64,000 nt of DNA from Myxococcales bacterium. Its GTDB lineage: Bacteria > Myxococcota_A > UBA9042 > UBA3505. Positions 1 through 64,000 of the stretch are shown here, one piece after another. How positions within the stretch are numbered: the stretch's first letter is position 1; the number at the start of each line of letters is the position of its first letter. The stretch is from the NCBI GenBank assembly GCA_002728755.1, contig PBVT01000047.1, positions 62,001 through 126,000 on the forward strand, read 5' to 3'. Made by a program: the position numbers and the translations under genes. Under the pieces are notes generated by a model. It worked only from the letters and a program-made list of their open reading frames with translations, was not told the origin of the DNA and did no database searches.

Positions 1-437
1 ATTCGGCTGAGCGTCTCAAGACCCGTAACGATTTTCTGGAACGCACCTTTCTTCTTGGTGGTGAAATCATGGGTCTCTTCATCGCCACCCTGAAGGCTTA
101 TACGCCAGGCAATATTGTCGCCAAGGGCCATGACCTTACGGAGCCACTTCTCGTTCCAGAGACGAACCCCATTGGTGAATATTACGACCTCTTCAAACTC
201 ACAGGACACGGCGTGCTCAAGGAGCTCCATAAAGCTATGGTGAATCGTAGGCTCCCCTCCTAGAAAGGTGAACTTGGGTATTCCCATCGCCTTGGCGCGA
301 TCGATTTCCGAGCGGATCAATTCGGTATCGACCGGCTTTGCCAATCGAAGTTCAGTCATCTGGCCGCTTACACAAAAAACACAACGGTTATTGCATACAT
401 GACCAAGCTGGATTTCAAATCTCTGATCTGGTTCCAC
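1..437 (-). CDS. Radical SAM enzyme, 5' part only
   Basis: This is the N-terminal 145 codons of a radical SAM protein; the rest lies beyond the left edge. It is read on the minus strand from a GTG at 437. In-frame stops lie just upstream, so the start can hardly be earlier. The first residues run into CNNRCVFC, a CxxxCxxC [4Fe-4S]/SAM motif within the first 25 residues, followed by a SAM-binding LGGEPT motif and a FTNG strand, all in the order expected for the family. What it modifies cannot be told because the C-terminal half, where an auxiliary cluster domain might be, is missing. It lies 114 nt downstream of the TonB receptor on the same strand, so co-transcription is possible. It is separate from the three radical SAM genes further right. 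Confidence 0.85.
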   Translation of the reverse strand, partial: MEPDQRFEIQLGHVCNNRCVFCVSGQMTELRLAKPVDTELIRSEIDRAKAMGIPKFTFLGGEPTIHHSFMELLEHAVSCEFEEVVIFTNGVRLWNEKWLRKVMALGDNIAWRISLQGGDEETHDFTTKKKGAFQKIVTGLETLSR

Positions 438-551
438 GCAACCACTCTACGGAAAATCGTTACTCTACACCCCATATGGTCACTTGTTCACAAGCCTGCG
501 TCAAGACCAGAGCACCATTTAAACACGTTCACAGGGGCTATTCGTGCGCAT

Positions 552-2774
552 TTAGAAACGGGCCTGTACCGTGATTTTCAGGTTTAAACCTGCCATATCG
601 TACCCAGAACCATGATCACGGGCTGTCTGGTCCAGCAGGTTTTCAACCCCAAGGAACAAATCCATCGAAGGCGATAAGGCCACACCTCCGTGCACATCAA
701 GCAACATATAGCCCGGTGTCCCCTGGCAATCCTCCTGAAGGAGTCCACTACTCGGTTCCGTCTGGCAAATCCGAGCGTCTTTCTTATCGCTCGAATGAAG
801 CCGATCTTGCCGCAACGCCCAACGCACACGCCCTGAAATCCAAGCGTTTCTCCGTTCTGACGCAAAGCGTATGCCCGCCGTCCCAAATACGGGTGGGATA
901 CGGCGAGCTGGCTGGGTAAAACCATCCCCATTCGACACATCCCCCTGTATCCACGTGGCATTTCCGAATAGACCCAGGGGACCGCTGGAATACTCCACCG
1001 AACCTTCGACACCGTACATTTCACCCGACCGGGCGTTGGTTCTTTGTACTACGGGCTTGCCATCCACCTCGGATAGGCCTCCGAACAGTGCAGGACTCTC
1101 GTCGATGAGATCATCCAGTCGCGTCCAAAAACCACTGACTCCTACTTCAAGGTTTGACTCCCGTACGCGCGCACCCAACTCCACGGTGTCACCTTTTTCC
1201 GGACGAAGATCGGCATTTGGCACTTCAAATTTGCTCCCCGTATCCCCCAGGACCGTCGATTCCTGGAGATTCGGTGCGCGAAAGCCCTGAACGAAATTGG
1301 CGTACAGGGTATGACTTCCCGGATTGAGGAGCTGCACTCCACCACTTGCTACCAAACCACCGTGACGATAATCCACGTCACCTATCTCCGGAACGCCGGG
1401 TGCGTGCGCGGCGAAATAGGAATACCGCACGCCGCCATTGAGCTGTAAAAGACCGATAGAGGAACCGAGATCAACGAGACCAACTGTGCCGTTAAGAAAT
1501 GCTCCTGCGGTCAGAAAGGTAGAGTCGTCGGAAAAATTACCACGGCTGGCGGGAGAATAGACAAAGTCCGGCGGACCTGCAGTGTCCTGCTCCGAGCCGA
1601 TCATTTCCCAATAAGCCTCCGCTCCACTCACAAGCCGTAGCCGCCTGCCCAATCGGAAATTCTGCGTTGTATATGCACCCAGGACATCAACAACATCGAG
1701 AAAGCGTTTTTTCTTTGTAAGGCCAGTAGGATCCAGATCTAGACATCCCTCCTTATTTAATACCTGTCCGGTCAAAGTCCGCTGGCACTTATACCGTTCA
1801 AAACCGTCATAAAGCCTATGATGGGAAATGGCCGTATCAACCGACCGTAGTATGCCCTTCGCCGTCCACCGCAGATGCGCATAGCTCAGTAGATCGGTTG
1901 TATCGTACCGACGAAGATCACCTTTTCCCAACTGATCGGCTCGCCCCGCGTTCATTAGTGCCCTACCGAAATGCGCCAACCGCAGGTTAAGGTTCTGGCT
2001 AAGTGCGACGTTCGCTTTCCCTCTCCAACCATAGGCTTCGTAATCAGACCACGGCTGGTCCACACCGCCACCGGCTTGTAGAATTCCAAATCGGTGGGCG
2101 CTGCCTCCCACTAGAAAAGAAACGCCTGAAGTCTCTCCATGCGTCGCTACCCGAAGACCGGTCGAAAGATCAGCTGTCGCCGCTAATGTCTCTACAGAAC
2201 CGCGTTTCCCATGGCCTGGAACCACACCCGATACGTCCTGGGTCAAGACATGAATTACCCCGCCCATCGCTCCATTCCCATACAGTACAGAAGACGGCCC
2301 TCGCACGACTTCAATTCGTTTTACGGCCGCAGGATCAATCAAAGCCAGGTACTGATTGGGCCCGGTACGAAAGGTCGCTGTATTGAAGCGGATACCGTCC
2401 ACGACAATTAAATTCGAAGGTCCGATCAGGCCTCTTAGAAAAGGAGCCCCCGCACCACGATTTGTATTTTGAGCGAAGATACCCGTGGTCCCCACCAGAG
2501 ACTCTGGTACCGAGGGGGTCTGACTCTCACGGATCTGCCTTTGAGAGACAATCTCCACACTACGGGGTGCCTCAAACTGGCGTTGCTCACTTCGATCGGC
2601 GGTAACTGTCAGCTGATTTGTACTATAATCTACACCAGACTGGACCGGTAAGGCGTACTGATAAGGCTCCGTTTCCTCTTCCGGTTTGATCTCCGAAGTC
2701 TGTGCAGCTGCTCCGGCAGGAATCAAAAGACTGCAGCATACTAATAGCGAGCAGTATCGAGAACGCAGACACAT
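552..2774 (-). CDS. TonB-dependent outer-membrane receptor
   Basis: This is a 740-residue outer-membrane receptor for energised import of a metal complex, cofactor or similar ligand. A Cys-containing signal peptide ends at GAAAQ. The plug domain then spans roughly residues 60-190, with PFLRGL, VVDGIR, IEVVRGPSSVLYG and GGVI signatures. A long beta-barrel with FRAPNLQE and LRPEKG motifs follows. The chain ends in an aromatic residue (QARF), as outer-membrane barrels do. The reading frame opens earlier, at 2843, but the ATG at 2774 directly precedes the signal peptide and has a purine-rich stretch upstream, so I chose it. The ligand is not identifiable; the layout resembles BtuB/CirA-type receptors. 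No Fur-box-like sequence is obvious upstream. Confidence 0.92.
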   Translation of the reverse strand: MCLRSRYCSLLVCCSLLIPAGAAAQTSEIKPEEETEPYQYALPVQSGVDYSTNQLTVTADRSEQRQFEAPRSVEIVSQRQIRESQTPSVPESLVGTTGIFAQNTNRGAGAPFLRGLIGPSNLIVVDGIRFNTATFRTGPNQYLALIDPAAVKRIEVVRGPSSVLYGNGAMGGVIHVLTQDVSGVVPGHGKRGSVETLAATADLSTGLRVATHGETSGVSFLVGGSAHRFGILQAGGGVDQPWSDYEAYGWRGKANVALSQNLNLRLAHFGRALMNAGRADQLGKGDLRRYDTTDLLSYAHLRWTAKGILRSVDTAISHHRLYDGFERYKCQRTLTGQVLNKEGCLDLDPTGLTKKKRFLDVVDVLGAYTTQNFRLGRRLRLVSGAEAYWEMIGSEQDTAGPPDFVYSPASRGNFSDDSTFLTAGAFLNGTVGLVDLGSSIGLLQLNGGVRYSYFAAHAPGVPEIGDVDYRHGGLVASGGVQLLNPGSHTLYANFVQGFRAPNLQESTVLGDTGSKFEVPNADLRPEKGDTVELGARVRESNLEVGVSGFWTRLDDLIDESPALFGGLSEVDGKPVVQRTNARSGEMYGVEGSVEYSSGPLGLFGNATWIQGDVSNGDGFTQPARRIPPVFGTAGIRFASERRNAWISGRVRWALRQDRLHSSDKKDARICQTEPSSGLLQEDCQGTPGYMLLDVHGGVALSPSMDLFLGVENLLDQTARDHGSGYDMAGLNLKITVQARF

Positions 2775-2959
2775 AATGGACGGAAACCTTTCCCCTAGAA
2801 TGATACCACGACGAATATTCCCACGTGCACCGTACATTTTCAAATCACGCGGCTGTCCTCATTTCCCCATCACTCCATTCGAGTGGAATCCACTTTTCAT
2901 CGACGAAACAATCGTGCATCCTATTGGTCCGGCTCAACTAGCATGTAACAGGCATATTC

Positions 2960-5302
2960 GTGCGTAATCCCATACATACCGGGGCTCTCTCTTGGGGTCT
3001 GGGGCTCTTCTGTTGCGCCCTCCTATCGATGGGCTCCTCTGGATGTGGTGGAAGTGTAAAAGGTCCACCGCCAACCAACGAGGTGCTCATACCGACAAGC
3101 GATGCTTCGACGTTTACCGGTATGGACTCCGACGATCAGCAGCCCCCAGAAAATGAAAACCCTGGGACGAATGAATGTCTGACCCATGAAGATTGCGAAT
3201 CCGGACACTGCACAATGCTTGCAGACGGATCGATCTGCTCACCGCTCTGCTCCCAGGATGCAGATTGCCCAGATGGTCTTATCTGTCTTCTAGATGACAC
3301 CGCATATGGCCCAGCCCTCGCTTGTGTCTATCCCTCCATGAATGCCTGTAGGCCCTGTGCAGAGAATGCGGATTGTACCGGGCTGGCTGGAGAAGAGCTC
3401 GTCTGTGAACTTATCGGTGGTTTTGGTGCCTGCCTCCCCACCTGTACCCAGGACACAGACTGTCCACCGTGGTTCTCTTGTACGGAGAATGAAACCAGCA
3501 ATACAAAGACATGCCTGCCAAATAATGGAACATGTTCGTGTCCGGCCCAGTATCTGGGAGCTACTGGCACATGCGCCAAAACCAACGAATATGGGACATG
3601 TACAGGTAGCTATACCTGCTCTGCGCAGGGAAAGAGTGATTGTTCAGCTCCCGAAGCCACCGAAGATGGGTGTTTTCCCGGCAACCAGGATTGCCTAGGG
3701 AGTGAAGATCAGCCGGCAGATCCCGAGGCCCCATGCGGAGCATGTGGAGGATTATGCCCCATTGGTGACGGACCGAGTTGGGACAACCCCTTCTCCCTCG
3801 ACGAGAGCAATTCAAGCGGCGTCTCATTAAACGACGAAGGCTATATCGTCTTGAACGCCGAAGATGTCGATACAAGTTATATATGGATCGCCAATTCGGG
3901 AGAAAACACGGTCTCAAAACTCGACACAACAGATGGCTGTGAGGTCGCACGCTACCATACCTGTCCTGATCCAAGCCGTACCGCCGTCGATCTATACGGT
4001 AATGGCATCATCACCTGTCGAGGTAACGGCGGCGTCATGAAGATCGCCGCCGTAGCGTCCTACTGTATCGATAAGAATAACGACGGGCTCATCCAAACTA
4101 CGGTCGACTCCAATAACGATTGTAGTGTGCAAGCAGAAGAGATGCTCTCGATTTCCGAAGACGAGTGCGTCTTATGGAATGTGCAACCAGACAGCACGAC
4201 GGGGGATGGAGGGCTAGCTCGCGCGGCCGGCGTCGATCACGAAAACCATATCTGGGTTGGATATTGGTCTTCGAAACGACTTCGGCGACTCGAGCCAACA
4301 GCAGGAAATGTTGTGCATACAATTGATCTAGAGGAGCGCCCCTATGGGATCGCGATCGACGGGGACGGTATTATCTGGGTAGCCAGTCGTGATCCACACC
4401 CACACCGTCTTGCGAAAGTGCACCCCGTCGATGGCCGGCTGAATGCCTGGGCCTCACCTGCCGGACATATGTACGGGGTCGGTATCGATCCATATGGAAA
4501 GGTATGGGTCGCGACGGGAGAGGGGCAAGGGCTCGCGCGTTTCGACCCGCTATCCGAAACCTGGATGAATTGGTCCTGGGGCGGACGTGGATACACTCGA
4601 GGCGTTGTAGCTCTCATGCTAACCAACCCCGACGGAAGCCTGGCGGGAAGCACGGTCTACGCCGCTCATAATACCTTCAACTGCCAGGGGGATAGCTCGT
4701 CCCGCTTGGTGTCTGTGGTAGATGCGGCCTCTCTGGAAGACCTGCCGGCAATCGACCTTGGCCTATACCGTGGCCCCGTGGGCGTATCGATCGATCGAAC
4801 CGGTAATCTCTGGACTGTTAATATGTGCGAGAACGGTAGCCAATGGGAAGGAAGTGCCTCCAAGGTGGATACGGAAACCGGCCAGGTAATCGGTACATAT
4901 TCTGTCGGTAATATGCCGTATACCTACAGCGATATGACGGGATATGTTCTCGGCACTATCACGGCACCACAAGGAAGTTACCGACATATCTTTGATGCAC
5001 CATCTCTCCGTGATTATGAGTGGCTGCGCATCGAGATCGAAGCCGTCTTTCCAGCCGACGCTACGACCTGGATAACGGTTCGAGTCCGTGCAGCAAATAC
5101 AAACGAAGAGCTCGCCACCACCCCCTGGTCGGAAACATTCGGGCCGTACCCTCCACAAGCATTCCCTGTGGATCTGACCGCAGCGAACATCGTCGGAACG
5201 TTGATGGAGGTCGAGCTCGTACTACATACTCAGACAACGGGAGCCAGCCCAATCGTCAAAACCATTGTGGCTGTAGCGAAACCCGCAGGGCAAAATCTCT
5301 AA
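2960..5302 (+). CDS. Large Cys-rich lipoprotein with Vgb/NHL-like propeller
   Basis: This is a predicted exported lipoprotein of 780 residues starting at GTG. The signal peptide ends in a lipobox (SMGSSGC). Residues about 70-200 are very Cys-rich, with repeated DADC/NADC/DTDC patterns of the sort common in Myxococcota surface proteins, probably disulphide-bonded. Residues about 290-680 carry repeats of the type GVDHENHIWVG, IAIDGDGIIWVAS and VGIDPYGKVWVAT. These resemble streptogramin-lyase (Vgb)/NHL beta-propeller blades. Resemblance to the lyase fold does not imply lyase activity. The C-terminal ~110 residues look like a beta-sandwich. It is transcribed divergently from the TonB receptor across a 185-nt gap. 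The function is unknown; recognition or binding at the cell surface is the reasonable guess. Confidence 0.85.
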   Translation: MRNPIHTGALSWGLGLFCCALLSMGSSGCGGSVKGPPPTNEVLIPTSDASTFTGMDSDDQQPPENENPGTNECLTHEDCESGHCTMLADGSICSPLCSQDADCPDGLICLLDDTAYGPALACVYPSMNACRPCAENADCTGLAGEELVCELIGGFGACLPTCTQDTDCPPWFSCTENETSNTKTCLPNNGTCSCPAQYLGATGTCAKTNEYGTCTGSYTCSAQGKSDCSAPEATEDGCFPGNQDCLGSEDQPADPEAPCGACGGLCPIGDGPSWDNPFSLDESNSSGVSLNDEGYIVLNAEDVDTSYIWIANSGENTVSKLDTTDGCEVARYHTCPDPSRTAVDLYGNGIITCRGNGGVMKIAAVASYCIDKNNDGLIQTTVDSNNDCSVQAEEMLSISEDECVLWNVQPDSTTGDGGLARAAGVDHENHIWVGYWSSKRLRRLEPTAGNVVHTIDLEERPYGIAIDGDGIIWVASRDPHPHRLAKVHPVDGRLNAWASPAGHMYGVGIDPYGKVWVATGEGQGLARFDPLSETWMNWSWGGRGYTRGVVALMLTNPDGSLAGSTVYAAHNTFNCQGDSSSRLVSVVDAASLEDLPAIDLGLYRGPVGVSIDRTGNLWTVNMCENGSQWEGSASKVDTETGQVIGTYSVGNMPYTYSDMTGYVLGTITAPQGSYRHIFDAPSLRDYEWLRIEIEAVFPADATTWITVRVRAANTNEELATTPWSETFGPYPPQAFPVDLTAANIVGTLMEVELVLHTQTTGASPIVKTIVAVAKPAGQNL

Positions 5303-5398
5303 TCGACTGACGGCACCAGGAAACCCTTCACCACCAAATGGGTCGACAGTCGCTTCAACCAACGCTATGGTCGGCGAGCTAATTTCGGGAGTGCAGTT

Positions 5399-6193
5399 AT
5401 GATTGATCTGAAAGGAAAAACAGTCGCCATTTTTGGAGTCGCCAGCGACACCTCAATTGCCTGGGCTGTGGCGCAACGCCTAGCAGCCGCCGGAGCAGAT
5501 ATTGTGCTGGGTTACCAGTTCCGGTTTCGGAGTCGGATCATGCAACTGGCACCACAGCTCCCGGCAATCAAAGCGTTCCATCCCTGTGATGTAACCAAGG
5601 AAGAAGAGGTCAAAGAGTTCTTTGATAAGGTCGATGGTGGCGTTGATATCGTAATCCACTCCATTGCCTGGGCGGATGCGGCAACGTTTCGTAAACCCGT
5701 AATCTTCGCCACACCGGAAGAATTCTCCGGAGCGTTGGAGATCTCCGCCTACTCGCTGCTCCGATTGGCCCATTATGCACTGCCAAAGATGTCGCCAGGT
5801 GGAAGTATTATGACTCTTTCCTACCTTGGTGCTGTGCGCGTCGTCCCTTCCTACCACATCATGGGTATTGCAAAGGCGACGCTTGAAGCGTGCGTTCGTG
5901 AAGCATCGGTCAATATGGGGTCAAAGAAAATCCGCGTAAACGCGATAAGCGCTGGCCCCATTAAAACACTCGCCGCGGGCGCCATACCGGGCTTCGAAGA
6001 CATGCTTGATTTTGTGGAACAAACCGCCCCCTTGCGGGAGAATATTACACAGGACGACGTGGCCGATGCGGCTCTTTTCCTGGCGAGTGACCTCTCCAAA
6101 AGAATTACAGGCCAGACAATCTATGTAGACTCCGGTTACAACATTGTCGGCGTACCGCCCAACCTCGATACGATGATGAACTCATCCTCATGA
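5399..6193 (+). CDS. fabI: Enoyl-[acyl-carrier-protein] reductase (NADH), FabI type
   Basis: This is the 264-residue enoyl-ACP reductase of fatty-acid elongation, an SDR-fold cytosolic enzyme reducing trans-2-enoyl-ACP. The N-terminus has the FabI form of the nucleotide motif (GVASDTSIAWA, compared with the usual GxxxxxSIA). The active-site stretch SYLGAVRVVPSYHIMGIAKA supplies both tyrosines and the lysine of the FabI Y-x6-K arrangement. ISAGPIKTLAA and the C-terminal GQTIYVDSGYNI are also FabI-typical, and the length is normal for the family. It precedes the HxsD-like genes by 91 nt on the same strand. I read that as adjacency rather than a functional tie, although read-through into them is possible because no terminator is visible. 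Confidence 0.95.
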   Translation: MIDLKGKTVAIFGVASDTSIAWAVAQRLAAAGADIVLGYQFRFRSRIMQLAPQLPAIKAFHPCDVTKEEEVKEFFDKVDGGVDIVIHSIAWADAATFRKPVIFATPEEFSGALEISAYSLLRLAHYALPKMSPGGSIMTLSYLGAVRVVPSYHIMGIAKATLEACVREASVNMGSKKIRVNAISAGPIKTLAAGAIPGFEDMLDFVEQTAPLRENITQDDVADAALFLASDLSKRITGQTIYVDSGYNIVGVPPNLDTMMNSSS

Positions 6194-6284
6194 ACCGTTC
6201 ATCGGTGTACACAAGCTTGACGTCGTCCCCTTTGACTCGGTACGAATATCTCTCCAACATTTAGAACCTCCTACGGAATAATCT

Positions 6285-6842
6285 ATGAGCACACCCGAAA
6301 TCTTTGTAATTGATGCTGAGCAAGGCCGTCTTAGCCTTCGTCTGAAAAAGGGCCTCTACCCCATGGACGCCGTGTATGGTGCGGCCTACGTCCTCATCGA
6401 TCGGAGCTATATTCTTCTCGATAAAGATGATGACGGGAATGTCCTTGTTCATATCCAGGCTAAGACTGGAAAAACAGATGAGCAGGATCTAAATGCACTC
6501 GCGGGCGATTTCGCGAATGAAGCACTTTCCCAAGTTCTTCGCTCCAAGGTTATGCGCGAACACAAGACTCGGATTGAGTCTATAATCTCTCAGGCCGTCG
6601 CAGGCGGACTAGGGATCAGCGCAGGAGATGATCTAGGGTTGGACGTACTCGATGGCGATGAAGACGACCTCGACTTCCTCGACGATCCTCTTGGAATTGC
6701 CGTTCCATGGGAAGAGAAATTCAAACGTTCCGCCAGTGAAGAACGCCCCGACACGAAGGACGACGGTACAGACTCACCACAACCGACACCGGCAGACTCG
6801 GGTGGTTTTCAGCCTGTAAAACCGGAAGGCCCCTCCGAATAG
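6285..6842 (+). CDS. HxsD-like protein, long form with acidic tail
   Basis: The first ~95 residues resemble HxsD of His-Xaa-Ser radical-SAM systems. A strand-turn-helix leads to AVYGAAYVLIDRSYILLDKDDDGNVLVHIQAK, split here by a short charged turn, then LAGDFANEALSQVLR. This matches the HxsD pattern of AAYxFIDRxYVxL, a charged turn, a VxLxxK strand, then a helix with an FxNE motif. Known HxsD proteins are about 90-100 residues. Here a low-complexity extension rich in Asp, Glu and Pro (about residues 110-185) is added, perhaps a flexible acidic linker. The family has no established biochemical role; it always travels with the radical SAM pair and the repeat peptide. The next gene, 19 nt downstream, looks like a short paralogue. 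Family assignment is from pattern memory, not a search. Confidence 0.7.
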   Translation: MSTPEIFVIDAEQGRLSLRLKKGLYPMDAVYGAAYVLIDRSYILLDKDDDGNVLVHIQAKTGKTDEQDLNALAGDFANEALSQVLRSKVMREHKTRIESIISQAVAGGLGISAGDDLGLDVLDGDEDDLDFLDDPLGIAVPWEEKFKRSASEERPDTKDDGTDSPQPTPADSGGFQPVKPEGPSE

Positions 6843-6861
6843 AGAGACTGGAGACACACTC

Positions 6862-7074
6862 ATGGAAGTTCGGTTTCACCAACGTATCTATACGAAAGAT
6901 GCGATCTCGGACGCGCTGGAAGCCTTCGAGGAATTCGGTACCTACAATACGGTCGAAGATGGAGACTATATCGTCGTCGAAATCAGTGAACCTGATGACG
7001 ATTTTTCGGCTGTTCTCCCACAAGAAATCGCCAATTACGTTCTAGCAAATGTGATTGAAGGGCGAAGAGATTAG
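6862..7074 (+). CDS. Short HxsD-like protein
   Basis: This is a 70-residue protein with the same apparent strand-helix-strand-strand-helix order as HxsD. VRFHQRIYTKDAISDALEAF is followed by an EEFGTYNT turn, a DYIVVEIS strand and a closing helix, EIANYVLANVI, which takes the place of the FxNExL helix. It lacks the conserved AAYxFIDR phrase, so it is a divergent relative at best. It starts 19 nt after the long HxsD-like gene with a GAGAC-type ribosome site and is surely co-transcribed with it. The small size and fold pattern would also suit a precursor-binding (RRE-like) adaptor, which is a guess. A short GC-paired hairpin (TCCTC/GAGGA) lies about 30-45 nt downstream, without a proper T-run. 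Confidence 0.65.
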   Translation: MEVRFHQRIYTKDAISDALEAFEEFGTYNTVEDGDYIVVEISEPDDDFSAVLPQEIANYVLANVIEGRRD

Positions 7075-7194
7075 ACCTCTTCGAAAACAGTTAAAAACCT
7101 CCGATCCTCGATATTTGAGGAGGGAAGTACACTGTCTGTTGATACCGGTGTAACGCCGATACCCATTGGTATGATTGAAAAACAGGCCTGTCAC

Positions 7195-7223
7195 TTGACA
7201 TCGGAGCCTTCGGTCCGTAAGAT
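7195..7223 (+). promoter_or_regulatory. Sigma70-type promoter for the Tat-signal protein gene
   Basis: A perfect -35 hexamer TTGACA (7195-7200) is followed after 17 nt by TAAGAT (7218-7223, 4 of 6 matches to TATAAT). The predicted transcript would start near 7230 with a ~35-nt leader before the ATG at 7265. Its -35 is identical to that of the repeat-peptide gene promoter at the other end of the locus. Confidence 0.55.
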
Positions 7224-7264
7224 TTTCTTGTTATTTAGGACACCTCTAACGTCAGGGATTAGAC

Positions 7265-7789
7265 ATGGCCGATTCCGTCTCAAGACGCTCCTTTATTCAG
7301 AAAACTTCCACGGGTGCAGCTGCCGTTGTGGCCGCAGGTACGCTTGGCGTAAATTTGGCTGAAGCCAAAGATGCTCAGCAGATCAAAGCCGCGCTTCCGG
7401 AAGGAACTCCTCAGACCTGGATTCACGAAACCCTTAATGTGGGTGATGTGGTTCACGGTTCTTGGGCGATCCAATCCGTAAGCCCTGTCTTTGCTGGTGG
7501 TATCGTTTTACAGCTAGCCGACGCGGATCAGAACCAGCTTCGAATTGATGTATGTCAGCTCGATTCCAGCTCCAACGGAGTAGAATCTACCGGAAAATGT
7601 GATCTTGTCCTCATGAACGGTGGTAATGGCCGTAAGTGGACCGCTCGTGATCACCATCTGGTTGTTCGTGCCGTTTCTGCGCGACTTGATACAGCGCAAA
7701 ACGCCACAAGCAAATCAGCACCTTTGCTTTCACACCGTCAGCGGTTGGAAGTATTCGGAGCTGCGAAGCTTGCGAGCAATCCAGCATAA
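7265..7789 (+). CDS. Tat-exported protein of unknown function in Hxs-like locus
   Basis: This is a 174-residue protein starting with a twin-arginine signal: SRRSFIQK, then an Ala/Gly/Val-rich hydrophobic stretch ending at NLAEA, a good signal peptidase I site. The mature part (~140 residues) appears all-beta (GGIVLQLADADQNQLRIDVC, then KCDLVLMNGG, then HHLVVRAVSA). It has two Cys and no recognisable catalytic motif. Tat export suggests it folds or acquires a cofactor before leaving the cytoplasm. It sits between the HxsD-like pair and the radical SAM operon, facing the latter, with its own promoter and a shared terminator. A shared HGSW tetrapeptide with the end of the repeat peptide is probably chance. 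It could be the partner or acceptor for the modified peptide, but nothing in the sequence proves that. Confidence 0.8.
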   Translation: MADSVSRRSFIQKTSTGAAAVVAAGTLGVNLAEAKDAQQIKAALPEGTPQTWIHETLNVGDVVHGSWAIQSVSPVFAGGIVLQLADADQNQLRIDVCQLDSSSNGVESTGKCDLVLMNGGNGRKWTARDHHLVVRAVSARLDTAQNATSKSAPLLSHRQRLEVFGAAKLASNPA

Positions 7790-7830
7790 GTAGATTCGTC
7801 GGAATTTCCGATATGCGTTTCGAAAAATTT

Positions 7831-7878
7831 ACGCCCTGTTGGTTTGGCTTCGGCCAAACCAACAGTTGGCGTTTTTTT
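7831..7878. terminator. Bidirectional rho-independent terminator
   Basis: A perfect 13-bp stem (7836-7848 with 7853-7865) is closed by a TTCG tetraloop. It is extended by ACGCC/GGCGT pairing after a two-base bulge. A T7 run follows on the plus strand (7872-7878), and a run of five A just left of the stem gives a T-run for minus-strand transcripts. It ends both the Tat-protein gene and the converging radical SAM operon. Confidence 0.9.
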
Positions 7879-7892
7879 GTGCCCAAAATAGA

Positions 7893-9104
7893 CTAGCCTG
7901 CCTGGCGGTCCTCGGGATCACAAAGTTCGGTGGTTTCCATAGAGATACCCTGACGTTCGGCTTTACGGCCTTCTGCCCGCCGCTTCTTCTCCCAGAGTTT
8001 CTCTCCCGCCTCGGTAACCGCTCCTACCTTTAGACCGGTATCCACCATCTTCGCGGGATGCTCCCCTTCTTTTTTGCTTTTGCCCGAGTTTTCGCCGCGT
8101 TGGGCTTCTATACGACGCTGGAAATCTATCTTCCACTCTCGTATTCCCCGCAACCGATAACTGGGATCACTTGGATCTGTGATGATCTGCTCCACAATAC
8201 GATCCATGTCGACAAAGACAGGATAGAGCTCAACCGGATCGTAACCATCCCCCTGATCAAAGAGCCCACCACATATAGTCCGAAGGCTACAAACACCACA
8301 CGACTCAGAATAGAGGTGACCCCAATCGGTCTGCCGAACAGTTTGTTTATTGTCCAGGAAGTGAACAATACGTTCTTCCCCCTTTACAATCTTTCGAGTC
8401 TCCGTGCTGGCCCAGGCGAACTCGGTCATATAGCAAAGAGGAACCTTCTCGACTCGGAATGTTCGACCACTACTGTGAAGTAGGCTCATCGCTCGACGTA
8501 ACGACTCCTCGAAGTCCGATAGGCGAGGCGTAAATTGATCTTGATTTACCTCGGCCCGTCCCATTGATGGGTCCAGATTATTCCAAACGAAATGCCGAAT
8601 ATACGGATGGTTTTTGATCCAGTACTCGATATTTTCGTGGAGATGATCTGCGTTCATCTTACTTATTACGCAGTTGATATTTATATCGAGACCGAATTTA
8701 TGCGCGTTCTCTACTGCGGCATAGGCCTTTGGCAGAGTCCCTGGCAATCCTCTTAAGGCCGCCTCCACATCTGGTTTCAGCGAATACACCGAAATATGTA
8801 CATGCTGGAGACCGGCTTCCGCGAGTGCTTTCGCGAACTTCTCGTCAGCAAGACGCCAACCATTTGTGATCATCCGAACATGCAAACCCTGGTCACGAGC
8901 ATATCCAGCGATCTCGGGCAGGTCCGGATGAAGCGTCGGTTCTCCTCCCGTGAGAATCACCCCGAAATAGCCACGCCGGACAAAATCATCCACCAATGGC
9001 TTCATCGTATCCATATTATGGACATACGGGGTGGTCGGATTCGAACAGAAACCACAGAAGTGGTTACAGTGCCGTACTACCTGAAGATAACCGATATTGG
9101 CCAC
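7893..9104 (-). CDS. Radical SAM enzyme, third of three (Hxs-like locus)
   Basis: This is a 403-residue radical SAM protein starting at GTG, with GGGGA five bases upstream. It has HCNHFCGFC (C13, C17, C20) for the SAM [4Fe-4S] cluster, LTGGEPTLHP for SAM binding and a MITNG strand, then Cys224 and a C-x2-C-x5-C cluster (C269, C272, C278) followed by GG. That places a short twitch/SPASM-like auxiliary-cluster region at residues 220-285. The last ~85 residues are highly charged and probably disordered. The gene lies 15 nt after the second enzyme, so all three are translated from one message. Hxs systems as I know them carry two radical SAM enzymes (HxsB and HxsC); this one may be the additional enzyme, but I cannot say which of the three is extra. 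Confidence 0.88.
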   Translation of the reverse strand: MANIGYLQVVRHCNHFCGFCSNPTTPYVHNMDTMKPLVDDFVRRGYFGVILTGGEPTLHPDLPEIAGYARDQGLHVRMITNGWRLADEKFAKALAEAGLQHVHISVYSLKPDVEAALRGLPGTLPKAYAAVENAHKFGLDININCVISKMNADHLHENIEYWIKNHPYIRHFVWNNLDPSMGRAEVNQDQFTPRLSDFEESLRRAMSLLHSSGRTFRVEKVPLCYMTEFAWASTETRKIVKGEERIVHFLDNKQTVRQTDWGHLYSESCGVCSLRTICGGLFDQGDGYDPVELYPVFVDMDRIVEQIITDPSDPSYRLRGIREWKIDFQRRIEAQRGENSGKSKKEGEHPAKMVDTGLKVGAVTEAGEKLWEKKRRAEGRKAERQGISMETTELCDPEDRQAG

Positions 9105-9119
9105 AGATCCCCCGGATAT

Positions 9120-10853
9120 CTAGGCGATCATCGGAAACGAAGCTGTTTCCTTTTTCGCTGTGCCACCGATGGGATCACAGACCTTGAATCCATGATTTCG
9201 GAGATAGTTGATGTGAATACCTTCGCACTCTTCGCGTGACGAACACTGTTCACAGCGACGACTCTTGGAATAGTATTCCTCCGTCACATAATGGTGAACA
9301 TATGCGTCAAGGTCGAGAAGACCCTTCGGATCAACCAGATGACTATCTAGAATCTTACGATCCGTACCCTCCGGAGCCACTCCTGTTACACATTCGGGCA
9401 CATTCCGAAACCGCGTAGCGACAGTAGCAAGCTGACGGATCTCATCCGGCGTAGGATCGGTCGCTCTCGATTCAGATACATACTCATGATTTCGTAAGGT
9501 AAAGACGAGTTTCTCTGCGCAAGCCTTCACGTCATCCAAACGCGCAAGCAGCGTGGGCATCGTCTGCTGGTTCAACACAACCTCAAAGGCCTTAATCCCC
9601 GCATATTCCGCGTTGCTCGACAGAACACTCTCAACAGCGGCCGAGGTCGTTACTGCCCAACGGTCAATGGAAACAGGGAAGGAAGCCAACGCCTTGGCAT
9701 CTGGTATCTCACCGGATTCGAGTTCGAAGACACGCTCCTCCGCGTTTGCTTCGGAGTCTTTCCAGACATCAAGGCTCCCTTGCAGAGCTTTCACATCCTC
9801 TCCGATATACCAACGGCTTGCCGCTTTTTGTTCCGAGACCTGTTGTACGGCTCGTTCACTCGGTTCTTCACCGCTACGTAGACGAAGGCGTTCAAATTCC
9901 CCTTCCTTAAGCCAACGTTGATACGGCATCAATGTGTCCCGACAGATTCCATGGAGGAAGCAGTGGTCACATCGTTCACCATAGCAATCCGGAGGTACAC
10001 CAAAACGCGCCAGTCCCTCAAAGTTATGGCGGCCACCATTTATCTCATAGTGAAGCTTATGAGGATCCTGGATGAGGTGCTCATAATTCTCGAGATAGTT
10101 TACAGGAAGACGGTTCGTCCAAAGATAGACGCCAGGCAACTTGGATTTCTCAAATGCCTTCTGGAAATAGGGATAGGCATCATCATCAAGATCGAAAAAC
10201 AGCTGTTTTCTATAATCTGTAAACCCTCGTCCGAACGGTATGATGTAAAGAAGATCAAACTCCTTGATACCCAGATCCATAAAGAAATCGATCGTCTCGG
10301 GTAGCTGCTTGTAGTTCTGCTTGTTCACTACGATATCAATATTGATAACGACGCCACCGATAGCCTGTAGATTCCGAATTCCCTGGATCGCAGACTCAAA
10401 TGCCTGGGGTGTCCCTGTCAGACTGTCCTGCGTTTTCGCGTCGTGTCCATGTATGCTGAATGTCGCTTCTTTCAGACCTGCATGCGCTACAGCTCGTGCA
10501 AACTTTGGATACGCGAACATCATTCCATTGGAAACGGTCTGAATCCAATCGTACCCAAGCTCTCGGCCGTATTTTATGAACTTCACATAGTCTGGGTGGA
10601 TTGTTGGCTCTCCACCCGAAAGGATTAAGCGCGTTTTTCCCTGCTCTCGCCCCTTCCGGATATAGTCTCGAAGCTCATCACTATCCACATATGTTCCATT
10701 ATGGTTCCAGGAATCCAGACAGAATTTGCACCGCTGATTGCAGAGACGAGTCAAACGAACCCAATGGCGCTCGTCTTTTACCGCCGCTTCTTTCGTCTCA
10801 TCCTTCTCCAGGAGAGCCTCGTCTACGCCATGACTATTATTGAATTCCTGCAC
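9120..10853 (-). CDS. Radical SAM enzyme with two C-terminal Cys clusters
   Basis: This is a 577-residue radical SAM protein, long for a peptide-modifying enzyme. It starts at GTG; the ribosome site (GAGG) overlaps the stop codon of the preceding gene. The core has LCNQRCKFC (C38, C42, C45), ILSGGEPTIHP and a QTVSNG strand. A first auxiliary cluster is C-x4-C-x2-C-x5-C (C290, C295, C298, C304). A further ~230-residue region then ends in a second C-x2-C-x5-C cluster (C534, C537, C543), with EGIHINYLRNHG and Cys559. The second cluster resembles the C-terminus of the 305-residue enzyme next door (C-x2-C-x5-C, then VGVTSEYLAYYG). This hints at a fused or duplicated SPASM-type module. By size it is the best candidate for the HxsB-like partner. 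Confidence 0.88.
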   Translation of the reverse strand: MQEFNNSHGVDEALLEKDETKEAAVKDERHWVRLTRLCNQRCKFCLDSWNHNGTYVDSDELRDYIRKGREQGKTRLILSGGEPTIHPDYVKFIKYGRELGYDWIQTVSNGMMFAYPKFARAVAHAGLKEATFSIHGHDAKTQDSLTGTPQAFESAIQGIRNLQAIGGVVINIDIVVNKQNYKQLPETIDFFMDLGIKEFDLLYIIPFGRGFTDYRKQLFFDLDDDAYPYFQKAFEKSKLPGVYLWTNRLPVNYLENYEHLIQDPHKLHYEINGGRHNFEGLARFGVPPDCYGERCDHCFLHGICRDTLMPYQRWLKEGEFERLRLRSGEEPSERAVQQVSEQKAASRWYIGEDVKALQGSLDVWKDSEANAEERVFELESGEIPDAKALASFPVSIDRWAVTTSAAVESVLSSNAEYAGIKAFEVVLNQQTMPTLLARLDDVKACAEKLVFTLRNHEYVSESRATDPTPDEIRQLATVATRFRNVPECVTGVAPEGTDRKILDSHLVDPKGLLDLDAYVHHYVTEEYYSKSRRCEQCSSREECEGIHINYLRNHGFKVCDPIGGTAKKETASFPMIA

Positions 10854-10862
10854 CCTGATACC

Positions 10863-11780
10863 TCACGTTGTAGTACGACCAACTTGGCCCAAATCAGCCC
10901 GGTCGTCCAATGCAACTAATTCACCATCCCCATAGTATGCCAAATATTCACTCGTAACGCCTACACATTCGCCTCTAACCCTACAACTATCACAGGATTT
11001 TCCGAACGCAGGCTCTCCATTCTCCAAAGATTCCAGAGCCAATCCGTACCATAATGACTGCGTTCGATCGAGGTTGAATCGAACTTTATTGGCCTGACAA
11101 TCGGGGATTCCGTGAAGAAAGATAGAGAGCTCAGCCCGATTCGCCAACCGTACGGCTTGCTCGATATAGGGACGAACCATACTCAACTTCGGCACAAGGT
11201 TTGGTAGACGTTCCGGTTGTACAGCCCAACCCTCCGTCTGAACCATACGAAGATGCAGACTTTGAACCTTCAGCCGTGAAGACAGCCGAACCATCTCCGA
11301 GGCCAATCGATAATTACTTCGGGTTAAGACCATATGTACGTTAACCGCCGCGCCCTCCTTCTTAGCCTTCTGTATGCCGGATACCGTTTGACGAAAGGAG
11401 CCGGGAGCCTGCGTTAGCCAATCATGAACATCTGGCTCGGGACCATGGAGAGATATCTCGAAACGGGTTACTCCATCATTCAGCAGGTTTCGAACAAGAT
11501 CGCCGTACGCAAGCATTCGACCATTCGTGAAGACCCCAATATCTTTCGCCCCCTGGGCCAGAGCCAACTTCGCACCACGTTGGACAATATCCGGCTGTAA
11601 GGTTGCCTCACCACCACAGAACGTAATTCTTCCTTCGGCAGATCCACGCACGGCTTGCTCGACAGCCTCATCCAACCAGTCACCGTCTTCTTGCAGCGGG
11701 CCCTTATCCCCCTGATTACAAAACCTGCATGCATTATTGCAGGCGGAACCCAAAAATATCCGGTGATCGTTCGTAGTCAT
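10863..11780 (-). CDS. Radical SAM enzyme, first of three (Hxs-like locus)
   Basis: This is a compact 305-residue radical SAM protein. SACNNACRFCNQG supplies C14, C18 and C21; ITFCGGEATLQP is the SAM-binding GGE region; VFTNG follows. The C-terminus carries Cys228 and a C-x2-C-x5-C cluster (C263, C266, C272), then VGVTSEYLAYYGDGEL, a SPASM/twitch-like ending. It is the first enzyme gene after the repeat-peptide gene, separated by 169 nt that hold a hairpin terminator. A weak -10-like TAGAAT lies about 30 nt before the ATG, so some independent transcription is possible. The size is in line with an HxsC-like role. It probably acts on the His-Xaa-Ser peptide in the cytoplasm; the actual chemistry (crosslink, epimerisation or other) cannot be read from the sequence. 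Confidence 0.88.
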   Translation of the reverse strand: MTTNDHRIFLGSACNNACRFCNQGDKGPLQEDGDWLDEAVEQAVRGSAEGRITFCGGEATLQPDIVQRGAKLALAQGAKDIGVFTNGRMLAYGDLVRNLLNDGVTRFEISLHGPEPDVHDWLTQAPGSFRQTVSGIQKAKKEGAAVNVHMVLTRSNYRLASEMVRLSSRLKVQSLHLRMVQTEGWAVQPERLPNLVPKLSMVRPYIEQAVRLANRAELSIFLHGIPDCQANKVRFNLDRTQSLWYGLALESLENGEPAFGKSCDSCRVRGECVGVTSEYLAYYGDGELVALDDRADLGQVGRTTT

Positions 11781-11887
11781 CGAATAATCACAACGATCGA
11801 ATCACTATTCTAACGAACATTCGACAACGACCGACTTTCATCTGTTGTAAACGCAGCGGCATAAATCAGATGCCCACCAAAAATACA

Positions 11888-11915
11888 AAGAGGTCCTTTC
11901 AAAAAAGGACCTCTT
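11888..11915 (-). terminator. Hairpin between peptide gene and enzyme operon
   Basis: A perfect 12-bp inverted repeat (11888-11899 with 11904-11915) has loop CAAA. On the minus strand it is followed by GTATTTTTGG, a run of five U. It lies 35 nt past the stop codon of the repeat-peptide gene and 107 nt before the first enzyme gene. It would let the peptide be made in excess, with partial read-through into the enzymes. That is a common arrangement in RiPP operons. Confidence 0.8.
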
Positions 11916-11949
11916 ACGTACACGAATGTTCGTAAATAGCTACTGGTTA

Positions 11950-12288
11950 CTACCAGGAACCGTGGGATCCATGAGAACCATGAGAACCATGAGAACCATG
12001 AGAACCATGAGAGCCGTGGGAACCGTGGGAACCGTGAGAACCATGGGAACCATGAGAACCATGGGAACCATGAGAACCATGAGAACCGTGCGAACCGTGG
12101 GAACCATGGGATCCATGGGAACCATGCGAACAATGCGCAGAGATTGTTCCATCTCCTAATACATCGCCCACTGTACCGGCGCCGCCAGTCATCATGAGAG
12201 AGTCTGGGCTACGGCTAATAGCCTCTTCGTCCTTCAACAAGTAACCGGCTACTTTCTTTGTTTTCTTCGGAAGTTTTTTCTTCGCCAT
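11950..12288 (-). CDS. HxsA-like His-Xaa-Ser repeat peptide precursor
   Basis: This is a 112-residue peptide with two clearly different halves. Residues 1-51 form a leader-like part: a Lys-rich start, then an acidic and polar stretch, then MMTGGAGTVGDVLGDGTIS with a double glycine at 35-36. Residues 52-111 are exactly 20 tandem His-Xaa-Ser triplets, the first HCS and the next 19 HGS, and the chain ends in Trp. His-Xaa-Ser tandem repeats are the defining feature of HxsA, the presumed target of the Hxs radical SAM pair. The neighbouring radical SAM and HxsD-like genes support this. Unlike many exported peptides it has no obvious Sec or Tat signal. A consensus promoter sits just upstream and a terminator just downstream. 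Whether the leader is cleaved, and where, is unknown. Confidence 0.85.
   Translation of the reverse strand: MAKKKLPKKTKKVAGYLLKDEEAISRSPDSLMMTGGAGTVGDVLGDGTISAHCSHGSHGSHGSHGSHGSHGSHGSHGSHGSHGSHGSHGSHGSHGSHGSHGSHGSHGSHGSW
11956..12135 (-). repeat. 20 x 9-bp tandem repeat coding for His-Xaa-Ser
   Basis: The repeat region is a 180-bp minisatellite of nine-base units, each coding HGS (the first codes HCS). Units differ only at synonymous positions (Ser as TCT or TCC, His CAT or CAC, Gly GGT), giving near-identical DNA copies. Units stay in frame on gain or loss, so slipped-strand changes would alter the number of modified triplets without breaking the gene. Confidence 0.95.
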
Positions 12289-12327
12289 GGTGTCGCACCG
12301 TTAAATGTCTGGAAGTTATAGTGAAGG

Positions 12328-12357
12328 ATTATAACGATCACAGAGCCGCAGTGTCAA
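12328..12357 (-). promoter_or_regulatory. Consensus sigma70 promoter for the repeat-peptide gene
   Basis: Read on the minus strand, TTGACA (12357-12352) and TATAAT (12333-12328) are both perfect hexamers with an 18-nt spacer. Transcription would begin near 12321, leaving a ~33-nt leader before the ATG at 12288. This is the strongest promoter I can see in the window. A six-base inverted repeat, GTTATA/TATAAC, overlaps the -10 and could serve as an operator. Confidence 0.75.
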
Positions 12358-12554
12358 TAACTCGAAGTGTCTTCTTTTGAAGATAGGTTCTAAGCTTTGT
12401 CCAACCCGCATTTCTGACGTGACCAACGTTACCCACATATAAGCAAAAAACCGGCACGTACTTCAAGTCCAGACCAAGTATCCCCTTTACCATCAACGTG
12501 ATCATTGGCAGCATGCAATTTCTCACAATGGTAAACTGAGGTGAATTGACCACG

Positions 12555-13139
12555 ATGAGTCCGCGAGATCATAGACCTCGAATTACAGGTGGGAAATGGA
12601 AAGGTCGTATTTTAATCGGCGGTGTTCCTAAGAATGTTCGACCCACTTCATCCCGTGTTCGTGAAGCAATCGGCTCGATCATCGCGTCCAAATTATCGGG
12701 CAGCCGGGTCCTCGATTTGTTCGGAGGAGCCGGAACTTTTTCATTAGAAGCCATCTCTCGAGGTGCGGCACATGTTGTCACCGCCGAAAAAAATCGTTCG
12801 GCACAAAATGCGATTCTGGAAAGTGTCGATGGTTTGGACATTGAAAATTTTCGATTGATTCGGGGAGACGCTATTGGACTCTTAAAGAGAGGGCCTGATT
12901 CGGATACCGAACGATTTGATATCATCTTCGTGGATCCACCATACCAATCCGGCCTATACGAAACGGTGTTAGATCTAATTGTCAGAAGAGATTGGCTCAA
13001 CGACAACGGCATCGTTATTGTCGAACGAGCCACCCGCATTCCGATGTCGGATCCACCGGCAGGGCTTGCAATCACCGGTACGCACAGGTACGGAGATACC
13101 TGCCTGGTCATCTACGATGCAATAATCAAGGAATCCTAG
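12555..13139 (+). CDS. rsmD: 16S rRNA (guanine966-N2)-methyltransferase
   Basis: This is a 194-residue SAM-dependent methyltransferase of the RsmD family, which methylates G966 of 16S rRNA in the assembled 30S particle. It shows the RsmD signatures ITGGKWKGR near the N-terminus, RPTSSRVREAI, the SAM-binding VLDLFGGAGTFSLEAISRGA, and the catalytic DPPY (VDPPYQSGLYE). I chose the ATG at 12555 over the in-frame TTG at 12546 because the GAGGTGA ribosome site ends only about two bases before the TTG but is well spaced for the ATG. It is followed after 15 nt by coaD, a pairing seen in many bacteria. Confidence 0.93.
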   Translation: MSPRDHRPRITGGKWKGRILIGGVPKNVRPTSSRVREAIGSIIASKLSGSRVLDLFGGAGTFSLEAISRGAAHVVTAEKNRSAQNAILESVDGLDIENFRLIRGDAIGLLKRGPDSDTERFDIIFVDPPYQSGLYETVLDLIVRRDWLNDNGIVIVERATRIPMSDPPAGLAITGTHRYGDTCLVIYDAIIKES

Positions 13140-13154
13140 ACACCTGAGGTAACC

Positions 13155-13637
13155 ATGGTTACAGCGATCTATCCCGGTTCATTTGACCCGATCACATTGG
13201 GCCACCTGGATCTAATTGAACGTGGAAACCGACTCTTCGATCGTCTCATCGTTTGTGTCGCCAACAATCCAGCAAAGTCACATCTCTTTTCGTTGGAACA
13301 ACGGATGTCACTTATCGAAGACGCGGTCTCCTGCTATCCGAACGTGGAAGTGCAAGCATTCGACGCCTTATTGGTTAAGTCCGCAAAAGATATGGACGCG
13401 TCGGTTATTCTGCGAGGACTTCGTGCGGTTAGCGACTTCGATTATGAATTCCAGATGGCACATATGAACCACCAGCTCAGTCCAGAGATTGAAACGGTGT
13501 TCATGATGACAGGTGAAAAATATTTTTATTTGTCGAGTGCGCTTGTGCGGGAGGTCGCCTCTCTAGGCGGTAATATTGAGTCCTTCGTGCCAAGCCATGT
13601 GGCAACCGCCTTAAATGAACGCCTGGCAAAGAAGTAG
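13155..13637 (+). CDS. coaD: Phosphopantetheine adenylyltransferase
   Basis: This 160-residue enzyme catalyses the penultimate step of coenzyme A synthesis (4'-phosphopantetheine plus ATP to dephospho-CoA). The nucleotidyltransferase motif is present as YPGSFDPITLGHLDLIERG, with the T/HxGH signature TLGH. ILRGLRAVSDFDYEFQMAHMN and the KYFYLSSALVREVASLGG stretch are also typical of CoaD. Length and spacing from rsmD are normal, and the ribosome site GAGGTAACC precedes the ATG. A 9-nt gap separates it from the aminotransferase gene. Confidence 0.96.
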   Translation: MVTAIYPGSFDPITLGHLDLIERGNRLFDRLIVCVANNPAKSHLFSLEQRMSLIEDAVSCYPNVEVQAFDALLVKSAKDMDASVILRGLRAVSDFDYEFQMAHMNHQLSPEIETVFMMTGEKYFYLSSALVREVASLGGNIESFVPSHVATALNERLAKK

Positions 13638-13646
13638 GAGATGAGT

Positions 13647-14828
13647 ATGACGAATTCGCTATTGGGTACCCGCGCAGCGGTACTCAAGCCTAGCGCAACC
13701 CTGGCGATCTCGAGTCGCGCCAAAGCAATGTCCAAGGAAGGTATCGACGTCGTCAGCCTGGCGGCCGGCGAGCCGGATTTCGATACCCCACAACATATCT
13801 GTAAAGCGGCCGAGGAGGCCATCCATCGCGGAGAGACTCGCTACACGGCAGCCGCAGGAATCCCCGAGTTACGGTCCGCTGCTGCAGCAACAATTCAGGC
13901 ATCTACTGGTATCGAGACTACTTCTGATCAGATCATCGTTACATGTGGCGCCAAGCAAGCATTATTCAACACGATGTTTCTGACCCTGAACCCTGGAGAT
14001 CGAGTCATCATACCGGCCCCCTGTTGGGTTACGTACCCAGCACAGGTGCGGTTGGCGGGCGGAACCCCTGATATCGTCCCTCCACTTCCCAACGGAGACC
14101 TGGATATCGACGGGATTATCTCTGCGGCAGAGGGCGCAAGAGCACTGGTCCTATGTAATCCGTCTAACCCAACGGGTCAGGTCCTCAGCTCGGAAGACCT
14201 GGCTCGTATTGGAGAGGCCGCATTGCGCCATGATCTCATTGTGGTCAGTGATGAGATCTATGCAGAGCTTGTCTATCCTCCGGCCGAGTTCAGCTCACTC
14301 CTGCGCACATGCCCTGATCTAAAGGACCAGACCGTCATCATTCATGGTGTATCAAAGACCTACGCTATGACCGGATGGCGTATTGGCTATTCGTCTGCGC
14401 CTGCCCCCCTTGCAGCAAAGATGGGCGCCCTTATGTCGCAAACGACGAGTAATCCATCCTCTATTGCGCAATGGGCTGCCTACGCAGCCCTCGAAGGATC
14501 GCTCAGCTTTCTTAACGATTGGAAAACCCAGTTTGCGAGAAGACGAGACCTGTTGGTCTCTGGGCTACGACAACTACCCGGTGTGGAATGCGCCCAGCCT
14601 GATGGAGCATTCTATGTATTCCCAAGTGTCCGTGAGCTAATCCAGCAAACCAATTGCGATGATGATGTGCACTTCGCTGCACGTCTGCTTGAGGAAGCCC
14701 ACGTGGCTGTTGTACCAGGCACCCCCTTTGGTGCGCCCGGCCACGTACGACTATCCTACGCGACCTCGGAGGATGCCCTCAAGACAGCGCTATCTCGTAT
14801 GGAAAGCTGGATAGGCTCTTCGACCTAA
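13647..14828 (+). CDS. Class I/II aminotransferase, aspartate type
   Basis: This is a 393-residue PLP enzyme of the fold-type I aspartate aminotransferase family (1-gamma subgroup). It shows LAAGEPDFDTP near the N-terminus, TCGAKQALFN, the NPSNPTG motif around residue 170, VSDEIYAEL with the PLP-contacting Asp, and IIHGVSKTYAMTGWRIGY with the Schiff-base Lys (about residue 237). An earlier ATG at 13641 touches the AGGAG ribosome site with no spacer, so the ATG at 13647, six bases away, is preferred. Aspartate/2-oxoglutarate transamination is the most likely reaction. Subgroup members may also use aromatic amino acids or prephenate, so I give no gene symbol. The last four bases overlap the converging beta-barrel gene. 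Confidence 0.9.
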   Translation: MTNSLLGTRAAVLKPSATLAISSRAKAMSKEGIDVVSLAAGEPDFDTPQHICKAAEEAIHRGETRYTAAAGIPELRSAAAATIQASTGIETTSDQIIVTCGAKQALFNTMFLTLNPGDRVIIPAPCWVTYPAQVRLAGGTPDIVPPLPNGDLDIDGIISAAEGARALVLCNPSNPTGQVLSSEDLARIGEAALRHDLIVVSDEIYAELVYPPAEFSSLLRTCPDLKDQTVIIHGVSKTYAMTGWRIGYSSAPAPLAAKMGALMSQTTSNPSSIAQWAAYAALEGSLSFLNDWKTQFARRRDLLVSGLRQLPGVECAQPDGAFYVFPSVRELIQQTNCDDDVHFAARLLEEAHVAVVPGTPFGAPGHVRLSYATSEDALKTALSRMESWIGSST

Positions 14829-16072
14829 TAGCGTCCACTGAACCCGATATAACCGCCGAAGTCGATATGCTGGGATGCCTTTAGACGCTGCCCCGGTTCG
14901 TCGAGACCAGGCGCATATACGGGACTGAATTCGTTCTGGCCGAGAGCATTATTCGCCTCGATCTGGCCGTTTCCGTCCAGGTCCACCCCATTGATCCCAT
15001 AACTAAGAAAGTACGAAGGACTATACCTACCGAACGCACTGGCAATGACCTCCATGCGAGGGTGAAATCGGTATCTTGTCCCCAGGCTCCCGCCTACTTT
15101 CAGGTGCCCTTGAACATGTGTAATCCCATTCGACGCGCCGCCTGTCGCGGGAAAGGTGGTTGTCGAACACTGTGGATTAAGACTGCATTGGCTCGTCCCA
15201 ATCGGCCCGAACATAATGGTCGGAGAGCGCCCCTCATGGATATATTGAGCGTCCCCGAGGATGTCGACAGTCAGGAACTTATGGTCGGATTTTTTCCAGG
15301 CAAAGATCGACAGCCCACCATAGACTCCGAGTTCTGGACCAGGCGCAGCCACCCCCTGAGTTTTGAAGCCTTTCACATATAGGTTTTCATCCGCCACGAG
15401 GTACATTTTTGCTGCAACACCAAAGCGTGGATGAAGGCCTGGCTGGGCCGGATACGACGTATCGAGGCGTAGTGCAAGACCATGAACTCCCTCTCCTACC
15501 GAAGAATTATTGGCTCGCATGCTTTGTGCGGATGGCAAGGTATAAGCCAACTCCATCACCATTGCGGGGACGCCAGGATCTCTTTGATGATGCATAAGAG
15601 CTCCCCGTAACCGCAGAGTTATATCACCAAGACCCGCTCTCTTCGGTCCCGCGTAGGGGACGGGGGTCAACTGGTTCCCCAATAATGTATTGATTGGCCC
15701 AACACCAGGGGCATACCCCAGTGTCACCTGGTCCAGTAATACGACGGGAAGCTCTACACCAAGCTCCAGGTCTCGATAAAGACCGAACCGCGTATCGACT
15801 ATCATCCGATGTTGTACACGGCGCGCATCCAATTCCCGAGCCACGAGGGAGGCATTACCACTCGGGCAGAGCAAAGGTTGGGCTGAACTCTGGCAAACCA
15901 GCTCTCGGTTTACCTGAATAAATGTCGCCGTGACGTCGTAACGGATCGCTGCCTTGGCACCGAATGGACGACTCGAAACAAAGGAGTCCTCAACCTCCAG
16001 TACGGTTGGCTCGGCGTGTACCAAGCCCCCACTCAGACAAATAAATGCTACCGCCAGAAATAGCTTTCGCAT
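14825..16072 (-). CDS. Predicted outer-membrane beta-barrel protein
   Basis: This 415-residue protein starts with a classical signal peptide (MRKLFLAVAFICLSGGLVHA). The remainder is rich in alternating hydrophobic/polar strands such as LELGVELPVVLLDQV and GLALRLDTSYPAQPG, with Gly/aromatic turns. It ends in the aromatic Tyr of GYIGFSGRY, as expected for insertion by the BAM complex. A DLDGNGQIEANN segment (about residue 370) is an EF-hand-like calcium loop. I see no specific family; it resembles transporter or porin-like 'transporter' barrels annotated in Myxococcota. The gene converges on the aminotransferase and diverges from the SAM hydroxide adenosyltransferase. Function unknown. Confidence 0.8.
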   Translation of the reverse strand: MRKLFLAVAFICLSGGLVHAEPTVLEVEDSFVSSRPFGAKAAIRYDVTATFIQVNRELVCQSSAQPLLCPSGNASLVARELDARRVQHRMIVDTRFGLYRDLELGVELPVVLLDQVTLGYAPGVGPINTLLGNQLTPVPYAGPKRAGLGDITLRLRGALMHHQRDPGVPAMVMELAYTLPSAQSMRANNSSVGEGVHGLALRLDTSYPAQPGLHPRFGVAAKMYLVADENLYVKGFKTQGVAAPGPELGVYGGLSIFAWKKSDHKFLTVDILGDAQYIHEGRSPTIMFGPIGTSQCSLNPQCSTTTFPATGGASNGITHVQGHLKVGGSLGTRYRFHPRMEVIASAFGRYSPSYFLSYGINGVDLDGNGQIEANNALGQNEFSPVYAPGLDEPGQRLKASQHIDFGGYIGFSGRY

Positions 16073-16200
16073 GATGTTTGGGTGGTATCATAGACAGCAC
16101 AATCGCGCCAATCTGTTCCTTTGTCGGTTTCTCGTTGGTTGCGTTATGATGGAACGAAACACAACGGATTCCTGCCTGCGTTTACAAACCACGGAGCCCA

Positions 16201-16994
16201 TGGCAACCGCCTTACCATCTAACGGTATACTGACATTCCTGACCGACTTCTCTTCTGCCGACGGCTATGTCGGCGCAATGAAAGGAGTGGCTCTATCGGA
16301 ATCCACCGAGCTGACCCTCGTGGATATTGGTCATGAGATTCCCGCCTTCGATATTCGTCGTGCTGCCTATACATTACGTATGGCTGTTCCGGAGTTCCCA
16401 TCTGGGACCACGCATGTCGCAGTTATCGATCCAGGGGTCGGAACATCCAGGAAGGTACTCGTTGCTCATGTGCGGGATCAATTCGTTGTAGGTCCAGACA
16501 ATGGCCTTATCTCCTTATTGCTTGACTGGGCCCCCGATGCCCAGGTCTTTGCCGTAGAATCAAAACACCTACCCGACACGATTCGGTCTGCGACATTTCA
16601 CGGGCGAGATATTTTTACCCCCATCGCTGCGAAAATCGCCTGCGGTCGTCTTGATGTCCCTGGAGACCTGAAAGTTTTACCCAAACCCATCGTCTTCGAC
16701 ACATCCTTTCAGCGTGAAAAACAAACCATCACAGGAACGGTTCTATGTGCAGATCGGTTTGGGAACCTGATCACATCCATACCCTTCGAAGAACTCCAGT
16801 CCGCCGGCCTTTCCACGGTTCATATTGGCCAAACCGAAATCACACGATTCGTGGAAACTTACGGTAACGCAGAACCCGGAGCAGTGGTTGCCCTGAAGGG
16901 AAGCCTTGGCCTGCTAGAGATCTCTGTAATTAATGGTGATGCCGCCAAACGGCTCTCTGTAACGAATGGTACTACCGTACGAATTCGTCTCTAG
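16201..16994 (+). CDS. SAM hydroxide adenosyltransferase (DUF62 family)
   Basis: This ~264-residue protein of the S-adenosyl-L-methionine hydroxide adenosyltransferase family is related to fluorinase/chlorinase. These enzymes attack SAM with water or hydroxide to give adenosine and methionine. Family hallmarks are [17 protein letters not shown] at the N-terminus, [41 protein letters not shown] and [13 protein letters not shown], then the C-terminal beta domain with [11 protein letters not shown]. The open frame extends to 15954, but the upstream part is not conserved in character and overlaps the divergent barrel gene. The ATG at 16201 has GGAG four bases before it and gives the usual family length. 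Physiological role is unknown. Confidence 0.9.
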
Positions 16995-17338
16995 AAATCA
17001 TCATCCGCATCAAAATCATCGGAATCGAAATCACTGCTCTGTTCGATGGTTGAGGCTTTTTCTTTTGCACTCGAAGCACTGGAATCATCGCCAGCCATGT
17101 CATCGGAACCGAATACGTCCATTTCATCGGCAATCGGGCCCATTTCTGACAGATCTTCGGCTTCCGTGACGGTACTAGCCATCACTTTGGCGGCAATTGT
17201 AGAGATATCCGGTCGGTCCGGAGCATCGGTTTGATTACACCCACATTTGGGGCATAAGGCCTCTGCTTTGTTCAAATCGTAGAACTTCGTTCCACAAGAA
17301 AAACAACCGAACTTTCTTCCAAGACTTTTTGCCGCCAT
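16991..17338 (-). CDS. FYDLN-acid zinc-ribbon protein (TIGR02300-like)
   Basis: This 115-residue small protein has an N-terminal zinc ribbon: [22 protein letters not shown], read here as CFSCG, FYDLN, CPKCG, so two CxxC pairs flank the FYDLN signature. A long acidic tail rich in Asp, Glu and Ser follows and ends FDADDDF. That is exactly the layout of the FYDLN-acid family, whose role is unknown. The frame opens at 17419, but the ATG at 17338 starts immediately before the conserved part and has GGAGAG at a good distance, so it is chosen. The gene end overlaps the end of the converging adenosyltransferase gene by four bases. It is divergent from the class III aminotransferase across 250 nt. Confidence 0.9.
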
Positions 17339-17588
17339 TTGCATTATCTCTCCAAGCCAGAAATCAACGATCCGCGTTATGATGCAGGCGAGCACCTTTG
17401 TCAACCGACTTTTTATCACAAAAAGATAAGAGGTAACCGGTTGTTTTTACTGGCATTTAAGGACCAAAAGACACATACCGCCAAACGTTATGCCGCCTAT
17501 GTTCCATTGAAATTCGGTCGATTTTTGTACGACAAAGACCTACGGGGGGCTTGTTACTCATCCATGATCGGGGATAAGCTGCCCATCC

Positions 17589-18902
17589 ATGAAGACGGAT
17601 ATACAATCAAAAGGATGCGGACCGGGAGCAGTATCCCGTGAGCTCGCAAGTAGGCTCCACCGAGTCGAAACAGCCAATGTCACCTGGCTGGGTGAAGACT
17701 TTCCTGTCTTCTGGGAACGAGGCGAGGGGTGCTGGGTAACCGATGTGGACGGAGGGCGGTACCTCGATATGACGGCCGCCTTTGGAGTAGCGGCGCTTGG
17801 CCATTGCCCTGCCCCGGTCCAGACAATATTGAAGAGCCAGACGGACATACTGATCCACGGGATGGGAGATGTTCATCCCCCGCTGGCGAAAGTAGAACTT
17901 CTCGAGGAGCTTGCCGCGCTCGTGCCCATCAAGAATGCCCGCATCACACTCGGAACTAGTGGCACCATGGCAACGGAGATTGCCCTCAAAGCGGCCTACG
18001 TACGAACGGGACGGCCAGAAGTTCTCTATTTCCAGGGAGGATACCACGGCCTAAGTACAGGAGCCTTATCTGTCATCGGGCACAGCCGGTTTCGTGATCC
18101 CTTTGCAGAGCAATGTGCGACCAATCCCCCTCCTCTGCGCTTTCCGCACGATACGGCATCTATGAAAAGTTGCCTGATCGAGATAGAGCGGGTGCTTCAA
18201 AATACAGAGCGGCGAATAGGAGCCATCATTATCGAACCTATTCAGGGGCGGGGTGGTATATGTGTCCCCCCTACGGACTTCCTCCATCAGCTACGCAATC
18301 TATGTGACACGACAGGTACCCTTCTTATCGTGGATGAAATCTTCACCGGGTTCTATCGAACCGGCGAACGGTTTGCCTCCATGCACATCGAGCCAGACAT
18401 TCTGCTCCTCGGGAAAGCCCTGGGAGGCGGACTGCCGATTGGCGTCTGTGTAGGAAAGAAAGATGTGATGGACGCGTTTGGTCCCTCGACTGGTGAAGCG
18501 CTCCATACCGAGACCTTTCTCGGTCACCCCCTCACCATGCGAACAGCTCTTGCCATGCTCAAGGCATTGGAAGCTGAGGATACCGCCCAGATGGTCCGCA
18601 ATAGAGGAGAGCAGTTAAAGACAATCCTCGAAGGCCTGGTGAAGCGCACATCGCAATTCAAGATCGAAATCCGAGGCAAAGGCCTGATGCAGGGGCTCGC
18701 TTTCTTCGAATCCATGAACGAGACCCCAGCAGCTGAACCCGTAAAGAAACTCGTCCAGGGTTGCCTAAAGGAAGGGCTGATCGTGCTGGGCGGTGGCCTC
18801 GACGGAAACGTGTTACAATTTACCCCCCCATTGAATATCTCCGAGGATGAGCTGGAAGTTTTTGGGGAACGAATCGGGCAGGCCTTCCAACAGTATTTAT
18901 AA
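17589..18902 (+). CDS. Class III (PLP) aminotransferase
   Basis: This 437-residue fold-type I aminotransferase belongs to class III (omega-amino acid, acetylornithine or glutamate-1-semialdehyde-like). Motifs are LDMTAAFGVAALGHCP, LGTSGTMATEIALKAAY, the FQGGYHGLSTGALS loop, IEPIQGRGG, VDEIFTGFYRTG (Asp249 binds the PLP ring nitrogen) and LLLGKALGGGLPIG with Lys276 as the Schiff-base residue. Class III enzymes commonly use aldehydes or terminal amines. The next gene, 28 nt downstream, is a carboxylate reductase that would make an aldehyde, so the pair could turn an acid into an amine. That link is inference from adjacency. The ribosome site (GGGGATAAG) is a little far from the ATG. Confidence 0.88.
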   Translation: MKTDIQSKGCGPGAVSRELASRLHRVETANVTWLGEDFPVFWERGEGCWVTDVDGGRYLDMTAAFGVAALGHCPAPVQTILKSQTDILIHGMGDVHPPLAKVELLEELAALVPIKNARITLGTSGTMATEIALKAAYVRTGRPEVLYFQGGYHGLSTGALSVIGHSRFRDPFAEQCATNPPPLRFPHDTASMKSCLIEIERVLQNTERRIGAIIIEPIQGRGGICVPPTDFLHQLRNLCDTTGTLLIVDEIFTGFYRTGERFASMHIEPDILLLGKALGGGLPIGVCVGKKDVMDAFGPSTGEALHTETFLGHPLTMRTALAMLKALEAEDTAQMVRNRGEQLKTILEGLVKRTSQFKIEIRGKGLMQGLAFFESMNETPAAEPVKKLVQGCLKEGLIVLGGGLDGNVLQFTPPLNISEDELEVFGERIGQAFQQYL

Positions 18903-18930
18903 TCGATCAAGTCGTACGAAAGTAGGCATC

Positions 18931-21237
18931 GTGAATCCGGAACGAACCAGACTTCTCGAAGAGATCGCAGATCTCCTCACCGCGTCGAAGGCAAAACCTG
19001 CGGAGCTTCTCCAACAGCTCTGGGCATACCAGTCTACAAATTGTCCGGCTCTTTCTGCCCATTGCAGCGCATATGATCTTCAACCTGGAACGCCGGTAGA
19101 GCTGGAGAATATGGTACCCGTTCACACCAGCACATTTCGTCACGGCGATCTGACCTGTTTTGATCCTTCGAAGATCAATCCTGTTCGTGAATTCCGTTCC
19201 AGCGGAACATCGGGTTCGAAACGGAGCCGGCATCGACTGCGAAGCCTGGAGCTCTATGAACTCTCCGTATGCCAGGCCTTTAAACGGTTCGTCCCAGAAG
19301 TGGAGCCTGGGAGTCATCGGATTCTGTCGTTGTTGCCCGATACGACAATCTGGCCCGATTCATCCCTGGTCCATATGTTCGATACCCTGATGCTTGAGTT
19401 GGCGCCCAGGAATCATCTGCACGTCGGACTCCCCGATGGCACCATCGATATTGCCAGGCTCCAAAAGGAACTTACGGCCTCAGATTCCGAGCCGACTCTT
19501 GTGCTTGGAACCGCGCTGAGCCACATCTGGCTCCACGAACATGGATTTTCGGCAGCCCTCTCCAAAGAGAGCCTTGTTCTAGAAACAGGAGGGGCCAAGG
19601 GGACAGGGCGAGAGTTTTCCAGAGATGAGCTTCTGACCCGGATTCATCAAACGTGGCATGTCGATCCCCAACGGGTAATTACAGAATACGGTATGGCTGA
19701 GCTGGGTTCCCAGGCATATGGACGTAGCGAGGACCGGGAGCGGGTGCTGCTTCGTTTTCCGTCCTGGGTTCATGTGGATGTGGTCGACCCGGATACGGGG
19801 ATTTCACAGAAGACAGGTACACCTGGCTTGCTGCAGATCTTCGACCCGGTCAACCTGGACACCTGTTCCTTCATTCGGACATCAGACCTGGCCATACTGC
19901 ATGAAAACAGGTCCTTTGAATTATTGGGCCGAGCAGCCGAAGCGGAAAGCCGTGGCTGCTCTTTACGGGTCGCTGAAGAACAAGACGCAGCATCTCCCAG
20001 TCCGGCCCCCACGAAACCAAAGGTGACCGCTTCTAACCCGGTCAGTACCAGTAAAAGAATCGGCGCTATTGCAGAGACATGGCAACGATTAGCGGACGAC
20101 GGGAATCAGATCTCACAAGACATCGCCAACCAGATGGGCTTATCCAAACCAACCGTTCGTGAAGCCCTTCAGCGAGAGGCGAACCGTTGGACGGAACAGC
20201 GTATATTTGAGCTTTTTGCTCGCGAGATATCTGCCTTTGAAGCCGGTCGGATCCGCCCAAGGCCCGTGTCGAAATCTCTGGTAATCACAGCCTCAACGGT
20301 CCCGTTTGTAGGACTTGAATCGGTCTCGGCCGCAATTCTCGCAGGAGCACAGGTCGTTGTGCGACCATCCAGCCGAAACCCCCTTGATATACAGATGTTT
20401 ATAGAGCGCCTGGAGAGTGTATCCATCGATCTGGCTCAACAGATTGAAGTTCTCCCTCCATCCACTTCAGAAGCCACGCTCTCGGAGCGGATTCGCTCCA
20501 TGGACACAGTCGTCGTTCACGGTGGACACGAAGTCGTACAGCAGATTCGACAGTCAGCCAGCGCCAACACACGCATTGTTGTCTACGGGCCTCGGTGGTC
20601 ATTGGCAGCGTTGGGTCCGCTGGACGCCAACAAACCGGAACTTCTAGCAGGACTGGCTGTCGATATTCTGCTCCATGACAGTCTAGGCTGTATGAGTCCA
20701 CGAGTATTGCTTGTGGATGGAGATCAGCGCGACGCCAAATTTGTCAGCACGGTATTAGGGGAAGCTCTGTTAAGCGCGACAAAACTCTATCCCCCCCATA
20801 ATGACCTTATACGCCGCCCACTCGGAGCTGGCCTTGTAGATCAAGTCATCGGAGAACTAGCGAGAGAGCCCCGTGGCGTTACTGCAATACAAACTTGGGG
20901 ATCTGCACATGTTGTGATGCTTGGGCCCCCGACCGAAGACTGTCCTGGATTGTTTTCCACGCCCCCAGCGATCCGAAGAGGAATTCTCGTCGCAGCCATC
21001 GATTTTCGATCGGATTCGGATTCCTGGCTATATAACCCGGCCGACGAGATCTCGACCGTAGGGCTTGGCCCATCATTACGAGGCGGATCATCCGGCTCGC
21101 GCCTGACATCCTGGGCCGAAGAGCATGGTGCGACCCGAATTACAGAGGTCGGTAGAATGCAACGACCTCCTGCGGGATGGCCCCACGATGGGCAACCGGT
21201 GCTCCTGCCCTTTATAAAGCTTGTGACTCCCGGCTGA
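18931..21237 (+). CDS. LuxE-LuxC fusion: acyl-protein synthetase plus acyl reductase
   Basis: This 768-residue bifunctional protein combines two enzymes normally made separately. The N-terminal ~350 residues are LuxE-like: FRSSGTSGSKRSRH (phosphate loop, about residues 88-101), ITEYGMAELGSQAYG (about 250-264) and RGCSL, where Cys343 would be the acyl acceptor. The C-terminal ~370 residues are LuxC-like (aldehyde-dehydrogenase fold), with a candidate catalytic Cys587 in HDSLGCMSPRVLLV. Expected chemistry is ATP-driven activation of a carboxylic acid, acyl transfer to Cys, and NAD(P)H reduction to the aldehyde. A 45-residue Pro/Ala-rich linker joins the parts. GTG 18931 is preferred because earlier in-frame starts lie inside the aminotransferase gene. 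No luciferase genes are nearby, so bioluminescence is not implied. Confidence 0.82.
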   Translation: MNPERTRLLEEIADLLTASKAKPAELLQQLWAYQSTNCPALSAHCSAYDLQPGTPVELENMVPVHTSTFRHGDLTCFDPSKINPVREFRSSGTSGSKRSRHRLRSLELYELSVCQAFKRFVPEVEPGSHRILSLLPDTTIWPDSSLVHMFDTLMLELAPRNHLHVGLPDGTIDIARLQKELTASDSEPTLVLGTALSHIWLHEHGFSAALSKESLVLETGGAKGTGREFSRDELLTRIHQTWHVDPQRVITEYGMAELGSQAYGRSEDRERVLLRFPSWVHVDVVDPDTGISQKTGTPGLLQIFDPVNLDTCSFIRTSDLAILHENRSFELLGRAAEAESRGCSLRVAEEQDAASPSPAPTKPKVTASNPVSTSKRIGAIAETWQRLADDGNQISQDIANQMGLSKPTVREALQREANRWTEQRIFELFAREISAFEAGRIRPRPVSKSLVITASTVPFVGLESVSAAILAGAQVVVRPSSRNPLDIQMFIERLESVSIDLAQQIEVLPPSTSEATLSERIRSMDTVVVHGGHEVVQQIRQSASANTRIVVYGPRWSLAALGPLDANKPELLAGLAVDILLHDSLGCMSPRVLLVDGDQRDAKFVSTVLGEALLSATKLYPPHNDLIRRPLGAGLVDQVIGELAREPRGVTAIQTWGSAHVVMLGPPTEDCPGLFSTPPAIRRGILVAAIDFRSDSDSWLYNPADEISTVGLGPSLRGGSSGSRLTSWAEEHGATRITEVGRMQRPPAGWPHDGQPVLLPFIKLVTPG

Positions 21238-21246
21238 GTTTATTTC

Positions 21247-22554
21247 TCAGGGAAGACCGCCCGCCTGAAATGAACCTGCCAGGAATGGACTTACAGCCAC
21301 CGCACGATACCCACGGCTCTCCGCAGTATCATATACACACGCGTAGACACGCCAACCATATCGCTGGCCTTCCGCCAGATATTTCGCCGGTATGTACTCC
21401 GTCGCAACTGCCGCATGACTAAGATCACCATAGGCGATCGATGTAACGCCCTGGGGAATCTCAAGCCGGGCCGTCCCGTCGTCAGCAAACCCTCCATAGA
21501 CGACCTCGTTTGCCGCGCTTTTTACCTCGACGACATAGAAGTCAGCCTCTGACACTGTGGACCAGATCAACTCCGGTTGAAGGTTTGTCAGCACTCCGTT
21601 TACAGGCTCAGTCAATGAAACAGCCGGGGCCAGTGGGACCTCAAAGAGCGGGCTGTCTCCTACATTCACCTGGATGTTCAACCCACCATACATCGCCTGC
21701 TCGTGAGCAGATGCAACGAATGCTCCATCGCTAGACTCTACGTGCAGGTGGTAACTCCCTATGGCCACATCCTGGAACAAAAATTCCGCATCATTCGGAG
21801 ACAGCTCCATACGTTTTACCGTTGCACCGGTTCTCGGCTCTCGCAGTGTGAATGTTCTCGAAACCGCATTCGCAGGCCCCGTCCCAGTCGTGCCATGAAT
21901 CGAACCCAGCTGGTTCGAGCCGACTCGAATGGTCGCAGACACACCCTGTCCTGAGACAACATTTACACTTGGAATAACCCGCGTACCTACTCCGATCCCA
22001 TAGGCCTCCAGGGTATAGGAGCCTGCTGTCAGATTCGGTATCCGACTGACTCCAGCGCCATCCGACCGGCCATACACAGTTCGAATCCCCTGGCCAAAGA
22101 CATCTTCCCCAACAGCGACTACGACGACATCCCCGATGGTACGATCCGCCGTATCCAATACAGTGACATCAATCCAACCCATGCCGCCAGCTCCGGCCGT
22201 CGGTGCCAGACGAACTGTGGCGGGAAACTCTTCCGCGGCATCGACCGTAAGAACCGGACCGACCAGATCTCCGGTGGTCCAATAGCCTGGAGCATAGATT
22301 TCCACCTCATAGGCTCCGCCTCCAAGAGCAACACTCACCGCCCCAGTGGCATCCGAATAAGCTGTAATTGCCTTTTTCCGATTCGTAGCCTTTCGAAAAA
22401 TGAGCTGCGCGTCAGCTACAGGGCTGTCGTTTACTGTACTACGTACGCTGAATTCCACGGGTGGAGGACCAGCATCACAACTAGACAACCCGATAAGCAG
22501 CACAAAAAGGAGGGCCACGAGGCGATGATTACGGCTACGCCAAACATCGACCAT
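21247..22554 (-). CDS. Lipoprotein with carboxypeptidase-regulatory-like repeats
   Basis: This ~435-residue predicted lipoprotein has a positively charged start, a hydrophobic run (LVALLFVLLIG) and lipobox LSSC followed by Asp. Three or four beta-sandwich segments follow, of the type DSPVADAQLIFRKATNRKKA, GAVSVALGGGAYEVEIYAPGY, RTIGDVVVVAVGEDVFGQGI and GSYTLEAYGIGVGT. These are like CarboxypepD_reg/Ig-like domains that decorate exported proteins. The C-terminal part (ELIWSTVSEADFYVVEVKS) resembles a fibronectin-type fold. An in-frame TTG at 22572 could extend it, but the ATG at 22554 is closer to the signal and has G-rich sequence upstream. It converges on the LuxE-LuxC gene with nine bases between. 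Function unknown. Confidence 0.78.
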   Translation of the reverse strand: MVDVWRSRNHRLVALLFVLLIGLSSCDAGPPPVEFSVRSTVNDSPVADAQLIFRKATNRKKAITAYSDATGAVSVALGGGAYEVEIYAPGYWTTGDLVGPVLTVDAAEEFPATVRLAPTAGAGGMGWIDVTVLDTADRTIGDVVVVAVGEDVFGQGIRTVYGRSDGAGVSRIPNLTAGSYTLEAYGIGVGTRVIPSVNVVSGQGVSATIRVGSNQLGSIHGTTGTGPANAVSRTFTLREPRTGATVKRMELSPNDAEFLFQDVAIGSYHLHVESSDGAFVASAHEQAMYGGLNIQVNVGDSPLFEVPLAPAVSLTEPVNGVLTNLQPELIWSTVSEADFYVVEVKSAANEVVYGGFADDGTARLEIPQGVTSIAYGDLSHAAVATEYIPAKYLAEGQRYGWRVYACVYDTAESRGYRAVAVSPFLAGSFQAGGLP

Positions 22555-22586
22555 TGAAGATTCGGCCCCCAAGGCGGGTGTACGTT

Positions 22587-22775
22587 TCAGGAGTTCGCGT
22601 AAGCAGCACGAACTTCAGCACCCTGATTACATTTGAAACAAACGGAATTCCGCAAATTCAGAGCGTTGGCATCAACATAGTTCGCAAGACAATTTTCGAC
22701 ACGCAAGTTCAACTGTAATGCGCGACAAAAGAAGTTGTCATGCTCGGTAACCTGCGTTTTCACGTCTGCCGTCAT
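22587..22775 (-). CDS. Small Cys-rich (putative zinc-binding) protein
   Basis: This 62-residue protein has four cysteines spaced Cys17, Cys29, Cys46, Cys49, the last two as CFKC. It ends NQGAEVRAAYANS. The pattern suggests a small metal-binding knuckle rather than disulphides, since no signal peptide is present. A strong ribosome site (GGGGAAG) sits five to six bases before the ATG, and TATAAT lies directly upstream of it, so the gene looks expressed. I do not recognise a named family. It sits 14 nt beyond the lipoprotein open frame on the same strand, so the two may be co-transcribed. A regulatory or adaptor role is only a guess. Confidence 0.65.
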   Translation of the reverse strand: MTADVKTQVTEHDNFFCRALQLNLRVENCLANYVDANALNLRNSVCFKCNQGAEVRAAYANS

Positions 22776-23054
22776 GTAACTTCCCCATTATATAGATGTT
22801 TTTCTGGTTGAGCCCGGTTGATTACAGAAGAACCAGGCTGGGTGCCTCTTTTGCACCACGTTTCTCATTCACGCAAGCATTCTTTTCGAATTCCCCTTAA
22901 TTTACAGGCAAATTCGGGTTCAATCACAAAAATCATATTAAAAAAAACCATCGCTTTTCATCGAATGGAGCCGCCATCGGAAAAATACGTACTTCGCACG
23001 AGGAACGGAGACTGCTAAGGTGCCTCAGTAGATTGTTTTCCCAGCCGGGAATGT

Positions 23055-23068
23055 CTCACCTTGGTGAG
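23055..23068 (+). promoter_or_regulatory. Palindrome before DUF4175 gene, in a 319-nt gap
   Basis: CTCACC and GGTGAG face each other across TT, followed by GTTCTTTTTCTTG, 27 nt before the start codon. It could be a short attenuator-type hairpin or a protein-binding site. The stem is only five to six pairs. The rest of the gap (22776-23094) is AT-rich and shows no other gene; it must hold the promoters for the divergent small Cys protein and for this cluster. Confidence 0.35.
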
Positions 23069-23094
23069 TTCTTTTTCTTGCTGGAGGTTCCGTG

Positions 23095-26000
23095 GTGTCG
23101 TCTAACTCCCAAATAGCTGTCCATGTATGCGAACGACTTCGTCGTTCCACAAGGATCAATCGAGCCATCGTCGCATCGATTATTCTGCTTCATGTGGCGA
23201 TTGTTACGATCGTGGCCGGAGTTTTTGCGTCCCATTTAGCCCCAATCCTGGTTCGAGACACCGTACTCGTATCCCTTGGAGTTCTTAGTCTACTCTTGAT
23301 TTTTCAAACCGTGCGCGCGTTTCGCTACGGTAAATCCCTGACGTGGTACGCGGCCTATGTTGAAAGAAACACGCCAGAGTTCCGGTCATCTCTCGTAACA
23401 AGTATTCAACTCCAGGAAGACGAACGACTTGTCGTGCCAGACTGGGTAGAAAACGGCCTCGCTACACAAGTCGAAAAATCGGTTCCACAGATCCCTGTAG
23501 ACACCGTCACCGGGCGGTCTGCACAGCATAAGGCCTTCGTTGCCCTGGCCTGTACCGTTGCTGTCTTAGCCGCGATCACGCTGAATTATCGAGCAGAGGT
23601 TCAAAATGGCCTCCTGGATTTATTCGCCCCCATCATCGCCTCGGATACGGACGGCCCGAGCGATACGCAGACTGATACCGTCGTCCACAGTATCGCCATC
23701 GATGTGATTCCGCCCGCCTATACCAACCTGCAAAGCCGTGCACTGCCCGGTTTCTCTGGGCACCTTTCGGTGTATCCGGGTACTGAGATCGCCGTACGAG
23801 GCCTGGCGGCTCTAGAAAACACCAGCGATCTCTTTGTTGTGCTTCCCAGTGATCAGGACGAACGCAGGCTTCAGGAACAGCAGAGCTGCCTAAGCCGTGA
23901 AGAGCTCTCCGAGAAGGCTCATCAGGCCTGTCGAAGCGAAGACCTGTGGGCCAATGATGTCCGGTTTTCGTTTGAATGTTCCCAGGGCGGATATAAGAAA
24001 GTCGGCTTCTCCTGCGTCGAACCCAAGACCCTGAGACTGAACGAATCGCGGTTCGAGTTTCGGCACCTTGTGACGTCGGGGGGGCCATTCTGGTTTGGTG
24101 CTATCGCCGATGATTGGACCTACACACAATCCCGCCCCTACCGATTGGATCTACAGGTGGATGAGACTCCAAGAGTCCGCATTCTCTTCCCACCACAAGA
24201 CTCGGAAGTGCGTATCGACGATGAAGTTCGGGTCATGTTCGAAGCTCGCGACGACTTCGGCATCGCGGCCGTACGTCGCAAGACCCATGTCGAGGGCCGG
24301 AAAAACGAGCAAACCCGGAATGTAGGAAGCCCGGATGCCACACGGCTCTACTCTACCAGCGATACGCTGGACCTACGCGATATTGGAGCCAGCCCGGGCG
24401 ATGTCGTGGTCGTCTCCTACGAAGCCAAAGATACCAACACAGTGAATGGTCCGCAGACGGCACAATCGGCACCACGCCGGTTCAAGATATTCAGTCCAGA
24501 TGAGCAACATCAGAAAAACCTGGAGAAAGAACAAGCCCTGTTTGAAGAGCTTATTATTCGGTTAGCGGAACGATTGGTCTTCGAACCCAATTGGAAAGCC
24601 GGTCAGGCGCCAGAAGAAGCGTACGCAGAATATCGACGTATGCTACGTGAGGAAGCCGTTTATCTGCGTAGCTTTGATGAGCTAGTGCGGGGACTTATCG
24701 AAGACCCGCAGACAACAGATCTGATTCGTTCATCGCTTGAGACGATCCTGAAACAGCAACGAGAGCTGCATCAGCAGGACACAACCAACGCGAACAACAT
24801 ATACGGTAGAGATCTCGAGAACCCTGTTCGTATACGACGAGCCTTCCGTCTTCACTCTAAAATCATCGATCGTTTCGAATACGATGTCCTGGCTCTCGAT
24901 GATCTGGTTGTTCAGCAACGCCAGGATCGTCTCGCATCCGATTCGGAACGACTCAAAGATCGAAGTGAAGAGCTTCGCTCCCTGATCGCAGCGATGAAGG
25001 ATAAAGCGTCCGATTCAAAGATGCGACAGGCCCTCGACGTGCTGGATCGATTGTCCCAACGTGTCAATGACATGCGCCAGGAAATGGGCAAGATGGCGCA
25101 GAAGATGCCGGACGAAAACTTCAACCCAGATGCCCTGCTTCGACAGAAAAACAATGTAGGGTTATCCGACGTGGACAAACGTTTGGAGCAAATCCGGCAG
25201 CTCCTCAAGGACGGGCGACTCGAAGAAGCCCTCAAACTCGCAGAATCTCTGGAGCGAGACGTTCAACAGCTGAGCGAACAAATGCAAGAAGGGGTCATGC
25301 GACCGCGCAAATCTGGTGGCAATAGCCAGATGTCCAAAGATGTCCAGCGCTCCATGCGTGATCTAGACAATCTCGCCCGCAAACAAGAGAAGCTCATCAA
25401 ACAAACCGAACGACTCGAAGCCAAAGAACGCGCGGCGCTGAAGAAGCGCTTTGATGAAGGCCTCGACAAGGAATTGGAAGAGGCTAAGAAGAAGGTCTCC
25501 GACGTAAGTGATCGTCTCCAGCAAATCCCAAAGAAGCCCCTACACCCCTACGATAAGAAAGCTCTAAACGAAGCTGAGAAAGAGTTGGATCGTCTTGGTA
25601 AGCGGCTCGAAAGTCGAGACATTCAGAAAGCGTCCGAACAGGCGAAAAAACTATCCAAGAAGATGGAGCAATTGGCGATGGAGATGAAACTCTCCGCACG
25701 CCGTAACCAGAAAGCCCGAAAGAAAATGCAAAAGGCTCGAAAAATGCGAAAGGCGTCGGGTCAGTGCAAAAAGGCCGGCGATCAGCTGAGCGAACTTGCC
25801 GATGACCTGGACTCTCTCGTGCCCGAGCCGCAGGAATCCCTGGGAAAGAAGGGAGTGAAAAAGGCCAAGGATTTACAGAAGAAGCAGAGCGCGCTTCGCA
25901 AGGAGCTCGGTAAAGCTACAAAGAAGTTGGATAAACTAGGTGAAAACGCGCCATCACTAAAGCGCCTGGTTAAAGGTATGTCGCAGGGAGCTGAACGTAT

Positions 26001-26310
26001 GATGGAGAGAGCTTCAAAGCGTCTTGGTGATGGAAACCCCAAACACGCTCGCCCCCATCAGGAGGATGCCCTCGAACGCCTCAAGAGTGCTCGGGACCAA
26101 CTCAAGAACGCTATGAAACCCAACGGAAGCCATGGGGGAGCGGAGTCCGTTGGAGTTCGTCCGTCAACAGAACCCGTAGAGATTCCAGGAAAGGAAGCAC
26201 ATAAAGTACCTCGTAACTTTCGAAATCTCTTGATGCGAACCATGAAGGAAAAAATACCAGACCGCTATGACGGCGCCCTGGAACAATACTTCCGGGAGTT
26301 GGCCCAATGA
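23095..26310 (+). CDS. DUF4175-like membrane protein with long coiled coil
   Basis: This protein of about 1,071 residues opens the MoxR/Bat-type cluster. Two hydrophobic segments near the start (IVASIILLHVAIVTIVAGVF and VLVSLGVLSLLLIF) and a third around residue 155 suggest an N-terminal membrane anchor. A beta-rich region (about 200-460) follows, then ~500 residues of highly charged Lys/Glu/Arg-rich heptads, a long coiled coil. This is the layout of DUF4175 proteins found with MoxR, DUF58 and VWA proteins. Two GTG codons (23092, 23095) are possible; the second sits seven bases from GGAGG, so I prefer it. The stop overlaps the next start (ATGA). A structural or scaffolding role at the envelope is likely but unproven. 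Confidence 0.82.
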   Translation: MSSNSQIAVHVCERLRRSTRINRAIVASIILLHVAIVTIVAGVFASHLAPILVRDTVLVSLGVLSLLLIFQTVRAFRYGKSLTWYAAYVERNTPEFRSSLVTSIQLQEDERLVVPDWVENGLATQVEKSVPQIPVDTVTGRSAQHKAFVALACTVAVLAAITLNYRAEVQNGLLDLFAPIIASDTDGPSDTQTDTVVHSIAIDVIPPAYTNLQSRALPGFSGHLSVYPGTEIAVRGLAALENTSDLFVVLPSDQDERRLQEQQSCLSREELSEKAHQACRSEDLWANDVRFSFECSQGGYKKVGFSCVEPKTLRLNESRFEFRHLVTSGGPFWFGAIADDWTYTQSRPYRLDLQVDETPRVRILFPPQDSEVRIDDEVRVMFEARDDFGIAAVRRKTHVEGRKNEQTRNVGSPDATRLYSTSDTLDLRDIGASPGDVVVVSYEAKDTNTVNGPQTAQSAPRRFKIFSPDEQHQKNLEKEQALFEELIIRLAERLVFEPNWKAGQAPEEAYAEYRRMLREEAVYLRSFDELVRGLIEDPQTTDLIRSSLETILKQQRELHQQDTTNANNIYGRDLENPVRIRRAFRLHSKIIDRFEYDVLALDDLVVQQRQDRLASDSERLKDRSEELRSLIAAMKDKASDSKMRQALDVLDRLSQRVNDMRQEMGKMAQKMPDENFNPDALLRQKNNVGLSDVDKRLEQIRQLLKDGRLEEALKLAESLERDVQQLSEQMQEGVMRPRKSGGNSQMSKDVQRSMRDLDNLARKQEKLIKQTERLEAKERAALKKRFDEGLDKELEEAKKKVSDVSDRLQQIPKKPLHPYDKKALNEAEKELDRLGKRLESRDIQKASEQAKKLSKKMEQLAMEMKLSARRNQKARKKMQKARKMRKASGQCKKAGDQLSELADDLDSLVPEPQESLGKKGVKKAKDLQKKQSALRKELGKATKKLDKLGENAPSLKRLVKGMSQGAERMMERASKRLGDGNPKHARPHQEDALERLKSARDQLKNAMKPNGSHGGAESVGVRPSTEPVEIPGKEAHKVPRNFRNLLMRTMKEKIPDRYDGALEQYFRELAQ

Positions 26311-27920
26311 CCTCTATCAAACCAACGCTATGCGGGGTTCTCCTGGTACTCCTGATGGTACCTTCCTTGACGGCGCAGGAGTTGCACCCAACGCCAGATA
26401 CAGATTGTCCTCCGGCGGTTGATGTCGCGAAGGCAATGAACTTTCTTCGGGCTGAACAGCTCGAAGACGCCATCCCTCTACTCGTACCGAAACAGGCCAC
26501 ATGCGTCGATAATCTGCGCTACCTATATGCTCTGGGACACCTACGTCTTCTGGAAGGCAAATATGGCGTATCGCGTATGCACTTTGAACAGGCTTTAGCG
26601 CTGGCCGAAGACGAATCCATGAAGTCCATGGTTCACCATTGGTTCGAGCTCGCCAGCGAGACCGAAACTCTGACATCGAGTTTTGACCGCTATGACGACC
26701 CGGACAATCTATTCTCCGTGCTCTACCCTCCGGGAAAGGACGCTGTTCTTGTTCCATATATTAAGGAAGCTTTCCCAAAAATCCGACAACGGATTGGGGA
26801 TGTTTTTGGCTACCATCCGGATTTCCCGGTCCGGATCGAAATATACGGTTCGCCCGAAGAGATGGCCCGCGCGAGCAATCTCACTGCGGAAGAAATCCAG
26901 ACCAGTGGGACCATCGCGCTCTGCAAACATCGCAAGTTGATGCTGACCTCTCCCAAGGCTCTTCTCCAGGGCTACGGTTGGTTGGATACCCTATCCCATG
27001 AGTACGTACATTATGTGATCCAGCGCTTAACAGGAGACCGGGTCCCCATCTGGATACACGAAGGTCTTGCCAAGTATCTTGAGACGCGCTGGCGCTCCGA
27101 AAAGAGCCTGGCCATGCGGCCCAGTAGCCAGCACCGACTCCGTCGTGCTCTGAAGGATAAGGAGCTGATCCCCTTCGAAGACATGAGCCCTTCCATGGCA
27201 AAGCTGCCCTCTCAGGATCACACCCTTCTGGCCTTCGCCGAAGTATACACCGTCGCCCAGTACCTTGATGCAGGTCATGGAACCGCCGGAATACGAAAAC
27301 TTCTCCGGCTTATGAATGATGGGAAGACCGATAAAGAGGCTATGTCAGAAGTTCTGGGCATGTCCTTCCGGAGCTTTGAAAAAAAGTGGAAACGGTTTCT
27401 CCGGAAACAAAAGTGGCGTTCTGTTCCCGCAGGAACTCTAGATCTCCTGGTCTTCAAAGATCGAAACAACCCTGACACCGAGCGAAAACGAATCGGTCAG
27501 AAAGCGGCCGAGGACTTCACCTATCTGGGAGATCTGCTGCATGGTCGAGACAAACCGCACGCTGCGGCGATCGAATATAAGAAGGCATCCAAACGAACCA
27601 AAGGTGTAAATCCAGCGATTCAAAGTAAGCTCGCGAAAGCGCTCTTGGATTCTGGGGACGCCGCCACGGCCTACGACGAAGTCCAAGGCCCACTACCGTA
27701 TTATCCAGAGGACTTCAGTCTTCAATTGAATCTGGGGCGCGCAGCTGTGCGGCTCGGTAAATACCAACAGGCTTTCGAAGCCCTTACCCTGGCTTTACGC
27801 AGAAACCCCTTCGATGTAGAAGTTCACGGGTTGATGAAGAAAACCGCCGATAAACTGGGAAAGAAAGAAATCGTCGAACGGGAACAGGAAGCCATGCGCC
27901 TGCTCCGCATCAATAGATAA
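26307..27920 (+). CDS. Exported peptidase MA-like protein with TPRs
   Basis: This 537-residue protein has a signal peptide (VLLVLLMVPSLTAQ), an N-terminal TPR-like helical region (about 35-120), and a gluzincin-type peptidase core. HEYVHYVIQ gives the zinc-binding HExxH, and the downstream PIWIHEGLAKYLE supplies the third ligand Glu, as in the peptidase MA-like family. C-terminal TPRs (about 415-530, AAIEYKKASKR and FSLQLNLGRAAVRLGKYQQA) follow. It overlaps the DUF4175 gene by four bases and precedes moxR by 28 nt, so it is part of the same operon. A periplasmic protease in a VWA/MoxR cluster is a slightly unusual addition. Activity on cell-envelope substrates is inferred. Confidence 0.85.
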   Translation: MTSIKPTLCGVLLVLLMVPSLTAQELHPTPDTDCPPAVDVAKAMNFLRAEQLEDAIPLLVPKQATCVDNLRYLYALGHLRLLEGKYGVSRMHFEQALALAEDESMKSMVHHWFELASETETLTSSFDRYDDPDNLFSVLYPPGKDAVLVPYIKEAFPKIRQRIGDVFGYHPDFPVRIEIYGSPEEMARASNLTAEEIQTSGTIALCKHRKLMLTSPKALLQGYGWLDTLSHEYVHYVIQRLTGDRVPIWIHEGLAKYLETRWRSEKSLAMRPSSQHRLRRALKDKELIPFEDMSPSMAKLPSQDHTLLAFAEVYTVAQYLDAGHGTAGIRKLLRLMNDGKTDKEAMSEVLGMSFRSFEKKWKRFLRKQKWRSVPAGTLDLLVFKDRNNPDTERKRIGQKAAEDFTYLGDLLHGRDKPHAAAIEYKKASKRTKGVNPAIQSKLAKALLDSGDAATAYDEVQGPLPYYPEDFSLQLNLGRAAVRLGKYQQAFEALTLALRRNPFDVEVHGLMKKTADKLGKKEIVEREQEAMRLLRINR

Positions 27921-27948
27921 CCAGACGACTCTGGTTTCAAGGACACCA

Positions 27949-28998
27949 ATGGCAAAGAAAAATACAGAGCAAGTACCGGAACCGGCCGTTCCAGCCGAAG
28001 ACCAAGCAACCGTCGAGGTAGGGAGCGACGAGGCCCAAAAAGCCCGTGAGGTACGAGACCAGGTGCTCACACAGATCGGTCAGCGAATTGTCGGCCAGGA
28101 ACAAGTCATTGAGCTCCTTTTGATCGGTCTATGTGCCCGAGGGCACGGGCTATTCATCGGGGTGCCCGGTCTGGCGAAAACGCTACTCATCAGTACATTA
28201 GCCGAAGCAACGCACCTGAACTTCAATCGAATCCAGTTCACCCCGGATCTCATGCCCAGCGACATTACGGGAACCGATGTTCTGGAAGAAGATGCGGCCA
28301 GCAAGAGACGTGAATTCCGTTTCGTACCAGGGCCCGTGTTCACGAATATCCTGCTCGCAGATGAAATCAACAGAACCCCTCCCAAGACACAGGCAGCCCT
28401 TCTACAGGCAATGCAGGAGCGCGAGGTAACGGCTGGAGGACGAACCTATCCTCTTGAGGAACCCTTCCTTGTCTTTGCGACGCAGAATCCGATTGAACAA
28501 GAGGGAACCTACCCGCTCCCCGAGGCACAGTTGGACCGCTTCATGTTCAGCATAGACGTCCGCTATCCTTCGTTCACAGAAGAAGTCGAGGTCGTTCGGC
28601 GAACCACTCTGGCGGAAGAAAGCACCGTTACCCCTGTCATCTCGGGAGAAGAGGTTCTGGAGCTCCAGAAGGTTGTGCGCGAAGTTCCCGTCAGTGACCA
28701 TGTCCTACAGTTCGCTGTTCGGCTGGTACAAGCCACCCGACCTGGGGCAGAAGAACAAACCCCATTGGTCGACCGCTTCGTTTCCTGGGGAGCCGGTCCA
28801 CGCGCGGGCCAGTTTCTGATACTTGGTGGTAAGGCCAGAGCTCTTCTAGATGGTCGACATACGGTCGACGTGGAAGACATCCAGGCCCTCGTCCCGTTCA
28901 TTCTCTCGCACCGGCTCCTGCTGAACTATCATGCAGAAGCAGAGCGAATTTCGGTACGTAATGTACTTGACGAACTCTTGGATTCAATCGGGCCGTGA
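27949..28998 (+). CDS. MoxR-family AAA+ ATPase
   Basis: This 349-residue MoxR ATPase is a chaperone-like AAA+ protein that works with VWA-domain partners in maturation of metal enzymes or envelope complexes. Walker A is GVPGLAKT (71-78) and Walker B is ILLADEINR (134-142). The sensor region ATQNPIEQEGTYPLPEAQLDRF is the MoxR signature, and the C-terminal lid (about 270-349) is present. A ~40-residue acidic, Ala/Glu-rich N-terminal extension precedes the core. Overlap with the following DUF58 gene is four bases (GTGA). The target is unknown but is likely in the adjacent VWA/DUF58 proteins. Confidence 0.96.
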   Translation: MAKKNTEQVPEPAVPAEDQATVEVGSDEAQKAREVRDQVLTQIGQRIVGQEQVIELLLIGLCARGHGLFIGVPGLAKTLLISTLAEATHLNFNRIQFTPDLMPSDITGTDVLEEDAASKRREFRFVPGPVFTNILLADEINRTPPKTQAALLQAMQEREVTAGGRTYPLEEPFLVFATQNPIEQEGTYPLPEAQLDRFMFSIDVRYPSFTEEVEVVRRTTLAEESTVTPVISGEEVLELQKVVREVPVSDHVLQFAVRLVQATRPGAEEQTPLVDRFVSWGAGPRAGQFLILGGKARALLDGRHTVDVEDIQALVPFILSHRLLLNYHAEAERISVRNVLDELLDSIGP

Positions 28999-29885
28999 AG
29001 CCATTACGGAACAACGAACGCCTGTCTGAACTCTTAACTCGAGTCCAGGGTATGCGCCTCGATGCGCAGGGACTCGTCGAAGGGTTCCTTTCGGGTCGCC
29101 ACCGTAGCCCTCATCATGGCGTAAGCATCGAGTTCTCCGACCATAAGGAGTATGCTCCCGGAGACGATCTCCGAACCATTGACTGGAAAGTCTATGGTCG
29201 CTCGGACAAGCTCTATATCAAACGGTTTCACCACGAAACCGACCTGACGGCTCGCATCATCCTTGATGGCTCTGGCTCTATGGCCTATGGCCCGGATGAT
29301 TCCATGAAATACCGATGCGCTGGGGTGTTTGCCCTCGCATTGTCCTATCTATTTTTGCGACAAGGGGACCGGGTCGAGATGCAGGTTGTATCGGACCAGG
29401 TACAAGGCCGTGTTCCAGCTCGTCCGGGCCTGGGCCATTTCGCCTCCATGGCAAAGATGTTGGAAACCACTGTCCCCGAGGGGGAGACCGCCCTCGGTCC
29501 CGTACTGGATGGTCAGGTGGAACGATTTGGTCGACGACGAGCGATTATCATTCTGACGGATGTCTTTGAGGATCCAGAGCGATTGTTCCGGCCCATGCGT
29601 GCCCTACGCGCCAGAGGCTGTTCTGTCCTTCTGTTGCATGTCCTACATGGGGACGAACTCGACTTCCCATTCGATGGAGTCCGTGATTTCCGCTCCATGG
29701 AAACAGACGGAAATCTCGTGACAGAGCCGCAACTTATTCGCGGACTCTACCTTAAACGCATGCAAGCCCACCTGGAAACCATCACCACCGGGGTCCAGCA
29801 ATCCAACGTTGGATATTTACGGATTCGAACCGGTGACTCCCTCGAAGCCCCTCTATACGAGCTGGTACGGCGGGGTCTTCCATGA
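28995..29885 (+). CDS. DUF58 protein (MoxR partner)
   Basis: This 296-residue protein starts at a GTG that overlaps the moxR stop. The core has the DUF58 signature GRHRSPHHGVSIEFSDHKEY followed by PGDDLRTIDWKVYGRSDKLY, then a VWA-like domain (DLTARIILDGSGSM, with a DGSGS MIDAS-like motif at about residue 90). DUF58 proteins are the usual partners of MoxR ATPases and may deliver them to clients. The length is normal. It overlaps the next gene by four bases. The cytoplasmic location is inferred from the lack of a signal peptide. Confidence 0.93.
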   Translation: MKPLRNNERLSELLTRVQGMRLDAQGLVEGFLSGRHRSPHHGVSIEFSDHKEYAPGDDLRTIDWKVYGRSDKLYIKRFHHETDLTARIILDGSGSMAYGPDDSMKYRCAGVFALALSYLFLRQGDRVEMQVVSDQVQGRVPARPGLGHFASMAKMLETTVPEGETALGPVLDGQVERFGRRRAIIILTDVFEDPERLFRPMRALRARGCSVLLLHVLHGDELDFPFDGVRDFRSMETDGNLVTEPQLIRGLYLKRMQAHLETITTGVQQSNVGYLRIRTGDSLEAPLYELVRRGLP

Positions 29886-31990
29886 ATTTCGTACAGCCGA
29901 TTTTTCTGTCGGGCCTTGTCCTGGCCGCCGTGCCGATACTTATTCATCTCATCAATCGAAAAAGAGCACGTCGCCTCGAATTTTCGGCGCTCGAATTTCT
30001 TCTACGTCGTGACCCACGACTAGCCAAACGATTAAAAATGAAAGAGCTCCTCTTATTGCTCTTTCGAACACTCCTGGTCATGGCCATCCCCTTGGCATTG
30101 GCTCGTCCCTATCTGCCATCCTCATCTTCAGGTTCCGCTCCATTAGGTGCACCCCGAAGTGTCGTGATTGTCGTCGACCGTGGGATCGAACAGTGGGTAG
30201 ACGACGACCGCGTCGATTCCTATCGGCCCATATGGAACCGTACCGTACGTAAAGCGCGCGAAGTGTTGAACCGTTTGCCTCCCGGATCCACAGCAGCCGT
30301 CATCTTCGCAGATCGGGGTAGACCGACGTTACTCGAATCGCATCTGAGCCAAGATCCTCTCAAGTTGGGAAGAAAGCTCTCCCGTATCAAGCCAACCTAT
30401 ATGCGATCCGACCTGAAAGATGCGGCAGGGTTGGCACGTACTCTTCTGTCCGAAGAGGGTCTAGAACACCGTGAGATTCGAATCGTCGCCTCCTTTTCCG
30501 TCACCGATATCGCAGAACTCGAATCCCTCGACTTTCGCGGGATTGACTTACATCTGCACCCGATTCTACGGAAGACTCCTCCCTCCAATATACGGTTATC
30601 CAGTGTACGACAGAGCCAAACTTCCGATGGTGGAAGTGAGCTGATAACCCAGGTTGAAAATCACACCGCCAGTTCATCTGATGCTGCTGTCACGTTGCAA
30701 CTCGGAAAACAGGTGGTTCGCCAAGCCATCCAATTAGACCCCAACTCTTCGAAAGAGGTTCGGTTTGGCCTGGGTCCCTCCGATGTATTTGAGACCGCAG
30801 AGATCCGACTCGAAAACGATGACTTTCCTCCCGACAACACATTCTTTTTCCAACGTCGGCGACACGAGGCAATCAACGTCCTCGTAGTCAATGGATCGCC
30901 CCGACCCATACGATTCCAAGATGAGGTCTTTTTCCTCCGTCGAGCCATCGAAGCACTCAAGATGGTGCGAAATGAGTTGGTCGTCGAAGTTGTCGCTCCA
31001 GAAGGATTAAAGCCGGCCACGGTAGTCGATAGGGACGTAATCATATTAGCGAACATTCATGTTCTGGACCGAGACGTGGCGCATACTCTAAAGACCGCTG
31101 TGGAGGGAGGCGTCGGGCTCCTTGTCACGGTCGGAGATCAGAGCGATTCGGACTTTGGCGATAGCCTGCGTGATCTTCTCGTACTACCTCTACGTGAAAT
31201 CCATGGCTCCGACGCACGCCTTTCCACCGACGACGGCCTCGGTGTCGGCAATATTGATATTCGGGCGGATGGAGCACGTCTCTTAGCTGGTAAGGGTGGA
31301 GAAAGTATCCGACAGGCTCGAATCTTTCGATACGCTGTACTCGCTCCCCCGAGCCCGTCCGACACGAATATATCCACATGGGTAACTCTGGAAAATGGTG
31401 CCCCCCTACTCCTTGAGCGCCAACAGGGCCGTGGCCGGACCATGCTCCTGGCTACAAGTATTGATTTCGACTGGACCGATCTTCCGGCCCATCCGGGCTA
31501 TGTCCAGCTCGTCAGCGTACTTCTCGATCATCTATCGGGTGGTGGAACCACGAGCGGTCGCAGCCAGATCCATCCAGGAGATCCCTGGACCGTCTCGCTG
31601 CCAAGAAATGTGAAGATCCGTTCCGTCGACGTGAAAGGTCCCGATTCTACAGCAAAGACCGAAATCCGTAAGACTGGCGAACGGCTTCAATTGACCGTCC
31701 GAGAGGCCAAGCTCCCGGGCAGCTACCAGGTCTATGTGAACCTGGCGGACGGCTCCGAATTAAAGTACCTCTTCTCAGTAAACGTGGCTCGCAGTGATAT
31801 ACAGCGAATCCCCGCCACAGCCAAAGCGGTCAAGAAGATAGAAAACGCGGTCGGCAAAAAGCATACGCCTGCGAAACGAAAGGCCGACCCGGATAGCACG
31901 ACAGTCGCAGGAACACCTGTCTGGCATTTTCTGTTGTTCAGCCTGGTCTTATTGCTGGCCATGGAGGCCTACACAGCATTCAAGGTCTAG
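29882..31990 (+). CDS. BatA-like membrane protein
   Basis: This 702-residue protein opens with the BatA N-terminal domain (TIGR02226-type): a hydrophobic start, IPILIHLINRKRARRLEFSA without break of pattern, then MKELLLLLFRTLLVMAIPLALARP as a second membrane segment. A VWA-like region (SVVIVVDRGIEQWVDD) follows; its MIDAS motif is degenerate because DRGIE replaces DxSxS. Further Ig-like and glutamine-amidotransferase-like segments follow, ending in a C-terminal membrane helix (WHFLLFSLVLLLAMEAYTAF). The protein probably sits across the inner membrane with its bulk in the periplasm. It is the last gene of the plus-strand arm and meets the minus-strand pgsA with four bases overlapping. Confidence 0.85.
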   Translation: MNFVQPIFLSGLVLAAVPILIHLINRKRARRLEFSALEFLLRRDPRLAKRLKMKELLLLLFRTLLVMAIPLALARPYLPSSSSGSAPLGAPRSVVIVVDRGIEQWVDDDRVDSYRPIWNRTVRKAREVLNRLPPGSTAAVIFADRGRPTLLESHLSQDPLKLGRKLSRIKPTYMRSDLKDAAGLARTLLSEEGLEHREIRIVASFSVTDIAELESLDFRGIDLHLHPILRKTPPSNIRLSSVRQSQTSDGGSELITQVENHTASSSDAAVTLQLGKQVVRQAIQLDPNSSKEVRFGLGPSDVFETAEIRLENDDFPPDNTFFFQRRRHEAINVLVVNGSPRPIRFQDEVFFLRRAIEALKMVRNELVVEVVAPEGLKPATVVDRDVIILANIHVLDRDVAHTLKTAVEGGVGLLVTVGDQSDSDFGDSLRDLLVLPLREIHGSDARLSTDDGLGVGNIDIRADGARLLAGKGGESIRQARIFRYAVLAPPSPSDTNISTWVTLENGAPLLLERQQGRGRTMLLATSIDFDWTDLPAHPGYVQLVSVLLDHLSGGGTTSGRSQIHPGDPWTVSLPRNVKIRSVDVKGPDSTAKTEIRKTGERLQLTVREAKLPGSYQVYVNLADGSELKYLFSVNVARSDIQRIPATAKAVKKIENAVGKKHTPAKRKADPDSTTVAGTPVWHFLLFSLVLLLAMEAYTAFKV

Positions 31991-32718
31991 GAGTCCGCCT
32001 CGGATCCTTCATCGCGACGAATCATTTCCTGGGCAAAGCCCCAGGTGTATTCAATCGCCGACCAGACCGATAGAACCAGAGCACCATAGAGCCCAAGCTC
32101 TCCCCAATGATGGAAATCCATCGTGTAGGAGATGCTCGGTAGCTCATAGGAAAAGTGAAGTATCAGTCCACCTAGACCGACTAATTGCAGACCGGTTTTC
32201 CATTTTCCGACCCAGCTTACCGGCACTTTGATCCCCTCGGCCCCAGCGACCGCACGCAAGCCGTTGATGAACATCTCGCGCGCAATCAACACAATCGCCA
32301 ACCATGGTTCGAGACGACCAAGGTGTACAAGCTCTACAAGTAGAGCCATTACCAACAACTTGTCAGCTACCGGGTCGAGGAATTGACCGACCACTGTGTT
32401 CAGATTTTTTCGACGAGCCAACCACCCATCTACGTAATCTGTAAAACTCGCAATCGCGAAGGCGATCGTCGCAAATAGAGCCCATCGCTGGTTATCTACT
32501 GTGCAACTATTCTCGGTGCACCCACTTTTGTACACGAGCCAGATAATGGGAGGGATCCCTGCAATCCGAATATAGGTCAGCACATTCGGCAGCTTTGTCA
32601 GGCTCTGCACGAATGAAATTCGGGGTAGATGCGGTCGCCGGAGTCGAAATCGAAGTGGGATTCGAAGACGACCACGCACTCGCCTGAGCCGTAATTTTGA
32701 AAACCGCTTTGGTGCCAT
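31987..32718 (-). CDS. pgsA: CDP-diacylglycerol-glycerol-3-phosphate 3-phosphatidyltransferase (PgsA type)
   Basis: This 243-residue integral membrane enzyme belongs to the CDP-alcohol phosphatidyltransferase family and probably makes phosphatidylglycerol phosphate. The family signature is complete: DYVDGWLARRKNLNTVVGQFLDPVADK fits D-x2-D-G-x2-A-R-x8-G-x3-D-x3-D, with four Asp for metal binding. Several hydrophobic segments follow. The first ~35 residues are unusually Arg-rich (RLRRVRGRLRIP and onward) and precede the conserved start NVLTYIRI. No obvious ribosome site precedes the ATG, so the true start is somewhat uncertain. It lies at the junction of the two arms of the MoxR/VWA cluster, an odd place for a lipid-synthesis gene. 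Confidence 0.88.
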   Translation of the reverse strand: MAPKRFSKLRLRRVRGRLRIPLRFRLRRPHLPRISFVQSLTKLPNVLTYIRIAGIPPIIWLVYKSGCTENSCTVDNQRWALFATIAFAIASFTDYVDGWLARRKNLNTVVGQFLDPVADKLLVMALLVELVHLGRLEPWLAIVLIAREMFINGLRAVAGAEGIKVPVSWVGKWKTGLQLVGLGGLILHFSYELPSISYTMDFHHWGELGLYGALVLSVWSAIEYTWGFAQEMIRRDEGSEADS

Positions 32719-32768
32719 AGGAACGACTTATCAGATTTTGAACGATTTGCATCCGATATTCGAGGTGC

Positions 32769-35159
32769 TCAAGGCAAACCCGAACGCTTTCGAATCGCCC
32801 ACTCCACTCCCAGCAATAAGACCGCCAATAATAATACCCCAGCATGACTCCATAGTGGACGCTCACGCGAACGCTCTGGAAGCTCGATAACTGGAGCGGA
32901 CAAACCTATCGAATCTGGCGTATCTCGAATGGAGATCTGTCGACCACCACTTCGTTCTGTAAGTTTCTCCACCAATTGTTCGGAGTCGAAGATTCGGGAC
33001 CGTTCATGGCTTCCGGGATCCACAACCAGTCGTCGCTCTACAGAAAGTGTCCGATCATCAAACCGAGACGTAAGGACGAGTCGGTAGACACCAGGATCAG
33101 GGGCCGTGATCTTAAATGTATCTTTTCCATCGGGACCCGACGTGCATTGGAGCGAACCACAGGTGGCTTCTTTCTTACGCTCTCCCGCCTCGCATCGCGT
33201 TGGCTGGCAACGCTTCGAATCGTAGTGGGCTGATTCCAGAGGTATCCGAAGCTCAGCCTCTGACGCGTTGGGGTCGGATAGGAGATATAATGACAAGGTA
33301 TACGGGTGGTCCGTAGCGGGACGGAACGATGGGTCCGCAATCGATAATCGCACCTCTACTGGTTCATGTTCTCTTGGCACCTGTGGCTCTAACGCGAGAC
33401 GCAGTGGAGACATCTCTGGATCCTTCAACAACCAGCCAATCGTTGACGCCAGGAACCGATTATAAGCGTGGGAGTCTCCACCTTTTCCAGCATGTACAAA
33501 ATTCCAGCGCCACATGCTGGCTGTTGTGATGGCAACAGTGCGACCTTTTTCAACCTCTCGAATCGAAACGACAGGCAGTGCTTTGCCCTCTTCATCTTTC
33601 AACTCTGGGTGTTCCAACAAGGTGATCGCCCCATCACGAAGACCTGCTACCTGGTTGATCCCCTCCAATAATGGGAGCTCCGCCAGAAGCTGCTCATTTT
33701 CTGATGCGTCCGGTAGCAGCCGCAATATGGGATGATGACGACCCGACTCCGTGATCTGAGGCCGGTATGGATCGAGGAAGGACGACTCGTCCGTGGGGAA
33801 GACTCCCTCAAGGCGTACCGGTAATAGCGTTTCCAAGAGCGTATTTTGATACTGACCACGTTCAAAGGAGCGACCACCCCCTATCACCAGAAGTGCGCCT
33901 CCATTGGTTACGAAATCTCGGATGCGCTCCAGATGGGCACCAGCCCCAACCGGCCGGTAGAGAAAGTCCTGAAAGATGACCAGATCAAAACCAGGCAGCT
34001 CTTCTTCAAACAACTCGCGTACAGGAAATGGAATAAGCGAGGTTTCATGCGCCGGGTACCGAATATCGTCCTCGGCGTCGACAAGAATGAAAAACGAAAC
34101 AAGATCAACATTTGGATTGGACTTGAGATGCTCGCGTACAAATCTCTGGTCATAGGATGGGTGGCCAGCCACTTGCAGAACCCGAATCCTATCTCGAATA
34201 CAAGGTATCAGCAGCGAGTGCTCATTGTTTTCCATATAGGACTCATTGGGTAAGCCCGCGACTCGTATGGTGTAGACCCGTTCGCCAACTGTACGAGGAA
34301 GAAATGGTATCGTGTGACGATATTTATAGGTCTTGGGTCGAGTCTTGATACGCTCTGTCCGGCTCGGTCTACCGTCCTCGAAGAGGTTGATTTCGATCTG
34401 CGGTGGTAAACGACCTTGTACCTCTATCTCAACATCCAGGCTTGCTGCGTTCATCACAAATGTGAAGGATGGCCCGCGGACGTCAACAATGCGTAGATCT
34501 GCCAGACCTTTGGAACGCCCCACTGGCGCAAAGTAGATAGGCGCATCCAGTCGGTCCAAAACCTCTGCGACCTCGGTAGTCAACGACTCCTGGCCTTCTT
34601 GTAACCAACGTAAAGCCCCGTTATCTACGCCGTCACTCACGAGAATTACACCTGCCAGATCCGAACCAGATGTCTTCTCCGCCAAGGCGGTTAGAGCCTC
34701 CAGGACATATGTGGTCGAGGCCGACGGCTCCAATGTGGTCACATCCATTTGCTCGGGGATGTGCTCGAGTTGCGCCCCAAAGGTATATCGTTCAATCCGA
34801 TGGCTTTCACGCCAAGCAGACAACGGCTCGGTCAACCATCGGCGAGCAACCTTCCATCTGGAAACCTCTCCATCCGGAACACGCATCGATTCGGAAGCGT
34901 CTACAAGGATCGCGACATTACTCCGTACTTTTCGAATCAAGCGCTCTGTCTTGGCGGGCTCCAACAGAACAAGTAACAACAAAAACACGGTCAACGTTCG
35001 CAGTGTGACAATGCTGAACCGACGTAAGGGAGAGCGTACAAACCGCACATTGAACCAGGTCATCACAATGACCAATAGACCTAGCACTCCCGCAATGACC
35101 AATACCCACATCGGCCATCGTGTCGCTGTCGTCACTGTTTCAATAAGGGTTTCGTTCAT
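32769..35159 (-). CDS. VWA-domain membrane protein with GATase1-like region
   Basis: This 796-residue protein has two hydrophobic segments near the N-terminus (about 18-38 and 48-66), a VWA domain with a good MIDAS motif (NVAILVDASESM, about residue 80-92), and a large periplasmic-looking region with glutamine-amidotransferase-like strands (ALLVIGGGRSFERGQYQNT). A C-terminal helix (GVLLLAVLLLGVEWAI) completes it. It matches the large VWA proteins beside MoxR, DUF58 and DUF4159 genes. It is read from the minus strand, so this arm faces the plus-strand arm. A downstream gap of 50 nt precedes pgsA. Function in the complex is unknown. Confidence 0.85.
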   Translation of the reverse strand: MNETLIETVTTATRWPMWVLVIAGVLGLLVIVMTWFNVRFVRSPLRRFSIVTLRTLTVFLLLLVLLEPAKTERLIRKVRSNVAILVDASESMRVPDGEVSRWKVARRWLTEPLSAWRESHRIERYTFGAQLEHIPEQMDVTTLEPSASTTYVLEALTALAEKTSGSDLAGVILVSDGVDNGALRWLQEGQESLTTEVAEVLDRLDAPIYFAPVGRSKGLADLRIVDVRGPSFTFVMNAASLDVEIEVQGRLPPQIEINLFEDGRPSRTERIKTRPKTYKYRHTIPFLPRTVGERVYTIRVAGLPNESYMENNEHSLLIPCIRDRIRVLQVAGHPSYDQRFVREHLKSNPNVDLVSFFILVDAEDDIRYPAHETSLIPFPVRELFEEELPGFDLVIFQDFLYRPVGAGAHLERIRDFVTNGGALLVIGGGRSFERGQYQNTLLETLLPVRLEGVFPTDESSFLDPYRPQITESGRHHPILRLLPDASENEQLLAELPLLEGINQVAGLRDGAITLLEHPELKDEEGKALPVVSIREVEKGRTVAITTASMWRWNFVHAGKGGDSHAYNRFLASTIGWLLKDPEMSPLRLALEPQVPREHEPVEVRLSIADPSFRPATDHPYTLSLYLLSDPNASEAELRIPLESAHYDSKRCQPTRCEAGERKKEATCGSLQCTSGPDGKDTFKITAPDPGVYRLVLTSRFDDRTLSVERRLVVDPGSHERSRIFDSEQLVEKLTERSGGRQISIRDTPDSIGLSAPVIELPERSRERPLWSHAGVLLLAVLLLGVEWAIRKRSGLP

Positions 35160-35198
35160 CGTCGTTCAAATACAGGCAAGCCCATGCAATGCGTTGGC

Positions 35199-36032
35199 TC
35201 ATGGGTTTTCCGGAGGCCGAATACGCCAATTCCTCTTCTTCAGAAGATAGCGCAAATGAACCTGGTCATCTTTGTAGTGTAGGCATAAGGCGTACAGGAC
35301 CATATTGACCCCGAGCCGTATCGCCATTTCTCGTTGCTGGCCCATACCTGGCACAAGATCATAGGCCCAATTTTCAAATTCATCTCGCGCCAGAGCACCC
35401 AGCCAATCGTTATGGTTGTATAGAACCGCTATACGCGTTGAATCTTCACCACCCACGGCATCCTTACGGCCGAGGCTTATACCTTCCATATATCCCTTCC
35501 GGAGATTTCTCCCCGAGGGGTAATCCAGCCGGAAGAAACTTCGGTAGACCACATGTTCGGAAGCAATCGGGTTGAATTGCTGCATGGGGAATAGACGCTT
35601 TGCAAGTCTTCGAACCGATTCGGAAAAGCCCGTCGCATTTCGCTCCGTTTCACCCGCATTGTCGATTAAGAGAACCCCACCAGCCTCGAGATGATGACGC
35701 AGCCTGCGAACATCGGCTTCAGGAAAACGTGGAAATGGCCGGTCCCCGGATAGAACAAGAAGCGGGTATTCAAATAGATCCGGAGCATCCAGCGTTCGAT
35801 GAATATCCGTAAGATCGGTTTCGACACTTGTCCGAAACGCGACCTCCCGCATCAGCACGCGAAGCGCACCTGGACGAGCCAGCCAATTGCCACCCGCGTA
35901 ACGAATCTGAACAGCCCGGACCTTACTACTCGGCCCGATGGCGGTAGCCTGTCGCGGCAAAACCACGCCCGCGAAAAGAAGAAGGCTCAGAAGGCACCCG
36001 TAGGCGAATCGACTTGTATGGCTAGTCATCAA
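35199..36032 (-). CDS. DUF4159 exported protein
   Basis: This 277-residue protein has a signal peptide (SLLLFAGVVLPRQATA) and the DUF4159 fold. VRAVQIRYAGGNWLARPGAL starts it, LVLSGDRPFPRFPEADVRRL and GGVLLIDNAG are the amidotransferase-like core, and YNHNDWLGAL with ENWAYDLVPG completes it. DUF4159 is a standard member of MoxR/VWA envelope clusters. The gene lies 39 nt upstream of the large VWA gene on the same strand, and its start overlaps the stop of the preceding gene by four bases. Confidence 0.9.
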   Translation of the reverse strand: MMTSHTSRFAYGCLLSLLLFAGVVLPRQATAIGPSSKVRAVQIRYAGGNWLARPGALRVLMREVAFRTSVETDLTDIHRTLDAPDLFEYPLLVLSGDRPFPRFPEADVRRLRHHLEAGGVLLIDNAGETERNATGFSESVRRLAKRLFPMQQFNPIASEHVVYRSFFRLDYPSGRNLRKGYMEGISLGRKDAVGGEDSTRIAVLYNHNDWLGALARDEFENWAYDLVPGMGQQREMAIRLGVNMVLYALCLHYKDDQVHLRYLLKKRNWRIRPPENP

Positions 36033-38434
36033 GGGAACTCCACCATAAGGTCGTAAAAGGTCTGCGGGAAATCTGAACTCACTCGGAAAAGATAGACACC
36101 AGGCGCTGGTAGAATCGTCTCGAGCACTCCTCTTGGCCCCTCGTTATTCGCCACAGCGAGTGTGCTTCCGTCCGCGTGAATCTGTTCGAGCTTTACCGTC
36201 TCGATAGACGAAGCATAGAAGGCGACCAGACGTAAAGATGTCGGTTCATCTACATGAAGGGCAAAATAATCCATTTGCCCTGTGCACAATAAGAGCCGTG
36301 TGGTCCAACCCGCAGGTAAAAGCTTCGCAAGCTCGACGGTATGATTGGGTTCAAACCGATCCACGGGACATCCTACGGAATGATTTGTTACCGAGAAGGT
36401 CATTCCGTAGGGGGTATTCGTGGCCGTGCCTGTTACCCGTAATGTATAGGTGCCTTCGATTAACGCCTGGGTAGTAATACTTCCGACACCAGAGGAAACC
36501 TCGGTCCCATTCGTGTCCAGAATCGCTATATCGACTCCAAGTCCTTCCATATTCCACGCTTCAAATTCGTAGGACTCCTGCGAATTGATTGTGTGTCGGA
36601 AATAATCAGAGGTTCCCTTACAAAGCATCAATCCCGGTTGATAGCTCTCTGGAATCAATGGGGCCTCATTCGGTGATCCGTTGGGGGCAAACAGATCGTC
36701 TAAACATGTACCACTCGTATCGACTGCTATCTGTAACGAATAGCTGGCGCTGTTTCGTCCCCCCTCAGAATACACGCGTAGGAAATAATTTCCCTGGGGA
36801 AGATTGGTTTGCAACGTCTCATTTTTTCCTCGACTACTCGCCTGTCGAACGACCGTGACTCCATCCGAGGCAAGTATCTGTAGATCGATATCGGCCTCAT
36901 CCGCGTCAAAGTCGGCCTCGACGCTCAGAACACTCTGGCTTTCAATATCCAGGCGTACATAGTCCTCGTCTCCAGGGCAAAGAGTGCGTTGCTGTTGTAC
37001 GACCACACCGATCGGGTTCGATAACCCAGGGGTGTCGTCGGGTTCATAGCTGTCCTCGGAACAAGAGTCTTCCGTTATCTCCAGGTTCAATCGTACCGTC
37101 CCCGGTGCCACTCCCCCCGGCATGCTGGTCACTACACGCAACGGACCGGGATCAGCCATCGGGCTGCGAACCAGTGGGACCGTCCCGGTTCCCTCTGCGC
37201 TCGCCAAGACCAGACCTGGGTTCGCTCCATATAGGTCAACCCGGACCAGGTTCGGATCCGCTGTTCGAGCCACTACCGAGACGGCATCGTCCAATCCAAT
37301 AGGAACTTCGACCTGTTGGTCCATTCCTGGGCAAAGCAATAGCTCCAAAGGTTCACCGCTCTCGATCGAGACGGCCTCTTGCCCCTGAGCTGGACACGAT
37401 CCTGGCATAAGAGAGACCGTTCGTCCTCCGAATTTTGGGATGCGAGTTTCATGATCGCAGAGGGTGCTATCGGCATCATCATCATCTCGCACCTGGACAC
37501 TGACATTGGCGAGTGCTGCGCTCATACCTCCCAGAGCCTGTCGAGTGATTGTGGACTGATACAGATCCCCCTGCCTGCTCAAAGGCGCAACGCCACTGAT
37601 TACCTGCTCTCCCTGTAAATCGTAGGAAACCCAGGTCGCCATGACCGAGCCAATCTCGGATTCCGGGTCATCCGCACGAACCGATATTGAGAGGTTCCCC
37701 AATCCATCGGGGTTGGCCGTCAGATCTTTCACGATCGGCCATGTCCCCGGGCAGTCTCGAAGCTGAAAGCTGTTGGCCAGAACAACTGATATGGTGTGCG
37801 TCACCAATGGATGGCTCTCATCCTTGACCGCCAACACAAGAGACCACAGCGTCTTCTCTTCGATCTGCGCCGGTGTTGGAACCCAGGTCACCGTATGGGT
37901 TCGATCGTCAATACTCGACCAGCTTGCTTCTGGTAGATCCTGAAGGATCTGGAAGTCCAACTCGGAGCTGTCATCATCCTTGATCTCGATAAGGATCGAG
38001 ATGCGATCCTCATTGGCCAAATCAAGCACCACCCCATGCGGTGCGAAGAAAACAGGTGTCCCTCCATCAGGATAACCAATTAAAGTGAATTCAACTTCGG
38101 CACGATGACCCGTAACCGATTGGGCGGTTATGTTTACCGTATAGATTCGCCCCCCAGGCTCCACCTCACTTGCGATCGGAGCCCACCGCAAACGGATGCC
38201 CTTATTGGTGGGATACGCCTCCGCCGTTGCGGGCAAGCCAACGACGGTATAGTGAATCGGATCTCCGGTCGGGTTGTAGACGATGATATCGCTCTCCATC
38301 ACCGACCCTACGGTTGCAACAAGCTCGCTCGGCACAAGAATCTCAAGTGCAGGCCCTCCACCACACCGGACAAGAATCAGGAGTAGACCAATAGGGATCA
38401 GCCGAAATAACGTTCGTAGAGCGCGAAAGTGCAT
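36029..38434 (-). CDS. Exported protein with three PPC-type repeats
   Basis: This 801-residue secreted or lipid-anchored protein begins the minus-strand arm. The N-terminus (LIPIGLLLILVRCGGG) looks like a lipoprotein signal but has Arg before the Cys, so lipidation is uncertain. Residues about 30-330 contain cadherin/Ig-like sandwich domains. The C-terminal ~350 residues hold three repeats starting CSEDSYEPDD, CLDDLFAPNG and CPVDRFEPNH, each followed by DYVRL- or DYFALHV-type strands. These are bacterial pre-peptidase C-terminal (PPC) domains, usually found on secreted proteins. It overlaps the DUF4159 gene by four bases, which ties it to the cluster. Confidence 0.82.
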   Translation of the reverse strand: MHFRALRTLFRLIPIGLLLILVRCGGGPALEILVPSELVATVGSVMESDIIVYNPTGDPIHYTVVGLPATAEAYPTNKGIRLRWAPIASEVEPGGRIYTVNITAQSVTGHRAEVEFTLIGYPDGGTPVFFAPHGVVLDLANEDRISILIEIKDDDSSELDFQILQDLPEASWSSIDDRTHTVTWVPTPAQIEEKTLWSLVLAVKDESHPLVTHTISVVLANSFQLRDCPGTWPIVKDLTANPDGLGNLSISVRADDPESEIGSVMATWVSYDLQGEQVISGVAPLSRQGDLYQSTITRQALGGMSAALANVSVQVRDDDDADSTLCDHETRIPKFGGRTVSLMPGSCPAQGQEAVSIESGEPLELLLCPGMDQQVEVPIGLDDAVSVVARTADPNLVRVDLYGANPGLVLASAEGTGTVPLVRSPMADPGPLRVVTSMPGGVAPGTVRLNLEITEDSCSEDSYEPDDTPGLSNPIGVVVQQQRTLCPGDEDYVRLDIESQSVLSVEADFDADEADIDLQILASDGVTVVRQASSRGKNETLQTNLPQGNYFLRVYSEGGRNSASYSLQIAVDTSGTCLDDLFAPNGSPNEAPLIPESYQPGLMLCKGTSDYFRHTINSQESYEFEAWNMEGLGVDIAILDTNGTEVSSGVGSITTQALIEGTYTLRVTGTATNTPYGMTFSVTNHSVGCPVDRFEPNHTVELAKLLPAGWTTRLLLCTGQMDYFALHVDEPTSLRLVAFYASSIETVKLEQIHADGSTLAVANNEGPRGVLETILPAPGVYLFRVSSDFPQTFYDLMVEFP

Positions 38435-38560
38435 CCCTGATCGTCTACCAGATTCAGAGCAATGGGGTCCATCTTGTGTTTGGTTTTGTCGAAACTTTTC
38501 TGAGTTGCCGTAAAAGACAATTCATGGCCTATTCCTGCCCAGATGTATTTCGTATGACCC

Positions 38561-40117
38561 ATGCACCCTGGCTTTGAAAGATCCATTCACCGAATCGTAG
38601 GTTCCAACCGTGTCTCACAACGGACGACGGATCGGCAGACCTATTCCAGTGATATGTGGACAAAGGCGCAGATATGGCGACTTCAGGGGAACCCTTCAAA
38701 GCATCGCCCCGATTTAATCGTCTGGCCTGAAACCGTCGAAGAGATCTCCGCGATCGTCCGTGCCTGCCAGAAATTTTCCGTCCCTATTATACCCTACGGA
38801 GCTGGTTCAGGAGTATGTGGTGGCACCACCCCCACGCGTGGAGGGCTTATCCTCGACCTGAAACGACTAAACCGTGTCCTTGCAGTCGATCATGATGGGT
38901 ATACCGTACATGCGGAGGCAGGTGTAATCGGCGAGGTTCTGGAGCGAACTGTGAACCGGGTGGGCTGTACCGTAGGCCATTTCCCGTCCTCCATTTATTG
39001 CAGCACCGTCGGTGGTTGGATCAGTACGCGTTCCGCGGGTCAATATTCATCCCGGTACGGCAAGATCGAAGACATCGTATTGGGCGTGCGTTTCGTCGAT
39101 GGTATGGGGCGAGTCTGGGACACACGGAACAGTCCTGAGGGGATCCGAAGCCTGAACCTTTTACCGTTAATCACAGGCAGTGAAGGGATCCTTGGTGTGA
39201 TTACGGACGCCCATCTACGAATGCATCCCCAGCCGCAGACAGCAGGTTTCCGCGGTATAGAGGTACCCGATATTCAAACGGGATTGGAGCTGGTTCGTAT
39301 TCTTGGTCAGATGAATCACCGGCCCCTCCTTGTTCGATTATATGATCCACTCGATACAGCTGTTTGCGGTCTGGATAAGTCCGAAGCGACTGACGGGAAT
39401 CTGGTACAGGGTATACAGAGTCTAATTGGTCGTCTCAGCTCCAAACTCGGCTTTATGGCCCAGGAAAAAATGGACGACCTCGGAAGCAGTATGCAGGCAT
39501 TCGGGCTAACCTACCCTTCCGTCTCCAACCGTGTCACACGTCTGATTCGAGAATCCTGCCTACTCGTTTTTGGATTTGACGGAGATGAAGAAGGGGTCGC
39601 ACGCTCGATGCGATATGCTCTCCAGCAGGCCGATAAGTTGGAATGTATTGATCTGGGAGAGGCTCCTGGCATCACCTGGCTCCAAACTCGCCACGATGCT
39701 TCGTTCCGGCAGTCATCTGTATACGCCCTTGGTGGTTTTATCGACACCATGGAGGTCGCAACAACATACGATAATCTATATCGGCTCTACGATCGTGTTA
39801 TGCGCGCCACAGCACCCTACGCTGTAACCATGGCACATTTCTCTCATGCCTATCGTGAAGGTTGTTCCATTTACTTTACGTTTGGTGCACGCCATCGGAA
39901 CCCTACGCAGCTTGAAGATCTCTATCGTCGAGTATGGAGGATGGCCATGAATACCGTCATCGAGAACGGTGGGACCCTGTCTCATCACCACGGAATTGGC
40001 CTCTTGAAGCGAGACCGTATGCGCGACGAACTCGGAGCTGGAGTCGACGCCATCCGAGCCTTGAAAGAGGCTCTTGATCCAAATCAGATCTTCAATCCGG
40101 GGAAGCTCATACCGTGA
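38561..40117 (+). CDS. FAD-linked oxidase, alkyl-DHAP synthase-like
   Basis: This 518-residue FAD-binding (PCMH/VAO fold) protein is closest to alkylglycerone-phosphate synthase (ADPS), which replaces the acyl group of acyl-DHAP with a fatty alcohol to make ether lipids. Matches include PYGAGSGVCGGT near residue 80, STVGGWISTRSAGQ (148-161), GSEGILGVITDA, HFSHAYREGCSIYFTF and the histidine triad in GGTLSHHHGIG (residues 470-480). Glycolate and D-lactate dehydrogenases (GlcD) share the fold but lack the SHHHGIG/HFSH pair in this form. It starts an overlapping operon with a second FAD protein, an Fe-S protein and a lipid kinase-like gene. That mix leaves it open whether it is a synthase or a dehydrogenase. 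Confidence 0.82.
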   Translation: MHPGFERSIHRIVGSNRVSQRTTDRQTYSSDMWTKAQIWRLQGNPSKHRPDLIVWPETVEEISAIVRACQKFSVPIIPYGAGSGVCGGTTPTRGGLILDLKRLNRVLAVDHDGYTVHAEAGVIGEVLERTVNRVGCTVGHFPSSIYCSTVGGWISTRSAGQYSSRYGKIEDIVLGVRFVDGMGRVWDTRNSPEGIRSLNLLPLITGSEGILGVITDAHLRMHPQPQTAGFRGIEVPDIQTGLELVRILGQMNHRPLLVRLYDPLDTAVCGLDKSEATDGNLVQGIQSLIGRLSSKLGFMAQEKMDDLGSSMQAFGLTYPSVSNRVTRLIRESCLLVFGFDGDEEGVARSMRYALQQADKLECIDLGEAPGITWLQTRHDASFRQSSVYALGGFIDTMEVATTYDNLYRLYDRVMRATAPYAVTMAHFSHAYREGCSIYFTFGARHRNPTQLEDLYRRVWRMAMNTVIENGGTLSHHHGIGLLKRDRMRDELGAGVDAIRALKEALDPNQIFNPGKLIP

Positions 40118-41271
40118 ACCGTAAACAAAAAATGGCCATACTCGCCACGGAGCTTCAGACGCGACTACGAGGCCGCCTTCCCAGTGATCGTATTCTGGTG
40201 GAACCACAAGGACGAGATGTCGCCACCCTATGTCCGGAGACAGGGGCGGAACTAAGCCAGCTACTTGCGACCGTCCGGGAGCTACAACTCCTCTTGAAGG
40301 ACCCCACAACAAGGCGAACATCGGGCAAGTACTATGTCGGACTCGATCTAAATCGACTGTCTCGTATTCTAGACCTGGATGTGACATCGCACTGTGTAAC
40401 AATTCAATCCGGAGTTACCCTCGGTAGCTTAGAGCAGTGGTTGGTCATCCACGGCTGGAGTCTTGGTTGGGTGCATTCCGGACTTGAGCAACACACCGTT
40501 GCGGAGGTTCTACAATCCTCTCTTCCTACATTCCCTAGTCCCAGATATACGGATCCAATCCGCTCCGTACGAGGGTATCAAGGCATCCTTCCATCCGGAG
40601 GAGAGGTCTGGAATAAGACCGGTCCTGCCCGAGCTACTGGCCCCAATCTTCTGGGCATGTTTTCTGGCGGATACGAGTTGGGCGTTCTTACTCGTATTGT
40701 GTTCTCGATCCACCCTGTTCCCACCAACACAACAGTCGCGGAAGTCACCGCAACGTCACCGCAAGATCTGCTATCGTTAGCGGGGCTCGAGTGCCGATCC
40801 CCTCATAAGCCCCATCGAATCCTGGTTTGTAAGCTAGCACCAAAGCGAAAAAAACAACGATGGAAGCTCGTCGCTTCCTGGAATGACTCAGAAGCGGCTG
40901 CACAACAATTTGCCGATCGTACTCGTTTTCGTGGACACGACCCCATCATTCACCGAGGCTGTGATCCCGATGTCCTGGAGGAATACGCACCTCGTACCGA
41001 CAATTTCTTTACGGGGATTGCAGGCAAGATACCCGATGAACTTCTATCCAAAATGGAACGTAGTCCAGCTCGCTGGATCATCGGGTTTAGAAACGCCCAT
41101 GAGCTACAGCTATGGCCACATTCTGAGGATCATGCGGACCCGGACGATATCACTCGTAAGTGGTTTCACGACCAGAACCACGACGTACAAGAGCAACACA
41201 AAAAGTTACGCAAAAGCCTGATACAAAAATTGACTATCGACGCCGAGAATACGTCTCGCGAATCCGTATGA
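40114..41271 (+). CDS. FAD-binding (GlcE-like) protein, divergent
   Basis: This 385-residue protein starts at a GTG overlapping the previous stop. It has features of the PCMH FAD fold: VATLCPETGAELSQLLATV, VTIQSGVTLGSLEQWLVIHG, and GGYELGVLTRIVFSIHP, the usual end of the FAD domain. The canonical glycine-rich nucleotide loop (PxGxGT) is missing; in its place stands TTRRTSGKYYVGLDL, so FAD may bind weakly or not at all. GlcE has a similar reduced form within the glycolate oxidase complex GlcDEF. The next gene is a GlcF-like Fe-S protein, giving a D-E-F-like order here. Confidence 0.7.
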   Translation: MNRKQKMAILATELQTRLRGRLPSDRILVEPQGRDVATLCPETGAELSQLLATVRELQLLLKDPTTRRTSGKYYVGLDLNRLSRILDLDVTSHCVTIQSGVTLGSLEQWLVIHGWSLGWVHSGLEQHTVAEVLQSSLPTFPSPRYTDPIRSVRGYQGILPSGGEVWNKTGPARATGPNLLGMFSGGYELGVLTRIVFSIHPVPTNTTVAEVTATSPQDLLSLAGLECRSPHKPHRILVCKLAPKRKKQRWKLVASWNDSEAAAQQFADRTRFRGHDPIIHRGCDPDVLEEYAPRTDNFFTGIAGKIPDELLSKMERSPARWIIGFRNAHELQLWPHSEDHADPDDITRKWFHDQNHDVQEQHKKLRKSLIQKLTIDAENTSRESV

Positions 41272-42371
41272 CACATCACGATACAACAACCTGTGTTTTC
41301 TGCCCGGACCTATGCCTCTATAGCTGTCCAACGGTGCGTGGCTCTGGGAATTCTTCGAGTTCACCATTTGCAAAGGTCAGCGTTCTCCATTGGTTGAATC
41401 GCTTTCCGGACAGCTCCGGAACGAAGGCGGAAGATGTCGCCTATCTCTGTACGAACTGTGGTCTGTGTACAGAGGTCTGCCTTCACGACCAACCGGTCGG
41501 GCAATGGCTCTTCGAAAAACGTCAGGAATTGTTTTCTGAGCGAAAAGTTCCCGCACAAGCGTTACGGATGTGCCCGGACGAAGACTCTCTTCGCCAGACT
41601 CTTGTGGAAAGTGCGGAACTAATCAACAGCTCAAAAACACCATCGATCGTGTTCTTTCCGGGTTGTGACATGTTGAAGCAGGGGCCAGAAAAAGTCGCGC
41701 AGGTCGTGGAAGTACTCGACCGCGTGGGCATCCACGATGTGGGACTGGATGTGGATGGTCCGGTCTGCTGTGGGGCTCCTTGGCGAGATGTCGGAGACGA
41801 AGCCGGTTTCTTAAGTCGTATCGCCACGTGGCACCGAAGGTTCGAGCGATTCGAAGGTGTTGTAGTCGCTGAACCCAGGTGTTCGCGCGCCTTGAAAGAT
41901 GCGTCCGTAGAGTCGTCACGCAAACGGCGCTATCCACAGACATTCCAGCTTTGGAAGGTTCTAACCAGAAGCCTGCGTAGTCCCTCTAGAAAAAAGATTC
42001 CGCACGTGGTGTCTCTGCATAAAAGCTGTCATATTGCACGACATCTCGAACCACACATTATGCCGGAATGCTTGTCTGAGGGCTTTGTCATCGAACGAAC
42101 GCAAGAGAACGTATTTTCCGGCCGTCAGGAACAATGTTGCGGTCACGCGGGTGGGTTTTCTGAATGGGCCGAAGAAAACGCTCTACGAGCAGGAGAGGTA
42201 CTAATGGAGGAGGCCTCCTCTACCGGTGCGGATCAGATCTTATCCCTGGCACCAGCCTGTGCCCACCATCTTCGTAGGGCTCGAGCAAACCGCACAGACC
42301 TGCCGGATATCATCGATATTGTAGAATTCACCCAGAAGGCACTGGACGCAGGCACAGGAAAACAAGAATGA
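41268..42371 (+). CDS. Fe-S (CCG-domain) oxidoreductase, GlcF-like
   Basis: This 367-residue protein has two N-terminal [4Fe-4S] ferredoxin motifs (CVFCPDLCLYSC and CTNCGLCTEVC). Two CCG domains follow, each with a CCG motif (PVCCGAPWRDVG and EQCCGHAGGFSEW, with upstream PGCDM and KSCHI cysteines). This is the layout of GlcF/heterodisulfide-reductase-like subunits that pass electrons from a flavin enzyme toward quinones. The frame opens at 41160, but ATG 41268 overlaps the previous stop (ATGA) and starts the conserved region. It strongly suggests the operon encodes an electron-transferring flavoprotein complex, even though the first subunit looks ADPS-like. Confidence 0.85.
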   Translation: MTHHDTTTCVFCPDLCLYSCPTVRGSGNSSSSPFAKVSVLHWLNRFPDSSGTKAEDVAYLCTNCGLCTEVCLHDQPVGQWLFEKRQELFSERKVPAQALRMCPDEDSLRQTLVESAELINSSKTPSIVFFPGCDMLKQGPEKVAQVVEVLDRVGIHDVGLDVDGPVCCGAPWRDVGDEAGFLSRIATWHRRFERFEGVVVAEPRCSRALKDASVESSRKRRYPQTFQLWKVLTRSLRSPSRKKIPHVVSLHKSCHIARHLEPHIMPECLSEGFVIERTQENVFSGRQEQCCGHAGGFSEWAEENALRAGEVLMEEASSTGADQILSLAPACAHHLRRARANRTDLPDIIDIVEFTQKALDAGTGKQE

Positions 42372-43318
42372 AGCGCTGGTTGGTGATCGTAAACCCTCAT
42401 TCGGCGGCGAACCGTACCCACCAACTGGCTGGTGGTGTCATCGAGGTTCTCAATAAGACCGAAGGAGTCGAGGTCTCCCATCGATTTACTGAAGAACAGG
42501 GCCATGGCACCATTCTGGCGCGAGAGGCGATCCATGAAGGCTTCGATGCGATCTTGAGTCTTGGCGGGGATGGAACCAACAACGAAGTCATAAACGGATT
42601 CTTCACCAGTGACGGAGAACGTCTGCCCGGCTCGACCGCGTTCGGGCTCATTCCATCCGGAACAGGCGGTGATCTCGCTCGAAATTTCTATGCCGTTCGA
42701 ACCCCCTTGTCCGTCGCAGAGAGCCTGAATAATTGGGAGTTAAAAACACTCGATGTGGGTCGCTCTACCCTTTCCCTCGAAGATGGAACGACAACGACTC
42801 GAATGTTTGTGAACGTGGCGTCGATTGGTCTCACGGCAGAGATTGGCCGCCGCATGACCCAATCCAATAAGAAACTGGGGGGCCGCGTCGGGTATTATCT
42901 GGGCTTCTTGAAGACCGTATTCAGCTACCCAGAACTCCAACTAGAACTAACGCGGGATAATGACCCCCCGCAAAAGGTCCATGCTCGATGTATTGCGGTC
43001 GCTAACGGGGCATGGTTTGGTGGAGGTGCCAACATCGCCCCTGGCGCCCAGGTAGCCGACGGAGTCTTCGATGTTGTCGTGATAGGAGTTGGTCGACTAA
43101 AACTACTGACAACGTCGCCGAAATTCTACAGCGGCAAGCATTTGTCCACCCCAGGCATCGAAATGGTACAAAGCCAAAAAATCCATATTCAGAGTGTACA
43201 CGACAAGAATATGCCGGTGCTGGTGGAAACCGATGGAGAAGATGTAGGGCAGCTTCCTGCAACATTCGAGGTTTTGCCTGACGCGGTGCCTCTATTGCTT
43301 CCGAGGCCGCTACCGTGA
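42368..43318 (+). CDS. Diacylglycerol kinase / lipid kinase family protein
   Basis: This 316-residue protein of the DAGK catalytic family (YegS, DgkB, sphingosine-kinase fold) phosphorylates a lipid hydroxyl with ATP. WLVIVNPHSAANRT opens the fold, AILSLGGDGTNNEVINGF (about residue 60) is the conserved GGDGTxNE nucleotide site, and FGLIPSGTGGDLARNF completes it. VANGAWFGGGANIAPGAQVADG is the C-terminal signature. Length is normal. It overlaps its neighbours on both sides by four bases, so it belongs to the operon with the FAD/Fe-S genes and lnt. A role in membrane lipid synthesis fits all of them. Confidence 0.92.
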   Translation: MKRWLVIVNPHSAANRTHQLAGGVIEVLNKTEGVEVSHRFTEEQGHGTILAREAIHEGFDAILSLGGDGTNNEVINGFFTSDGERLPGSTAFGLIPSGTGGDLARNFYAVRTPLSVAESLNNWELKTLDVGRSTLSLEDGTTTTRMFVNVASIGLTAEIGRRMTQSNKKLGGRVGYYLGFLKTVFSYPELQLELTRDNDPPQKVHARCIAVANGAWFGGGANIAPGAQVADGVFDVVVIGVGRLKLLTTSPKFYSGKHLSTPGIEMVQSQKIHIQSVHDKNMPVLVETDGEDVGQLPATFEVLPDAVPLLLPRPLP

Positions 43319-46212
43319 CCAGGCAAAAGGGGAAAAATACAGAGGCCGACGCTGTCTCTTTAGAGGAGCTTCCAGCGGCAACTCGGGCGAGGCCTCCCGT
43401 CAATCTCCCCGCTTGGAAAGGCTTGTTAGCTGCCATTATAAGTGGGTGTCTGGTCTTCCTGTCGTTCCCTGGGTTCAACCACCACTACCTGATCTGGATC
43501 GCTTTGATCCCGCTGCTCGTTGTGATTCAGTCCATTCGGCGTCCGTGGGTCGCTTTTCTTACAGGTTGGGTCACCGGATTCGTCACCAACCTCGGAGGAT
43601 TCTACTGGGTCTCCCATCTACTCACGTCCTTTGGGCACCTTCCATCGTCCGTGTCGTGGTTCTTGACCATGCTCCTGGCCGCATACCAGGGACTCGTCTT
43701 CGGAATCTTCGCGTATCTCGTTGTCCGTCTACGTGCGCCTCGACGCATGTATCCCTATGTGACTGTGCCCATCATTATGGTCTTTTCGGAGGCCTGTGTC
43801 CCCTTTGTCTTTCCCTGGTTCCTGGGTAACGGGGTCACTCCACAGATCGTGTTGGCACAAGGCATGGAACCTCTTGGAGTCCGTTTCTTCGGAGCTCTGA
43901 TCGTCGCCGTTAACGCAGCGTTGGCACAAGCCTATCTTACTGGCCGACGAACCAGACGACCGCCCCTACGAGACCTGGCAATCGCCGGAACAATACTGGG
44001 ACTCTTGGCTGGGTTTGGTACCTGGCGTCTCTCGATGATCGATGCGGCCACGAAAAAAGCATCCACGATTCGAGTCGCGATGGTCGAAGCCAATATTGGG
44101 ATGTTCCTGAAAAACGCACGAAACCACGACATGCGAGATCAAATTCGTATCCTTCGAAGAAATATCCTCGAGCACCAACGCTTGACCGTGGAAGCAGTCC
44201 AAAAAGGTGCCGAGCTCGTTGTCTGGCCGGAGACCTCCTACCAACCCGGCTCCTACGGTCTCGGAGTGAAACGAACCGAATTTTTTGGCCTGGTTCGCAC
44301 CTATCCAGAGAACCGTTTGTTACTCCAACTGGCGGACAACAACTTTCTCGACCCCACAACAATTCCGGTAGGACATCCGCTCTATACTGCCACAGAGAAG
44401 CTGCGGAAAGCTCGTATCCAGGGCAAAGTTACGGCGGTTGTCGGTGGTCGAGAAGACTCCGCGCTCGTGCTCACAAGAAAAGGGGATATCCTTCGACTCG
44501 ACACCGACGGTGAGTGGCATCCAGAATTGAGTAAAGTTGCCGCGAAATTGAATGATGGCTGGGTGGGTACCTCAGAACAACCGCGTGATTTCCTCCGCGC
44601 TAAGGTTCTGGATTGCGAAGATGAAGATCCCGGTTGTGACCTGCCAGCGGTAGTTGTTGGAAACGCCGGTGTTTATCTACGGCGCACATCAAAGGGTTGG
44701 ATTCCATCGGATCCTATTGAAAACCGACCCGACCTATTGGCGATTGACGGTCTACGAAGCGACGACATTTTTGCCGTTGGAAGAGACGGTCATATCATCT
44801 GGGATACTGGTACACGCGCGCGTCCAGCCGATCCGCCGGAGACGGTCTATAGCCAAGGGCCTACATTACGAGGTGTTGCAACAAGCGAGGCCGGATACGT
44901 CGTAGCTGTCGGAGACAAATGTACCGTCGTCATTGGTAGCGGCAGACCCGGCCGAGCACGAACGTTCCGCTCGCAACAGGTTCCCAATTGCACCGAACAA
45001 CTTCGAGCTGTTCTGTTCCGTCGACCGTATGAGTTTATCGCCGTTGGGCGGAAAGGAACGGTTCTGTATGGAACAATGCATAGTCGGAATGCCACGCCTA
45101 TAAAGATCTCCCGATATCAATTAGACGACACCAGTGACATCTGGGACCTCAATATTGATCCGTATGGTCGAATCGCAGCTCATCTCGCCAATGGGCGAAT
45201 TCTAGACCTCTTCTCTCCAGCACTTGGCCCCGTATACCCACAACGTTCCCAACCCGAAAAAGAGGTTTCGACCACAGCCAGCGAGAGGGAAACAGAAGGG
45301 GTAATGGTGGAAGAAATAGGTCGCGTCCCTAGTAATATACGCCGCATGGCATTCATCGGATTTCTTCGCGATTGGCCCATTCCCGACGACGCGACATACG
45401 TATACAAATCCCGGCGTCCTCTTCCAGACGCTGCGAATGCGGAACAGATGGCACACCTGGATGCCGTACATCGTACGCCATTAATGGATCGAGAGGCCAT
45501 TATACGAGGCTTCGATGCAAACCTTCTGTTCGGTGCAATCTCGTATCCGGGGAAAGAGGTGTTGGAGCGTGGACTCGATGCGGATAACCGTCATAAAAAT
45601 TCGGTGTTCCTGACCGCTCCCAACGGCGCGGTCAAAGGAGTGAGTCACAAAATAAAGCTTCTTATTTTTGGGGAATACATCCCATTCGTCGATGTCTTCC
45701 CATCCTTGCGGAAACTCATTCCTGAAGGAGGGCATTTCATCCCTGGGGATCGGTTATATCCACTGGATTTCACATCGAGAGCAGGTAGAAAGGTCCGGAT
45801 TGCGCCCCTCATCTGCTACGAAGATATCATTCCTCGGTTCAGTCATGAGGCCATCGCGCTCTCACCGAATCTACTCGTGAACGTCACTAACGACGCCTGG
45901 TTTGGAAAGACCAGCGAACCGGCACTCCATCTTCAGTTAGCAGTAGCCCGCGCCATTGAAACACGACGACCACTGATTCGAAGTACCAATACTGGGATCA
46001 GTGCTTTTGTTGACCCGGCCGGCCGCTTCTTACAGCGTTCCTCTCTTGAACATGAAGAGGTTCTTGTAGAGGACATTCCTATGGGAGCCATCACATCCTG
46101 GCATGGACTGCCTGCAAAACTTCTTTTCTGGCTAGCCGTGGCATGGATTGGCCTCTTGCTACTCGGCGACATGGTCATGCGCGCCTCGCAACGACAGAAA
46201 GACAAATCCTGA
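43315..46212 (+). CDS. lnt: Apolipoprotein N-acyltransferase with large propeller-like insert
   Basis: This 965-residue Lnt adds the third acyl chain to lipoproteins at the inner membrane; the usual length is about 500. Residues 35-240 hold the multi-span membrane part. The nitrilase domain keeps the catalytic triad: Glu306 (VVWPETSYQ), Lys779 (SHKIKLLIFGEYIPF) and Cys834 (PLICYEDI). NLLVNVTNDAWFGKTSEPALH is the expected end of the domain, and a last membrane helix sits at 935-955. Between Glu306 and Lys779 lie ~470 residues instead of the ~68 of E. coli Lnt. The insert (about 315-735) has six blade-like repeats such as DDIFAVGRDGHIIW, GYVVAVGDKCTVVIG and EFIAVGRKGTVLYG, so it looks like a beta-propeller. 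It probably faces the periplasm. Start is GTG, overlapping the previous stop. Confidence 0.9.
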   Translation: MTRQKGKNTEADAVSLEELPAATRARPPVNLPAWKGLLAAIISGCLVFLSFPGFNHHYLIWIALIPLLVVIQSIRRPWVAFLTGWVTGFVTNLGGFYWVSHLLTSFGHLPSSVSWFLTMLLAAYQGLVFGIFAYLVVRLRAPRRMYPYVTVPIIMVFSEACVPFVFPWFLGNGVTPQIVLAQGMEPLGVRFFGALIVAVNAALAQAYLTGRRTRRPPLRDLAIAGTILGLLAGFGTWRLSMIDAATKKASTIRVAMVEANIGMFLKNARNHDMRDQIRILRRNILEHQRLTVEAVQKGAELVVWPETSYQPGSYGLGVKRTEFFGLVRTYPENRLLLQLADNNFLDPTTIPVGHPLYTATEKLRKARIQGKVTAVVGGREDSALVLTRKGDILRLDTDGEWHPELSKVAAKLNDGWVGTSEQPRDFLRAKVLDCEDEDPGCDLPAVVVGNAGVYLRRTSKGWIPSDPIENRPDLLAIDGLRSDDIFAVGRDGHIIWDTGTRARPADPPETVYSQGPTLRGVATSEAGYVVAVGDKCTVVIGSGRPGRARTFRSQQVPNCTEQLRAVLFRRPYEFIAVGRKGTVLYGTMHSRNATPIKISRYQLDDTSDIWDLNIDPYGRIAAHLANGRILDLFSPALGPVYPQRSQPEKEVSTTASERETEGVMVEEIGRVPSNIRRMAFIGFLRDWPIPDDATYVYKSRRPLPDAANAEQMAHLDAVHRTPLMDREAIIRGFDANLLFGAISYPGKEVLERGLDADNRHKNSVFLTAPNGAVKGVSHKIKLLIFGEYIPFVDVFPSLRKLIPEGGHFIPGDRLYPLDFTSRAGRKVRIAPLICYEDIIPRFSHEAIALSPNLLVNVTNDAWFGKTSEPALHLQLAVARAIETRRPLIRSTNTGISAFVDPAGRFLQRSSLEHEEVLVEDIPMGAITSWHGLPAKLLFWLAVAWIGLLLLGDMVMRASQRQKDKS

Positions 46213-47067
46213 TCAGTCCAACAGCTGCTGTACAAATGCAGGCAAAGCAAAGGCAGAGCTATGCACGTCTGGCGTGTAGTAGCGACAGCCTCTGGAAATA
46301 CGCTCGGCACGCTCCCTATCTTTCGTTGGTCTCGTACCGTCCACACTCGTTACTGTAAGGCTCCAGGTACCACTCGGGTACGTTGGAATAGAGACCAGGT
46401 AGGGGTGACTATCTCCAAATACGTTACGAATTCGTACTTGTATGGCCCGAAACAAATCAGAATCCTCCCATGGACTCTCACTTTGCAAAGCAATGATCCC
46501 ATCCGGTCGCAACGCTCTACGACAGTGAGCATAGAAGTCTTCACCAAATAGCAGTTCACCGGGGCCCACGGGGTCGGTGCTATCCACGATAATCACATCC
46601 AGCGCCTCGGACGGGAGGTTGCGAACATAAGCGATCCCATCCCCAATCTGAACGTCAGCCCGTGGGTCTACAAAGGAACCCTCACATATGCTTGGCAGAA
46701 ATTCCTTGGATGCTTGAACTACAGCCTCGTCGATCTCGCATAGCGTGACTCGTTCGACCTCCGAATGTCGTAATACCTCCCGAAGCGTTCCCCCATCTCC
46801 ACCGCCAATAATCAGAACATCGCGGGGAGCCGGGTGGGAAAGCAACGGAACATGAGAAAGCATCTCATGGTACACAAACTCATCCCGCTCCGAGAGCATG
46901 ATGTAGCCATCAAGCATCATGACACGGCCAAAGTCTGAAGTCTCACCAATCCACAGCTCCTGGAACTCCGTGAACCGATGACAGAGGACCTTTTCCACCT
47001 TCAATGAAAACCGTGTTGCTGCTTCATTTCCTCTGCTTTTCCATGCTTCCGTAACCCAGGTGCTCAT
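46213..47067 (-). CDS. speE: Spermidine synthase (polyamine aminopropyltransferase)
   Basis: This 284-residue enzyme transfers an aminopropyl group from decarboxylated SAM to putrescine. It has the Rossmann/nucleotide motif IGGGDGGTLREVLRH (about residue 87), DEFVYHEMLSHVPL, the acidic VDSTDPVGPGELLF with the catalytic Asp, and the C-terminal TYPSGTWSLTV. All of this is SpeE-typical and the length is normal. It directly follows speD on the minus strand (four-base overlap). The two make a complete decarboxylated-SAM/spermidine step. The gene ends flush against the converging lnt gene. Confidence 0.95.
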   Translation of the reverse strand: MSTWVTEAWKSRGNEAATRFSLKVEKVLCHRFTEFQELWIGETSDFGRVMMLDGYIMLSERDEFVYHEMLSHVPLLSHPAPRDVLIIGGGDGGTLREVLRHSEVERVTLCEIDEAVVQASKEFLPSICEGSFVDPRADVQIGDGIAYVRNLPSEALDVIIVDSTDPVGPGELLFGEDFYAHCRRALRPDGIIALQSESPWEDSDLFRAIQVRIRNVFGDSHPYLVSIPTYPSGTWSLTVTSVDGTRPTKDRERAERISRGCRYYTPDVHSSAFALPAFVQQLLD

Positions 47068-47462
47068 CTCCAGGCCTCACCATCTCCAATGGCCTTGGGT
47101 GGGTTCTGAGACTCGAGTACACCGCGAGCTATCTCCCGCACAGAATGGTTTCCTGCCGAAAAGAACTCCACGAGAAGCTCTATCCCTCTCCTCGGCTCCA
47201 TTTCAGCACCACATGTAAAGATGTCCACCGCAGCGTAGCCATGCTCCGGCCAGGTATGAATCGCTATATGTGATTCCGCGATGACAACGACACCGGAGAC
47301 GCCATAAGGGGAAAACTCATGGAACACCTCCTCCACTATCGTTGCGCCCATACACTCTGCAGCCCGATGCATATAGTGCTGGACCTTCGCCGCATCATTA
47401 AGAACCGTCGTCGAGCAATCATAAAACTCGCAGAGCAGGTGCCGTCCAAGTGCGTTCGCCAT
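47064..47462 (-). CDS. speD: S-adenosylmethionine decarboxylase proenzyme (SpeH type)
   Basis: This 132-residue pyruvoyl enzyme is of the short class 1b (Bacillus SpeD/Thermotoga) form. It self-cleaves at the Glu-Ser bond within VVIAESHIAIHTWPEHG; Ser64 becomes the pyruvoyl group. The C-terminal AAVDIFTCG supplies Cys, and His residues around HTWPEHG complete the active site. It provides decarboxylated SAM to the adjacent speE, whose start overlaps this stop. Length is normal. Confidence 0.94.
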   Translation of the reverse strand: MANALGRHLLCEFYDCSTTVLNDAAKVQHYMHRAAECMGATIVEEVFHEFSPYGVSGVVVIAESHIAIHTWPEHGYAAVDIFTCGAEMEPRRGIELLVEFFSAGNHSVREIARGVLESQNPPKAIGDGEAWR

Positions 47463-47486
47463 AGCAATCTCGTTCTAGCAAATCTT

Positions 47487-50171
47487 TCAGGCGCTCATTG
47501 ATGAAACGAGTTCGAGCAGTCGCGGAGAGAGAACATGATGCAGATCTGGATCCATCACATTCCATTCTTGATACATATCGCACGCCTCGGTCGAACGACC
47601 AGAAGCCACCAGAAGATCAAGAGCATGTGTCATCAATGGGCGGGCCTCATCTTCGTCAAAAACCCACTGGATTCTTCGAAGCAGAGAATCCGCAGCGTTG
47701 CTGGGATTTCCTATCGCCTCTTGAAGTTGGGCGAGCAGCAAAAGAGCTTCGGGCATATCTGGATTCGCTTGCAATACCTCATCAAGCTTAATCCGAGCCT
47801 CCTCCAGATTCCCCTGGCCTATCATTGAACGGATCTCCGTCAGAGCCTCTTCTTGTGGCTCCAACGCGCCGGCCATCTGTACTTCGCTCACTTCCAGGCC
47901 AAGAATCGGTCGTAGCTCAACTTCCCAGGGCACGCTCATACAGGCATCACGTAGAAGTGTGAGAATATCGGGCTGCAAGAGATCCGCGCTCGGAATCAGC
48001 CGGACCAATTTACGACCCATCTCTATTCGTATCTCTGGGTCTTCTTCAGCAGCAATCTGTACTCGCAATAATTCCTGAGCCTCTTCCCAATCGGACAGAG
48101 CCAGGGCGGAATCAACTAAAGAGGTCGCGATGCCAGACCAGCGAACTCCTGCGTCCCAAGCCTGCTGAAGATGTGCACGAGCCTCGGACATATGTCCATA
48201 TCGCTCACATAGAATACGACCCATCAACCCCTGGCATTCAGCCCAAACAGCGGAGCCAGCTGTCTTTTCATCGTCCAGCCAGCGGCGAAGCTGACGGACG
48301 AGAGTGCGTGTCGTCGCTTCTTCCGGACGTCGAACATCGAGATCACAGAGATCTTCACTGCGAATCTGACCATTCTCTAAAAGAATATTGGCAAATCTCG
48401 CTCTGTATTCCGCCTCGCCTTGCTTCTGAAGTAGGCTTCGCATTACCTGAATCAAGCCTGCATCTGCCTTTCGACCAATCAAAGCCAACGCGACATCAAA
48501 ACGCGCTTCTGTGATCAACCCTGGGTGATCGGACGCTCGCCGCAGCCAGGCAGACATTGCCATTGGGAGACTGGAAACCTTCTCCTCTAACGCAACGAGC
48601 TGACCTCGCACCTCACGCTGTTCTTGCGAATGTATAAGATGAATTTTGCATGCCAACTCCAGCTCTCTCATCGCTCGAATCGTTGCGATCTGATGCAACC
48701 GAAGCCAGAGGTTCTGTGCCCGCTCGGGGCAGGATGCTAACTCCATGGCCTCTGCACATAGCTGAAGGTCATGTGGATCCGACGGATTATGCGCCTCAAT
48801 AAGAGATGCCAACTCCAGGGCCTCTTCCTGATGGCCACACTCTACCGCTTCCCTCAACAGCTCCCGGCCTTGCTCTATAGCCGTTGCTGACGGCTTGGTA
48901 CCGAAAAGAGCGGCTCGCACCGATGAATAGCGAATTGAAAACGGTGCATCCCGTCCTAGCCGAGTAATAAGCGCTCGCAGACTTCCATCATCTGGTAAAC
49001 GGCTAACGAGCTGTTCCAGAATCGGCATCGCCCGTTCCACATAACCACTGCGATTCGCATTGGAACTCAATAGTACATCAAGCACAGCGTTCAATAGTTC
49101 CAGAGCATACACAGGTTCGTCGACTGGGTTCGCCTGATCGGCTGCGGCCAACCAGTTTTCTACCGCCGCCGCGGGATCGCTCTGTAAGAGATAGGCATTT
49201 CCCGTCAAAGTTCGAACCCGAAAATCCGATGCATGTTTTCTAGACCAGGGAAGAATCGCGGCCGGAGGTAGGAAAAGGGAAGCTCCTACACATAAGTCTG
49301 CAGCCTCCGCCTTCTCCGCTGCAATCTGACGAGCAGCTGCATTCACCGCCAACTCTATTGTCTCATCATGAGCATAGAGGCGAGCTTCCGTAAGCTGATA
49401 CAAGGCCTGACGAAACCCTGCCATTCGTTGCGTCGTTGCAGCTGGCGCCTCTGCGCCGACTTCTAAGGCAGGAGTCAATGGAGGACGGCTCGTTTCTAGA
49501 AAGATCCCCCCTTCCCGTAGGATGGGATGGGAACGCAAATCGGCAGGGGTGATGGGAACCTTCCATCCGAGCCCGGCCAGAGCCACACCACATATCCATC
49601 GTACCGCTTCCACAAAGATACGGTCTCCATCTGGAGAGCTATCAACGAGCATGTCCTGGCTCGGTGCCTGTATCCCCAACAACTGGGACAAATTGTACGG
49701 TCGGCTACATCCAATCAGCAGTATGTTGGCAACCCGCAGGCTCACCCGTGGACTCTCTTCATCGTGATCCACAACCGTCTCTATAACAAATCGTCCACCG
49801 GATGGTGCTGCACCATGCAAGAATAGACGACCCGATAAAACTGTCAGGCGAATTCGGTCTGGAAAAAGTTCTGAAATATGTCGATCACTCACCTGAGCTC
49901 GGAGAGTAGCCAAGGACGATCCACGGTCCGGTAATTGCTGTCGTAGATTTACAAGGTCGAAGGGCACGGCCAATGGCCTGACCTCCACTACCATTTCATC
50001 CAGTCGAACAGGCCCTGCACGTAGCTGTTTAAGGCCCACTCGTGCACTTCCTCGAAAGATATCCAGGGTGAACTGAACCCGAGAATCGTTTTGATTCGCA
50101 AGGAATGATACTGGGACGGATCCTAAGGACATGATGTATGTATTGAATGTTGGGAGATTGTCGTCAACCAC
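47487..50171 (-). CDS. Large TPR-repeat protein
   Basis: This ~894-residue cytosolic-looking protein has no signal peptide or membrane span. The first ~200 residues resemble a degenerate beta-domain (VQFTLDIFRGSARVGLKQLR, VVEVRPLAVPFDLVNLR). From about 280 on it is helical with repeated Ala-rich TPR/SEL1-like units, for example LLAQLQEAIGNPSNAADSLL and YGHMSEARAHLQQAWDAG. The annotated start is GTG at 50171; ATG at 50132 is an alternative. Neither has a clear ribosome site. It lies just upstream of speD (24 nt), so co-transcription is possible but the functional link is unknown. Confidence 0.75.
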   Translation of the reverse strand: MVDDNLPTFNTYIMSLGSVPVSFLANQNDSRVQFTLDIFRGSARVGLKQLRAGPVRLDEMVVEVRPLAVPFDLVNLRQQLPDRGSSLATLRAQVSDRHISELFPDRIRLTVLSGRLFLHGAAPSGGRFVIETVVDHDEESPRVSLRVANILLIGCSRPYNLSQLLGIQAPSQDMLVDSSPDGDRIFVEAVRWICGVALAGLGWKVPITPADLRSHPILREGGIFLETSRPPLTPALEVGAEAPAATTQRMAGFRQALYQLTEARLYAHDETIELAVNAAARQIAAEKAEAADLCVGASLFLPPAAILPWSRKHASDFRVRTLTGNAYLLQSDPAAAVENWLAAADQANPVDEPVYALELLNAVLDVLLSSNANRSGYVERAMPILEQLVSRLPDDGSLRALITRLGRDAPFSIRYSSVRAALFGTKPSATAIEQGRELLREAVECGHQEEALELASLIEAHNPSDPHDLQLCAEAMELASCPERAQNLWLRLHQIATIRAMRELELACKIHLIHSQEQREVRGQLVALEEKVSSLPMAMSAWLRRASDHPGLITEARFDVALALIGRKADAGLIQVMRSLLQKQGEAEYRARFANILLENGQIRSEDLCDLDVRRPEEATTRTLVRQLRRWLDDEKTAGSAVWAECQGLMGRILCERYGHMSEARAHLQQAWDAGVRWSGIATSLVDSALALSDWEEAQELLRVQIAAEEDPEIRIEMGRKLVRLIPSADLLQPDILTLLRDACMSVPWEVELRPILGLEVSEVQMAGALEPQEEALTEIRSMIGQGNLEEARIKLDEVLQANPDMPEALLLLAQLQEAIGNPSNAADSLLRRIQWVFDEDEARPLMTHALDLLVASGRSTEACDMYQEWNVMDPDLHHVLSPRLLELVSSMSA

Positions 50172-50281
50172 TATTTATTTGATGACAGGTATACCTATCG
50201 AGCAACCCCTACAGGTACTGCTCGCGACATCGATTCGAACGTGGTAAAATTGGCTCTTACTTCGATGTCTGGTCCTTCGAA

Positions 50282-50968
50282 ATGAACGCCAACCGTTCCA
50301 TACACCAACCCGATCGAGTGCCCCTCTTTCCATTGCCGGATCATGTCCTATTGCCCGGTGTACCCACACCCTATCGTATCTTCGAGCCTCGTTATCGTTT
50401 GATGATTCAAGACCTGCTCGAGAAAAACGAAGAAGACCGTCTTATTGCAATACCCCGCATGATCTTACGAACGGAAGAGGATCTCTTCGGCTGTCCCCCA
50501 TTCCACCATATTGGGGTTGTGGGCCGGATGATCGCATGCTCCGAACTACCTGGGGATGAATATCATGTGCTGATCGAAGGTCTGGATCGGTTCCTACTGG
50601 AAGAAGAACAATCCAGTCGTCCGTATCGGGTCGCAAGTGCAGCTGTTTTTGAAGATGACCACGAACTTGATGACAACAAGAAGTGCGCGCGAAAACTAGC
50701 CAGTTTAACCGACGCTCTTATGCGCTTATCGAAAGGGCTTGGTGCCGATGGAGACGCGCTGGCTTCCTTAGCAGCAAACCGTTCAAACATTAAGATGCTG
50801 ACGTACCGCGTTGGTGCGATCATCATTCAAGACCCCGGACAGCGTCAACGCTTTCTGGAAGAAAGCCGGCTTCTCAGCCGCATGGACATGATCCTGGAAA
50901 TTCTTGCTGGCCTGATGGCCTTGGTCAAAATGCACGGAGCGGGTAAATCGCAGACTCTCGTCTGCTGA
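50282..50968 (+). CDS. Lon N-terminal (substrate-binding) domain protein
   Basis: This 228-residue protein carries only the N-terminal domain of Lon protease. RVPLFPLPDHVLLPG and PTPYRIFEPRYRLMIQDLLE match the LON domain, and no ATPase or protease part follows. Stand-alone LON-domain proteins are widespread, often beside lon or in a separate place, and their function is unsettled (substrate adaptor is a guess). It is transcribed divergently from the TPR gene across 110 nt. No clear ribosome site precedes its ATG. Confidence 0.85.
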   Translation: MNANRSIHQPDRVPLFPLPDHVLLPGVPTPYRIFEPRYRLMIQDLLEKNEEDRLIAIPRMILRTEEDLFGCPPFHHIGVVGRMIACSELPGDEYHVLIEGLDRFLLEEEQSSRPYRVASAAVFEDDHELDDNKKCARKLASLTDALMRLSKGLGADGDALASLAANRSNIKMLTYRVGAIIIQDPGQRQRFLEESRLLSRMDMILEILAGLMALVKMHGAGKSQTLVC

Positions 50969-51001
50969 TTCGACGTCCTCTACCCACCAAACACTGTCCG
51001 G

Positions 51002-51463
51002 CTATGCTTTCTTCTGGCAGTCGGGGCAAATACCGTAAAGTTCCATACGGTGCGTGGTCAGCAGGAAGCCATGGTCCTCTGCTACTTGATCCTGTAACCG
51101 CTCGATCTCAGCGTGTTCAAACTCTATAATTTTGGAGCATTCTACACAGATGATGTGATCGTGATGCTCATGCTCCTCATAGAGTTCAAAGCACACACGG
51201 TTCTTATCAAACTGATGGGTCTGGGCGAGAGAACACTCCACCAAAAGCTTCAAGGTTCGATACACTGTGGCGTATCCAATCTGCGGATGCTCTTTCAACA
51301 CGAGTTGGTAGAGACTATCTACAGTTACATGATGCCCTTGTTGAAAGAAGTGTCGTACAACAGCTATCCGCTGGTTGGTGAGCCGGAGCCCTCGCTCACG
51401 CACAACCGCACAAAACCGATCAATAAACTCATCGACCGTCATCATCGACTTTTCGATCCCCAT
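51002..51463 (-). CDS. fur: Ferric uptake regulator, Fur family
   Basis: This 153-residue metal-dependent repressor has the winged-helix DNA-binding domain GLRLTNQRIAVVRHFF and ATVYRTLKLLVECSLA, and the metal region EHHDHIICVECSKIIEFEHAEIE with His-rich and Cys motifs. Two CxxC pairs (CVEC, CPDC) form the structural zinc site. It is more like Fur than Zur or PerR by the His/Cys layout, but this cannot be fixed without alignment. A good GGAGG site lies six bases before the ATG. Probable target includes iron genes; the TonB receptor in this window shows no obvious Fur box. Confidence 0.92.
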   Translation of the reverse strand: MGIEKSMMTVDEFIDRFCAVVRERGLRLTNQRIAVVRHFFQQGHHVTVDSLYQLVLKEHPQIGYATVYRTLKLLVECSLAQTHQFDKNRVCFELYEEHEHHDHIICVECSKIIEFEHAEIERLQDQVAEDHGFLLTTHRMELYGICPDCQKKA

Positions 51464-51584
51464 CGAACCTCCTATGACTCTATCCCACCCAACTTAGAAG
51501 ACATTTGCAAGTCACTATCGACCCAACCGATTCGTAATTGGTTTCGTGTAGAATTAAGAGCCACATGACAAGTGCAGGTTCACC

Positions 51585-52886
51585 TCACTCGTCAAGAATC
51601 TCCGAGAGACGCTCAATATCCACAGCGATTTCATTTTGGTCAGCTCTACATAAGCGCTCTATCTTTTGAACAGCACTGAGTACCGTTGTGTGGTCACGAC
51701 CACCAAAGCGTTCTCCCAGTGTCGGATAGGATGCCTCCGTCAATGTCTTTGCGAGATACATCGCTACATGGCGGGGTGTCGCTATACTTCGCTTACGTGC
51801 CGTACCCTTCATCTCCTTTACGGAAACACTGTAGTAATTCGCTACGGTTTGAATGATTCGCTCAACCGTCAGCCGATTATTGCCTTCGACCAGAAGATTT
51901 CCCAGAGCGAGACGAACAGACTCCATCGTCAGTTCCGATTTCGTCAGTTCGAGGTAAGCACGAAGTCGAGTCAATGCGCCTTCGAGTTCACGAACATTAC
52001 TCTTAATATGTGTCGCGATCAGCATCGCCACATCCTGCGGAATATCTAGCTGCTGCGCCCGAGCCTTCGTTTGAAGAATCGCAATTCGTGTTTCCAGATC
52101 AGGCTGATCAATATCTACGACAAGACCCCACTGGAAACGACTCTGCAGGCGCTGCTCAAGCTGTGGAATATCACGCGGATAACGATCACAGGCGAGCACG
52201 ATCTGTTTGCGCATACCATAAAGAGCATTAAAGACGTTGAAGAACTCAATCTGACTCTTTTCTTTCCCACCCAGAAACTGGATGTCATCCACTAGGAGCA
52301 CATCGCAGGAGTCCCGGTACATGGTCCGGAAACCATCCGCATTGCGACCATCCGTCAACATCTGAACCACATCATTCACGAATGTTTCACACGTCACATA
52401 CCGAACCCGAGCCTCTGGTTTCCGCTTTTGGATCTCACATCCTATGGCGTGCATCAGATGCGTCTTTCCAAGCCCAACCTTCGCATAGATGAATAAGGGG
52501 TTGTAGGAATCACCAGGGTTGTTGGCAACACCCATCGCCGCTGCATGGGCAAACCGGTTGGAGTCACCCGCAACGAAACTGTCGAATGTATATTTTCTCT
52601 CAAGACCAGATTCGAACGAATCCGCCGGCACACCACGGCCCGACGATTCTTGTAAGAGCTTGAACTCAAGATTGGGCATACTTCCGAGATGTTCACGAAT
52701 CACATCTGAAAGAAAGCCCCCATAATTGTCCTGGAACCAGGATAGATAAAAATCCTCAGGCACAGTCACAATGACATTATCGTTTTCTTCGATCTTACAA
52801 TTCAGTGGTCGGAACCATGTATTAAATGCCTCCGGCCGAACCTGATTTCGTATGTCATCGAGAACCGTTGACCACATATCTGACAT
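51585..52886 (-). CDS. dnaA: Chromosomal replication initiator protein DnaA
   Basis: This 433-residue DnaA initiates replication at oriC. Domain I starts MWSTVLDDIRNQVRPEAFNTWFRPL. The AAA+ domain follows, with FIYAKVGLGKTHLMHAIG (Walker A; the first Gly of the usual GxxGxGKT is Ala here), DVLLVDDIQFLGGKEKSQIEFF (Walker B) and sensor regions. The C-terminal DNA-binding helix-turn-helix carries GGRDHTTVLSAVQKIE. The frame opens at 53081, but ATG 52886 starts the conserved part and has a GGAGGAGG site, so it is used. The gap 52887-53335 upstream holds its promoter region. Confidence 0.95.
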   Translation of the reverse strand: MSDMWSTVLDDIRNQVRPEAFNTWFRPLNCKIEENDNVIVTVPEDFYLSWFQDNYGGFLSDVIREHLGSMPNLEFKLLQESSGRGVPADSFESGLERKYTFDSFVAGDSNRFAHAAAMGVANNPGDSYNPLFIYAKVGLGKTHLMHAIGCEIQKRKPEARVRYVTCETFVNDVVQMLTDGRNADGFRTMYRDSCDVLLVDDIQFLGGKEKSQIEFFNVFNALYGMRKQIVLACDRYPRDIPQLEQRLQSRFQWGLVVDIDQPDLETRIAILQTKARAQQLDIPQDVAMLIATHIKSNVRELEGALTRLRAYLELTKSELTMESVRLALGNLLVEGNNRLTVERIIQTVANYYSVSVKEMKGTARKRSIATPRHVAMYLAKTLTEASYPTLGERFGGRDHTTVLSAVQKIERLCRADQNEIAVDIERLSEILDE

Positions 52887-52968
52887 ACCGTTACGCCTCC
52901 TCCCGGGGTCGGAAATCACACCACAACACTTGACTCGAACTACCCGATCCCGCACGCGCCCCGATAGC

Positions 52969-52984
52969 TCAGATTTGAATCTGA
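52969..52984. promoter_or_regulatory. Palindrome upstream of dnaA, in the 449-nt gap
   Basis: TCAGATT and AATCTGA face each other across TG, a 16-base inverted repeat centred about 90 nt before the dnaA start. It may be a regulator binding site in the dnaA promoter region. The rest of the gap (52887-53335) shows no gene. A second imperfect repeat, ACGGTA/TACCGT at 53196-53221, also occurs. No DnaA-box sequence is evident here. Confidence 0.3.
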
Positions 52985-53286
52985 CAATGCCCGTGATTGG
53001 ACAAATTTGCAAGCGCAATTTCGGCCCAATCATGACCACTTCCGGGTGTTCGTAGCGCGGAGTCTGGGGGGATGTCAACACGAGGTCACTCAGGCTCGAC
53101 CAGAGACATGCCTCCGTCCAATTCCCCTAGATCATCAAGGGCTTAGAAGATTGATCGAAAAACAAATTCTCAACAAAAAAAATTCCACTCTAATTACGGT
53201 AGGTTACAGGCAGATTACCGTCATGTGTCATCCTCTACTGGCATCAAGGATGAAAATTATAGTTCGATCGATCGGTAGTGCCTGCC

Positions 53287-53316
53287 AAAAAACACCGAAT
53301 CCAAAAGAGAGTTCGG
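53287..53316 (-). terminator. Weak terminator after the beta-barrel gene
   Basis: On the minus strand CCGAA pairs with TTCGG across a 12-base loop and is followed by a TGTTTTTT run. The stem is only five pairs, so it is a modest candidate for ending transcription of the barrel gene 20 nt upstream. Confidence 0.4.
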
Positions 53317-53335
53317 AGTTATCTGGAGAAGTACT

Positions 53336-54601
53336 CTACCAGACGTATCGAAGAGACGCGTCCAATGCCCACGGCGTACGTTGGCCTGTCATGACATATG
53401 GTCCGTCGGTGAAGAAGCTCGGATCGATATTCACGTCGACTGTCCAGTCACCCATATTTATACCGAATCCAGTCGTGAACCGAATCTCGGAAACCGTATT
53501 GGACTGGCCCGTATTTGCGCTAGCAAAACTCGCCTGTTGGGTGTCGAAGACAATCCCATCCGTAGAAGTCTTATTGATCAAATTTAATTGTACGGCACCC
53601 AGGCGCCAGTCCAACCACTTCATAACCCGCGCATCAATCGCCATACTGAAATATGGTAATGCAATAGAGGTGTTCGTTGTGCTGGTCACGTTATCAACGA
53701 TCTGCTCATGAACGATGTTCGTCTGGTAGCGTAGACCAAACCCAGGATATACAAAGACATCGCGGACAGGCTCAATCTTCAAGTCGGCCCCAACATCTGC
53801 GGAAAAGAAATACCCCTCGTATTTTCTTTCCACTGGACCATCCGTCGGGTTCAGTACGGACAAGCTCTCGGACACATAATATATAGCGGAATACGGGATC
53901 AGCGTTACCCCTGGTGCAGCAGGGATAAAGGCTCGGGCACGGAAATCAATTCCCGTATGACCCGTACCTTCTAGATCGGCTTCCCCCTGTGGCTCGGATG
54001 TCAGGAAGCCCATCTGAAATCCAAGGGCCGTATCCAAGACTACGGAACCAAGCTGCAAACTTCCGCCAAGATCCAATTTAAGGGACATCGGACCCCACGC
54101 ACTTTTGCTTAGTCCATAATCAACCGTCGTACGCTCGCGAAAGATCCGAATCATGGTCCCTAATTTTAGATCGCCAAGACGATACCCCAGACCAAATGCA
54201 CCAAAGAAGTTCGCTTGTTCATGGAGCTCACTGTCAAAGGAGCCTTCCGCAGCCACGTCCTGAATCGGTGCTTTTTCAGCAATCCCCAACCCTCCATAAC
54301 GGAAGCTCTGCAGATTGCCACCATACATGGCAATTACGATGTTCGGGTTCAGGGTATAGTGAAAACCAAACTCTCCCTGGGCGACTCCAGAGGTCGACGA
54401 AAATCGATTCATCAGCCCCAGGTTTCCATGATCGATCAGGGTGGATGGAAACAGTAAGACGTCCGTTTCATCCTCCACCGTAAGAAACTTGCTATCGCCA
54501 CCCATCGAATTCAAACGGCTGTCCGTAGCGAACGCCATCTGACAAAAGCATAGGGTCAACACTACGGTCAGAAGCGTTACCAATTGTTGTCTTGAAACCA
54601 T
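53336..54601 (-). CDS. Predicted outer-membrane beta-barrel protein
   Basis: This 421-residue exported protein has a signal peptide (LLTVVLTLCFCQMAFA) and a series of amphipathic strands (SLKLDLGGSLQLGSVVLDTA, FYSAIYYVSES-like segments). It ends in Trp (SLRYVW), which fits a BAM-inserted barrel. ADVGADLKIEPVRDVFVYPGF is a typical barrel hairpin. The early segment TDSRLNSMGGDSKFLTVEDE looks like a PorV/UPF0164-type plug. No specific family is recognised. It lies between dnaA and the BMC-vertex operon, which is read divergently from it. Confidence 0.78.
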   Translation of the reverse strand: MVSRQQLVTLLTVVLTLCFCQMAFATDSRLNSMGGDSKFLTVEDETDVLLFPSTLIDHGNLGLMNRFSSTSGVAQGEFGFHYTLNPNIVIAMYGGNLQSFRYGGLGIAEKAPIQDVAAEGSFDSELHEQANFFGAFGLGYRLGDLKLGTMIRIFRERTTVDYGLSKSAWGPMSLKLDLGGSLQLGSVVLDTALGFQMGFLTSEPQGEADLEGTGHTGIDFRARAFIPAAPGVTLIPYSAIYYVSESLSVLNPTDGPVERKYEGYFFSADVGADLKIEPVRDVFVYPGFGLRYQTNIVHEQIVDNVTSTTNTSIALPYFSMAIDARVMKWLDWRLGAVQLNLINKTSTDGIVFDTQQASFASANTGQSNTVSEIRFTTGFGINMGDWTVDVNIDPSFFTDGPYVMTGQRTPWALDASLRYVW

Positions 54602-54809
54602 ACCGTCCTCCCAGTGGCGGGCATTACGAATCTATCTTTCCGATAAATTCGCATAAATTTCGGCTAACATAGAGCCCCTGTTCGGTCAAATCCGATGCCA
54701 TGTTCTGACTGGCAGATCCGGTCCATGGCAGGGTGACCATACCACATGTTTTTCGAGTCACCGCCAAAGCCGTTGCTCTGACAGGGAACCAGTGCTAGCC
54801 TTCTGCATC

Positions 54810-55097
54810 ATGGATCTCGCGCGCGTCATAGGTACTCTAGTGGCCACCCAGAAAGTGGAAGGCCTCGAAGGAGTACGCTTTCTGGTTATTCAACCCATTC
54901 AGCCCGACGGCTCGGATGTTGGTGAACCGGTCATCGCGGCCGACGCCATACAATCCGCTGGACCAGGGACTATCGTCTGGTTCACATCAAGTAGAGAGGC
55001 GGCCATCGCACTGCCGGAACCCTTTGTTCCAGTGGATGCAGCCATCGTTGGTATCGTAGATCAAATCAACGATAGCGGAGAGGAGTCCCGACCATGA
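54810..55097 (+). CDS. BMC vertex protein, EutN/CcmL family (first)
   Basis: This ~95-residue pentameric vertex protein is of the kind that caps bacterial microcompartments. The start DLARVIGTLVATQKV and the PIQPDGSDVGEPVIAADAI core with AAIVGIVDQIN at the end are EutN/CcmL-like. Residues before ATG 54810 could be added from an upstream GTG (54792, with AGGGA nearby), but the family normally starts at the ARVxGxVVAT phrase. Its last four bases overlap the next vertex gene. No shell hexamer (BMC-H or BMC-T) gene is seen in the window, so these vertices are orphans here or serve shell genes located elsewhere. Confidence 0.88.
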   Translation: MDLARVIGTLVATQKVEGLEGVRFLVIQPIQPDGSDVGEPVIAADAIQSAGPGTIVWFTSSREAAIALPEPFVPVDAAIVGIVDQINDSGEESRP

Positions 55098-55369
55098 TCC
55101 TGGGACGAGTAACCGGTAATGTGGTGGGAACCATCAAACACCCTTCCTTCAACGAATACGCACTTTTGATCGTACAACCGATCAATGCGGATGGAAGTCC
55201 GAAAGGAAACAAGATGCTTGCGGTCGATCATGCCCAGGCGGGCCCGGGCGATCGTGTGCTTATTCTTGGAGAAGGTAGCGGCATCCGCCAAATTCTGGGT
55301 GATTCCAAATCACCTATACGTATGTTGATCGTGGGTGTCGTTGATGCCGTAGAAAGCGTTCTGGAATAG
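55094..55369 (+). CDS. BMC vertex protein, EutN/CcmL family (second)
   Basis: This 91-residue paralogue of the preceding vertex protein has MILGRVTGNVVGTIKHPSF at the start, the LLIVQPINADGS strand, GPGDRVLILGEGSGIRQILG, which is the family's glycine-rich G-E-G-S loop, and IVGVVDAVE at the end. Two different vertex types per compartment are common. The ATG overlaps the preceding stop. The aldolase gene begins six nt after its stop. Confidence 0.93.
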   Translation: MILGRVTGNVVGTIKHPSFNEYALLIVQPINADGSPKGNKMLAVDHAQAGPGDRVLILGEGSGIRQILGDSKSPIRMLIVGVVDAVESVLE

Positions 55370-55375
55370 CATCCG

Positions 55376-56053
55376 ATGGATACCACTATCCCCGAAATTC
55401 GCCGAAACATCGTTGATCTCTGCCGAGACTTACACCGCCGTAATTGGGTAGCCAACCATGATGGAAATATCTCGGTTCGCCTCCCCGGCAACAAGATCTT
55501 AATCACTCCTACCGCTATGAGTAAGGGCGACGTGAGGGAGATCGATCTCGTCGAGATCGGCCTGAATGGAAAACGTCTCTCGGGTTCGCGTCGTCCGCCC
55601 AGCGAAATGCGTTTACACCTTATTATTTATAAGAACCGTCCCGATGTGCAGTCGGTAGTACACGCGCACCCACCTGCCAGCGTTGCCCATGCGGTGACAG
55701 GCATGGAGATCCCAACAACCATGATGGCTGAACCGATTGTAAGTATTGGCGATCGGATTCCCCTTGTCCCCTTCGCACCACCCGGATCGGCCGATCTACA
55801 CCAGTCCCTCGCCGACACAATAATGACCGCCAATTGTCTCCTTCTCGAACAACATGGGCCGATCGCAGCGGGAGATGATCTTGAACAGGCTCGTCTACGG
55901 TTTGAGCTCATAGAACATCTCGCGAATATTCATCTAAAGGCGCTACAGCTCGGTAGTATCGGACGAATCCCTGAACCGGTTATGCGAGACCTGTTGAAAA
56001 AACATCATGCTGCAGGTCTGGGTGCACCCGGCCTGGGTATCAAAGATACTTGA
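55376..56053 (+). CDS. Class II aldolase/adducin family protein (fuculose-phosphate aldolase-like)
   Basis: This 225-residue zinc aldolase resembles L-fuculose-1-phosphate and related aldolases. HDGNISVRLPGNKILITPTAMSKGD is the substrate/phosphate-binding start, SEMRLHLIIYK carries the catalytic Glu, VVHAHPPASVAHA gives two His ligands (HAHP), and LLLEQHGPIAAG provides the third His. In some microcompartment loci a class II aldolase is an encapsulated enzyme for fucose or rhamnose breakdown, and the two vertex genes just upstream fit that. The lactaldehyde-forming reaction is inferred. No aldehyde dehydrogenase or kinase for the pathway is in the window. Confidence 0.88.
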   Translation: MDTTIPEIRRNIVDLCRDLHRRNWVANHDGNISVRLPGNKILITPTAMSKGDVREIDLVEIGLNGKRLSGSRRPPSEMRLHLIIYKNRPDVQSVVHAHPPASVAHAVTGMEIPTTMMAEPIVSIGDRIPLVPFAPPGSADLHQSLADTIMTANCLLLEQHGPIAAGDDLEQARLRFELIEHLANIHLKALQLGSIGRIPEPVMRDLLKKHHAAGLGAPGLGIKDT

Positions 56054-56068
56054 TACTAGAGATCTCCA

Positions 56069-57742
56069 ATGCGTTGGTCGTTAACCACGAAGATATCTCT
56101 CGCTTTCCTGCTCGCGATCTTAATGTTCATGATCTCGAGTTTCATTACGATCCAACGCGTTCGAACCTCAGTAGACGAATCTAACGTACGTTCCCAGCTG
56201 GCGAGTTTGTCGGAACGAACAATCTCATTGGAAGAAAAAACCAGTCGGAACGCACGCTATATATATAATTTGCGAAACCGCCCTTTGCGCCGAATCCGTC
56301 CAACCATAAAAAAGATGACGGAAAATCCGGTGGATGCCCTCGTGCCGCAGCTTCGAGCCGAACTTCTTGACGTGCTTGCCTACGATGCGTTCCCCGACTC
56401 CGTGCGAAAAAGTGCCGACGAAATCATTCGGCTTCTTGACGATATCTCCGATGGCTACTCTATGGCCGATGCTCTCTCGGAAGGCCCGGCCAATGCCAAA
56501 GGTAAATGGCTACCCCTGGGAGGTTCTTTAACGAATGCGGACCTCTATCCCCAATTGGTAGATACCCTTCTAAACGAAGAGACTCCCCCCGGTGAAGACC
56601 ACGCATTTTTCATTCGAAATGTGCTCTATCACCAATACAGACACTATGTTGGTCGGTGTGTAACTGCGCGAACAAAAGCCACATCTCCGTGTTGTGGTCC
56701 GAGCGCAGACGACGCCGAACAATGTTGCCGCCTACGCTGTCTTCGTACATCGATGGATCGACTCGTGGATGATGTAGAACAGGCTCTTAAGGCCAACACA
56801 CGTGACGTCTTTAAGATTACTCTAGGACTGCACTCGTTGGCTCTGATCGTCGGAATCATCCTATTCCTGGTAGTACTCCTTGGCTTACGCCCAGTAAACC
56901 AACTCATCGCGGGTGTACGGCAAATGGCCAGAGGAGATCTAACGGCGGAGATCAAGGTTCGGAGCAAGGATGAAATTGGCCAAATCGGCGAAGAGTTCAA
57001 CGAAATGGCGAAGGCGTTACGACAACAACGCCAGGCATTGGTTCGAGCCGAGAGGCTTGCGGCCGTCGGTCGAATGGCAGCCAATGTGGCACATGAAGTC
57101 CGCAATCCACTCAACGCAATTGCCTTGAATGTGGAACTCATCGAGGATGCCATTCAAAATAACGAATCGGAGCAGATGGAGGCCTTATTGGCAGCCGTCC
57201 GAGGTGAAGTCGAACGACTTACTGAAGTCACGGAAGCCTATCTCCGATTCGCTGCAATGCCGCAACCGCAGCCAGAACCTGTGGACCTGGCAAGTATCTG
57301 CCGAGACCTGGTTTCCTTCCAGAGTGAAGAAGCCCGACAGTTGGGAATTGCCATCATGGTAGAGACCCCCACACCGCTCCCCGCCATGGCAGACCCCGAT
57401 CAGATTCGACAAGCCCTACTCAACCTTCTGAAAAATGCCATCGACGCCTCAAGCGATGGGGGACATATCACAGTGCAGGGCCGAGCAGAGGGAGGGATGG
57501 CGAAGATCTCTGTAGAGGACGACGGCCCCGGAATCGACCCCAAATATGTCGACCAGATTTTCGAACCATTCTACTCCAGTAAAAAACATGGGACGGGGCT
57601 CGGACTAGCTCTGGCACGTCGGGTATCGGAAACCCATCGTGGAGACCTCGAATATGTACCGCCTCCCCCCGGACGCACGGGAGCAAAGTTCGTAATGTCT
57701 CTCCCTCTTGATACGGACGACAAGGACGAAAGCCGGCGATGA
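56069..57742 (+). CDS. Sensor histidine kinase with Cys-rich periplasmic domain
   Basis: This 557-residue membrane sensor kinase has two transmembrane segments (about 10-28 and 250-272) enclosing a ~220-residue periplasmic sensor. Near its C-terminal end the sensor has Cys197, Cys208-209, Cys219-220 and Cys224, a cluster fit for metal or redox sensing. HAMP (about 273-325), the DHp helix with AHEVRNPLN (His342), and the ATPase lid with NLLKNAIDAS, DDGPGI, FEPFYSSK and GTGLGLALARR are all present, so it should be active. No response regulator is adjacent, so it is an orphan kinase. It lies in an operon with vertex and aldolase genes, 15 nt after the aldolase. Confidence 0.93.
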   Translation: MRWSLTTKISLAFLLAILMFMISSFITIQRVRTSVDESNVRSQLASLSERTISLEEKTSRNARYIYNLRNRPLRRIRPTIKKMTENPVDALVPQLRAELLDVLAYDAFPDSVRKSADEIIRLLDDISDGYSMADALSEGPANAKGKWLPLGGSLTNADLYPQLVDTLLNEETPPGEDHAFFIRNVLYHQYRHYVGRCVTARTKATSPCCGPSADDAEQCCRLRCLRTSMDRLVDDVEQALKANTRDVFKITLGLHSLALIVGIILFLVVLLGLRPVNQLIAGVRQMARGDLTAEIKVRSKDEIGQIGEEFNEMAKALRQQRQALVRAERLAAVGRMAANVAHEVRNPLNAIALNVELIEDAIQNNESEQMEALLAAVRGEVERLTEVTEAYLRFAAMPQPQPEPVDLASICRDLVSFQSEEARQLGIAIMVETPTPLPAMADPDQIRQALLNLLKNAIDASSDGGHITVQGRAEGGMAKISVEDDGPGIDPKYVDQIFEPFYSSKKHGTGLGLALARRVSETHRGDLEYVPPPPGRTGAKFVMSLPLDTDDKDESRR

Positions 57743-58431
57743 GTGAGCCGAACACAAGCCGGACGGGGACGATACGTGTAGCAAGCTATAATATTCGGCT
57801 TGGCCTGGAACAAGGACTGCCAGCTGTGTCTCAAACCCTCCTCGACATGAATGCAGATATTGTGGCCCTGCAGGAGGTCGGTAGCTCGTGGCATATGGGG
57901 CCAGACGGTGCACTCGCTAAAAGATTGGCTCAATCCGCGGGATACCATCACTCCATCTTCGCGGGAGCCCTATTTCAGGATGGCGGTTCGTACGGCATTG
58001 CGCTTTTGGCGCGAAGCCCGATGGTTGCCTACACAAAGGTCTGGCACCCTGTCCGAGACGATGAACAGAGGGTTCTACTCAAGGTTCGATTGGGCCCACC
58101 ATTAAACCTGACCGTATGGAACACCCACCTATCCATCCGAGAATGGGACCGAACAAAACAACTCGAGTCGATTTCGAAACAAGTCGCAGCGGACGCCCCA
58201 GATGTTCTTGTTGGGGATTTCAACCTGGAACCAGAAGAAACCTTGATGGCTTCTATTCCTTTACGGAACGCGTGGTTGGATAAACCGACAGATACTTATC
58301 CGACCAAGTCCCCCGAACAATGTCTCGACTCCATATTTATTGGAAATGCGTTTTCCATACGCACCGCCTGTAGAGCGATTCCAAGCCATGCCAGCGATCA
58401 TCTACCAATCATGGCGGAAATTCAGCGTTAG
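57739..58431 (+). CDS. Endonuclease/exonuclease/phosphatase family protein
   Basis: This 230-residue protein has the EEP fold. RVASYNIRLGLEQG at the start holds the Asn, DIVALQEVGS the metal-binding Glu, NLTVWNTHLS and VLVGDFNLEPEE the Asp/Asn pair, and SHASDHLPIMAEI the catalytic SDHxP ending. This family includes nucleases, inositol phosphatases and sphingomyelinases, and the substrate is not clear here. It has no signal peptide. It overlaps the sensor kinase gene by four bases and closes the operon. Confidence 0.9.
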   Translation: MSEPNTSRTGTIRVASYNIRLGLEQGLPAVSQTLLDMNADIVALQEVGSSWHMGPDGALAKRLAQSAGYHHSIFAGALFQDGGSYGIALLARSPMVAYTKVWHPVRDDEQRVLLKVRLGPPLNLTVWNTHLSIREWDRTKQLESISKQVAADAPDVLVGDFNLEPEETLMASIPLRNAWLDKPTDTYPTKSPEQCLDSIFIGNAFSIRTACRAIPSHASDHLPIMAEIQR

Positions 58432-58471
58432 TCACAGCTCGTAAACGCTGCCCTGTTCTGGAACATACGCT

Positions 58472-58550
58472 TTCTCCACAACATGTGGGTAACATTGTGG
58501 AAAAGGTAAGGAAACTAGTGTAGGTGTTCCTCGCCTAGAATTATTATTTA
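58472..58550. other. DnaA-box-like cluster and AT-rich patch in a 439-nt gap
   Basis: Three DnaA-box-like nonamers lie within 33 bases: TTCTCCACA (58472-58480), TTACCCACA on the minus strand (58484-58492) and TTTTCCACA on the minus strand (58496-58504). Each has one mismatch to TTATNCACA. The first and third are inverted to each other. An AT-rich patch, TTATTATTTA, lies at 58541-58550. This could be an origin-type site or a DnaA-regulated spot, but dnaA is ~5.6 kb away. The rest of 58432-58870 shows no gene. Confidence 0.3.
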
Positions 58551-58870
58551 CCCGAGAAATAAGGGGGATCTGCGTTTCCGAGTTGAAAGTTCATTGTGGT
58601 AGAAATCAGTCCAATGTACTCACGCAGATCTTTTGTTTGCTCATTTTCCGCAGAGCCAAATTCTAAAGCGTTTCAAACAAAATCCCCATCGTGAATCCAC
58701 CGTAACGCCAACACTGGATCGGAGCCAACACATGCTATTTGTAAAAATACGTTGTACACCTCTTCATGGAGGGACTGGCGAAACAAGGGGATTTTGATAA
58801 CGTAGCAATGGGAATCAACCACGCACTGCGATCGTTTTGACCTGTGTATTTTTCCGACGGGAGTTCTACC

Positions 58871-59575
58871 ATGAGCCGAAAAGCCTTTCTCGTACTGGCT
58901 CTTTTCCTATTTTCCTCAACACCGCTCTTCGCCCAGAGTGGCGTCAAAGTGTTTATGAATGGAAAAGAAGTGACGGGGGCACGTAACCTCAAGCTAAAAG
59001 ATGTGATGGTCCATTTTGATCAGCGTGGAAACCTCCATATCAATGCGCCCAAATACAATATCAACGTGAAATATCTGAAGGGTGTAAAGGTGCCCGTGAA
59101 ACCAGCGCCGCAACCTGTTACGCCTCCAACTCCAGCTGTAGCTCCCGCCGTCGTGCCGGTCCCTGCAGCACCGGCTGTCGCGGCAACTCCGAGGGTTGCA
59201 CCTCAGAAACGATATTACGTCGCAGCGAAAGGACAGGATGCATCGATACTTGGATGTCAGATCTCCGTCTGGTTTGGGGGGGTTGAGGTTTCTAAATTCA
59301 ATGGCTTAGAAGCCACTCCTTTCGCCGAGATAACCGATAAGCTCTCTGCAGAGCAGACCCAGCTTTCGCTTCGTTGTCGACGCCCTCCGGGAGCTGTACC
59401 GAACTCAGAAGAGATTGATCCCAAGAAACGACGCGATGCCTTCTTTGAGGTTGAGGTCGGTTACGGCACCCTGGATGGAACACATGTTACCTTTGAAAAG
59501 GTTCTTGGAACCATCCGTTGCACCGACCGGACCGGTGGTTTTGCCGAAAAACAACATGTTGTAGTGGTGGAGTAG
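58871..59575 (+). CDS. Exported protein of unknown function
   Basis: This ~234-residue exported protein starts at ATG 58871 with a GGAG site. The frame opens at 58844, but this start begins the signal peptide (LVLALFLFSSTPLFAQ). The mature protein has a short beta domain (VKVFMNGKEVTGARNLKLKD), a Pro/Ala/Val-rich linker (about 85-125), then a C-terminal beta-rich domain with Cys residues (LGCQISVWFGG, LSLRCRRPPG, GTIRCTDRTGG). The linker suggests it crosses peptidoglycan or connects envelope parts. No family is recognised. Confidence 0.8.
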   Translation: MSRKAFLVLALFLFSSTPLFAQSGVKVFMNGKEVTGARNLKLKDVMVHFDQRGNLHINAPKYNINVKYLKGVKVPVKPAPQPVTPPTPAVAPAVVPVPAAPAVAATPRVAPQKRYYVAAKGQDASILGCQISVWFGGVEVSKFNGLEATPFAEITDKLSAEQTQLSLRCRRPPGAVPNSEEIDPKKRRDAFFEVEVGYGTLDGTHVTFEKVLGTIRCTDRTGGFAEKQHVVVVE

Positions 59576-59578
59576 AAC

Positions 59579-59869
59579 ATGACTTCCTGGCACGTGCGAA
59601 TGACCGAATTCCCACCGGGTTCTGTAGAGGATTTCTACCGGATCTGGCGTAAACACGCCCATATGGAACACCGGGATGAATATCTTATCAGCCAACTCAA
59701 GCAGTTTAGTGCAGACCTGCAACGCCCGAAACATCAGGTCGTAGATACCCCCCGTATCGAATCACTAATTATCGCACGGTATTCGCATAAAGAACATGCC
59801 GAACGTGCACAGAAAGAGTTGGTTAATCTGGGAGCCACAGCGTCCGTGGAATCTGTAGATACGGAGTAA
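59579..59869 (+). CDS. Small hypothetical protein
   Basis: This is a 96-residue protein with no signal peptide. WHVRMTEFPPGSVEDFYRIW, HRDEYLISQLKQF and a C-terminal RYSHKEHAERAQKELVNLGA suggest an alpha/beta fold like a small ferredoxin-type domain. It lies three bases after the exported protein and 13 before the next lipoprotein gene, so it is probably co-transcribed with them. No family is recognised. Confidence 0.7.
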   Translation: MTSWHVRMTEFPPGSVEDFYRIWRKHAHMEHRDEYLISQLKQFSADLQRPKHQVVDTPRIESLIIARYSHKEHAERAQKELVNLGATASVESVDTE

Positions 59870-59882
59870 CACCGACTCGAAG

Positions 59883-60398
59883 ATGGGCCGTATCAGTCTA
59901 TATCTGTGGTGGACTGTGTTGATTCTTGTAGCTTTCACCGCGTGCAAGTCTCAGCCCGTTCCCACACAACCAGAACCCGACACAAGCTCATCCAAAGAGC
60001 CGGTGAAACCGCCTGCACAGTCAAACCAACAGACCCTGCGTGTCCGACAGGGTGATGTGGTTCGGACCCTCAATTTGGAGTCCAAACCAACCGAAGACGG
60101 CTGCCAGATGGATGTCGCACAACGGGTCCTTCGTACCCGTAAGAGCCAGGTTACAGCCTGCGCCCAAAAAGCAGCACAACGCCTCGGGCGTATCCCGGCT
60201 GGGCGCATCGTAATCTCCCTCGCTCTCGACAAGAAAGGAGACGCCATAAAGCGTGTAGTGAGCCTGAATGAAACGGGCGATGCGACCTTGGGTGCATGTA
60301 TCGTTGACGTTCTGGATCTCAACTTTCCAAATCCTTTCGGAAAGCAATGCATAATCCAGGCCCCCTATCTTTTTGGGGAGCCACAGAACAAGCCCTAA
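59883..60398 (+). CDS. AgmX/PglI-type C-terminal domain lipoprotein
   Basis: This 171-residue protein has a lipobox (LVAFTAC) after a hydrophobic start. A Pro/Lys linker leads to a TonB-like C-terminal domain, VAQRVLRTRKSQVTACAQKA followed by GRIVISLALDKKGDAIKR, and LGACIVDVLDLNFPNPFG with paired Cys. The pattern (xxxAC, GxIxIxLxIxxxG, C-xxx-LxxxxFP) matches the AgmX/PglI C-terminal domain of Myxococcota. There it occurs in gliding-motility or envelope proteins. A stand-alone lipoprotein form suggests a small periplasmic adaptor. Confidence 0.75.
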   Translation: MGRISLYLWWTVLILVAFTACKSQPVPTQPEPDTSSSKEPVKPPAQSNQQTLRVRQGDVVRTLNLESKPTEDGCQMDVAQRVLRTRKSQVTACAQKAAQRLGRIPAGRIVISLALDKKGDAIKRVVSLNETGDATLGACIVDVLDLNFPNPFGKQCIIQAPYLFGEPQNKP

Positions 60399-60558
60399 GA
60401 AAGTCGCCCTATCAAGTCCGAACCATAGGATTTCTGGTCCGCGAAACGGGTAGCGATTTTTTTGACCAGAGGTGGGAATTCGTTCATTGACGCAATTAAC
60501 GTGCGTAGATTCCCATAATGGGATAATTATTGAGCTTGCCCTCGAATTGAGAAAATTC

Positions 60559-60567
60559 TGTTATAAT
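60559..60567 (+). promoter_or_regulatory. Extended -10 promoter for relA/spoT
   Basis: TGTTATAAT is a perfect extended -10 (TGN before TATAAT) placed 20 nt before the GTG start at 60588. No strong -35 is visible at the right distance, which is acceptable for extended -10 promoters. The short leader contains a TGAGG ribosome site. Confidence 0.5.
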
Positions 60568-60587
60568 TTTCAGCTGAGGCCGTAGCC

Positions 60588-62789
60588 GTGGCTGATTTGC
60601 TTCGTATCCAAGACATTCTTACCAAGATTCAGGCCTATCGTTCGGATGCCGACGTAGACCTGATCCAAAAGGCCTACGTCTTCGCGGCGCAAGCGCATGA
60701 GGGCCAGGTTCGCCGTTCAGGTGAGCCCTATGTGCTCCATCCTTTAGCAGTGGCAGAACTCGTTGCTGATCTGCAACTTGATGAAGCAGCCATATGTGCC
60801 GCGATCCTTCATGACACAGTCGAGGACACATCCACGACTGTCAGTGACGTTGAGGAGCTGTTCGGCACCTCGATCGCACAACTTGTCGATGGCTTAACGA
60901 AATTATCCAAGATCCGGTTCAACTCATCACAGGAACGACAAGCCGAAAACTTCCGTAAGATGATCATCGCTATGAGCCGTGATCTTCGAGTGATTCTGGT
61001 GAAGCTTGCCGATCGTCTTCACAATATGAGAACGCTCCACCATCTGCCGGAAGAAAAACAAAAGCGGATTGGGCAAGAGACACTTGATATCTATGCACCG
61101 CTCGCAAACCGTCTCGGGATAAACGCCTATAAGCAAGAGCTGGAAGACCTGTCATTCCGGTACATCTGGCCGGGTGAATACCGATTCCTCGCGGAAAAGG
61201 TGAGCCAAACGCGCGACGCCCGTGAAAAATATACGTTGGATGTGACCAATAAAATCAACGAGCTTATGGACTCCTATGAGCTAGACGCGTCGATCACGGG
61301 TCGTCCAAAGCATCTATACAGCATCTGGCAGAAAATGCGCCGGCAGGGAATCGACTTTGAACACGTCTACGACTTGATCGGTTTTCGGATCATTACGGAT
61401 ACAGAGAAGGACTGTTACCAATCTCTTGGTCTCATCCATATGAATTGGAGACCGATTCCCGGTCGATTCAAGGACTATATCGCTCTCCCGAAAGCCAATA
61501 ACTATCGCTCATTACATACGGCTGTCATCGGGCCCAATGGACAAAGAATCGAGGTTCAAATTCGAACCGAGGAAATGCACCATGTGAACGAGCACGGTGT
61601 TGCAGCCCATTGGGCATATAAGGAAGGGCGTACCAAGGAAGATAACGCTGACCAGAAATTCATATGGCTCAAGCAGCTCGTACAATGGCAACGAGAATTA
61701 AAAGATCCAGAAGACTTTCTGGACACCTTGAAACTCGACCTCTTCGTCGATGACGTCTACGCCTTCACACCCAACGGCGACCTTAAAGTTCTCCCTCGTG
61801 GCTCTACTGCGGTAGATTTCGCCTATGCGATTCACTCGGAGGTTGGGGATCGCTGTTGTGGAGCGCTCGTGAACGGACGAATGGTACCGCTCGACTACCG
61901 CCTTCGTAATGGCGATATGATCGAGATACGAAATCGAGACAACCAGAATCCCAATCCGGACTGGCTTCGCTTTGTACGTACTGGGCGGGCAAAAAACCGT
62001 ATCCGGGCTCATCAGCGAAAGATCCAACGAATGGTGAATCTGGATCTTGGAAAAGAGCTCCTCGAGAAAGAGCTCCGACGTTATGGGAAATCCCTTAATA
62101 AGATAACGAAGAGCAAAACCATCGATAAAGCGGTCAAGGCACTTGGGTTCCAAGAAAAAGATGACATGCTCGCCGCAATTGGAGCCCAGCGGATTCAAGC
62201 CAGTAGCACGATTCGCTACTTATTAACGATAGAGGAACGAGAGGCTGCCGGAGATAAGGACGGAACTCCGGCCGATGGCGACAAAGAAAACCTGGGCATT
62301 GTAGAACGATTAGCCGAAACGTTCCGTCGGCGCCTCACCAAACAACGATCTGGTATCAAGGTCGACGGTATGTCGGACATCCTCGTTCGCACAGCCAAAT
62401 GCTGCCAACCAGTACCTGGAGATCGCATCACAGGATATGTGACAACCACCCAGGGGGTGTCGATTCACGCAATGGACTGCCCCAATATAAAGACCGCAGA
62501 CCCCGACCGGATGGTTGAGACATACTGGGATCATCAGAACACAGACCCCTATCCCACTTGGGTTCGAGTCATCAGTGAAAACACCCACGGAAAACTGGCG
62601 GATATGAGCCAGGTCTTCAGCCAGAAGAAGATCAACATATTGAACGCGGCCTGTAATGCCAGCCGTACCGATATGGCGGTGAGCGACTTTGAGATTGTAG
62701 TACAGGATGCAGAGCAGCTTGAACTGGCAATCGCATCTCTCCGACGACTGCCTGGAGTCGTTTCAGTGGAACGCCTACGTCCGGCCTAG
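60588..62789 (+). CDS. (p)ppGpp synthetase/hydrolase, Rel/SpoT family
   Basis: This 733-residue bifunctional stringent-response enzyme starts at GTG. The hydrolase HD domain has HPLAVAELVADLQLDEAAI and ILHDTVEDT (His75-Asp76). The synthetase domain has YDLIGFRII, YRSLHTAVIGPNG, VEVQIRTEEMHHVNEHGVAAHW. TGS (DVYAFTPNGDLKVLPRGSTAVDFAYAIH) and ACT (TWVRVISENTHGKLADMSQ) domains follow, as do the conserved KCCQPVPGDRITGY residues. The length and complete domain set indicate a full bifunctional Rel rather than a small synthetase. Whether it acts as RelA or SpoT cannot be told by eye, so no symbol is given. Confidence 0.96.
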   Translation: MADLLRIQDILTKIQAYRSDADVDLIQKAYVFAAQAHEGQVRRSGEPYVLHPLAVAELVADLQLDEAAICAAILHDTVEDTSTTVSDVEELFGTSIAQLVDGLTKLSKIRFNSSQERQAENFRKMIIAMSRDLRVILVKLADRLHNMRTLHHLPEEKQKRIGQETLDIYAPLANRLGINAYKQELEDLSFRYIWPGEYRFLAEKVSQTRDAREKYTLDVTNKINELMDSYELDASITGRPKHLYSIWQKMRRQGIDFEHVYDLIGFRIITDTEKDCYQSLGLIHMNWRPIPGRFKDYIALPKANNYRSLHTAVIGPNGQRIEVQIRTEEMHHVNEHGVAAHWAYKEGRTKEDNADQKFIWLKQLVQWQRELKDPEDFLDTLKLDLFVDDVYAFTPNGDLKVLPRGSTAVDFAYAIHSEVGDRCCGALVNGRMVPLDYRLRNGDMIEIRNRDNQNPNPDWLRFVRTGRAKNRIRAHQRKIQRMVNLDLGKELLEKELRRYGKSLNKITKSKTIDKAVKALGFQEKDDMLAAIGAQRIQASSTIRYLLTIEEREAAGDKDGTPADGDKENLGIVERLAETFRRRLTKQRSGIKVDGMSDILVRTAKCCQPVPGDRITGYVTTTQGVSIHAMDCPNIKTADPDRMVETYWDHQNTDPYPTWVRVISENTHGKLADMSQVFSQKKINILNAACNASRTDMAVSDFEIVVQDAEQLELAIASLRRLPGVVSVERLRPA

Positions 62790-62834
62790 ATTGGAACTTG
62801 ACCCACAGTGCAGGACATCGCATGGTGACAGGCC

Positions 62835-63086
62835 ATGGCAAAGAAACCGAAACCAAAGCAAGCCAGTAAAGTGAACACTGGGCCTTCCGGGGTCTGGGGT
62901 GAGCTACTTGAACAAGGACGCTACAACATTATGCGGCAGAAGCTGCATTCCGGTAGCGACAAGGAACGACTGGATCCTGGCACCAAAGAGCGCCTGGAAC
63001 GCCTAACCCGACTCGATTCAGTGGAGATGTCACTCGCTGGAATGACTTTGGCGTTAATTGCTGTCGTCTATTATTTGTCTGTCTAA
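62835..63086 (+). CDS. Small membrane-anchored hypothetical protein
   Basis: This 83-residue protein has a Lys-rich N-terminus (KKPKPKQASK), a charged middle (SDKERLDPGTKERLERLTRL) and one C-terminal hydrophobic helix (LAGMTLALIAVVYYLSV), a tail-anchored layout. The cytoplasmic part would face inside. It sits 45 nt after the Rel gene and 28 nt before the ABC exporter gene on the same strand. No family is recognised. Confidence 0.65.
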   Translation: MAKKPKPKQASKVNTGPSGVWGELLEQGRYNIMRQKLHSGSDKERLDPGTKERLERLTRLDSVEMSLAGMTLALIAVVYYLSV

Positions 63087-63114
63087 ACACACTTCGAAGA
63101 GTCGAGGTTAGAGC

Positions 63115-64000
63115 ATGCCGGATACGCACCCATCGGATGTTTCGGTGCACCCGGCCCGCCTCATATGGACGTTCCTGCGCCGCTACGGAAAACCGTATCG
63201 GCTCTATTATGCTCTCGGTTTTGTGGCTCTTTTCGCAACCAACGCCATTGCGATATTGATTCCACGACAGTTCGAGGCTGCCGTAGATATCCTTCACGGA
63301 GCAGCCCCCGGCGTTACGGTCAGCGTCACCGAACCCGTCCTCAACATACTCGTTCTGGCCCTCGCACTGGTCGTGATTCGAACCCTCTCGCGTGTACTAT
63401 TCTTCAACCCGGGCCGCGCCATCGAACGCGACCTCCGGAACGACATCTTCCGATGGTACCTCGGCCAAAAAATGGAATGGTATCAGGGGCGTAATACGGG
63501 GGATTTGATCACACGAGCGACCCATGACGTGCTGGCCGTCCGCGCCCTGGTGGGCTACGCCTTCTTGCAGGCGGCCAATATGGTGATTCTGCTCTCGTTG
63601 GTCCTCTCGCAGATGGTGTCCATCTCACCCGTTGTTACCGCATACGCGGTCTTACCATTGGCCATCGGCATGATCGTACTTCGATTGGCCATATCACGCC
63701 TACTGGTCCTTAGTCGCGAGGCTCTAACGCAACTTGGCCTGATGGAGCAACAGGTCTTGGAAGGACTTAAAGGCGTGCGCATCGTCCGAGATTTCGGCGC
63801 CTCATCGCTGGTACATGACCGATTCGAGACGATCAATAACGAGCTCCTTACAATCCGCCTGAAAATCACTCGAATCGCAGCGTTTCTCCTTCCCATCATT
63901 CGAGTGGCAGGCCATATTGCGATCGGAATTCTACTTTGCTGGGGTGCCTTCCTGGTTCGTTCGGAGGAACTGCCAGCAGGGGAAATAGCAGCCTATATTG
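63115..64000 (+). CDS. ABC exporter (MsbA-like), N-terminal part
   Basis: This is the first ~295 codons of an ABC transporter with a fused membrane domain; the ATPase half lies beyond the right edge. It starts at ATG 63115 with GAGG upstream. LYYALGFVALFATNAIAILIP is the first span; the intracellular loop signature follows, with MEWYQGRNTGDLITRATHDV, as in type I (MsbA/multidrug) exporters. Further spans are VILLSLVLSQMV, AYAVLPLAIGMIVLRLAI and AFLLPIIRVAGHIAIGILL, then SEELPAGEIAAYI, the usual loop before the last span. The substrate cannot be told without the rest. Confidence 0.9.
   Translation, partial: MPDTHPSDVSVHPARLIWTFLRRYGKPYRLYYALGFVALFATNAIAILIPRQFEAAVDILHGAAPGVTVSVTEPVLNILVLALALVVIRTLSRVLFFNPGRAIERDLRNDIFRWYLGQKMEWYQGRNTGDLITRATHDVLAVRALVGYAFLQAANMVILLSLVLSQMVSISPVVTAYAVLPLAIGMIVLRLAISRLLVLSREALTQLGLMEQQVLEGLKGVRIVRDFGASSLVHDRFETINNELLTIRLKITRIAAFLLPIIRVAGHIAIGILLCWGAFLVRSEELPAGEIAAYI

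Follow-up and report, generated by a model that had tools for sequence, protein, structure and literature searches.

What does a bacterium make from a peptide of 20 tandem His-Xaa-Ser triplets, encoded beside three radical-SAM genes? The question is raised by positions 6285–12357 of the window (the whole 64,000-nucleotide stretch of a Myxococcales genome analysed here), which encode a HxsA4 repeat peptide, HxsD, a HxsD-like protein, three intact radical-SAM enzymes (rA, rB, and rC), and a Tat-signal protein (TAT). The features are listed below.

6285..6842, + strand: hxsD (D1), 185 aa; TIGR03976, 51.9 bits (cut-off 50)
6862..7074, + strand: hxsD-like (D2), 70 aa; NF038315, 66.9 bits (cut-off 41)
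7265..7789, + strand: Tat-signal protein, 174 aa, Hxs-specific partner; TIGR01409, 23.5 bits (cut-off 16.7)
7831..7872, both strands: hairpin common to both convergent units, with a T-run on the + side
7893..9104, − strand: rC, 403 aa, radical-SAM, phylum-wide partner of HxsA4; Pfam Radical_SAM, 86.6 bits
9120..10853, − strand: rB, 577 aa, radical-SAM (Pfam, motif)
10863..11780, − strand: rA, 305 aa, radical-SAM (Pfam, motif)
11882..11921, − strand: terminator-like hairpin with T-run between hxsA4 and rA, a possible attenuator (RNA fold)
11950..12288, − strand: hxsA4 precursor, 112 aa, with a 51-aa leader, 20 His-Xaa-Ser triplets, and a C-terminal Trp; NF038313
11956..12135, − strand: array of 20 triplets, HCS first, then 19 × HGS (TRF and codon analysis)
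12328..12357, − strand: sigma-70-type promoter TTGACA-18-TATAAT upstream of hxsA4, perfect consensus (12/12)

Every part that the earlier note had described, namely the triplet peptide, the three tightly linked radical-SAM genes, the two adjacent HxsD-like genes, and the exported protein, whose Tat signal passes its model, lies where it had been placed. The genes form two convergent units, hxsD, hxsD-like, and TAT on the + strand and hxsA4, rA, rB, and rC on the − strand, whose ends meet at the strong hairpin at 7831–7872, in line with the proposed shared terminator. Its calculated folding energies are −30.3 (+) and −29.9 (−) kcal/mol, with z-scores of −6.7 and −6.3, respectively. The hairpin at 11882–11921 has a folding energy of −21 kcal/mol (z −6.7). 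HxsA4 production would be driven by its own strong promoter, and the terminator-like hairpin would pass only a fraction of the hxsA4 transcripts on into the enzyme genes.

The peptide scores 88.8 bits on the HxsA4 model NF038313 (cut-off 55) and is thus assigned as HxsA4, not as TIGR03979 HxsA itself. At the DNA level, its array is a 9-bp tandem repeat of 19.9 copies with 87% match. The differences among the 20 units all fall on third codon positions (6+3+11), with the single exception of the HGS-to-HCS change. Because they are otherwise synonymous, the array is held at the protein level, where selection on the repeat acts, and a young DNA repeat or a chance reading frame is excluded. Across the arrays the number of triplets ranges from 6 to 53, and 629 of the 678 complete triplets analysed are HGS and 31 HCS. 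Unlinked hxsA4 copies adjoin ccmE/ccmF in one family (f6) and an L,D-transpeptidase in another (f5); these neighbors are bound to their families and are leads only.

Both small proteins exceed their NCBIfam cut-offs, and a relative in L144 reaches 61.9 bits on the HxsD model. By hhalign, D1 and D2 are homologues (94.7%, E 5.7e-8). D1 is predicted to contain a beta-beta-alpha-beta-beta-alpha domain followed by a tail with the conserved motif DDPLGIA.PWEEK. Its AlphaFold model is of moderate quality overall (pLDDT 75.5, >85 at residues 11–100), and the predicted fold has no PDB match at E≤0.001. A weak resemblance to ferredoxin-like domains and secretion chaperones is given no weight. HxsD and HxsD-like probably act jointly as an adaptor that presents the HxsA4 leader; given the lack of a significant PDB match for the D1 fold, the adaptor role is a guess.

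The radical-SAM motif CxxxCxxC is intact in all three enzymes (C13/17/20 in rC, C38/42/45 in rB, and C14/18/21 in rA), and each of them also carries a C-terminal CxxC...C auxiliary-cluster motif. rB carries an additional C-terminal half with a second CxxC...C at its end but no second CxxxCxxC; in other families, shorter forms of rB occur without this half. The best models for all three enzymes are HxsC or HxsC4, at 101–113 bits against cut-offs of 267.9 and 500, and on HxsC4 itself rA, rB, and rC score 112.5, 110.5, and 70.9 bits, respectively. The HxsB model gives at most 41 bits on the three (cut-off 370). None of the 25 families listed for rA, rB, and rC is a known three-residue-cyclophane maturase family, and no curated equivalog was matched by any of the three or by the Tat protein. 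The curated cut-offs thus rule out HxsB or HxsC identity for the window enzymes. The Hxs family assignment of the earlier note stands for the peptide, D1, and D2, while its view of the enzymes as HxsB and HxsC plus one extra radical-SAM protein is not supported.

HxsB is encoded in the same genome, unlinked to the window locus, on another contig (G000:C111:16864-18267, 520 bits, cut-off 370), so the locus has three enzymes beyond HxsB. Next to it lies an HxsB paralogue, dead and without CxxxCxxC; in most relatives HxsB is linked to D1-D2. Second HxsB copies adjoin cytochromes. In the whole genome there is no canonical HxsC, the best candidate reaching 114 bits against the cut-off of 267.9.

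Compared with canonical Hxs systems (TIGR03976-TIGR03979; e.g., Aeromonas salmonicida plasmid 4, Klebsiella plasmids), the locus shares the His-Xaa-Ser repeat protein, HxsD, HxsB, and a HxsC-type radical-SAM enzyme. It differs in that HxsB is unlinked, a HxsC equivalog is missing, and the set is enlarged by a second HxsD-like protein and by three HxsC-like enzymes. The repeat protein differs as well: canonical HxsA has an N-terminal signal-like segment, a short stretch of HxS repeats, and a peptidoglycan-binding domain, whereas here a long pure HGS tail ends in Trp. With respect to the NCBIfam trio HxsA4/HxsC4/HxsD-like (NF038313, NF038332, NF038315), the peptide and the HxsD-like protein pass, and the peptide subtype is therefore already catalogued, but rA, rB, and rC are far below the HxsC4 cut-off. 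The locus is a phylum-level enlarged variant of known Hxs systems.

One could argue that the system is nevertheless an ordinary Hxs one, with HxsC replaced by one of the three enzymes, the others being redundant paralogues, and no new chemistry involved. That HxsC or HxsC4 is the best model for all three agrees with this, as does the grouping of the window rA with canonical HxsC in a small tree, at a moderate support of 0.893. In addition, rA is degenerate in family f5, where CxxxCxxC is missing, and is therefore not a needed catalyst everywhere. However, rB and rC form their own deep clades, each with a support of 1.0, in the tree of HxsC-like enzymes, where they are the only firm clades, the deep branches being too divergent (supports 0.2–0.6). 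Moreover, none of the enzymes reaches the HxsC cut-off, whereas canonical HxsC scores ~400 bits, and rC is retained across 141 genomes as faithfully as HxsD-like and HxsA4. We thus consider this explanation unlikely.

The retention of rC emerges from a survey of 141 Myxococcota genomes, in which HxsD-like is found in 47, rC in 46, and HxsA4 in 47, often on different contigs. HxsD-like and rC share 45 genomes, with 2 and 1 genomes having either alone (Fisher 3e-33), and HxsD-like and HxsA4 also share 45 (Fisher 7e-32); a search of the genome contigs returned 315 stretches related to rC, and the named records with rC include Plesiocystis pacifica, Enhygromyxa salina, Nannocystis, and Minicystis rosea. 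Within the same class (36 genomes), HxsD-like and HxsB are present in an identical set of 30, of which 28 have rC and 28 have rB, both counts holding at the thresholds used and the latter including a weak match in genome G020. The 6 same-class genomes that lack HxsD also lack HxsB, HxsD-like, rB, and rC. Many genomes have the Hxs genes scattered, but linkage is seen in several families, as the earlier note had expected of relatives: f5 has the order rA-rB-rC-D1-D2-HxsB, L144, L198, L184, and L164 contain the peptide, HxsB, D1, D2, rA, rB, rC, and TAT all together, and L140, L144, L146, and L198 show the window-like order, with rC-TAT facing rB-rA-A. The co-occurrence excludes the three enzymes being accidental neighbors. 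Since the genes are present and absent together across the phylum, the repeat peptide, the enzymes, the adaptor-like proteins, and the exported partner very probably constitute one peptide-modifying pathway.

The same survey bears on the possibility that the HGS tail stays unmodified, as an extracellular protein that binds metal or haem or resembles collagen, with the enzymes serving another substrate, such as a cofactor. Metals are bound by His-rich tails, and a Pfam Collagen match (PF01391, 45.7 bits, cut-off 27.2) arises from the glycine in every third position; the ccmE/ccmF and cytochrome neighbors mentioned above would also fit. However, HxsA4 is nearly always accompanied by HxsB, HxsD-like, and rC, the Ser and His positions equal Gly in invariance, and proline, usual in collagen repeats, is missing from the array, whose composition is only Gly-Ser-His. 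An unmodified tail therefore appears decidedly doubtful.

Turning to export, the Tat protein is present in 34 of the 141 genomes, and all 34 carry Hxs genes. In Tat-bearing genomes, 30 of 31 HxsA4 peptides lack a hydrophobic signal-like segment, whereas 16 of 16 leaders in Tat-less genomes have one, a correlation that follows family lines, has one exception, and uses a threshold set after inspection of the data. Because of this complementary distribution, the Tat protein is here the probable escort or docking partner of the product on its way to the envelope; in some families, HxsA4 would reach the envelope by its own signal-like segment. The model of the Tat protein is of moderate quality (pLDDT 71.6) and has no PDB match at E≤0.001, and no function could be read from either this model or that of D1.

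A different destination has also been considered, namely that proteolysis of the array frees a secreted small natural product, i.e., an antimicrobial or signal RiPP. The leader-plus-core layout and the radical-SAM maturases are typical of RiPPs. Against this, no dedicated peptidase or ABC transporter recurs beside the genes in the neighborhoods examined, the array is long and monotonous, with up to 53 units, and canonical HxsA has a peptidoglycan-binding domain, which makes this fate highly improbable.

The explanation that we favor, and judge on balance probable as a whole, is an enlarged HxsA4-type Hxs peptide-modification system of Myxococcota. We infer the following order of steps. HxsD and HxsD-like would present the HxsA4 leader to the enzymes, and HxsB, supplied from the other contig, together with the HxsC-like rA, rB, and rC, would work along the (His-Gly-Ser)n tail, modifying one triplet after another. 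The best guess is that every HGS triplet receives a crosslink or other change, after which the product would go to the cell envelope. As the earlier note suggested, the modification may be a new RiPP-type one. In the open-access papers retrieved on Hxs and on repeat-type radical-SAM RiPPs in myxobacteria, Hxs appears as gene families only, with no biochemical study and no product.

As for the bond, all 20 window triplets pair a His at i with a Ser at i+2, which corresponds to the aromatic-X-X core motif of the triceptide pathway. The likeliest chemistry, by analogy, would couple the His ring to the beta-carbon of the Ser two residues further on, and this bond would recur along the array. Triceptide enzymes (XncB, OscB, MscB, HaaB, ScaB) act on an aromatic residue i and a partner at i+2, with HaaB and ScaB forming His C2-Ala Cβ bonds and MscB a Phe C4-Ser Cβ bond at this spacing (reviewed in PMC11002830). 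In contrast to these systems, different enzyme families, several enzymes, HxsD-type adaptors, and tens of identical motifs per peptide are found here. The HxsB matches at E<1e-15 include no known three-residue-cyclophane enzyme model, and since HxsB is not close to such models, it is the spacing that suggests the bond type. The TvgB system of poly-cyclopropylglycine peptides (PMC9062424) likewise pairs a radical-SAM enzyme with a tandem-repeat precursor and acts repeatedly, but, unlike the window locus, with a TVGG motif and one enzyme; that paper mentions Hxs enzymes only as separate clusters.

A bolder and rather unlikely version is that of an HGS ladder polymer, in which HxsB, rA, rB, and rC would install different bonds in each triplet, aided by the dead HxsB-like partner and the two HxsD adaptors. 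The Tat protein would then carry the folded and modified peptide, which has no other signal, through the membrane in hitch-hiker fashion, yielding an envelope or electron-transfer polymer.

For Myxococcota, the phylum-wide profile assigns additional enzymes to the Hxs pathway, including ones previously missed, as they are often unlinked and have no curated model. The parts list is hereby defined as HxsA4, HxsB, D1, D2, rA, rB, rC, and the Tat protein. It predicts that an unusually simple substrate is modified repeatedly, and the complementary occurrence of Tat protein and signal-like leader points to a mechanism for its export.

The seven genes of the locus occupy window positions 6285-12357 in two convergent units, the minus-strand unit being read from the right.

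6285-6842, plus strand: hxsD (D1), passing the HxsD model
6862-7074, plus strand: hxsD-like gene (D2), passing the HxsD-like model
7265-7789, plus strand: gene of the Tat-signal protein
7831-7872, both strands: hairpin at the common end of both units (-30 kcal/mol, z -6.7 and -6.3)
9104-7893, minus strand: radical-SAM gene rC, last of its unit
10853-9120, minus strand: radical-SAM gene rB, after rA
11780-10863, minus strand: radical-SAM gene rA, after hxsA4
12288-11950, minus strand: hxsA4, first of its unit

The promoter of hxsA4 is a perfect TTGACA-18-TATAAT, and a second strong hairpin (-21 kcal/mol, z -6.7) separates hxsA4 from rA, an arrangement that would yield much peptide and little enzyme. 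Further HxsC4-like radical-SAM genes lie across the left window edge and just beyond it, about 6 kb from hxsD (window 1-446, minus strand, and G000:C37:55705-62446, L070, in the window's own genome).

The HxsA4 peptide (112 aa; 88.8 bits against the NCBIfam HxsA4 model, cut-off 55) consists of a basic 51-aa leader, one HCS, 19 HGS triplets and a Trp. Apart from the single HCS, all changes between the units of the window array fall at the third codon position (6 His, 3 Gly and 11 Ser). Across 37 arrays from the window and its relatives, with 6 to 53 complete triplets each, HGS accounts for 629 and HCS for 31 of 678 triplets, and the serine codons vary between TCN and AGY. Because the search pattern held His and Ser fixed, three features count as independent evidence: which residue stands in the middle, that the run continues without a break to the end, and that the changes are synonymous. 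The constraint on the array thus acts at the protein level. Two genomes of one genus share the same leader, yet carry 16 and 7 triplets. As leads only, an L,D-transpeptidase gene lies near the peptide gene in family f5 of the relatives, and in family f6 (L114-L118, L121, L122) an unlinked hxsA4 adjoins the cytochrome c maturation genes ccmE/ccmF in 7 of 9 genomes; an uncharacterised protein of about 190 aa is encoded upstream of the f6 hxsA4 in all nine.

D1 and D2 are homologous (hhalign 94.7%). The predicted fold of D1 is a two-layer alpha/beta domain plus a disordered tail in which a DDPLGIA.PWEEK motif is conserved, and a PDB search with this predicted structure gave no significant match.

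Each of rA, rB and rC (305, 577 and 403 aa) has the radical-SAM cysteines and, at the C-terminal end, a CxxC...C motif. All three score best against the HxsC and HxsC4 models, at 101-113 bits far under the cut-offs of 267.9 and 500, whereas canonical HxsC from Aeromonas and Klebsiella plasmids reaches about 400 bits. The extra C-terminal half of rB has a second CxxC...C and no second CxxxCxxC. The CxxxCxxC of rA is intact in the window and in the relative G001 and missing in family f5, where some orthologues (e.g., L048:4374-5327, L049:15826-16779) have Cys-X8-Cys-X2-Cys in its place; the f5 protein could be either a pseudo-enzyme or an enzyme with an altered cluster site. The window's genome also encodes two very large adjoining radical-SAM proteins of 998 and 628 aa (G000:C37:278425-283301; L071:14425-19301, minus strand), with HxsC4, under its cut-off, as best model; the 998-aa protein has two separate HxsC-like matches.

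HxsB is absent from the window and encoded at G000:C111:16864-18267 (520 bits, cut-off 370). Adjoining it is the gene of another HxsB-like protein, which scores 193 bits and lacks CxxxCxxC; the same dead relative is found next to HxsB in G002 and immediately behind D1-D2 in G021. It is perhaps a non-catalytic partner subunit.

G000:C111:18455-19786 (L102:14437-15846, minus strand): catalytically dead HxsB paralogue, no CxxxCxxC
L103:8779-10149 and L050:516-1907: further copies, no CxxxCxxC

In f5, second HxsB copies have as their neighbour an MtrC-like multihaem cytochrome in L104 and L108 and a cytochrome c/rhodanese protein in L106, L107, L109 and L110, which we treat as a lead only; L106 and L110 also have an HxsC4-like enzyme alongside.

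Of 36 genomes of the window's class, the same 30 encode both HxsD-like and HxsB. At the thresholds applied, 28 of these have rB, counting a weak match in G020, and 28 have rC; HxsD-like, HxsB, rB and rC are all absent from the six genomes that lack HxsD. Among 141 genomes of the phylum, HxsD-like is found in 47, rC in 46 and HxsA4 in 47, and any two of the three occur together in 44-45 genomes (Fisher 3e-33 to 2e-30). Since the genes are often on separate contigs, this co-occurrence is no by-product of linkage. Clustering is also seen repeatedly: all eight genes lie together in L144, L198, L184 and L164, the f5 order is rA-rB-rC-D1-D2-HxsB, and the window order, with rC and the Tat gene facing rB-rA-hxsA4, recurs in L140, L144, L146 and L198. 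A further core Hxs gene lies within about 10 kb in 29 of 80 named rC loci; many of the remaining loci are short contigs. According to named records, the system belongs to Myxococcota (Polyangium, Minicystis, Plesiocystis, Enhygromyxa, Nannocystis and others).

Relatives of the Tat protein (174 aa) occur in 34 of the 141 genomes, all 34 with Hxs genes. In Hxs genomes without it, the HxsA4 leader has a signal-peptide-like hydrophobic stretch such as ...AAAIGSFLLMAGTSGHALA..., found in 16/16 Tat-less genomes vs 1/31 peptides from Tat-bearing genomes, using a 15-residue hydropathy maximum with a limit of 1.14 set after seeing the data and a hand-corrected start in G001. Given this post hoc limit and the non-independence of genomes within a family, the link is a well-supported hypothesis, short of proof. 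The Tat protein may substitute for a lost signal, as escort or docking partner.

Alongside the observed gene content, families, motifs, co-occurrence and protein-level constraint, we propose that D1 and D2, in view of their small size, pairing and universal presence, would act as adaptors delivering HxsA4 to the enzymes, that HxsB and rA-rC would modify the triplets, and that the product would be exported. Canonical HxsA proteins combine a signal-like start, an HxS stretch and a peptidoglycan-binding domain, an architecture that suggests the envelope as the place of action. The H-x-S spacing is compatible with triceptide bonds, which link residue i to residue i+2, namely His C2-Ala Cbeta by HaaB/ScaB and Phe C4-Ser Cbeta by MscB (PMC11002830), and we hold a crosslink in the HxsA4 triplets to be possible, if somewhat doubtful. 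By the models used here, HxsB falls outside the known cyclophane-forming families, none of which is among its matches at E<1e-15, so that other changes (epimerisation, Ser oxidation, N-C bonds) may occur instead.

Klebsiella plasmids often carry canonical hxsDBCA (318 plasmid records), which adjoins a mercury-resistance operon in the one record examined (L243, NZ_CP147170.1). HxsA4 and HxsD-like are families already catalogued; none of the curated models used here covers the tie of rA, rB, rC and the Tat protein to them, and the open-access literature searched yielded no Hxs biochemistry. Taken together, these points argue for a new, enlarged form of the Hxs system.
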